Positions 1-25,532 of a stretch of 25,532 nucleotides of DNA are shown one piece after another. The DNA lies in IMG/VR virus record IMGVR_UViG_3300005531_000030, positions 1 through 25,532 of that record, one strand, 5' to 3'. The notes under the pieces were generated by a model that did no database searches, was not told the DNA's origin, and saw only the letters and a list, made by a program, of their open reading frames with translations. Origin of the DNA: a virus. Every line of letters begins with the position of its first letter. Position 1 is the stretch's first letter. The translations under genes were made by a program, and so were the position numbers.

Positions 1-104
1 TCTATTTCAGAGATGACGGTTTGGCGCTCCGCCGCTGGCAGGCCGCGAAGCAATGCGTCGCGCTGGCCAGCATGGGATAAACGAAAGTAGACTGTAGCTT
101 GCAT
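1..104 (-). CDS. Partial small protein, cut by window edge
   Basis: A leftward reading frame opens with ATG at 104-102 and runs off the left edge without a stop. The visible start is MQATVYFRLSHAGQRDALLR, followed by about 14 more residues. The start is supported by an AGAAAGAGAG purine tract a few bases upstream and by the same hairpin leader (116-139) that precedes the next gene of the operon (191-427). I do not recognise the family. It is the most distal visible member of a leftward operon of very small genes. Because it is truncated, its length and function cannot be judged. Confidence 0.6.
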   Translation of the reverse strand, partial: MQATVYFRLSHAGQRDALLRGLPAAERQTVISEI

Positions 105-115
105 GGTGATACTCT

Positions 116-139
116 CTTTCTGCCCCGATGGGGCATGTG
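116..139 (-). repeat. Leader hairpin repeat, copy A
   Basis: This 24-bp sequence is identical to 436-459. Read on the minus strand it contains GCCCC-ATC-GGGGC, a 5-bp GC stem with a three-base loop, followed by AGAAAG (the Shine-Dalgarno) and then an ATG about a dozen bases later. Each copy therefore sits directly in the 5' leader of a small leftward gene. It could be a translational control element, an RNA-stability hairpin or a recombination joint between gene cassettes. Confidence 0.75.
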
Positions 140-174
140 ATGTCTGACTGGACTCATCAGCACGCGCTATACGC

Positions 175-207
175 GTGGACGCGATAGGACTTATCGCATT
201 TCGTCCT
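175..207 (-). repeat. Stop-codon hairpin repeat, copy A
   Basis: This is a 33-bp repeat of 468-500 with two differences. Its core GCGATAGGACTTATCGC is an inverted repeat (6-bp arms). On the minus strand the stem contains the TAA stop of the gene at 191-427, and the repeat encodes the shared C-terminal end (Asp-Glu-x-Arg-stop). It lacks a T-tract, so it is not a classical terminator; it may be an mRNA 3' end stabiliser or a cassette boundary. Confidence 0.7.
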
Positions 208-427
208 GAGATGCGGCAGCAAGCACGCGGTAGGCTATCCCGCCATGCAAAGAGCGGACGGGCACCGCGCCGCGTCGTATCACGGAGTTGCGCAGCGCTT
301 CGGCGTAGCGAGTAGCATAAGATTTCGCCGCGCCGCGTAGCCGATACTGGAGGTAGGTGGCAATTGTGTAGAGACGACCTGATGCGGTCGTCTTGAGGTA
401 GTCCTGAGTGTATTGAGATTCTCTCAT
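191..427 (-). CDS. Small basic hypothetical protein, 78 aa
   Basis: An Arg/Tyr-rich 78-residue protein starting MRESQYTQDYLKTTASGRLY and ending in DEMR. ATG at 427-425 is preceded on the minus strand by AGAAAGG and by the hairpin repeat at 436-459, which decides the start. No TM segment, Cys cluster or recognisable domain is visible; the net charge is positive, so nucleic-acid or host-protein binding is conceivable but unproven. It lies in the leftward small-gene operon between a micro membrane protein and a truncated gene, which is typical of phage early or accessory regions. Family unknown. Confidence 0.65.
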   Translation of the reverse strand: MRESQYTQDYLKTTASGRLYTIATYLQYRLRGAAKSYATRYAEALRNSVIRRGAVPVRSLHGGIAYRVLAAASQDEMR

Positions 428-435
428 GGTGTTAC

Positions 436-459
436 CTTTCTGCCCCGATGGGGCATGTG
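436..459 (-). repeat. Leader hairpin repeat, copy B
   Basis: Identical over 24 bp to 116-139. On the minus strand it forms the GCCCC-ATC-GGGGC hairpin directly upstream of the Shine-Dalgarno and ATG of the gene at 191-427. Confidence 0.75.
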
Positions 460-467
460 GTTTTCCC

Positions 468-500
468 GTGGATGCGATAGGACTTATCGCGTTTCGTCCT
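468..500 (-). repeat. Stop-codon hairpin repeat, copy B
   Basis: Second copy of the 175-207 repeat (31 of 33 bases identical). It overlaps the TAA stop and last codons of the micro-gene at 484-600 in the same reading register as copy A does for its gene. The two proteins thus share their last residues because of the DNA repeat rather than because of overall homology. Confidence 0.7.
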
Positions 501-600
501 TGTCGTGCGACATGCGGTAGACTATCTCACCCACATACAGCGAGAGTAGCACGGAGCACGCGAAGTAGGCGATGATGGCAAGGGCAATGAGCAGCATCAT
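484..600 (-). CDS. Micro membrane protein, 38 aa
   Basis: A 38-residue frame starting MMLLIALAIIAYFACSVLLS, one hydrophobic helix spanning about residues 2-27, and a short polar tail ending in DETR. Its ATG (600-598) overlaps the TGA of the upstream gene (599-597) in an ATGA arrangement, implying translational coupling. This supports reality despite its size. It is probably a single-pass inner-membrane protein with the polar C-terminus outside the hydrophobic segment. Function unknown; small TM proteins in phage early operons often act on host membrane processes, but that is only an analogy. Confidence 0.6.
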   Translation of the reverse strand: MMLLIALAIIAYFACSVLLSLYVGEIVYRMSHDKDETR

Positions 601-779
601 TGGACCTCCTGCTTGTCGAGCAAACGCGATATCACAATGCGACGTCCGAGAATCTCAGCGCGTTTGAGCGTGCCGACATCGTAATCGTCACTTCGGCCCC
701 ACGCGGCGAGAAGACGTTGCATTTCGGTGTAGATGGCGTCATTCCATTCCACCCACGTCAGTTGCTTGCGAGTGTCCAT
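597..779 (-). CDS. Small hypothetical protein, 60 aa
   Basis: Starts MDTRKQLTWVEWNDAIYTEM; soluble, mixed charge, likely helical. The ATG at 779-777 has a strong leader (GAAAGGACGGCACC) whose Shine-Dalgarno overlaps the stop of the preceding gene at 793-1005. Its own stop overlaps the start of the micro membrane protein, so three genes are translationally coupled. No known motif recognised. Confidence 0.65.
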   Translation of the reverse strand: MDTRKQLTWVEWNDAIYTEMQRLLAAWGRSDDYDVGTLKRAEILGRRIVISRLLDKQEVQ

Positions 780-794
780 TGGTGCCGTCCTTTC
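780..794 (-). promoter_or_regulatory. Repeated ribosome-binding leader, copy 2
   Basis: On the minus strand this reads GAAAGGACGGCACCA directly before ATG. It matches the leader at 1006-1019 except for one inserted base, showing that the translation-initiation cassette is duplicated. Confidence 0.7.
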
Positions 795-1005
795 ACTCGT
801 AATAAACTCCGCCCAACGCGCCGCGAACGCGCTTGAGTCCGAGACTCGTTAGCGCTTCGTGGCGTTCGCGCCGGGCTTTGTTTTGCTTCTCTCGGCGTTC
901 TGCGTCCCGAAGCGCAGCGGATACTTCGAGATACTCAGGAGAATTAGGCGTAATGAGATTCAGTTTCTTTCGCAAGTCCGCAACACGTTTTTGACTTGGT
1001 GTCAT
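793..1005 (-). CDS. Small charged helical protein, 70 aa
   Basis: Starts MTPSQKRVADLRKKLNLITP and continues with a run of Arg, Lys and Glu around residues 31-50, predicted to form a long charged helix. The ATG at 1005-1003 is chosen over an upstream in-frame alternative because it has GAAAGGACGGCAC immediately before it. This is the first gene of the leftward operon, directly downstream of the non-coding control region. No family is recognised; a small helical DNA- or protein-binding factor is possible. Confidence 0.65.
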   Translation of the reverse strand: MTPSQKRVADLRKKLNLITPNSPEYLEVSAALRDAERREKQNKARRERHEALTSLGLKRVRGALGGVYYE

Positions 1006-1019
1006 TGTGCCGTCCTTTC
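1006..1019 (-). promoter_or_regulatory. Repeated ribosome-binding leader, copy 1
   Basis: On the minus strand this reads GAAAGGACGGCACA before the ATG of the first gene of the leftward operon. It is a near-identical copy of 780-794 and fixes the start at 1005. Confidence 0.7.
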
Positions 1020-1120
1020 TTCGCGACAACTGCGATTGCTGCGATACTATGCACTCCGCGTGCCACTCGCGCTGTGACGCGCTGTGAGGGCTTTGCGTGA
1101 TGCGCGGGACAGATGTGAGC

Positions 1121-1160
1121 TGTAGAATTTGCGCGGTGCCGTGTAGGATTTACACGGTGC
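1121..1160. repeat. 21-bp tandem repeat, two units
   Basis: Two 19-bp blocks matching TGTAGRATTTRCRCGGTGC lie at 1121-1139 and 1142-1160, differing at three positions. The 21-bp period equals two DNA turns, as in iterons or paired protein-binding sites. Confidence 0.6.
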
Positions 1161-1265
1161 GAGGCGCGTGAGTGGCGCAAGTGACGTGAAGAGAATGAGA
1201 TAGCGAGTGAGTACTAGAGCGCGTAAAATGTGCGTGGAGTGAGTAAATTTGGGATACAAGAAAGT

Positions 1266-1322
1266 GGAAAAAGTTTTCCCACAAAGGGAAAAAGTTTGCC
1301 TAAACGTGGTAAAATTTTTCCC
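1266..1322. repeat. Three AT-rich near-palindromes
   Basis: GGAAAAAGTTTTCC (1266-1279), GGGAAAAAGTTTGCC (1286-1300) and GGTAAAATTTTTCCC (1308-1322) are related near-palindromes. Their centres lie 21-22 bp apart, putting them on the same DNA face. Arms of the first two also form a TTTTCCC / GGGAAAA hairpin (1274-1292). They stand out as an AT island in a GC-rich genome; an origin or cooperative operator is the likely meaning. Confidence 0.6.
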
Positions 1323-1328
1323 ATGAGC

Positions 1329-1361
1329 CATGTTGACCGCGAGTCATGTTTGACCGGCAGT
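1329..1361. repeat. 16-17 bp direct repeat
   Basis: CATGTTGACCGCGAGT (1329-1344) is followed immediately by CATGTTTGACCGGCAGT (1345-1361). The pair abuts the AT-rich palindrome cluster and could be a protein-binding tandem site. Confidence 0.5.
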
Positions 1362-1417
1362 CACTTTCCATAACTCACGCGAGCGACACGGCGACGCGAC
1401 CGGCGACCAAAGGCCGT

Positions 1418-1444
1418 GACCGTCAGGCTGATGGCCCGACGGTC
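1418..1444. repeat. Inverted repeat / hairpin
   Basis: GACCGTC at 1418-1424 is exactly complementary to GACGGTC at 1438-1444, with a GGC/GCC pairing possible inside the loop. No T-tract follows, so it is not a terminator. Confidence 0.5.
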
Positions 1445-1915
1445 AGCGCATCTAGCACGTTGGCGTCGCGTCACTTAGCGGCTCGTTGGGTTCGATAAGC
1501 GTCTGATTTACTTAGGTTTGCCGGCTGTGACCTCTCGTAACTTCAGCGCGAGCCGAGAACAACGGGGTAGGGGAGCCTTCGCGGCCTCGATGATTGTAAT
1601 AGACCCACCCTCTCTCTCGCTTTCTCTCCCGCTTTCGAGCCTCGTTTCCGTGGTCGCAAGGGAGTCATCGGCGGGTTTTCGCGTCCTCTATATCACAGGC
1701 GGCACTAGCCTCGCAGCTCTTTCGCCACATGTACTTAGGCCCTCACACCCCGCGTCGCACACCCGCACTCACATTTCGCGCACAGAGGCTCTCTGGCGCG
1801 CCCTCACAAGCCGTTAAGCCCTCAGCCGCACCGCACCACACACAGTTCGCCAAATCGCCCCCAAATCGCAAGGACGCCCATCGCACGCAGCACCAACGAC
1901 GCACATGGCGCACAG

Positions 1916-1937
1916 GACCGGGCGTTATTCCGGCAGG
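1916..1937 (-). repeat. Dispersed hairpin element, copy 1
   Basis: Minus-strand copy of the dispersed element CCTGCCGG, three bases, AACGCCCGGTC. Here the stem is CCGG/CCGG with an A-C mismatch next to the loop. It lies in the control region, just upstream of the direct repeat at 1942-1983. Confidence 0.7.
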
Positions 1938-1941
1938 GCGC

Positions 1942-1983
1942 GTCGGCGATCGGCGACAAGTGGAAAAGTCAGCGATAGGCGAC
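1942..1983. repeat. 16-bp direct repeat, 26-bp period
   Basis: Two blocks matching GTCRGCGATMGGCGAC lie at 1942-1957 and 1968-1983, differing at two positions and separated by ten bases. They sit between dispersed-element copy 1 and the terminator, and look like tandem protein-binding sites. Confidence 0.6.
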
Positions 1984-2015
1984 ATCAGCACTCGCACCCC
2001 CAATTCACCAAAGGC

Positions 2016-2058
2016 GCGAGGGCGTTCATCGAAGCCCTCGCCTTTATAATAATCTTTT
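2016..2058 (+). terminator. Rho-independent terminator, rightward
   Basis: GCGAGGGC (2016-2023) pairs perfectly with GCCCTCGC (2034-2041) across a ten-base loop. A T-rich tail (2043-2058) follows. It would stop any rightward transcript coming from the control region before the late promoter. The tail also contains TATAAT (2045-2050), so part of it could double as a -10 element, although no good -35 is in register. Confidence 0.65.
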
Positions 2059-2182
2059 ATTTAGATAAAGAAATCGTCCAAATCTGCGCGCCGCACGCTC
2101 AGCGCACTTGAGTCCCTCGCACTCAACTTTCTGACTCCCGGCGCTGCATCACGCACGCGTTTCGATTCAATTTTTTGTATTT

Positions 2183-2202
2183 GTGTGTCACGCGAGACAC
2201 AC
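2183..2202. promoter_or_regulatory. Operator-like inverted repeat 1
   Basis: GTGTGTC-N6-GACACAC, a perfect 7-bp-arm palindrome. An identical-arm copy lies exactly 54 bp downstream, overlapping the -35 box of the promoter. It abuts copy 2 of the dispersed hairpin element. Confidence 0.65.
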
Positions 2203-2223
2203 CTGCCGGGATAGCGCCCGGTC
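2202..2223 (+). repeat. Dispersed hairpin element, copy 2
   Basis: Perfect 5-bp stem CCGGG/CCCGG with the six-base loop ATAGCG. It lies between the two operator-like palindromes, upstream of the late promoter. The match to copy 3 (3030-3051) extends five more bases (TCTCGC) on the right. Confidence 0.75.
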
Positions 2224-2236
2224 TCGCTCGTAACGA

Positions 2237-2256
2237 GTGTGTCTCTCTTGACACAC
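2237..2256. promoter_or_regulatory. Operator-like inverted repeat 2
   Basis: Second GTGTGTC-N6-GACACAC palindrome. Its right arm overlaps the TTGACA box at 2248-2253, so a dimeric regulator bound here would block or control RNA polymerase. The 54-bp distance to the first copy is close to five helical turns. Confidence 0.65.
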
Positions 2257-2277
2257 GTCTCCAGTTTATGGTATTCT
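2248..2277 (+). promoter_or_regulatory. Sigma70-like promoter of the rightward operon
   Basis: A consensus -35 TTGACA (2248-2253) is followed after 18 bp by TATTCT (2272-2277). Transcription would start near 2284 and read into the structural genes. It is the only convincing promoter found upstream of a rightward gene train that continues almost without gaps to 25296. The overlapping operator suggests regulation by a host or phage protein encoded elsewhere. Confidence 0.6.
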
Positions 2278-2287
2278 GAATCTGGCG

Positions 2288-2569
2288 ATGAATCACTCGC
2301 ACTGTCCTCGCTGCCAGCGATGCCTGATCCAAGGATGCTGGCACTTCTGCGACCCGCCCATCGCACGCGGCTCCTCTGGGGCGCGGGGCTCTGGGCGGCT
2401 TCCCTCCGCACGTCGGCTGCGGCTGAGTCGCTCGACGCACACGCAACGCGACGCAGAACAATCGAAAGCCGACTCTCTTTTGGCCGCTCCGCGCGAGCGC
2501 CGTCTACCGCCTCCTCCTCCGGCGCAGAATAGAGCGGCCCCGGTATTTGACTCATGGCAAATGACTTGA
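2288..2569 (+). CDS. Possible Cys/His-rich small protein, 93 aa
   Basis: Begins MNHSHCPRCQRCLIQGCWHF with Cys at about residues 6, 9, 12, 17 and 21, resembling a zinc-binding knuckle; the rest is Arg/Ser-rich and ends with a proline run (around residues 71-76). Its stop overlaps the start of the next gene at 2554, whose own ribosome binding site is weak, which would suit translational coupling. Against it: no Shine-Dalgarno is visible, and its ATG lies only about four bases beyond the predicted transcription start, so it would be nearly leaderless. The low-complexity tail could also be frame noise. Confidence 0.35.
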   Translation: MNHSHCPRCQRCLIQGCWHFCDPPIARGSSGARGSGRLPSARRLRLSRSTHTQRDAEQSKADSLLAAPRERRLPPPPPAQNRAAPVFDSWQMT

Positions 2570-2847
2570 ACGCCCGGCCCATCCGCATCGACACCACGTT
2601 CGCTACTGGCGCGCAACTCGGTCGCGTCGCCAAGGTGCGGAAGGTCTATTGGTTCCAGCCCGCGACGACTTCGGACACGTTCTCCATCACCGAGAAAGTC
2701 AGCGGCAAAACGCTCTTGCAGGGCAAAGCGGAAGCAGCTCTTCAGTCGCAGGTCTTTGACTTCGCCTCGAAGCCGCTCATCTTGCCCAAATCGAGCGATT
2801 GGAACGTGAGCATCACGAGCGGCACGCTGTTCATCTACACCGAGTGA
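2554..2847 (+). CDS. Small phage hypothetical protein, 97 aa
   Basis: Starts MANDLNARPIRIDTTFATGA; mixed beta-rich composition with the pattern KVRKVYWFQPATTSDTFSI and a C-terminal SDWNVSITSGTLFIYTE, suggesting a compact beta-sandwich. First confident gene of the late operon. Its TGA overlaps the ATG of the next frame (TGATG). No Cys or TM segment. I do not recognise a named family; small beta proteins at this position of structural operons are often minor virion components, which is an inference from place only. Confidence 0.75.
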   Translation: MANDLNARPIRIDTTFATGAQLGRVAKVRKVYWFQPATTSDTFSITEKVSGKTLLQGKAEAALQSQVFDFASKPLILPKSSDWNVSITSGTLFIYTE

Positions 2848-3023
2848 TGCCTGCCGCGCCTGCTCAGGAATTTTTGTTCAATCCGAACTGGCCGCAGCCC
2901 GCTCCGTCGCTTTCGCCGCCGTGGATCACGGTGCGCCTGGCTCACGGCTGCCGCGCCTTTGCTCTTTTCGCTCTGACTCGATGGCTCTTGCACTCGCACT
3001 TTTCGCGCTTTCGGCTCTTCTGA
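2847..3023 (+). CDS. Possible short Pro-rich protein, 58 aa
   Basis: Starts MPAAPAQEFLFNPNWPQPAP at an ATG that overlaps the previous stop (TGATG), which favours coupled translation. The first 30 residues look protein-like (Pro-rich, aromatic), then a hydrophobic stretch with several Arg follows. Its 3' 43 bases overlap the next gene in another frame, so the hydrophobic tail may only shadow that gene's TM segment. Function unknown. Confidence 0.4.
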   Translation: MPAAPAQEFLFNPNWPQPAPSLSPPWITVRLAHGCRAFALFALTRWLLHSHFSRFRLF

Positions 3024-3244
3024 CCCTGGCCTGCTGGAATAACGCCCGGTCTCGCGTCGCGGCGGTCGAAGCGCGCGCGAAGATGCTCGAATTGCGTTTG
3101 GCCGCGAAAACGTACTCGCGCCCGGCTCCGGGCCAGTTCGCTGTCTGCTCGGACTGCGGCTTGCACGTCGCGCGCTACCACGCCGATGGCGCTGGCCGCG
3201 TTCATTGCGCTAACTGCGCTCCGCAAAGCAACCTGAATGGCTGA
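2981..3244 (+). CDS. Membrane-anchored zinc-ribbon protein, 87 aa
   Basis: Starts MALALALFALSALLTLACWN, a hydrophobic N-terminal helix (residues 1-19), then a charged helix (residues 20-42) and a C-terminal ribbon with two knuckles, CSDC and CANC, separated by about 18 residues. It is probably inner-membrane anchored with a small Zn-binding head. GTG at 2921 is an upstream in-frame alternative, but the 2981 start puts the hydrophobic helix at the N-terminus. The stop overlaps the next start by eight bases. Dispersed hairpin element copy 3 lies within it, just after the TM helix. The lipobox is imperfect (TLAC), so lipidation is doubtful. Confidence 0.55.
   Translation: MALALALFALSALLTLACWNNARSRVAAVEARAKMLELRLAAKTYSRPAPGQFAVCSDCGLHVARYHADGAGRVHCANCAPQSNLNG
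3030..3051 (+). repeat. Dispersed hairpin element, copy 3
   Basis: Matches copy 2 at 19 of 22 positions, and the match continues with TCTCGC. One arm has CTGG instead of CCGG, weakening the stem. It lies in the coding region of the membrane-anchored ribbon protein, at the junction between the TM helix and the charged helix. Confidence 0.7.
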
Positions 3245-4556
3245 TTCGTCAATAATTCTGCCGCCGGATTCCACCGGCAAGCCGCTCGACGCGGGCACGG
3301 TCACGACCGGCGCGGGCACCGTCTACCGCGAGCGCATGGCTGTCGGCGATCCGGCAACGGGCGGCAACATCGCGGCGGTCACGAATGCCGCGCCTGGCTC
3401 AACTCCCTTTGGCCTTGTAACGTGGCCAGTCACTTCCGCTTCTCAGCCGCTTCGCGTTGATCCGGTAGGCACGACCGTCCAGCCCGTGAGCGGCACCGTC
3501 ACCGCGAATCTCGGCACGCTCAACGGCGCGGCCACCGCCGCGAAACAGCCCGCGCTCGGCACGGCAGGCACGCCATCCGCCGATGTGCTCACAGTTCAGG
3601 GCGCGGCGGGCATGACCGCGCTCAAGGTCGATGGCTCCGCTGTGACGCAGCCGGTCAGTGGCACGGTCGGCATTTCCGGCACTCCCGGCGTCAATCTCGC
3701 GCAAATCGGCGGCACGGCCCTCAGCGGCGCGAATGTTGTCGATACAGTCAATACGGCTTTGCGCGTCAACGTTGTCGCGGGCGGAGCAAGCGGCGGCACG
3801 TCCTCGTCGTTTGGCGCGGCGGTTCCCGGCACCGGCACTGCGGCGGGCTTTTCCGACGGCACGAACATGCAGCTTGCGCGCGTGTTCGATGCCGACACCG
3901 GCGCAGGCACGCAATACGTTCTTGGCGTCAATCTTCGCAAGTCCGCTTCGGGCGGCTCGACGGAACTCGCCGGGCAAGCCACGATGACGAACTCGATTCC
4001 CGTCGCCATCGCTTCGGACCAATCCGCCGTTCCCGCGTCGCAATCCGGCACGTGGTCGGTTCGCGTCACGGGCAACGCGGGCGCGAATCTCGACGCCGCG
4101 ACTGGCTCTTCGGTTCCCGCGAACGCTCTTCAGTCCGGCCGCCGCGCCGCGAGCGCGCTTCCCGCTTCCGTAACGGACGGCCAGCTTGTCGCGCAGATGG
4201 CCGATACCGCCGGGCGCGCCATCGTGCGGAGCGGAGGCCCGCGCGAGCTTTTGACGGCGAACAACCTGACGCTCACGACCACGACGGTGACAACGCTTAT
4301 CGCCGCCGGAGCCGCTGGCGTATTCCGCGACTTGACGTTCCTTCAGGCGAGCAATACGTCTGGAACGAACGTCCGCATCGACGTGAGCGACGGCACGCGC
4401 ACGTATTCTTGGTTTCTCGCGGCGAATGGCGGCGGCTTCAACGTGAATTTCGATCCGCCGCTGTGCGCCACAACCGCCGCGACGGCGTGGACCGCCGCTA
4501 TCAGCGCCGCCGTCACCGACGTGCGAGTCAGCGCGCAGAGCGTGGATACGAAGTGA
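3237..4556 (+). CDS. Repetitive virion surface/fibre protein, 439 aa
   Basis: Low-complexity Gly/Ala/Thr/Val-rich protein with the phage-type beta repeat QPVSGTV at about residues 82-88 and 138-144, spaced by Asn/Gly-rich linkers. The C-terminal hundred residues (about 340-439) form a cleaner beta-sandwich candidate (FRDLTFLQASNTSGTNVRID). Such QPVSGTV proteins are common in environmental phage structural regions and are thought to be fibre, decoration or baseplate-like components. No signal peptide or Cys cluster. The gene ends with a GTGA overlap onto the next gene, with which it likely forms a virion surface module. The exact role is inferred. Confidence 0.7.
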   Translation: MADSSIILPPDSTGKPLDAGTVTTGAGTVYRERMAVGDPATGGNIAAVTNAAPGSTPFGLVTWPVTSASQPLRVDPVGTTVQPVSGTVTANLGTLNGAATAAKQPALGTAGTPSADVLTVQGAAGMTALKVDGSAVTQPVSGTVGISGTPGVNLAQIGGTALSGANVVDTVNTALRVNVVAGGASGGTSSSFGAAVPGTGTAAGFSDGTNMQLARVFDADTGAGTQYVLGVNLRKSASGGSTELAGQATMTNSIPVAIASDQSAVPASQSGTWSVRVTGNAGANLDAATGSSVPANALQSGRRAASALPASVTDGQLVAQMADTAGRAIVRSGGPRELLTANNLTLTTTTVTTLIAAGAAGVFRDLTFLQASNTSGTNVRIDVSDGTRTYSWFLAANGGGFNVNFDPPLCATTAATAWTAAISAAVTDVRVSAQSVDTK

Positions 4557-5236
4557 GCATCAGTCTCGTTCAAGCCATTGACGGAGAAACGATCGGCTCC
4601 ACGACGAACGCGCAGACTTTCGCTTCGGCGAACACGGCGGGCAATTGCATCATCGTCGCGTTCAAGTTCTCGGATAACGCGGCATTTGTATCGCTCGCCG
4701 ACTCTCGCGGAAATACGTACACGCAGTGCGGCGCTGAATTTGACAATACGACGCTTAGAGTACGTTCGCGCATCTACGCGGCGTACAACATCGCGGGCGG
4801 AACGAACACCGTAACGCTCACGATTAGCACGGCTCCCACGGACGACATTCGCTTGTGGATCGCGGAGTTTTCAGGGCTTGCCACAAGCGCGGCGAACGAC
4901 TTGAACGCCGGGCAGAATGGCACGGCGGGTTCGGGCGGCTCGATGACCAGCACCAGCGTGACACCCTCGGCCAATGGCGAGCTTATTTTCGGATTCTTTG
5001 TTCCCGGCAGCGGCCCGGTATCGGCGGGTTCGGGATTCACGGCGATTAGCACGTCGGGCGGCAATCTGACCGAGTATCTTGTGCAAGCCACGGCGGCGAG
5101 CATCGCGGCCACGGGCACGGACTCATTTGGCCCGGGCGATCCGTATACAGGCAAGGTCGCCACGTTCAAGCCGCCTGGCGGCGCGGCTCCTTCGGTTCTT
5201 TACTCCATTCCACTGCTCGGAGCGGGACAGGCATAA
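4553..5236 (+). CDS. Beta-sandwich virion surface protein, 227 aa
   Basis: GTG start at 4553 overlaps the previous stop; the open frame extends much further upstream, but that part is Arg-rich shadow of the previous gene. The sequence (SISLVQAIDGETIGSTTNAQ, then NTVTLTISTAPTDDIRLWIA and a final ELIFGFFVPG) has the alternating pattern of a lectin-like jelly roll. Similar domains occur in secreted bacterial proteins and phage fibres and may bind surface polysaccharide. The tail is Pro/Gly-rich. No catalytic motif seen. Likely a structural partner of the preceding repetitive protein. Confidence 0.65.
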   Translation: MSISLVQAIDGETIGSTTNAQTFASANTAGNCIIVAFKFSDNAAFVSLADSRGNTYTQCGAEFDNTTLRVRSRIYAAYNIAGGTNTVTLTISTAPTDDIRLWIAEFSGLATSAANDLNAGQNGTAGSGGSMTSTSVTPSANGELIFGFFVPGSGPVSAGSGFTAISTSGGNLTEYLVQATAASIAATGTDSFGPGDPYTGKVATFKPPGGAAPSVLYSIPLLGAGQA

Positions 5237-5602
5237 ATGGTAACACTGACGAATCCGGTCAAGATCAACGACACCATCGGCGGCACCACGACGCTCAGCT
5301 ACGACGTGCTTCGCGTGGTGGGCATATTCAGCGATCCGGTCACGCAATCCATCAGCGCGCAGGTCCAATTGCGCGCTTCGGCCAATGCGGCTGCTCCGCT
5401 CATCAGCGGCACGCTGGCGATCAATACGCAAGGCTCGCCGTCGGCTGTGCTGAGCATTCCGAATCTCGGCGTGTTCATCAACATCAACATTTCCGGCGCT
5501 ATCGCCACGATCCAAGGCTGGATTGCCGCGCTTCAAAACGCCATTGAGTCGGGCCTTGTTTCGACCGGCACCGTCGTCGGCACGCAGTCTGCGGGAATCT
5601 GA
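5237..5602 (+). CDS. Small beta-rich structural protein, 121 aa
   Basis: Starts MVTLTNPVKINDTIGGTTTL immediately after the previous stop, with a GGAGCGGGACAGG purine tract upstream. Alternating hydrophobic beta pattern to about residue 95, then a short helix (IQGWIAALQNAIESG) and the end. Stop overlaps the TerS start (TGATG). I do not recognise the family; position suggests a minor virion or fibre-associated protein. Confidence 0.7.
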   Translation: MVTLTNPVKINDTIGGTTTLSYDVLRVVGIFSDPVTQSISAQVQLRASANAAAPLISGTLAINTQGSPSAVLSIPNLGVFININISGAIATIQGWIAALQNAIESGLVSTGTVVGTQSAGI

Positions 5603-6015
5603 TGAGCGATAACCGCGTCCAAGAGCATCCGCTGTGGAAGGTGCTGACGCCGCAAGAGCGCAACTGGCTCGCCGCGTATCTCGAAACCGGCGACGCCGAA
5701 TCCGCCGTTCGCGCTTCGTATCCCGGCGTGAAGGACACGCGCTCTTACTCGCGCAAGCTGCTCCAGCGCCCGCAGCTTCAGGAGCTTATCGCGCACGCGA
5801 GCGGCGAGAACATTCCGCGCGGCGACAGCGCCGAAATGAAGCGCATCTTGTGGGAAATCGCGCGCGATAAGTCCTCCACGCCCGCGTCGCGCATTTCAGC
5901 TTGCGACCTGATCGCGGACCTTGAGGGCTGGCGCTCCCGGTCCAAGGCGGTTCAAGCCAGCGATCTTACAAGCGTGCTCCAGCAAATCGAGAGGGACAGT
6001 TATGTCGGCAGCTAG
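5602..6015 (+). CDS. terS: Terminase small subunit-like protein, 137 aa
   Basis: The N-terminal half contains LTPQERNWLAAYLETGDAES followed by a second helix and RSYSRKLLQRPQLQELI, the helix-turn-helix arrangement typical of small terminase subunits that recognise phage DNA at packaging start. The remainder (DLIADLEGWRSRSKAVQASD) is a helical segment suited to oligomerisation or contact with TerL. Length fits small terminases (about 130-180 aa). It lies 1.1 kb upstream of TerL, with a holin and micro-genes between. It overlaps the next gene by 14 bases. Assignment rests on motif pattern and context. Confidence 0.75.
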   Translation: MSDNRVQEHPLWKVLTPQERNWLAAYLETGDAESAVRASYPGVKDTRSYSRKLLQRPQLQELIAHASGENIPRGDSAEMKRILWEIARDKSSTPASRISACDLIADLEGWRSRSKAVQASDLTSVLQQIERDSYVGS

Positions 6016-6187
6016 TGTTCTCGGAAAGAAGCATCCCGGCTTCAAGGCCGTCGCGTCGTCCATCGCCAAGCGCGAGGGCGTTTCGGCCTCTGCGGCCCGC
6101 GCAATTCTCGCGTCGCGCACGCGCTCGGCGTCGAAGGCGGCGAAGAAGCGCAACCCGCGCCTCAATCGCGTCAAGGGCGGCTACTGA
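6002..6187 (+). CDS. Small Lys/Arg-rich protein, 61 aa
   Basis: Starts MSAASVLGKKHPGFKAVASS and continues through an Ala/Ser-rich helix (REGVSASAARAILASRT) to a very basic tail (KAAKKRNPRLNRVKGGY). ATG at 6002, inside the end of TerS, is chosen because GAGAGG lies just upstream; the in-frame extension to 5921 is overlap shadow. Strongly positive charge suggests DNA or nucleic-acid contact, perhaps during packaging. Small basic proteins of this kind are frequent in phage packaging regions. No named family assigned. Confidence 0.6.
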   Translation: MSAASVLGKKHPGFKAVASSIAKREGVSASAARAILASRTRSASKAAKKRNPRLNRVKGGY

Positions 6188-6221
6188 TGCGCCTCACATC
6201 TCATCATCACGTGAGGATTCA

Positions 6222-6362
6222 GTGCCGCTAGGTCCTGGCGTCCGGTATCGCTGGAAAGTGATGCCGAACGGCAAGAAGATCAGGCTCGCCTTCAAAGGCT
6301 CCAAGGTCATTGAAGTCAAGCCGCTTGGCGGTTCCGCGCGGCGCATTCTCTCAGGCAAATGA
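6222..6362 (+). CDS. Basic micro-protein, 46 aa
   Basis: GTG start at 6222 with GAGGA four bases upstream. The product (MPLGPGVRYRWKVMPNGKKI, then RLAFKGSKVIEVKPLG) reads as a compact beta hairpin with excess Lys/Arg. Its stop overlaps the ATG of the next micro-gene (TGATG). The long upstream extension of the frame is overlap with the neighbouring gene. Function unknown; its place in the packaging block hints at a nucleic-acid role. Confidence 0.55.
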   Translation: MPLGPGVRYRWKVMPNGKKIRLAFKGSKVIEVKPLGGSARRILSGK

Positions 6363-6460
6363 TGTTCGATCCCGTTTTGTACTTCGCGCGCCTCGCGGAA
6401 GTCGCGGCGCAGCTTCTCATCGCGGCGGCGCTCTTTCGCATGGCCCGCAAACGGAAGTAA
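6362..6460 (+). CDS. Micro membrane protein, 32 aa
   Basis: MFDPVLYFARLAEVAAQLLI continues through a second hydrophobic stretch to a basic end RMARKRK. One TM helix (about residues 10-26) with a positively charged C-terminus. The ATG overlaps the previous stop (TGATG), favouring a real coupled gene. It directly precedes a holin gene, so a holin partner or antiholin is possible but unproven. Confidence 0.5.
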   Translation: MFDPVLYFARLAEVAAQLLIAAALFRMARKRK

Positions 6461-6490
6461 GCCAGCGCAATAGGGAAGGTATGTAAGCGT

Positions 6491-6931
6491 ATGGCATTCG
6501 ATATCGCGTCTCTTATCGGCGGCAGCATCGGCGAAGCCTTCCAGAAGATCATGGGGGTGTTCAAGGTCGACCCCACCGTCGCGTTTCAGAAGCAGGCGGA
6601 AATCGCGGAGATTCAGCTTCAGCTTCAGGGCAAGATCATCGACCAGGTTCAGGGGCAGCTTGAAGTCAATAAGGCCGAAGCCGCGAACTCGCGCCTGTTT
6701 GTCGCGGGCTGGCGGCCCTTCATCGGATGGGTTTGCGGAAGCGTTTTCGCGTACGCCTACGTGCTTCAGCCCTTTCTGGCATTCGGATTCGCCGCCGCGT
6801 GGCATCCGGTCGCGCTTCCTTCGCTCGACTTCAGCCAAATCATGCCTGTCCTTTTGGGAATGCTGGGCCTCGGCGCGATGCGCTCGTACGAAAAGGTGCA
6901 GAACGCTCCCGGCTCGGACAAGCTGCATTAG
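6491..6931 (+). CDS. Three-TM-type phage holin, 146 aa
   Basis: N-terminal amphipathic region, a Gln/Glu-rich helix (residues 33-65), then the signature segment AEAANSRLFVAGWRPFIGWV leading into TM helices around residues 70-100, and a final helix around 115-132 followed by MRSYEKVQNA. This matches the holin family with three TM segments first described from gene-transfer agents (GTA_holin_3TM). It would permeabilise the inner membrane to allow endolysin or lysis signalling. A GGGAAGG tract lies about 11 bases upstream of the ATG. It is unusual in sitting between the terminase subunits, far from the endolysin at 24431. Confidence 0.8.
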   Translation: MAFDIASLIGGSIGEAFQKIMGVFKVDPTVAFQKQAEIAEIQLQLQGKIIDQVQGQLEVNKAEAANSRLFVAGWRPFIGWVCGSVFAYAYVLQPFLAFGFAAAWHPVALPSLDFSQIMPVLLGMLGLGAMRSYEKVQNAPGSDKLH

Positions 6932-6939
6932 GAGTTTCG

Positions 6940-7149
6940 ATGAGTTTCGCCATTACCGCTTTTGTCTCATTCATCGCTGGATTCGCCGTATCCGCTTTCC
7001 TTGGCGGCCCCATCGGGAAGGAAGAGGCGATTCTGTCAGCCGCGATCAAGGGTGAACTTGCCGTGCTGGAACGCGCCGCGCTCGCCGACGCGCGGAATCT
7101 CGCTTCGCACGTGCTCGCGTTCGTCAAGAGGATGCGCTCGATTCTGTGA
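6940..7149 (+). CDS. Single-TM hypothetical protein, 69 aa
   Basis: Starts MSFAITAFVSFIAGFAVSAF with TAGGAG just upstream, which selects 6940 over the in-frame extension to 6727 that overlaps the holin. A TM helix (residues 4-22) is followed by a charged helix (KEEAILSAAIKGELAVLERA). Topology resembles small lysis accessory proteins such as antiholins or i-spanins, but no defining motif is present. Its stop overlaps the GTG of TerL (GTGA). Confidence 0.6.
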   Translation: MSFAITAFVSFIAGFAVSAFLGGPIGKEEAILSAAIKGELAVLERAALADARNLASHVLAFVKRMRSIL

Positions 7150-8648
7150 CGGCGGACCTTGGCAAGCTGCGCGATCTAAGGCAGCGGGCGCGCACGGACC
7201 TGTTCTGGCTTTCGCGCCACATCCTTGGCTATGACTTTCAAGAGGACGTGCATCTTCCGGCGTGCGCGTTCCTCGTGAAGAAGGACCCGCGCAAGCCGTT
7301 CGCCGAGCAAAGCGAAATCAAGCAGCGCCTTTGGCTCGATCCGCGCGGGCACTTCAAGACGACGCTGGACATCGCCGACGTAATTCAGTGGATTCTGTGC
7401 TTTCCCGACATTCGCATCCTGATTATGACCGGCACGCGCGATCTCGCCGCGCGGATGCTTCAGGAATGCAAGAACCACTTCCAGATGAACGAGCGGCTGC
7501 GCGCGCTCTTTCCCGAATACGCCGCGCCGCAAAAGGACTGGGGCACACAGGACTCGTTCGTGGTTCCGGCGCGAAGGAACTGGCGGCTGCGCGAGCCTAC
7601 CGTGTCGATTTCGACGGTCGATTCGGTCAAAGCCGGGTCGCACTACGACCTGATCAAATGCGACGACCTGGTGAACGAAATCAACGCGGGCACGCGCGAC
7701 CAAATCGAGAAAACGATCAAGGCGTTCAACTACACGACGCCGCTGCTTGAGCCATTCGGCTACCGGGACGTGATCGGGACGCGCTACGACTATTCGGATT
7801 TGTACGGCTGGCTGACGGACACGAACGACGGCAAGACGCGCATTTTCCGCCGCGCGTGCTGGTCGGTCAGCGACAAGGGCGAGTATACGCTGCTCTTCCC
7901 GCAGCGCGCTCTGCCGGGCGGCAAGGTCGTCGGCTTCACGCTGGAGATGCTTCAAACCATCCAGCGCGACGATCCGTACCTGTTCAATTGCCAGTATCTC
8001 AACGATCCGTCGCCCATCGAGAAGCCCGACATTACCGAGGAGAACTTGCGGGCGCGTTTCGTCCCCATTACTTCCCTGCCGCGCGAGGGCCGCACGTTCA
8101 TCACGTGGGACCTGGGCTTTTCGAGCAAGCAATTCGCGGACTGGTCGGTCGGGGCCGTGGGGCGCTTCGACAACCAAGGGCGGCTGTTCATTCTCGACCT
8201 GATCCGGGGCCGCTACAGCGCCTACGAACTGGTGCAAATGATCCTGATGAGCGCGCGCAAATACCGCCCTGGCGCCGTGGGCATCGAGAAAAGCGGCGGC
8301 GCTCCGCTGATCGAGCCTGCTCTTATCGCGGCGGCGCGCGAGCACCGCGTGCACATGCCGCTCGACTGGATTCCGCATCCGACGAGCCGCAAGGTCGAGC
8401 GCATCGGCGGCCTCATCGCGCTCTTCAAGGACAACCGGCTGTTTTTCTCCGAAGCCATCGCGGACAAGGACCAGCTTGTGCGCGAGTTCGTCCGCTTTCC
8501 GCGCTACAAGCACGACGACATTCCCGACGCCTGCTCGATGCTTCTCACGTACCGCAACCGCACGGACATTGAATGGCCCGCCGAGGAAATCGAACTGATC
8601 TCCGCGCCGGTATGCGCTCCCGAACTCGGAGCGGGCTTGGTCGGCTAG
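7146..8648 (+). CDS. terL: Terminase large subunit, 500 aa
   Basis: The motor that drives DNA into the capsid and cuts it. GTG start overlaps the previous stop. ATPase: Walker A variant WLDPRGHFKTTLD (core residues 65-73) and Walker B LIKCDD (169-174), followed by the coupling motif region near TTPLLEPFGYRDVIGTRYDY. RNase H-fold nuclease: D322 in TFITWDLGF, E381 in VGIEKSG, and the Asp cluster KHDDIPDA (455-462). Length is normal for phage TerL. It works with TerS (5602) and docks on the portal encoded three bases downstream. Clear by motif order and spacing. Confidence 0.93.
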   Translation: MTADLGKLRDLRQRARTDLFWLSRHILGYDFQEDVHLPACAFLVKKDPRKPFAEQSEIKQRLWLDPRGHFKTTLDIADVIQWILCFPDIRILIMTGTRDLAARMLQECKNHFQMNERLRALFPEYAAPQKDWGTQDSFVVPARRNWRLREPTVSISTVDSVKAGSHYDLIKCDDLVNEINAGTRDQIEKTIKAFNYTTPLLEPFGYRDVIGTRYDYSDLYGWLTDTNDGKTRIFRRACWSVSDKGEYTLLFPQRALPGGKVVGFTLEMLQTIQRDDPYLFNCQYLNDPSPIEKPDITEENLRARFVPITSLPREGRTFITWDLGFSSKQFADWSVGAVGRFDNQGRLFILDLIRGRYSAYELVQMILMSARKYRPGAVGIEKSGGAPLIEPALIAAAREHRVHMPLDWIPHPTSRKVERIGGLIALFKDNRLFFSEAIADKDQLVREFVRFPRYKHDDIPDACSMLLTYRNRTDIEWPAEEIELISAPVCAPELGAGLVG

Positions 8649-8651
8649 CTT

Positions 8652-10739
8652 ATGGCACTTATTGACGCTCTTTTTCCCGAGCAATCGCGCGACGCTCAAA
8701 AAGCCTTCGCGCCCATCGAAAAGAAGGAACTTGCCTGGCCTGGCGAGATTCCGCCCGACACGGCGATCCTGAAGCGCGTCATTCAGGACATCAACCAGTC
8801 CGAGCACTACATCTACACGCGCGGCTGGCCCACGGAATGGCTCCGGTACGAGCGCCTGTATCTCTTTCAGGTTCCGATTCAATTCTGGGAAGGCACGCAA
8901 ATCCCCCGCGCGCACTTGGGCGTGCCGCTCGTTTATGAGCATGTCGAATCGACGCTGCCGCAAGTCATGCTCGGGCTTTTCAGCGACGTGCCTCCGTTCG
9001 AGTCGCGGCCTTATCCCGGCACGTCCGAGGATGCCGCGCGCGCGAACGACGCGCTGCTCGCCTGGGAACTGAAGCGCAGCAACTTCCGCGAGGAATTGCG
9101 CCTCGGAGTCAAGAGCGCGCTCATTTACGGCACGGGAATTTGGAAATGGGGATGGAAGCGCGAGACTCGCACGCGCGTCCGCAAAGTCCGCAAAGGGCCC
9201 GCGCGCATTGGCGTGACGAACGCGGACCTTGGGCTGGCGACGCCCGACGCGACGCAAATCACGGTTCCGAATCCCGAGAGCGAGGTCGAGAACGAAACGT
9301 ACGAGGAGCAAGTCAGCCTTCCAACGTTCGAGCACATCCACATCCGCCACGTTCTTTTCGACGCGGGCTTGCGCGTTCCCGACATCCGCAAGGCGAAGTG
9401 GGTGGCGCACCGTCTCTACATGACGCCGCTTCAGCTTGATTCCCTGCGCGACGAGGAAGGCTATGAGATTCCGCCGCGCGAGGTTCTCGCCGAACTCGCC
9501 ATGCCGCCGAAAGAGATGCCCGTGCAGTCATCGCTCGAAGTCTCGCCGCTCGACGTTGGCCAGGACTTCATGCCCGCGACGAACTTGTGGGGCTATCGCG
9601 CCACGCCGCGCCCTCAGGAAACGACCGCCGACCCGCTGCAATTGCCGCTCGAAGTGGTCGAGTACTGGACGCGCGACCACGTGTTCACCGTCGTGCAGCG
9701 CAAGCTCGTGATTCGCAAGGAGCACAACGTATTCGGCGAAATTCCCTTTTGCTCTCTGGTGCTTGGCGACTTGCCCGACTCTTTCTACGGCGTCGGCTAC
9801 GCGAAGCTCATCGGCAACGAGCAGCGCCTTCAGCAAGGCGTGCTCAATACGTTCCTCGACGATCTCTCGCTTTGCCTCAACACGCCTTTCATTCGCGTGC
9901 GAGGCGCGAACGTCCCGACGCAGCAGCTAAGGATGCGCCCCGGCGGCGTCATCGACACGGACACCAAGGACGGCATCGGCGTGCTGGAGCGCGAGCCTCT
10001 TGCGATGGAGACGTTCTCGGTTCTCGCGGCGTCCGACCAGCGTGCGCAGCGCCACACCGGCGCGATGGACATGGCCGTCCAAGGCGTGATGCCGACCGAG
10101 AAGTCGAGCGTGACGCGCACGGCGACCGGCGTGAACATGCTTTCAAGCGGCTCCGGCTCCCGGATGCAGTATCTCATCGAGAATATCGCCGCGCAGGTGT
10201 TCGTCCCAACGCTCGTTGCTTACCACAAAATGAACGCGCTCTATCTCGAACCGGAGCGCCTCGAAAGCATTCTCTCGAACGAACTGAACGTGGCGTACAA
10301 GGGCGATCCCATCGAGCTTGTGAACGCGCAGGTGGACTTCGACATTCTCGCGGCCTCGAAGCTGCAATCGCGCCGCGCGATGGCCCAGTCGCTTCCGCTG
10401 CTTTTCCAGTTCCTGCTTACCGAGCCGGTCATGCAGGGCCTTCAAGTCGAGGGCAAAAAAGTCAACATCGCCGAACTCGCCTCGATGCTCTTCGACGTGA
10501 GCGGCTGGCCGAATAAGCAGAACGTGATCGTCGATATGACGCCCGAGGACAAGCAATCCGCGCTGATGCAGAACCCCGCCGTGCAGCAGATGATGGCGCA
10601 GCAGGCCGCCGGAGCGCAAAAGCTCGACGCGCAAAAGCAGGTCATCGAGGAACAAAACATCGCGCGCGCTGGCCGTGACGTGATCCGCGAACTGATGAAG
10701 AAAGCCGAAGGGCCTGAAGTGGGCCTTGACTCGCTCTGA
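8652..10739 (+). CDS. Portal protein, P22-type, 695 aa
   Basis: Long portal of the P22-like type, directly after TerL. Characteristic parts are the N-terminal segment with HYIYTRGWPTEWLRYERLYL, the wing region with LGVKSALIYGTGIWKWGWKR, and the central region FGEIPFCSLVLGDLPDSFYG followed by helices around QRLQQGVLNTFLDDLSLCLN. The C-terminal part (about 615-690) is Gln/Ala-rich and helical, suited to a barrel extension. It forms the dodecameric ring at the capsid vertex through which DNA is packaged and ejected. The stop overlaps the next ATG (TGATG). Confidence 0.88.
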   Translation: MALIDALFPEQSRDAQKAFAPIEKKELAWPGEIPPDTAILKRVIQDINQSEHYIYTRGWPTEWLRYERLYLFQVPIQFWEGTQIPRAHLGVPLVYEHVESTLPQVMLGLFSDVPPFESRPYPGTSEDAARANDALLAWELKRSNFREELRLGVKSALIYGTGIWKWGWKRETRTRVRKVRKGPARIGVTNADLGLATPDATQITVPNPESEVENETYEEQVSLPTFEHIHIRHVLFDAGLRVPDIRKAKWVAHRLYMTPLQLDSLRDEEGYEIPPREVLAELAMPPKEMPVQSSLEVSPLDVGQDFMPATNLWGYRATPRPQETTADPLQLPLEVVEYWTRDHVFTVVQRKLVIRKEHNVFGEIPFCSLVLGDLPDSFYGVGYAKLIGNEQRLQQGVLNTFLDDLSLCLNTPFIRVRGANVPTQQLRMRPGGVIDTDTKDGIGVLEREPLAMETFSVLAASDQRAQRHTGAMDMAVQGVMPTEKSSVTRTATGVNMLSSGSGSRMQYLIENIAAQVFVPTLVAYHKMNALYLEPERLESILSNELNVAYKGDPIELVNAQVDFDILAASKLQSRRAMAQSLPLLFQFLLTEPVMQGLQVEGKKVNIAELASMLFDVSGWPNKQNVIVDMTPEDKQSALMQNPAVQQMMAQQAAGAQKLDAQKQVIEEQNIARAGRDVIRELMKKAEGPEVGLDSL

Positions 10740-11128
10740 TGACGCTAAGGAACAAGCTGCTCAGCATTTTTCCGCAATTCTTGCCCGAGGCCGATCCAGG
10801 CGAAGCCGACCCCGCCGCGCTTCAGGAGCAGGCCAAGGTCGCCGAAGCCGTGGCGATGAAAGCTCGCCGCCTCGAAGAAGTAAGGCGATGCGCTGGCTGG
10901 CAGGACGTGCTCGACATACTCGAAAAGCGGTGCGTGAAAACCGAGCACGACCTCATCAACTACAACGGATGCGACAAGGAAATGATCGCGCGATTGCAGT
11001 ACCGCGCGCGCGTGCGGCGCGAGGACTTCGAGCTTCTTCAGGCCGAAATCGCCGCCGTGATCGACACCGCCGCAGCCGTCACGCCCCCGCTTTCCGTGCC
11101 TCAGTTCAACCCAGGCACGAATTACTAG
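10739..11128 (+). CDS. Helical hypothetical protein, 129 aa
   Basis: Starts MTLRNKLLSIFPQFLPEADP and is mostly helical and charged (KVAEAVAMKARRLEEVRRCA), ending in a Pro-rich tail (VTPPLSVPQFNPG). ATG overlaps the portal stop. Located between portal and scaffold, so a head-assembly accessory protein is the natural guess. No family recognised. Confidence 0.7.
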   Translation: MTLRNKLLSIFPQFLPEADPGEADPAALQEQAKVAEAVAMKARRLEEVRRCAGWQDVLDILEKRCVKTEHDLINYNGCDKEMIARLQYRARVRREDFELLQAEIAAVIDTAAAVTPPLSVPQFNPGTNY

Positions 11129-11133
11129 CCCGC

Positions 11134-11153
11134 GCCGCGCCGGATTGCGCGGC
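11134..11153 (+). promoter_or_regulatory. GC hairpin before scaffold ribosome site
   Basis: GCCGCGC (11134-11140) pairs with GCGCGGC (11147-11153) across a six-base loop and ends right at the AGGAGA ribosome binding site of the scaffold-like gene. No T-tract follows. It could tune translation initiation or protect a processed mRNA end. Confidence 0.45.
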
Positions 11154-11165
11154 AGGAGACGCAAC

Positions 11166-11984
11166 GTGACCGAAGAAACGCAAGCGCAGCAGCCCGCGCC
11201 TGCCGGGGATAACGCCCCGGTCCAGCAGCCGAAATTCCGCCAGGAGATCGACCTTGGCGATGGTTCCGGCGTTCAGGTATTCGAGGCGGATTCGCAGGAC
11301 GCGCTGATCGAAAAGCTCGTCGAGGCGCAGAAGAACGCCACCGTCAAAATCAAGGAACTGAACCGCAAGATCAAGCTTGGGTTGCGGCCCGGAACGCGCC
11401 CGCAAGACGCGCAAACAAGCCAGCAGAACACGTTCCAGCCGCGCCAGCTAAGCGCCGAGGAACGCTTCCTGCTCGCGCAAAAATTCCAGAACGACCCCGC
11501 GAGCGCCCTCGATGAGGCGTTTGCCGCGCAGTTCGGCATGTCGGCGGCGCAGCTTTTCGCCGAAGTCAATTCGACGCGGCAGTTCCGCCAGCAAATCGAA
11601 AAGAGCGCGCGCGAGCAGAGCGAGGCGCAGGCGTTCATCGAGGCGTATCCCGAATACACGCCGACGCCGAACAACAGCGACGCGATGCTGCGCTACTTGG
11701 AAGCGCACAACATGCCCGTCAGCGCCGAGAATCTCGCGCTGGCCTATGAAGATTTGTCCTCAAGCGGATTGCTTGAGACGCAAGCCCCCGCGACCGGCGA
11801 AGCTCGGATTGAGCAGCCGCGAGCAAAGAAGGCGAGCACCGGACTGAGCGACCGCAATCAAGCGCGAGTCGAAGTTCAGGACGGGCTGCCCGACGCCGAA
11901 TCGTTCCGCAAGCTGCCAGCGGCAGAACGCCGCGCGGCGCTATACCGCCTCGCGCGGATGAGCGGAGCAGGTCCCGCCAGTTAA
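11166..11984 (+). CDS. Scaffold-like protein, 272 aa
   Basis: GTG at 11166 with GGAGA seven bases upstream is preferred over an upstream TTG. The N-terminus is disordered and Gln/Pro-rich (MTEETQAQQPAP), followed by a conserved-looking patch around FEADSQDALIEKLVEAQKNA and long Gln/Glu/Arg-rich helices, as in phage scaffolding proteins. It lies immediately before the major capsid gene, the usual place for scaffold. It would guide procapsid assembly and leave before or during packaging. No protease signature is visible. Dispersed element copy 4 lies in its disordered N-terminus. Confidence 0.75.
   Translation: MTEETQAQQPAPAGDNAPVQQPKFRQEIDLGDGSGVQVFEADSQDALIEKLVEAQKNATVKIKELNRKIKLGLRPGTRPQDAQTSQQNTFQPRQLSAEERFLLAQKFQNDPASALDEAFAAQFGMSAAQLFAEVNSTRQFRQQIEKSAREQSEAQAFIEAYPEYTPTPNNSDAMLRYLEAHNMPVSAENLALAYEDLSSSGLLETQAPATGEARIEQPRAKKASTGLSDRNQARVEVQDGLPDAESFRKLPAAERRAALYRLARMSGAGPAS
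11199..11222 (+). repeat. Dispersed hairpin element, copy 4 (longest stem)
   Basis: Same element with one extra G and one extra C, giving a perfect six-base stem CCGGGG/CCCCGG around the loop ATAACG. The paired insertions keep the stem symmetrical. It encodes the Pro-Ala-Gly-Asp-Asn-Ala-Pro stretch of the scaffold-like protein. Confidence 0.75.
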
Positions 11985-11995
11985 CGGCGGTTATT
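11974..11995 (+). promoter_or_regulatory. Stem-loop at scaffold/capsid junction
   Basis: CCGCC (11974-11978) pairs with GGCGG (11986-11990) around the scaffold stop codon, followed by TTATT. It is too weak for a strong terminator but could act as an attenuator or mRNA end between scaffold and capsid genes, whose products are needed in different amounts. Confidence 0.4.
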
Positions 11996-12012
11996 CAATC
12001 AGGTAATCTCTT

Positions 12013-12996
12013 TTGGCATATTCACCTGCATCGACCGTCACGACCACTGGATCGCTGACTCACCTTGCCACGATTCACTATGACGCCGTCGCGGTCGAGA
12101 ACTTCAAGGCGAACACGGCCTTCTACGAGGCGTGCGAAAAGCGCCAGCTTCCGCAGCGCGCCGGTCTCACGACTCAGTTGTTTGGCTATTCCGTGTTCGC
12201 GGCGAACACCACTCCCGGCACTGAAGGCACGGTAGGCAACGGCATCGCGCCGACGACCGTGACTCGCAGCGTCTCTCTCAACCAATATTTCGACTTCATT
12301 TCGTTTTCCGATTTGCTGGTCGAAACGGCGATTGACGATATCGTCGAAAACTCCGCAGCGGAAATGGGCTACCGCGCGGCTCTTACCGTCAATACCCTCA
12401 CTTCCACCGAGTTCGAGAACGCGGCGGGCGTCGCTGGCACGTCCATCGACCTGGCCGATAACGAGTTCTTCAACGCGGCGGTCGCGCGGCAGGCTGTGAT
12501 GTCCCTGCGCGGCCAGAACGTGAAGCCCAAAGCGGACGGCATGTTCGACGGCCTCATCCACCCCTTCGTGGCCTTCGATCTCGTGAACGACAACACGGCG
12601 GGCGGCGTTATCGACATCCTGAAGCACGTCGATAGCGGCGTCAACGCGATGCAGCGCGGCATTCAAGGATTCCGCGTCATCGAGCTTGCTGGCGTGCGCT
12701 GGATCGAAACGACGGCCGTGCCGACGTACTCGAACTATCCTTCCGCAGGGAAAACCGGATATGCGTCGTACGTTGTTGGCAAAGACGCCATTTTCGCCGT
12801 ATCGCTTGAGAACACGATGATTCCCGGCGAGAAGAACTTCCAGTTGATCGTCAAGACCTACCGCGATGGCAGCGTGGCCGACCCGGCCAACATCATTCGC
12901 GCGTCGGTCGCGTACAACTTCAAGTTCGCGGCTATCCGGCGTCCGGGCGCGGTGATGGGCCTTCGCCGGGTACGCAACGAAGCCTCCATTTCCTGA
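12013..12996 (+). CDS. Major capsid protein, N4-gp56 type, 327 aa
   Basis: HK97-fold major capsid protein of the N4-gp56 family, forming the icosahedral shell. Supporting segments are the N-terminal AFYEACEKRQLPQRAGLTTQ, the central QYFDFISFSDLLVETAIDDI, AALTVNTLTSTEFENAAG, MFDGLIHPFVAFDLVNDNTA, and the C-terminal GEKNFQLIVKTYRDGSVADP. The start appears to be TTG at 12013, eight bases after CAGGTAA; no ATG exists nearby. Gene order scaffold then capsid is standard. The C-terminus is basic (GLRRVRNEASIS). Its stop overlaps the next start (TGATG). Confidence 0.88.
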   Translation: MAYSPASTVTTTGSLTHLATIHYDAVAVENFKANTAFYEACEKRQLPQRAGLTTQLFGYSVFAANTTPGTEGTVGNGIAPTTVTRSVSLNQYFDFISFSDLLVETAIDDIVENSAAEMGYRAALTVNTLTSTEFENAAGVAGTSIDLADNEFFNAAVARQAVMSLRGQNVKPKADGMFDGLIHPFVAFDLVNDNTAGGVIDILKHVDSGVNAMQRGIQGFRVIELAGVRWIETTAVPTYSNYPSAGKTGYASYVVGKDAIFAVSLENTMIPGEKNFQLIVKTYRDGSVADPANIIRASVAYNFKFAAIRRPGAVMGLRRVRNEASIS

Positions 12997-13505
12997 TGCT
13001 CATTCAGACCAACCCCAATGCGCGGGGGGATCGCAAGCTCTCCCCGCGCGAAGCCCTTCTCGCCAAATTCGAGGAAACCGAACGCGCCGTACGCAAGTTC
13101 CGCCTCGATGATCACGACCTGCTGAAGGACAAGGACGCGCGTCTTGGCAAGCCGATGGCGCATACCGAACTCATTCGGCGCGTCGTGAAGATGAATCCGA
13201 ACGTGTGGGCCGAGGACAGCATCAATGACCGCAATTGCGTCGGGTTCTACACAACGGGGCCGGATGGCAAGAAAAAGTATCTGGTCGCGTTCGAGAAGGG
13301 CATATTGCCCGAGTTCAGCTACATCCTGGTGGACCGCGCGGATTTGCCTGTCAAGGAAAAGCGCGGCTACAGGACGGTGCTGCATCGCCTGCTCTTGCAG
13401 AACGCCGTCAAATGGCGCGACGTTCTCGAAGCGTTCGGCGATACAGGCATCAACGAGGTTACCGCCCGCTGGCGGCATAACACTCACAGGTTTCGCCAGC
13501 AATAG
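12996..13505 (+). CDS. Hypothetical head-region protein, 169 aa
   Basis: Starts MLIQTNPNARGDRKLSPREA; charged, with a central beta-rich core (CVGFYTTGPDGKKKYLVAFE) and a basic C-terminal end (ARWRHNTHRFRQQ). ATG overlaps the capsid stop, so it is coupled to capsid translation. No named family recognised; likely a conserved head or packaging accessory protein, judged by place. Confidence 0.75.
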   Translation: MLIQTNPNARGDRKLSPREALLAKFEETERAVRKFRLDDHDLLKDKDARLGKPMAHTELIRRVVKMNPNVWAEDSINDRNCVGFYTTGPDGKKKYLVAFEKGILPEFSYILVDRADLPVKEKRGYRTVLHRLLLQNAVKWRDVLEAFGDTGINEVTARWRHNTHRFRQQ

Positions 13506-13514
13506 AGGTACGAA

Positions 13515-13874
13515 ATGGCATATCCAGCAAGCGGCGGAAGGGCGTCTTACGAAACCGGCGCGTTTTACCTGGTGAAGTCCACGGACTTCAACGGCACGAT
13601 TCAGCCCGCGCTTCCGAGCGTTGGCGCGAACTCGTCCGCCGATCTGATCGTCACGGTTTCGCGCAAGTTCAGGCCCGGCGCGGTGGTCAACTACAACCGC
13701 CCGCAAGGCACCGCCGATCCCACGGGCATTTCCATCGCGGCTGTCGACTGCATCGCTCCGGCGAGCGGCTCGATGGCGGCTGGCAATCCTCCGCGCGTCC
13801 GCATCCGCTTTCAGAACTCGACGGCAGGAGCTTTGACTCCCGCGTCGCAAAACTACGAGTTGTATCAGGAGTAA
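13515..13874 (+). CDS. Small beta-rich head protein, 119 aa
   Basis: Starts MAYPASGGRASYETGAFYLV with GAGGT upstream. Alternating beta pattern, low charge and Gly/Pro-rich loops, like capsid decoration or stabilising proteins that follow the capsid gene in many phages. No catalytic motif or Cys pairs. Decoration role is inferred from fold pattern and position only. Confidence 0.7.
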   Translation: MAYPASGGRASYETGAFYLVKSTDFNGTIQPALPSVGANSSADLIVTVSRKFRPGAVVNYNRPQGTADPTGISIAAVDCIAPASGSMAAGNPPRVRIRFQNSTAGALTPASQNYELYQE

Positions 13875-13876
13875 AG

Positions 13877-14263
13877 ATGAGCGAACAAACCAAGCAGTCT
13901 AACGCGGCTCTCGACGCCGACGTAATCGCCAAGATCGCGGCGACCACGGCGGTGACGCTGGCCGAGGAGATGCGGAAGCCCGATCCAGCGGTCGCGGAGC
14001 AGAAAGAGCGGCACCGCCAGCGCATTCGCGCCGAGCGCGAACGCCAGGAAGCGAATCGCATCGCGCGCGAGAAGGCGTGTCCCGGCCCTCACCGGCGCGA
14101 GGACAACACTTCCGCCATCGCGTGGATGACGACTCCGGCGGCGGACGGCCTGCACGACTACACTCGCGGAGTGTGCCAAAGGTGCCAGCGGCTGATTCAG
14201 CCGACGGACCCGGACTTCCTCGAACTGCTGCGCGTGCCAACCGGCGTCGCTTTCGTGCGCTAA
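13877..14263 (+). CDS. Charged helix plus zinc-knuckle protein, 128 aa
   Basis: Starts MSEQTKQSNAALDADVIAKI with an AGGAG ribosome site. Residues 28-68 form a long Arg/Glu-rich helix (QKERHRQRIRAERERQEANR), followed by a probable metal site: ACPGPH and, about 28 residues later, GVCQRCQRL, giving Cys/His ligands C-x3-H...C-x2-C. Function unknown; could be a neck or DNA-contact protein. Confidence 0.7.
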   Translation: MSEQTKQSNAALDADVIAKIAATTAVTLAEEMRKPDPAVAEQKERHRQRIRAERERQEANRIAREKACPGPHRREDNTSAIAWMTTPAADGLHDYTRGVCQRCQRLIQPTDPDFLELLRVPTGVAFVR

Positions 14264-14270
14264 GTAACCA

Positions 14271-14957
14271 ATGGCCTCGACGATCACGGTCCAGCAGGTG
14301 GTGAATTACGCGCAGACGCAAATCCGCAACGCGCCTCTCGCGGGCGTGGGCGGATTCACGAACGAGCCTGCGCTGACCATCGCCAATAACGTCTTGCAGG
14401 ACATATTCGCGTTTCCGAATGCGTGGCGCTTCAACCGCAAATCCGCCGCGCCGTTCAACACGGTCGCGTACCAGCAAGAGTACACGCTCACGGGCGTTTC
14501 GGACATCGGCTGGCTTGAGCGCGTCGTGTTTCAAGACACGAACAGCACGAACGTTCCGCAGCCGAACCGCGAGGGCGAATGCGTTTTCTCGATTGCGATG
14601 GAATCCATCGTGGACAATCCGACGAAAATCGCGCTCGACCGCGAAACGCAAACCGGCGACAGCGTGGTGCGGCTGTGGGCGGTTCCGGGGACGTACGTCT
14701 GGACTGTGTATCTCGATTACCAAGTCAAGCCGCCGCTAATCACGTCCCTTAGCGGCACGTGGTCGCCCGTGCCCGACGAACTCGCGTTCGTTTACCGCGC
14801 GGGCTTTCTCTATCACGCCTTCACGCATCTTGGTGATCCGCGCGCCGAGGCTCAGTTCCAGAAGTTCCAGCTAGCCTTGGCGAAGGCTCGCAGCGTGAAG
14901 GACGCGGAGCAGCAGAACGAGGCGTTCTTTCCGTCGCGCCCCATCATGGTGGGTTAG
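14271..14957 (+). CDS. Head-tail adaptor, SU10-like, 228 aa
   Basis: Starts MASTITVQQVVNYAQTQIRN; helix-rich N-terminus with LTIANNVLQDIFAFPNAWRF, a beta middle, and a C-terminal helical hairpin ending in KARSVKDAEQQNEAFFPSRP. This matches the adaptor family known from SU10-type podoviruses, which binds beneath the portal and connects it to the nozzle. Size (228 aa) fits. It is followed directly by the nozzle gene. Assignment is by pattern memory and gene order, not by search. Confidence 0.7.
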   Translation: MASTITVQQVVNYAQTQIRNAPLAGVGGFTNEPALTIANNVLQDIFAFPNAWRFNRKSAAPFNTVAYQQEYTLTGVSDIGWLERVVFQDTNSTNVPQPNREGECVFSIAMESIVDNPTKIALDRETQTGDSVVRLWAVPGTYVWTVYLDYQVKPPLITSLSGTWSPVPDELAFVYRAGFLYHAFTHLGDPRAEAQFQKFQLALAKARSVKDAEQQNEAFFPSRPIMVG

Positions 14958-16817
14958 TTGATCCGGCAAATCCCAATTCAGCCGGTCTATCTGAACCGCT
15001 TCATGACCGGTCTGTACACGCAGCGCAACCCGCTCGTCACGCCGTTCAGCGTCGTCGGCCTGCACATGATCGAGCGCAAGGACGCGCTCATCGGCGGCGC
15101 GAACGTCGAACTCACGAACCGCATGACGCTCGCGCGGCGTCCGGGCTTCACGAAATGGGACCCGAACCAGCTAGGCGCGAGCGAGATTCCCCGCGTGTTC
15201 GTCTCCGACCGCGATACGAGCAATCCCGCCGTCGTGCGCGTCTACGCCGATTTCACCACGTCCATCAAATCGAGCCAAGGCTCTGGATGGACGCTCGTAT
15301 TCACGCCTTCGGGCGGCGCGGCTCAGTGCCACTTCCAGCGCGTCGGCAAGGCGCTGTACATGGCGAATGGCTCCGACGCGAAGAAAGTTGTGGACGGCGT
15401 TTCCGGCGTCTCGAACTGGGGCATCGCGGCTCCCGTCACGGCTCCGACGCTTTCGTTCCCCGCTGGCTCGCTGACTCTCACGAGTGGCCGCGCGTACGTC
15501 TACACGTACGTCAATTCGGCGACCGGGCACGAATCGACAGCATCACCCGCGAGCGCCTCGACAGGACCAATTACGTCGAAGAACATTACGGTCCAGGGCA
15601 CGCAATCAACGGACCCGCAAGTCAACAAGATCAACATCTACTCGACCAAGGACGGAGGCTCGACGTTCTTCTTCAACGCGCAGATCGCCAATACCGCGTC
15701 GTGGTCGTACACGGACTCTACGCCGGATGCCTCGCTCAACACGCTGCAAACCGCGCCAATCAACCATATCAATGATCCGCCGCCGCAAGGGCTGGCGAAT
15801 ATTTGCTTTTGGTCCGGGCGCATGTGGGGCAGCGCCGGTAATATTCTCTACTACAACGCGGGGCCGGACGCGCTAAACGGCGTTCCCGAGGAGTGCTGGC
15901 CTCCCGCGAACACGTTCACGTTCCCGCTCAAGATCATAAAAGTCCAGCCGACCTCGCAGGCGCTCATCGTGTTCACCGCCGAGACTTCCTACGCCATCGC
16001 CGGGCTCGACGCCTCGACGTTCTACGCGCAAGAGTGGATTCACGGCCTTGGCGTGCTGTCGCCGAACTGCGTGGCCAGCGACGGCGATTCTCTTTACGTT
16101 TATTCGACGCAGCGGCAATTGTTCTCCATCGGGGGAAGCGGCAGCGGCGAAATCGGCTTTTCCATCGCCGACACGATTCTCTCCACGTTCGACCCTTCCG
16201 CGTCGTACGTCACCGTGCATCGCGCCGGTTCGCAGGACGTGGCGCTTTACATGGGCGATGGTTCGTCGAAAATAGCGCGGTACTCGCTGCCTCTTTCGGG
16301 ATGGTCGACGCTTTACTCGCCGGTGATGGGCTGCGGCGCGCTTCGTTCGGTTGAGACAAGCCCCGGCAACTATCAGCTTCTCGCCGGGCAGCCTTCCGCG
16401 CAAGGATTCGTATTCGCCCGCAATCCAAGCGTGTTCACCGACAACGGCACGGCCTATCCCGCCTCGGTCACTATCGGCACGCTGGTGCTCGCGCCTCCGG
16501 GCTTCATGGGCGAAGTCGAGGCGATTCTCACGGAAACAACCGCTGCGGGCTCGCAGCCAAGCGTGAGCGTGATGCCGGATGAAATCTCGGCCACGTTCAC
16601 CGCGCTGCCCGTCGCCGTGAATGAGCCGCCTGAATTTCCCGCGTCCACGACGCTCGCGGCGAACCGCTACTACTGGCGGAGCGCGCAAACTCCGCTGCCC
16701 GCGTTCGTCCGCAACCTGCAAGTGCAGCTTTCATGGCCCGCCGAAGCCGCGCAGAACGAATTGCTCGGATTCGGCATCATGCCGCCCGAACTTCAGACCA
16801 ATGTTCAACAGCAGTAA
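14958..16817 (+). CDS. Tail nozzle-like protein, 619 aa
   Basis: TTG start directly after the adaptor stop; no close ATG gives the same N-terminus (MIRQIPIQPVYLNRFMTGLY). Sequence features match the nozzle or tubular-B type of short-tailed phages: early FSVVGLHMIERKDALIGGAN, NRMTLARRPGFTKWDP, then repeated beta blades such as GLANICFWSGRMWGSAGNIL and QALIVFTAETSYAIAGLD, with Tyr/Ser-rich turns typical of a beta-propeller. It would extend the tail channel below the adaptor. The last 17 bases overlap the next gene. Confidence 0.75.
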   Translation: MIRQIPIQPVYLNRFMTGLYTQRNPLVTPFSVVGLHMIERKDALIGGANVELTNRMTLARRPGFTKWDPNQLGASEIPRVFVSDRDTSNPAVVRVYADFTTSIKSSQGSGWTLVFTPSGGAAQCHFQRVGKALYMANGSDAKKVVDGVSGVSNWGIAAPVTAPTLSFPAGSLTLTSGRAYVYTYVNSATGHESTASPASASTGPITSKNITVQGTQSTDPQVNKINIYSTKDGGSTFFFNAQIANTASWSYTDSTPDASLNTLQTAPINHINDPPPQGLANICFWSGRMWGSAGNILYYNAGPDALNGVPEECWPPANTFTFPLKIIKVQPTSQALIVFTAETSYAIAGLDASTFYAQEWIHGLGVLSPNCVASDGDSLYVYSTQRQLFSIGGSGSGEIGFSIADTILSTFDPSASYVTVHRAGSQDVALYMGDGSSKIARYSLPLSGWSTLYSPVMGCGALRSVETSPGNYQLLAGQPSAQGFVFARNPSVFTDNGTAYPASVTIGTLVLAPPGFMGEVEAILTETTAAGSQPSVSVMPDEISATFTALPVAVNEPPEFPASTTLAANRYYWRSAQTPLPAFVRNLQVQLSWPAEAAQNELLGFGIMPPELQTNVQQQ

Positions 16818-19155
16818 TTTCGATCTCGGCAGCGGCCCTCCGAAGCCCGTGGAAGGCAATCCGGTATCGTCCGTTCAAACGTCGGTGCCGTGGGTGCCGG
16901 GCTACGCTCTTGGAACGATTCCGCCGAATCAGCTATTGCTGACGCTCGGCAAAAAGACAGCCGCGAGTTCGCCGATTATCGTGACGAAAGCCATCAGCGT
17001 GCAGGGCAGCGCGGCTTCCGGCGGCGGCATTTCCTCGATGAGCGTAACGGAATCGCCCGTAAAACAGCAGGACCGCACGTTCTCGCTTGTCAGCGTCTCA
17101 TTCTTCCGCGATCCGTCCGACACAACGTTCGCGGGCGTGCGTATCTGGTTCATTGGATACAAGGGCAGCGCGAATCCTGTGCTGATGACAAGCGCCACGG
17201 ATTCGCCGGTTTCTTTTCTCGCCGAATCGACGAAAGAAACCGTGATGGTTGTGCTTCAGCGGTACTCGACCGACGGCTCGATGCAGGACTTCAACTTGTG
17301 TCCTTCCGCGCCTCTCACGCTCGACGGCGTGGTTTCGCCTCCGCCCGCGCCGACAATCTCGCAGCCGCTTGTCGCCATTCCCCTCGGCTATCAGTTCGCT
17401 TTCAACCAGCTTAGCGGCTTGCTCAGCGACGTAATCGACTCGTATCGCGTCTACCGCAATCCGGTAAATAACCCCACGACCGCCGCGCTATACAACACCA
17501 TCAAGCACGACCCAACAAACCTCGGCAGCGTGGTCGTTCAGGACACTACGGGCGGCGGCCAAACGCTCTACTACTGGGTAAGCGCGGTCAACACCAGCGG
17601 GCTTGAGTCGTCCAAGACAGCGGCGCAATCATCGGCGGTAACGAGCGGCACGGCGAATCTCGACACGGACGTGAATGACGGCTCGAACTTCGGGCGCTCG
17701 CTCATCCAAAGCGTGAATTTAGTTCCCGACTCGGAACTGAAGCACGTATCGCTTTACTGGCCGGTGCGCTCTGGCTCGTTCAGCGTCGTATCGTCTCCCT
17801 CAGCGAGCGGCGGCGCTGCGGGACAAGCCTGGCAGTCTCCCGCCGGAACCGGCTTGCCAAGCGGTGCCACGTATGTGAGGTCCGTGCCATTTCCGGTCAC
17901 GGCTGGCAAAACATATACGCTCTCGGCGTGGATTGACGCAAGCCACGTCACATCCGGCTCGCCATTCGTCGCGGTTGAGGATGCGGAACTTTCAACCGGG
18001 TATGGCGCGGCAAGCCAGACAGCGGGGCAATCAGGGCGCATTACGGCCACTTTCACCATCCCAACCGGCGTGACTTCTGCGGTTCTTTTGGCGCACACGA
18101 ATGACTGCGTCATCGCATCCGGCCAATTCCTTTACTTTTCTGGGTTTCAAGTAGTGCTTGGCTCGAACGCGGGCGTCTACACGCCAAGCGTTTTGGACCA
18201 GCTTTCCGGCACGCCGCTCGTTGACCTGAGCAACTCGAATCATCTGAACAAGAACCTCGACAACATCGGCGATGGCCCCATTTTCAAGCGCCTGTCGAAC
18301 GTCGCCAGCGACAATACGCTTCACGTCTCGACGCCAATTAATAACCAAGGATCGATTCTCTCGGCTGGCGATAACGCATTCTTCAGCTACTCCAGCACGA
18401 CGACAAGCATCAGCATTTGGAACACCGCATTCTCCATTCCGCGACCGGACGGCACGAATGTCTCGATTCCCGCGAATGGTTCAAGCGGCTCCCCGGCTTG
18501 GACCTTCACAGGACTGCATCCATCGACGAACTATCACTTTGGCGCGTACTACAATATGGGAAGCGGCACGGTTCAGGTAGTGCAATCCAATAATGTCACC
18601 CTTCCGGGAACAATCGCATGGGTAGTCCAAACACTTAGCGCGGATGGGCGCATTCCGCTTTTCACGGATTGGGCGATATTGACGCCCGCTTCAGGCACGG
18701 GCGGCGGTGGCGGATCGCCAGGCGGAGGCGGCGGAACGTGCCCCGCCGAGGACCAGCTTATCGAAACGCGCGAGCTTGGCTTCATTCCCGCCATCGAACT
18801 GCGCCCCGGCCTTCACGTGCGCGGCTGGCACGATGAGTGGAACGCGGTCGAATCCGCCGAGGCAATCGAAGGCTGGCTGCATCGCGTCGTCGCGGGCGGC
18901 GAGGAGTATCGCGTCGATCTGAATCACCGCTGGCTTCCCGAAGGCACCGCGCCCGATGCGCCGCAAGAGGAATGGCGGCTATCCTCGGAACTCGCATCCG
19001 GCGACGTGCTTCAGGCCGCCGATGGCTCACTTGCCGTGGTTGAAAGCGTAAGCCCGGCTTACTGGGGCCGCTACGTCAAGATTCGCGCGGCCAATCAGCG
19101 GTTCAAGATCGGCAAGCTAATCGCGCACAATTACGCCACACTTCCCGGATTATGA
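16801..19155 (+). CDS. Modular tail protein with C-terminal Hint domain, 784 aa
   Basis: ATG at 16801 starts MFNSSNFDLGSGPPKPVEGN; the frame stays open to 16621, but that part is Arg-rich shadow of the nozzle gene. Modules in order: N-terminal virion-anchoring region (1-175); FnIII-like domain (about 181-283, with SYRVYRNPVNN and TLYYWVSAVNTSGL); a carbohydrate-binding-module-like jelly roll (about 300-460); a second FnIII-like part; a Gly-rich linker (634-646); and a Hint domain from Cys647 (CPAEDQLIETRELGFIP) through the histidine block VDLNHRWL to the terminal AHN at 775-777, leaving seven residues. The HN followed by Tyr resembles bacterial intein-like type A domains. Likely a receptor-binding tail component that may self-process. 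Confidence 0.75.
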   Translation: MFNSSNFDLGSGPPKPVEGNPVSSVQTSVPWVPGYALGTIPPNQLLLTLGKKTAASSPIIVTKAISVQGSAASGGGISSMSVTESPVKQQDRTFSLVSVSFFRDPSDTTFAGVRIWFIGYKGSANPVLMTSATDSPVSFLAESTKETVMVVLQRYSTDGSMQDFNLCPSAPLTLDGVVSPPPAPTISQPLVAIPLGYQFAFNQLSGLLSDVIDSYRVYRNPVNNPTTAALYNTIKHDPTNLGSVVVQDTTGGGQTLYYWVSAVNTSGLESSKTAAQSSAVTSGTANLDTDVNDGSNFGRSLIQSVNLVPDSELKHVSLYWPVRSGSFSVVSSPSASGGAAGQAWQSPAGTGLPSGATYVRSVPFPVTAGKTYTLSAWIDASHVTSGSPFVAVEDAELSTGYGAASQTAGQSGRITATFTIPTGVTSAVLLAHTNDCVIASGQFLYFSGFQVVLGSNAGVYTPSVLDQLSGTPLVDLSNSNHLNKNLDNIGDGPIFKRLSNVASDNTLHVSTPINNQGSILSAGDNAFFSYSSTTTSISIWNTAFSIPRPDGTNVSIPANGSSGSPAWTFTGLHPSTNYHFGAYYNMGSGTVQVVQSNNVTLPGTIAWVVQTLSADGRIPLFTDWAILTPASGTGGGGGSPGGGGGTCPAEDQLIETRELGFIPAIELRPGLHVRGWHDEWNAVESAEAIEGWLHRVVAGGEEYRVDLNHRWLPEGTAPDAPQEEWRLSSELASGDVLQAADGSLAVVESVSPAYWGRYVKIRAANQRFKIGKLIAHNYATLPGL

Positions 19156-19484
19156 AACAGAAGCTCATCGCAATGCTCACTGACACCGCCGCGCTCCGGC
19201 TTGAGGAGCAGGCAACGCGCTCGATCCTCGGCGACCATCACTACATCGCCATTGAAGGCGGCGTGATTCTTGTTTGCTTTCCGCCGCGCTATACAGCAGC
19301 GCGCAATTTCCTCGTTTCCTTTGGCGCTTTGGTTTTGCCGCCGCGCCACGATCCAGTCAACACGGCTGGCGAGAAGCTGGCCGCAGCTTCGGGCGGCGTG
19401 ATCTCCGCTAGCGACACCGGCTTCGCCGCCGCGCAAAAACTTCACGAACATCACAAATGGCCCTTGCTCGATCCGCACGAATGA
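19152..19484 (+). CDS. Hypothetical protein after Hint tail protein, 110 aa
   Basis: Starts MKQKLIAMLTDTAALRLEEQ with ATG overlapping the previous stop (ATGA). Mixed alpha/beta with the hydrophobic segment HYIAIEGGVILVCFPPRYTA and a His-rich end (KLHEHHKWPLLDPHE). No known family. Tight coupling to the Hint tail protein suggests a partner such as a chaperone or processing factor, but this is only positional inference. Confidence 0.65.
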   Translation: MKQKLIAMLTDTAALRLEEQATRSILGDHHYIAIEGGVILVCFPPRYTAARNFLVSFGALVLPPRHDPVNTAGEKLAAASGGVISASDTGFAAAQKLHEHHKWPLLDPHE

Positions 19485-19492
19485 GGAGCGCA

Positions 19493-19912
19493 ATGAAGAA
19501 AATTTGGATTCGCCCCGCGCTCAAGTCCGACGCGCCGCTTTACGCCGAGTACGCCGCTGCCAATTCCGCGCGCTCGCTGTTCGACATGAACGTGCTCACG
19601 TACCCGAACACGTCGGTCTACGTCGCCCACAGCGGCGATCCGGTCATGTTCCTGCCGGTGCAAATGGCCGCCGTGCTCGAATCGCTCGCGCCAAAGCCCG
19701 GCCTGCCGCGCTCGGAGCAAGCCCGCGCCCTCGCCGAAATCGTCACGTCGGTCGTATACGACGCATCGCGCCAGGGCGTGCGCGAAATCTACTTCCTGAG
19801 CGCCGACGCTCCGACCATCGAGTTCGCCAAGCGCCACGGCTTCGAGGAAGTGCGCCACACCGTGCTTCGCCTGAAGCTCGGCGCTATCGAGGAACCTCAT
19901 GCAGCCCATTAA
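19493..19912 (+). CDS. GNAT-fold acetyltransferase-like protein, 139 aa
   Basis: Starts MKKIWIRPALKSDAPLYAEY; the ATG at 19493 has GAGGAG upstream and is preferred over in-frame ATGs at 19481 and 19457. N-terminal pattern IRPAL-x-DAPLY and the C-terminal FAKRHGFEEVRHTVLRLKL (the GF block after an Ala-helix) follow the GNAT acyltransferase plan. The acetyl-CoA loop (Q/R-x2-G-x-G/A) is not clearly present, so it may be a non-catalytic GNAT fold as in some phage virion proteins. It sits among the ejection-protein genes and overlaps the next gene by 14 bases. Confidence 0.65.
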   Translation: MKKIWIRPALKSDAPLYAEYAAANSARSLFDMNVLTYPNTSVYVAHSGDPVMFLPVQMAAVLESLAPKPGLPRSEQARALAEIVTSVVYDASRQGVREIYFLSADAPTIEFAKRHGFEEVRHTVLRLKLGAIEEPHAAH

Positions 19913-20570
19913 GTGGCAGTACGACGGTCCGTTCTTCGTCTCGAAGGGCGCGACCGCCGAGCAAAAACAACTGGAAGCGCAGCAAGCCGCTTTCTACTCG
20001 CAGCTTACTTCGCTCTTTCAGCAGCAATTCTCGAAACAGTCGCAGATTCTCGACTTCCTGAAGACGGCGATGGAGCCGCTGATCTCGAACCCGCAAGGCT
20101 TCACGCCCGCCGAGAAAGCCGCGATGCAGACGCAGGCGAGCCAGCAAAACACCGCCGACTTCCAGAACGCGCAACGCCTGTTGCAGCAGCGCGCCTTCGC
20201 CCTGGGCGACCGCACGATTCCGCAAGGCGCGACCTCGCAGGGCCTCGCGTCCATCGCCGCCGCAGGGGCCGCGAACGAAGCGAACGCGCAGCAGCAAATC
20301 ACGCTCGCCGACGCGAACCTTGCCCGCACGAACTTCTTCAACGCCGCGAGCGTGCTTGGCGGCAACGCGGCGATGCTCAACCCGCTCGGCTACGCCAATT
20401 CCGCGACGGACGCGGGCCAGGCGGCATTCAACTCCGCGACGACGATTCAGCAGGAAAATTCCTCGAACTTCCTCAATTCGCTTCTCGGCGGCCTGTCTGG
20501 CATGGGCGTCTCGGCCATCACCGGCGGCATTACCGGCGGTCTCAGTGCCCTTAAAATTCCCGGAGCCTAG
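19899..20570 (+). CDS. Ejection/internal virion protein-like, 223 aa
   Basis: Starts MQPIKWQYDGPFFVSKGATA after a GAGGAA ribosome site. Gln/Ala-rich long helices (residues 20-160, e.g. EQKQLEAQQAAFYSQL, QTQASQQNTADFQNAQRLLQ) and a C-terminal Gly/Ser/Ile-rich amphipathic region (GGLSGMGVSAITGGITGGLS) resembling a membrane-inserting segment. This combination is typical of small DNA-ejection proteins of short-tailed phages that exit the capsid and line a channel across the envelope. Assigned by composition and gene order; no homology search possible. Confidence 0.6.
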   Translation: MQPIKWQYDGPFFVSKGATAEQKQLEAQQAAFYSQLTSLFQQQFSKQSQILDFLKTAMEPLISNPQGFTPAEKAAMQTQASQQNTADFQNAQRLLQQRAFALGDRTIPQGATSQGLASIAAAGAANEANAQQQITLADANLARTNFFNAASVLGGNAAMLNPLGYANSATDAGQAAFNSATTIQQENSSNFLNSLLGGLSGMGVSAITGGITGGLSALKIPGA

Positions 20571-20572
20571 CT

Positions 20573-20956
20573 GTGATTCTCCTCGAAATCCTCGCCGACG
20601 CGCTCATCTACTCGACGGGAACGTTCGACCCGCAGTCTCCGGCGTATATCGCCCGCAATCCAGGGATGCTGCCCGCCATCTCGCCGAAGCAGCCGCGCGA
20701 CGAACACGGAAAGCGCGTATTCCGCTCGTTCATCGACGGCTACCAGGCTCTTTTGTACGACCTGCGAATAAAGTGCGCCGGTAAATCGAAAGCCGGTCTA
20801 AAGCAAGGCGCGACGCTCTCGGACCTTGTATGCGTCTACGGCCATCCGCGCGCCACCGCCGTGAGCGTGGCCCTCTTTATCCGCCACGCGCTTGGCGGCG
20901 CGAACATCACCGAGCGCACACCTCTTTCTTACTTCATAGGGGAAACCAATGCCTGA
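20573..20956 (+). CDS. Hypothetical protein, 127 aa
   Basis: GTG start at 20573, about six bases after GGAGC. Starts MILLEILADALIYSTGTFDP; contains FRSFIDGYQALLYDLRIKCA, LVCVYGHPRATAVSVALFIR and the ending TERTPLSYFIGETNA. Globular alpha/beta, no TM helix. Family not recognised. It lies between two likely ejection-protein genes and overlaps the next start by eight bases. Confidence 0.65.
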   Translation: MILLEILADALIYSTGTFDPQSPAYIARNPGMLPAISPKQPRDEHGKRVFRSFIDGYQALLYDLRIKCAGKSKAGLKQGATLSDLVCVYGHPRATAVSVALFIRHALGGANITERTPLSYFIGETNA

Positions 20957-22181
20957 TGACGTGAAAAGCATCCTAGCAAACAGCGGCGGCCCTCCGACCG
21001 CTCCCGCGTTCACGCCGCAAGACGCGACGCCGCCGGACATCCAGCCGGTGAACCAGCAAGCGCCGCTCTCGAATCCCGTCCAGACGCAGCAACAGCAACC
21101 TGCGCCCGCGAAGCCCGGCCTCTGGCGCTCTCTTCTCTTTGGCGCTCTGGCTGGCATGGCCCAGGGCGCAATCGACGCTTCCCCCGCGACACTCGCGCGC
21201 CAAAGGGCCGCGCTCGCCAATCAAAAAATTGCCGAGTCGCAAGCGAATATTCAGCAATCGCAGGCTAATATTCAGCTTGAGCAGCAGCGCGCCGACCTCG
21301 AACGCCAAAAGTTCCAAATGGCGCAATCCGAAGCGCAAGACGAGCGTCAGTTGCGGCAAATCCAGATGGCACACATGCAGACGCAAATCGCGCTCGCGCA
21401 GCGCCAGCTTGCCCTATTACCGCAGGACCGCCAGGACGAAATCATCGACAAGCTGCGCGACAAAACGGTCGATCTGGTCGCAAGCGGCGCTCAGCAGGTC
21501 TCATCCTTCAAGAGCTATGGCGACGCGCTCGCCGAAAGCGCGCGCCTGATGAAGTCGAACAACTCGTTCGAGTTCGTCGTGATGCCGGACCCCGTGAACA
21601 AGAACACCTGGAACGTTCTGCGCGCGCCTCTCAATCAGAAACTCACGGAAGAAAAAGTCATTGACGCTCCCGGCGGGCGAAAGATCGTGTTCCCGGCAGG
21701 CACGCCGCTCACCACGTTCGTCGACGCGCAGAGCCGCCTCGTTACCGACGAAATCAACCGCGCGTCCGCCGAGCGCATCGCCAGCCTGAACAACAGCACG
21801 CGCGTCACGTCGCAGCGCATCGGCATCATCCGCATGATGGTTCCAGCGCTCCTGCGCGCCCGCACCACGCTCCAGAACGCATCCGCCGCCGAACTCAGCA
21901 AGCAATCCTTCTGGCAGAACATCGGCCTCACGCCGCCGCCAAAGGGCGTCGATGCCCGCAAGAACGGCCTCGCGCAAATCGACTCCGCCCTTCAATCCCT
22001 CAACGACGAAGCATCCGGCTATGGCGTTTCGCTCGGCATGGGACCGGGCGTTGCCCCGGCAGCGCCAAATCAGGCGCAAGAGCCGCCGCGCCCGCCGAAC
22101 ACGCCGCCTGATTGGAAATTCGATCCGAACGGCCCCAAAGGCCCCGCATGGTATCCGCCCAGGATTCTAGCGCACAAATGA
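20949..22181 (+). CDS. Coiled-coil internal virion protein, 410 aa
   Basis: ATG at 20949 with GGGGAAA upstream. N-terminal 55 residues are Pro/Gln-rich and disordered; a hydrophobic patch (LWRSLLFGALAGMAQGAIDA) is followed by a long Gln/Ala coiled coil (about 85-160, with IAESQANIQQSQANIQLEQQ). A beta-rich middle (FEFVVMPDPVNKNTWNVLRA) and a helical region follow, then a Pro-rich tail (PPRPPNTPPDWKFDPNGPKG). This fits internal virion proteins released with DNA. Dispersed element copy 5 lies in the Pro/Ala-rich part near the C-terminus. Stop overlaps the next ATG (ATGA). Confidence 0.65.
   Translation: MPDDVKSILANSGGPPTAPAFTPQDATPPDIQPVNQQAPLSNPVQTQQQQPAPAKPGLWRSLLFGALAGMAQGAIDASPATLARQRAALANQKIAESQANIQQSQANIQLEQQRADLERQKFQMAQSEAQDERQLRQIQMAHMQTQIALAQRQLALLPQDRQDEIIDKLRDKTVDLVASGAQQVSSFKSYGDALAESARLMKSNNSFEFVVMPDPVNKNTWNVLRAPLNQKLTEEKVIDAPGGRKIVFPAGTPLTTFVDAQSRLVTDEINRASAERIASLNNSTRVTSQRIGIIRMMVPALLRARTTLQNASAAELSKQSFWQNIGLTPPPKGVDARKNGLAQIDSALQSLNDEASGYGVSLGMGPGVAPAAPNQAQEPPRPPNTPPDWKFDPNGPKGPAWYPPRILAHK
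22042..22063 (-). repeat. Dispersed hairpin element, copy 5
   Basis: Minus-strand copy with stem CCGGG/CCCGG and a six-base loop. In the plus-strand protein it encodes Gly-Pro-Gly-Val-Ala-Pro-Ala-Ala, the start of a Pro/Ala-rich linker in the coiled-coil protein. Confidence 0.65.
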
Positions 22182-24217
22182 ACGACGACACCAAACAAGG
22201 CGATCTGCGCCCTGGAATCGACTATATTCCGTACGTGCCGCCCGCGCAGCAGCAAGGCGGTGCGGACGGCGATCTGCGGCCCGGCATCGACTACATTCCC
22301 TACGTGCCCCCGGCGCAAAACGCGCCTGCCGGTGAAACGCCCGGTCCTGAGCCGCAGAGCCTCGTTGACCGGATTGATACGCCGCTCGTATCGAAGGAAT
22401 CGGTCACGAAGGTCATTGGCGCTGGCGGATGGAATCAGCTTGAAAGCTGGCTCAAGGATACTGCGGAAAAGGAAATCGCGCACGCGAATCCGTGGCGCGC
22501 GGCTCTCGCTACGTTCTTTGCGGGGGCGATTCACGACACGAAGGACATAGCGGCGGGCACGGCCAGCAATCTGACGAGTCCCGTTGGCGCGGCTACGGCA
22601 GCCGCTTCGCTGGGCACGGGCGGCGTGGCATCGGCGATCCAGATGCTTGGTACGCTCTATTTCGGCATGCGGTCGCTCCAAGCTATTGGCGAGCCGCAGC
22701 AGGAAGGCGAATCCAGCGCGGACTTTTTGCAGCGCAGGCTGCTTGGGTCATTGCAGCTTGTGCTTGCGTCGGCTGGCGTCGCGGCGGGCGGCAAGGACTT
22801 GGCCCGGAACGCATTGCGCCGCTACTTTGGCGTGAAGGGCGATCTCGCGGATAAGGTTGCCGTGAAAGTCGAGCAAGCGCAGCAGGCGCGCGCCGCATCC
22901 GAAGCCAATGTCGCGCAAATCATGAAAAGCGCCGAGGATCAGAAAGCTGCGGCGGCGTCGCGCGCGGCGAATTTGCGGGATTCGGCGATACCGCAAGCGA
23001 TGAACGATATTCTGCGCGACGCGGCTCACGCGCTGGTCGTCGAGCAAGCTCGCGTGATGAAGCCGTTTGCCGACATGGCCGAGCGGCTGAAAAACACTAA
23101 AGTCGCTGATGCCGCTGAAGTGCGCTCGATGATCGAGGGCGCGTTCGGGCAAAAGGGCGTGCAGTCAAGCGAATTGCCGCCGTCGGCTTTCCGCGCCCTG
23201 GGCAACCGGGGCAAAGTCGGTGATTTGTACATTGACGGCGTGCCTGCGTCGGAAATGCCGCCGCAACTGGCCGAGGCACTGCGGAAAGGTGCGTCCCAAG
23301 AGGAACTGAATTTTCACGATCTCACGCGCGTGCGCGAGGACTTGTACGACCTGTCGCAGTCGGCGGGCGATTCGGCGGTGCGAGCGGGCGCGGGCCTGGC
23401 GCACAAGCTGGTGACCGATTTGCAGGAATCCATCGCGCGGAAGAATGGATTTGGCGAGGCGTACCGGCGCGCGAAGAACGACTACTTTCAGTTCCGGCAC
23501 GATCTAGGCAGCGGCATCATGGAAAATTTCCTGAATGCCGAGAAGTCGCTTCAGTCGCTTACGCCGAAGCTCGCCATGCTCACGCGCGGCACGTATGCCG
23601 AGGCCATTGCGACCGTATTGCGGCGCGCGGGCGTCGATGTGCGGCCATTGCTCGACATGGTGAACGAGGCAAAGAGCCTAGAAAAGGCACCTGGCGCGAT
23701 TGACCGGGAAGCGCGGGCGCAGATTCGTGATGAGCAGTCCGCTTTGAAGGCCGAACTAAGCCGGATTGGAAAAGAGAACGCGGTCGTGCCCGGCAAAAGC
23801 GATCTCAGCCTTGCGGGCAAATCGAATCAGGAAGTCAACGCGATCCGGCTGCAAAAGGTCCTGACCGATGCGTCGTCGCGCGGCATTGGAAGTCCGATTC
23901 CTCTTGTGATGACGTTGGTCGGACTGCTGCGGATGTGGGAAGGCAGCCCGTACGGCGCGATTCAGGCCGGTTACGGCGCGTCCCGGCTGGCGATGCCGAA
24001 GCTGGTGCGCTCGCCCGCGTTTCAGGAGTGGCTCTTGCGCGAAGCGAACGTCGAGCCGGGCAATCGCTTGCTCGCGTTCCGGCTGCGGCAAGGAATCGCT
24101 GACTTGTACCCGATGTTCCGGCGAGCGGCGCAATCCGGCGCGCTATCGGGGCGGCAGCTTATTCCGGTCCCGGCCCAGAACAAACCACAGGTCGAGGAAG
24201 ATCAAAATCGCGAATAG
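22178..24217 (+). CDS. Large internal virion/ejection-like protein, 679 aa
   Basis: ATG at 22178 overlaps the previous stop; the upstream in-frame extension is overlap shadow. Residues 9-47 carry two copies of DLRPGIDYIPYVPPAQ, 23 residues apart, in a disordered N-terminus. A membrane-prone segment follows (residues about 110-185, ATFFAGAIHDTKDIAAGTAS onward), then long Ala/Lys/Glu coiled coils and a region with KNGFGEAYRRAKNDYFQFRH. Size, helical content and being the last large gene before lysis fit the big ejection proteins of podoviruses. No lytic transglycosylase signature (Glu-Ser/Gly-Gly-Asn) was seen. Dispersed element copy 6 lies after the peptide repeat. Confidence 0.6.
   Translation: MNDDTKQGDLRPGIDYIPYVPPAQQQGGADGDLRPGIDYIPYVPPAQNAPAGETPGPEPQSLVDRIDTPLVSKESVTKVIGAGGWNQLESWLKDTAEKEIAHANPWRAALATFFAGAIHDTKDIAAGTASNLTSPVGAATAAASLGTGGVASAIQMLGTLYFGMRSLQAIGEPQQEGESSADFLQRRLLGSLQLVLASAGVAAGGKDLARNALRRYFGVKGDLADKVAVKVEQAQQARAASEANVAQIMKSAEDQKAAAASRAANLRDSAIPQAMNDILRDAAHALVVEQARVMKPFADMAERLKNTKVADAAEVRSMIEGAFGQKGVQSSELPPSAFRALGNRGKVGDLYIDGVPASEMPPQLAEALRKGASQEELNFHDLTRVREDLYDLSQSAGDSAVRAGAGLAHKLVTDLQESIARKNGFGEAYRRAKNDYFQFRHDLGSGIMENFLNAEKSLQSLTPKLAMLTRGTYAEAIATVLRRAGVDVRPLLDMVNEAKSLEKAPGAIDREARAQIRDEQSALKAELSRIGKENAVVPGKSDLSLAGKSNQEVNAIRLQKVLTDASSRGIGSPIPLVMTLVGLLRMWEGSPYGAIQAGYGASRLAMPKLVRSPAFQEWLLREANVEPGNRLLAFRLRQGIADLYPMFRRAAQSGALSGRQLIPVPAQNKPQVEEDQNRE
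22202..22318 (+). repeat. Tandem coding repeat in ejection-like protein
   Basis: Two 48-bp units (22202-22249 and 22271-22318), 69 bp apart, both encode DLRPGIDYIPYVPPAQ. The units differ mainly at synonymous third positions, so the peptide has been kept while the DNA drifted, suggesting a functional binding peptide. Confidence 0.75.
22325..22346 (+). repeat. Dispersed hairpin element, copy 6
   Basis: Matches the element with loop GAAACG and a four-base stem CCGG/CCGG. It encodes Pro-Ala-Gly-Glu-Thr-Pro-Gly-Pro in the disordered N-terminus of the ejection-like protein, only 262 bp from copy 5 and on the opposite strand. Confidence 0.65.
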
Positions 24218-24261
24218 CAGCACGTCAAACATGGCAAGAAGATCATAACACGGACGCGAAC

Positions 24262-24444
24262 ATGCTTCAATGGCTCTTTTACCCAGTTATCGTGATCGTC
24301 ATTACCGCCATCGGAGCGGCATGGCGGCTAAGCGGCACCATCACTCGAATCGACACGAACGTGACCGAAATCAAGACAAACCACTTGCCGCACATTGAAA
24401 TGCGGCTGGACCGCCTGGAGAACAAGCATCATGGTTCTCGTTAA
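24262..24444 (+). CDS. TM plus coiled-coil lysis accessory protein, 60 aa
   Basis: MLQWLFYPVIVIVITAIGAA forms one TM helix, followed by a predicted helix SGTITRIDTNVTEIKTNHLP and DRLENKHHGSR. This small TM-plus-heptad layout resembles haemolysin XhlA-like proteins and some phage lysis accessory proteins. The gene overlaps the endolysin by 14 bases in another frame, which ties it to lysis. No strong Shine-Dalgarno is visible. Role inferred from topology and neighbours. Confidence 0.6.
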   Translation: MLQWLFYPVIVIVITAIGAAWRLSGTITRIDTNVTEIKTNHLPHIEMRLDRLENKHHGSR

Positions 24445-24793
24445 GCCCGGTGTGTCGTTCTCGGCCATCGCGCCCGCTGGATTCCGCATCCTGTCCGCGC
24501 TGGAGAGCGTGTCGCGCCGCCTGGGGATCAGCCTGACCATCACGAGCGCCTGCGACGGCGAACACAGCGGCCCGGGCGATCCGCACCATCGCGGCGAAGC
24601 CTATGACGTGCGCTCGCATGGCGTGAATGCGAAGGACACGGTGCTTCTGGCCGTGATGCGCGAGCTTGGGGAGCCGCAGCCGGAAAGCGGCGGCTTTGTC
24701 ACACGCTGCTTCTTCGGCTGGATCGAGAACGCGGGCTCGGACAACGAGCACTTTCACTTCCAGTTGCGCCACGGCGCTGAGTATACCGAATGA
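24431..24793 (+). CDS. M15-type peptidase endolysin, 120 aa
   Basis: ATG at 24431 starts MVLVKPGVSFSAIAPAGFRI; the extension to 24395 is overlap shadow. It carries the zinc peptidase signature of the M15 family: H52-x2-G-x-A-x-D59 within PHHRGEAYDVRSHG, and the second motif EHFHF with H107 and H109. These give the two histidines and the aspartate that hold zinc, plus the catalytic region. M15 enzymes cut peptide bonds in peptidoglycan stems (L-Ala-D-Glu or D-Ala-D-Ala). The short single-domain form without signal peptide or cell-wall-binding domain suits a Gram-negative host and requires a holin for export. Confidence 0.85.
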   Translation: MVLVKPGVSFSAIAPAGFRILSALESVSRRLGISLTITSACDGEHSGPGDPHHRGEAYDVRSHGVNAKDTVLLAVMRELGEPQPESGGFVTRCFFGWIENAGSDNEHFHFQLRHGAEYTE

Positions 24794-25296
24794 CGCTCGC
24801 GCTCGTTCTGCAACTCTCTGGATTCATTCTCGCCATTGCCGCGCTCGTTCTGCATTGGTCCCATTTGGATTTTGTCGCCGCGTTCGGCGTTCACGTCGCT
24901 GGCGACGCGCTGTTTATCGCCAAGGAGGGCATTCCGTTGCCTGGCTTCTCAAAACTCAAGCAGTTCTTTCTCTCGCACGTGAAGCTACTGCCGTGGTCGC
25001 AGTTCGCTTTCACGATGCTCGCGCTCCTTTCGCTTCTCGAATTTGCCAAGGGACCGCACCGTACCCTGGCGCACGCCGCATTCCTCGCGGCCACCGGCAT
25101 CGCGTCCGTGGCGTTCGTTGCCGGGCTGAAGAAAGCTCCCGATAAGCCGGTGAGCGAGCGGCACCTGCTGCAAGGCGGCGGCCTCGGCGTGGCGCTCGCT
25201 TTGGGAGCCAAGCTGAATCCCGCGCTCGCCACGCTGGCCTTTGTCGCGCTGGCCGTGTCGCAAGCAGGCCAGTGGTACGATGAAATTTACCCGTAA
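24790..25296 (+). CDS. Multi-TM membrane protein, possible holin, 168 aa
   Basis: Starts MTLALVLQLSGFILAIAALV with ATGA overlap on the endolysin stop. Predicted TM helices around residues 4-22, 26-45, 72-90, 95-113 and 130-155. Charged loops lie between (KEGIPLPGFSKLKQFFLSHV; KKAPDKPVSERH). The gene is the last rightward gene and directly follows the endolysin, so a holin or lysis regulator is plausible; however, five TM segments is more than usual for holins, and no family is recognised. Confidence 0.65.
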   Translation: MTLALVLQLSGFILAIAALVLHWSHLDFVAAFGVHVAGDALFIAKEGIPLPGFSKLKQFFLSHVKLLPWSQFAFTMLALLSLLEFAKGPHRTLAHAAFLAATGIASVAFVAGLKKAPDKPVSERHLLQGGGLGVALALGAKLNPALATLAFVALAVSQAGQWYDEIYP

Positions 25297-25325
25297 CGCG
25301 GCCAAGTTACGCGGCGTTGCGTTCA

Positions 25326-25339
25326 TTTTGCGTGCAAAA
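25326..25339. repeat. Perfect inverted repeat near attachment site
   Basis: TTTTGC-GT-GCAAAA, six-base arms, lies about 80 bp upstream of the tRNA fragment in non-coding DNA. It could be an accessory or arm-type recombinase site, or the end of the last transcript; it lacks a following T-tract. Confidence 0.35.
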
Positions 25340-25421
25340 CCTGGCCTATTTAGGACGGTTTCGGGCGCTGAGAGCGGGTAAGGGACGCGGAATCAGCGGG
25401 ATTTAGCGTATACCCGTCAGT

Positions 25422-25466
25422 CTCATAACCCGAAGGTCGTCAGTTCAAATCTGACCCCCGCAACCA
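25422..25466 (+). other. Putative attachment site: 3' part of initiator tRNA-Met
   Basis: 45 bp match the 3' part of a bacterial initiator tRNA-Met: anticodon loop CTCATAA (25422-25428, anticodon CAT), stem CCCGA, variable AGGTC, T-stem GTCAG/CTGAC with loop TTCAAAT (25439-25455), acceptor CCCCGCA and ACCA. The final A before the discriminator (the C1-A72 mismatch position) and three C of the anticodon stem are initiator hallmarks. The 5' half is not intact. A fragment starting exactly at the anticodon loop is what tyrosine-integrase attachment sites in tRNA genes look like, so this is attP or a prophage end. The integrase is not in the window. Confidence 0.75.
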
Positions 25467-25482
25467 CAATTCGTTCATAACC

Positions 25483-25523
25483 AGCGGCTTGGCAGGCGTC
25501 ACTGCCAGGCCGCTTTCGTTTCT
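25483..25523 (+). terminator. Strong rho-independent terminator
   Basis: A 13-bp stem (25483-25495 with 25502-25514, one G-T wobble), a six-base loop and the tail TTCGTTTCT. It follows 17 bases after the encoded CCA of the tRNA fragment, where a tRNA gene's own terminator would lie. It may be bacterial DNA at a prophage border, or part of the phage's captured attachment region that restores tRNA termination after integration. Confidence 0.8.
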
Positions 25524-25532
25524 GCGTTCGTT

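Follow-up and report, generated by a model that had tools for sequence, protein, structure and literature searches.

The uncultured phage record IMGVR_UViG_3300005531_000030 of IMG/VR, source of the 25.5-kb stretch analyzed here (25,532 nt; hereafter the window), contains a tail-protein gene whose C-terminal end resembles a Hint domain. The locus therefore raises two questions: whether this is a real Hint module and, if so, what it does to the protein that carries it. The gene lies on the plus strand, as do the genes for the terminase large subunit (7146-8648), an SU10-type portal protein (8652-10739; Pfam SU10_portal, E 7e-37), the major head protein (12013-12996), and a virion protein directly upstream that resembles internal-virion and head-closure proteins (14958..16817; PHROG 511, internal virion protein, E 2.7e-20; PHROG 8040, head closure, E 1e-8). 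The tail gene itself (16801..19155) translates into 784 amino acids. Its frame is open already from 16621; a start at the ATG at 16801 is plausible and gives a 17-nt overlap with the upstream gene. The ATG of the next gene lies at 19152, within the stop region of this open reading frame.

By means of the neighbor gene at 14958..16817 we located related phages (L014, L016, L017, and G002/L009), in which the same upstream gene is followed by a protein of only 135-158 amino acids that has no Hint domain. These short proteins match residues 77-173 of the window protein (17029..17319, plus strand; phmmer E 2e-10, 8e-10, and 2.7e-6). The window gene thus retains the conserved N-terminal tail domain and continues for another ~600 residues, which close with the Hint domain; judging from this sequence comparison, the extra residues would most simply have been gained. 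Ahead of the Hint domain, the preliminary description of this DNA, made by eye, had placed FnIII-like and carbohydrate-binding-like modules. The former receive no support from Pfam; the latter coincide with a weak match at 17890..18099 (plus strand; Pfam CBM_4_9, E 7e-4, below the gathering cut-off; PHROG 21973, tail protein, E 1.5e-4). A Gly-rich linker, SGTGGGGGSPGGGGGT (18691..18738, plus strand), follows just before the predicted N-terminal cleavage point, and such a linker is also found upstream of the Hint domain in most relatives.

The Hint domain extends from Cys647 to Asn777 (18739..19131, plus strand), as delimited by a profile of its relatives, an AlphaFold2 model, and structure comparison (see below). 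Cys647 (18739..18741) is Cys1, the block A nucleophile, and aligns with residue 1 of inteins. Block B reads D706-L-N-H709 (18916..18927), and His776-Asn777 (19126..19131) form block G, the predicted site of Asn cyclization. All 98 non-window members of the family have Cys1, the block-B His, and the terminal His-Asn. Block B is T/S-x-x-H in the relatives, with Thr or Ser in 97 of the 98; His709 is retained in the window copy, and Asp706 in place of the Thr is found there only. The block-B Thr is common in inteins, yet not universal. After Asn777 there remain seven residues (YATLPGL; 19132..19152), with Tyr778 at +1, which is not Cys, Ser, or Thr, and Ala rather than Lys at +2; the stop codon follows residue 784, 8 codons past Asn777. 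Translation bears out the positions that the preliminary description gave for Cys647, Asp706-Leu-Asn-His709, and His776-Asn777-Tyr778 and the Gly-rich linker that it saw before Cys647, and the Asp that it singled out in block B is both real and unusual.

Taken alone, the window domain has no curated match in Pfam, NCBIfam, PHROG, or PDB sequences, and as a single query it gave nothing useful in tblastn searches of phages and plasmids or in scans of viral and genome contigs. Relatives were reached through a DNA pattern (Gly-Gly-x-Cys-Pro ... [DE]-L-x-P-G), which, amid 10 chance matches, picked up one true relative, L038. This tail protein contains a Phage-tail_3 domain and closes with a Gly linker and a recognizable Hint domain, the latter aligning with terminase inteins and with the tail protein of a faecal phage record. 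From L038 we found L040, that faecal phage record (L041), and then genomes of Sphingomonas, Sphingopyxis, and Corallococcus (L042-L045). A profile of these picked out strong Myxococcota members (hits at E 1e-6 or better in 25 of 146 genomes, a part of them ordinary BIL or toxin Hints), and 3 of 298 Sphingomonadales genomes matched at 1e-15; the final scan of viral contigs gave 69 loci. Since the pattern used to retrieve the viral-contig relatives included HN-[IMV]-K, these are left out of any judgment on the Lys; for the invariance of the His-Asn, which that pattern favors as well, the 31 members found only through the profile are the best guide. Several phage proteins in BFVD are already named Hint. 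Weaker-scoring Hint/BIL domains occur in large bacterial proteins (L053, L054, L058, and L086), most of them upstream of further residues.

Against a profile of 96 relatives, from which the window and the pattern-found seeds L038 and L040 had been omitted, the window domain scores 97.4% probability in hhalign (E 9e-12, residues 1-131); 115 slices of the same genome score at most 1.9%, and 60 shuffles at most 4.5%. An earlier profile of 32 members gave 95.8% (E 6.8e-9), and the window protein matches one viral relative, L165, in a direct pairwise comparison (phmmer E 1.3e-5). AlphaFold2, given the window domain with seven aligned relatives, returns a Hint fold (pLDDT 84, pTM 0.75). From the single sequence the model is uninformative (pLDDT 37), so the fold result rests partly on the aligned relatives. 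The best Foldseek matches to the model (E 1e-8) are BIL2 of T. thermophila, the gp41-1 intein, and a BIL domain of C. thermocellum. VIA aligns the model with solved Hint structures over ~123-137 residues at Z 17-18 (maximum 18.4), in a register that places model residue 17 (Cys647) on intein residue 1 and model residue 147 (Asn777) on the last intein residue, the Mtu RecA intein (1..440) being one example of this end-to-end register. We conclude that the window domain is a genuine Hint module and that it resembles A-type BIL domains. The earlier proposal of a Hint domain at the end of a tail protein, resembling type A BIL domains, is upheld by the profile with its controls, by the predicted fold with its BIL and mini-intein neighbors, and by a Cys1, block-B His, and His-Asn followed by a non-nucleophilic Tyr.

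The window copy belongs to a broad family of C-terminal tail Hint domains, borne by tail proteins of at least five kinds and found in viral contigs, sphingomonads, and Myxococcota. By PHROG assignment the carriers include tail assembly proteins (32, gpI-like), gpJ-like proteins (31 and 5616), and members of 1101, 376, and 5911. The Hint domain stands at the end of the open reading frame in nearly all members, followed in most by 4-16 residues; the exceptions are two relatives with 131-163 amino acids after the Hint and one with 27. In the former two, the viral loci L132 and L133, the residues continue past the terminal His-Asn, so that the Hint is internal there. A Gly- or Pro/Gly-rich linker usually precedes the domain, some members having a Pro-rich linker or none: Among the first 33 members, half of the 20 residues preceding Cys1 are Gly, compared with 11% of the 20 before those. 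The +1 residue across the 98 relatives is Ile, Val, Leu, Ala, Met, or rarely Thr, and never Cys or Ser, and Lys occupies +2 in 29 of the 31 members found by profile, that is, without selection for Lys. Close pairs show purifying selection on the Hint part (median dN/dS 0.22; 139 pairs, none of them with the window copy, which has no close relatives). We found no conserved neighbor gene directly after the Hint gene. The window gene agrees with this picture, its Hint domain lying C-terminally on a phage tail protein behind a flexible linker. In the open-access literature searched we found no paper that ties Hint domains to phage tail proteins and no earlier description of the family, which is apparently undescribed; subscription papers may exist.

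Among known systems, A-type BIL domains share with the tail Hints the fold, Cys1, the block-B His, the C-terminal His-Asn, and the lack of a +1 nucleophile. The tail Hints differ in their place at the very end of a phage tail protein, behind a Gly-rich linker and with a flank of 4-16 residues in most, and the window copy differs further in the Asp at block B. BIL2 from the BUBL1 polyubiquitin locus of T. thermophila (PDB 6y75, 6tmm), the best Foldseek match, likewise has the Hint fold, Cys1, and terminal Asn, but it sits between two ubiquitin-like domains, whereas the window Hint is terminal and we found no ubiquitin-like domain in the window protein. The mini-inteins gp41-1, Npu DnaB, and Ssp DnaB share the Hint fold, and their residue 1 and terminal Asn line up with Cys1 and the terminal Asn of the window domain (Z ~18); the window Hint, in contrast, is not inserted in a host site and lacks a C-extein nucleophile, making canonical splicing impossible. 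We also considered and rejected three named classes: an intein, because the Tyr at +1 and the seven-residue flank rule out a +1 nucleophile and two-extein ligation; a Hedgehog Hog domain, because there is no sterol-recognition region and the chain ends seven residues past Asn777; and a polymorphic-toxin PT-HINT, because no toxin domain lies downstream and the stop comes 8 codons after Asn777. Phage tailspikes and fibers can carry C-terminal self-cleaving chaperone modules, which are alike in being removable from the C-terminal end of a tail protein and unrelated in fold and chemistry. Lambda gpI and gpJ are connected to the family through other phages, in which a Hint domain is fused to gpI-like or gpJ-like proteins; the window carrier is a different type of tail protein, and to our knowledge lambda itself has no Hint domain.

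We consider it probable that the window gene encodes a virion tail or adsorption protein whose last 138 residues are a detachable, autoprocessing Hint module akin to A-type BIL domains. Computation shows the fold, the catalytic residues (all but the Thr), the lack of a nucleophile for splicing, and the C-terminal placement on tail proteins throughout the family; from these we infer, by analogy, cleavage together with its timing and purpose. A-type BIL domains, which have no +1 nucleophile, have been reported to yield mostly cleaved products (PMC7664689, PMC7765530), so by this analogy the module should cut at Thr646/Cys647 and at Asn777/Tyr778. After folding, Cys647 would attack the Thr646 carbonyl in an N-S acyl shift assisted by His709, leaving the Gly-rich linker with a terminal thioester that water or another small nucleophile would resolve. 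Asn777, helped by His776, would cyclize separately and free the seven-residue C-terminal flank. The mature tail protein would then comprise approximately residues 1-646, with the Gly-rich linker at its end, and the Hint domain may have served as a detachable C-terminal module for tail assembly or folding.

With Asp at block B the N-terminal step could be weaker, and this is likely enough to count as a rival: The window copy may be catalytically dead, or nearly so, and kept only to cap the tail protein as a folded domain. The Asp is joined by the absence of the family's +2 Lys (HN-YATLPGL) and by the divergence of this copy, which is the most divergent member and sits on the longest branch of the family tree, and the relatives of this very phage do without the module. 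However, Cys1, the block-B His, and the terminal His-Asn have all been kept in an intact reading frame although the domain is only ~30% identical to its relatives, and the kept residues are known mainly for catalysis. We regard a dead copy as unlikely.

Another rival holds that the module performs covalent attachment rather than cleavage: The Gly-rich C-terminus, held as a thioester on Cys1, would be passed to an amine, giving an ATP-free isopeptide bond as in ciliate BIL2. In most relatives the acceptor would possibly be the near-invariant Lys two residues after the His-Asn, in trans or in cis; its frequency (see above) speaks for this, as does the rank of BIL2, to which isopeptide bond formation and the dispensing of a ubiquitin-like protein have been ascribed (PMC8616854), as best structural match. 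Several relatives are moreover carried on gpI-like proteins (phrog_32), a family for which a ubiquitin-like domain and an adjacent JAB/NlpC gene have been reported (PMC1779556), and the neighbor in L043 is indeed JAB+NlpC. The window copy, however, lacks that Lys, no acceptor was identified, and the conserved Lys may be structural. We regard covalent attachment as quite unlikely, and it is rather improbable that, in phages of several bacterial groups, the Hint activates the Gly-rich ends of tail-tip and tail-assembly proteins as a thioester for an ATP-free, ubiquitin-like ligation to an amine in virion assembly or adsorption, the Lys after the His-Asn being acceptor or guide and the window a divergent form.

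An intein that truly splices, or a pretoxin HINT that sets a toxin free, would have a fold identical in kind by Foldseek, but the +1 residue is not Cys, Ser, or Thr, only seven residues follow, there is neither a toxin domain nor an insertion inside a conserved site, and we give this reading hardly any weight. Chance resemblance, with no Hint domain at all, would fit the lack of curated matches to the domain alone but is very improbable given the decoy-controlled profile, the fold evidence, and the phmmer match to L165.

The family suggests that in many phages the tail is cut, or chemically finished, by its own proteins. Should the module be active, tail proteins of many phages, prophages common in myxobacteria among them, would process their own C-termini, which would bear on virion protein prediction and on proteomic detection. 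Because some gpI-like proteins carry the Hint domain, it would also offer a testable way into gpI, which has been described as missing from the mature lambda tail and as having no clear function (PMC1779556). As compact, diverse, and naturally terminal Hint domains, the members are possible cleavage tools.

Several Myxococcota prophages carry a Hint domain both on the gpI-like protein and on a downstream fiber-like protein; one carries it on the gpI-like protein only. In L043 (5359-6417 and 8910-11045), and also in L130, L131, L134, L165, and L163, a Hint domain stands at the end of two separate tail genes, and in such doubly Hint-bearing phages and prophages the pair often consists of a gpI-like and a downstream fiber-like protein. 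Elsewhere in the window, a protein that resembles GNAT acetyltransferases by eye lies close after the tail gene (19457-19912; no Pfam match at 0.01). A 744-codon minus-strand frame, antisense to the terminase and portal genes (7176-9410), is probably a high-GC shadow frame. Further downstream, a peptidase-M15-like protein recognized by eye (24395-24793; HHRGEAYDVR ... EHFHFQ; no Pfam match) is possibly an endolysin and is followed by a hydrophobic protein of 168 amino acids (24790-25296).

Follow-up and report, generated by a model that had tools for sequence, protein, structure and literature searches.

Why does a virus contig from soil carry, close to its end, the 3′ part of a bacterial initiator tRNA gene? 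The window analysed here, to which all positions refer unless a locus is named, is the whole of IMG/VR virus record IMGVR_UViG_3300005531_000030 (25,532 bases, classed as linear), and its status as a tailed phage rests on matches to terminase, portal, major head and internal virion proteins. An earlier note had read one short stretch of this record as an attachment site in an initiator tRNA-Met gene. The observation is confirmed, and the reading, which we judge to be essentially right, is supported and further strengthened by arm-type repeats and by a likely integrase-gene end adjoining the fragment. We estimate a probability of roughly 0.8 that the site is the attP of a tailed, temperate phage that infects soil Acidobacteria and whose tyrosine integrase is encoded mostly beyond the contig end; the phage itself is probably temperate. 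The features that enter the argument are as follows.

25319..25340, plus strand: presumed P-arm integrase sites, two repeats with an 11-bp period
25422..25466, plus strand: putative attP core, the 3′ part of an initiator tRNA gene from C32 to CCA
25422..25428, plus strand: CTCATAA, the anticodon loop and presumed 7-bp overlap (crossover) region
25440..25532, minus strand: presumed end of a tyrosine integrase gene (last 30 codons plus stop), overlapping the core and cut by the contig end
25483..25514, plus strand: terminator-like hairpin with a 13-bp stem, 16 nt after CCA
25523..25532, plus strand: presumed beginning of a P′-arm site, cut by the contig end

The tRNA fragment and its bacterial counterparts

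The fragment occupies exactly 25422-25466 and runs from position 32, where the anticodon loop begins, as far as CCA, without a 5′ half. The initiator-type features visible within it are the anticodon-stem CCC and A72, both of which we take to be marks of initiator tRNAs. The 45-mer is present in a single copy in the window even when up to three mismatches are allowed, and none of 100 shuffled sequences gave a match. ARAGORN found no complete tRNA in the 25.5-kb record, and a search of the window with Rfam returned no match at gathering thresholds.

All 45 bases are identical to the 3′ part of a gene called tRNA-Met(cat) by ARAGORN in two Acidobacteria MAGs, and thus the identical stretch that the earlier note had proposed to look for at bacterial tRNA-fMet genes is present there. 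Identity to the host gene ends at C32, where the three preceding bases are A-G-T in the window versus G-G-G in the host. Joining the host 5′ half to the window fragment yields a hybrid that ARAGORN recognizes as a complete tRNA-Met whose anticodon stem is GGG/CCC. Position 1 of the acidobacterial gene is U, and positions 1:72 are drawn as a U-A pair, whereas the E. coli initiator tRNA has a C-A mismatch at 1:72. Across 43 fragments (42 acidobacterial ones and that of a second viral contig, L002), agreement with the host gene is seen in 42 at C32 and in 25 one base before. PMC8371274 describes how the anticodon loop, usually of 7 bp, and the stem that closes it correspond to the overlap region and the core sites used by integrases of the lambda type, and this rule, together with the identity that starts at C32, is the basis on which CTCATAA is presumed to be the crossover region.

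The exact 45-mer occurs in 26 of the 89 genomes examined from the acidobacterial family of genome G005, at 39 places, and in only one of 396 genomes drawn across the phylum, which is G005 itself, the centre of the search. As far as sampled within the phylum, it is therefore limited to one family. These proportions point to that family as the host, and it is our best guess for a survey that used the 45-mer only and covered Acidobacteria.

Only one other IMG/VR contig carries the exact 45-mer. This contig (L002) is an 8,319-base phage fragment with other genes, which ends shortly past the same tRNA fragment with the integrase-like tail SSKPFVIN and a stop. As both contigs break off near the core, they may do so at a common branch of the assembly. 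Given that its other genes differ while the tRNA fragment and integrase-like tail recur, different phages appear to share an integration module. A looser pattern retrieved 42 stretches from IMG/VR, which our script scored as 31 with an intact upstream half, 10 fragments and one that was cut too short. One of the 10 (L030) is a complete tRNA according to ARAGORN, which leaves nine, and two of these lie in one record. These 42 stretches indicate that the initiator tRNA gene recurs in or beside virus records.

Sequences flanking the fragment

The repeat GCGTTCATTTTGCGTGCAAAAC at 25319-25340, located 103 bp upstream of the core, was first spotted by eye and then scored with a motif taken from relatives, against which it reaches 13 of 16. 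Among the 254 blocks of 200 bases into which both strands of the window were divided, one attains this score. Shuffled sequences attained it in 11 of 5000 cases anywhere in the 200 bases, and in none of 5000 at 101-104 bp before the core. The same kind of tandem repeat, with its 11-bp period, is located 101-104 bp before the core in 9 of the 42 other fragments for which 150 nt or more of upstream sequence is available, and in none of 32 intact tRNA genes; the remaining 33 of the 42, and thus most fragments in relatives, lack it. When the exact motif of the relatives was sought before the core in viral contigs, none matched, and a pattern this strict would miss the window as well. We consider the repeat at 25319-25340 a likely integrase arm site.

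On the other side of the core, relatives carry in their integrase ends a tandem repeat, GTCCAAC..GTCCAAAA, which also has an 11-bp period and is located 56-57 nt after CCA in five rows of our alignment. In the window, GCGTTCGTT starts 57 nt past CCA, and 10 bases of this presumed P′ arm are present before the contig ends. Nine of these 10 bases (25523-25532) are identical to those at 25318-25327, and the stretch is presumed to be the beginning of a P′-arm site.

Between the core and this presumed site is the hairpin at 25483-25514, which was recovered by a terminator scan, has a fold z-score of -5.18 and was matched in stability by none of 200 shuffles. No neighbouring viral contig with this hairpin was found. 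Several copies of the tRNA sequence that have no integrase nearby carry a different terminator type, GGCCGGA..TCCGGCC.

The minus strand is open for 30 codons from 25532, and its stop codon at 25440-25442, a position computed by hand, falls inside the tRNA fragment. The frame ends in ...KPLVMNELWLRGSDLN followed by the stop, and its final residues KPLVMN compare with KPFVIN plus stop in L002 and in the bacterial locus L048, the common motif being KPxVxN. The opposite-strand gene of L048 matches the integrase domain PF00589 with an E value of 4.2e-20. When the 66-nt flank after CCA was compared with those of other loci, the best matches were L048 and L049, each with a score of 34, which none of 300 shuffles reached and which exceeds the maximum of 29 for a best-of-all null; these two loci had been retrieved by a pattern derived in part from the window itself. 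The best acidobacterial flanks that are free of this bias (L092, L063, L058, L074 and L072) score 24-28 and beat every shuffle in their own comparisons, but not the best-of-all null. In two Acidobacteria MAGs, found by scanning genome contigs for the tRNA 3′ end plus the flank common to the window and L002, an intact tRNA-Met gene is followed by an opposite-strand gene whose stop codon is 3 nt past CCA; L048 is one of these two cases.

Judged from these similarities, the short minus-strand frame after CCA is likely, though not proved, to be the end of a tyrosine integrase gene. The earlier note had proposed to look for an integrase beyond the window. The presumed gene would not be remote, since its last codons apparently overlap the site, although the lack of any PF00589 match in the 25.5-kb record counts against the reading.

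The initiator tRNA gene in the acidobacterial family

A query with the whole tRNA-fMet gene matched 78 of the 89 family genomes, and many of these genomes have extra matches that begin at about query position 33, at C32 give or take one or two bases, and extend to the end. Manual reading found an intact gene together with a 3′ fragment on 13 contigs, and in all 13 the fragment is located downstream in the same orientation. Loci for closer inspection were taken from a longer list of matches (30 loci; 40 regions), and the merging of identical contexts left 75 acidobacterial rows in addition to the window and L002. The 75 copies comprise 32 intact genes and 43 fragments.

Where the flank measured 600 nt or more, a home-made HMM detected an opposite-strand integrase downstream of 15 of 28 intact copies and of 6 of 38 fragments, leaving 13 and 32, respectively, with no integrase nearby by this measure. 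PF00589 was found in nine of 10 representative downstream ORFs. The ORF at L114:819-1304 has no Pfam match, yet it matches the home-made HMM at 2e-7 and is included in the 15 of 28. Within each genome the intact gene and the fragment share the same T-arm variant, except for one base in one fragment of genome G006, and one fragment of G018 differs from its intact gene outside the T-arm.

Other elements are thus integrated at the initiator tRNA gene in this family. On contig 5 of G006 (positions 1-39361, L085), an intact gene at 39317, which has an integrase, is accompanied by downstream fragments at 13448 and 1036, all within 38 kb, in what appears to be an array; contig 150 of G018 likewise has two downstream fragments. 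A separate observation concerns the viral contig L054, where at about 3450-3800 the end of an integrase frame adjoins the 3′ fragment of a tRNA-Met-like sequence; past it, inspection by eye showed another integrase-like frame that converges on the first. This region is perhaps a tandem junction within a viral contig.

The earlier note regarded an initiator tRNA as a less usual target. For this family the displaced fragments, the adjacent integrases and the arrays argue otherwise, given that the first two are common in the host group, and we consider the gene a likely integration hot spot there. A broader proposal, to which we assign even odds, is that the family's initiator tRNA gene, of which each genome seems to have a single intact copy, serves as a busy point of entry for phages and islands that are not related to one another and whose integrases belong to several lineages. 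A common attP plan would be found in many of these elements, with tandem arm repeats of 11-bp period some 103 bp upstream of the core, an integrase gene that ends at or in the core, and a terminator borne by the element, so that the working 3′ half of the tRNA gene would repeatedly be supplied by mobile elements.

Proposed integration, rival readings and known systems

Provided that this phage does integrate, its tyrosine integrase, the gene for which would lie on the opposite strand and mostly past the contig end, would bind to arm sites that flank the core to the left and right. Strand exchange would take place within the 7-bp anticodon loop CTCATAA of the host initiator tRNA gene, and the 45-bp phage copy would then take the place of the severed 3′ half and rebuild the essential tRNA. 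The displaced host 3′ half would mark the far end of the prophage. The hairpin at 25483-25514, brought in by the phage, may end transcription of the rebuilt gene and perhaps that of the converging integrase gene.

The contig end can be read in other ways. It could be a junction within an integrated array, at which the right end of this prophage and the tRNA fragment are followed by the end of an integrase gene that belongs to another element, inserted next to it at this tRNA gene. Such a junction resembles attP, and arrays are present in the host family on the G006 and G018 contigs noted above. However, the left and right repeats of the window are more alike than either is like the GTCCAAC type seen in the relatives, which suggests one integrase for both; this comparison involves only 10 bases. 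We regard an array junction as unlikely rather than negligible. Our initial suspicion was that the 3′ flank is host DNA, which would make the contig end an attR prophage/host junction followed by the host's own tRNA terminator. A hairpin is indeed present after CCA, where a host tRNA gene would have one too, and the contig ends a short distance beyond. The suspicion was dropped once integrase tails were read in this flank, which is most like integrase-gene ends, and several copies that have no integrase nearby possess the other terminator type; we now give this reading the smallest probability of all.

Hardly more probable is that the fragment is a relic, inherited from a temperate ancestor by a phage that can no longer integrate. 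The record has no integrase domain, and no recognised lysogeny gene was seen among the proteins scanned, as this reading would predict, but the record is only a fragment of a genome. Moreover, the 45 bases show zero mismatches to the host gene, and the arm-like repeats and the open integrase tail are still present.

The proposed mechanism is classical, namely tRNA-restoring integration of the anticodon type, and the site is of a well-known kind. In the Islander collection, 2083 of 3919 islands have anticodon-centred sites, and tandems of two or more number 125 (PMC4383910). Like its class A sites, the present site has a 3′ tRNA fragment that starts at the anticodon loop, a tRNA that would be rebuilt, an expected displaced fragment at the far end and, in relatives, an integrase gene beside the site, and tandems are possible. 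What sets it apart is the presumed target, an initiator tRNA in a family of Acidobacteria, and the position of the presumed integrase end and arm site, which reach into the core or directly adjoin it, a terminator hairpin lying in between. A presumed 7-bp overlap in the core and flanking repeats that resemble integrase arm sites are shared with attP of the lambda type (PMC8371274), although the arm sites here are predicted from sequence alone.

Mycobacteriophages that exhibit tRNA-dependent lysogeny also use a tyrosine integrase and an attB that overlaps an essential host tRNA gene, but there phage and host share a core of about 10 bp, integration does not restore the host tRNA, and the phage brings a complete tRNA gene with it (PMC10865867). 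We set this system aside as a model given that the 45-bp core here would rebuild the tRNA, and the 25.5-kb record, part of a larger genome, has no tRNA gene. Prophages have been reported in Acidobacteria in general (PMC5900883), tRNA-Met is a target of Mesorhizobium elements (PMC8627217), and fMet genes occur in phage-related sequences of Sinorhizobium (PMC11476347). Titles and abstract openings in the open-licence literature yielded no description of this site in Acidobacteria.

What is added to this known scheme is a narrow assignment to a specific, little-studied host group and a likely hot spot. An orphan soil-virus contig is tied to a narrow group of hard-to-culture Acidobacteria, with concrete junctions to seek. 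The site and the relatives of its integrase could become an integration tool for bacteria that have few genetic tools, and the initiator tRNA gene is flagged as a hot spot worth mapping in the family.

An integrated copy of this phage at the tRNA gene was not seen by a terminase search of a sample of 399 genomes of the class, which gave only two weak matches, one at 31% and a partial one at 40%. Megablast of window positions 1-25000 against 50,697 phage records returned no relatives. Relatives of the terminase are present in the viral contigs L003 and L004 (46%) and L005 (28%), and these three records contain neither the tRNA fragment nor a PF00589 match.

Several minor observations on virus records are given for readers who may wish to pursue them. 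In IMGVR_UViG_3300048996_000137 (64,626 bases), the same initiator-tRNA 3′ fragment with the same upstream bases is found at two places (L008 and L036, the pair of looser-pattern fragments that lie in one record). One copy is 2 nt from a locus end and an integrase is located 87 nt past the other, and the record may represent a circular phage genome whose ends carry attP. Cyanophage PSS2 (L128, at about 3000) and Ruminococcus phage NatCom_29429 (L127, at about 1416) carry the 3′ part of an initiator-like tRNA without the usual 5′ half, and these may be further attP sites of this type, with different hosts. Finally, at 110-210 and 430-505 of the window, a module with TTTCTGCCCCGATGGGGCATGTG and GCGATAGGACTTATCGC was noticed by eye to occur twice, each time before a short leftward frame, and it is perhaps a repeated regulatory site.
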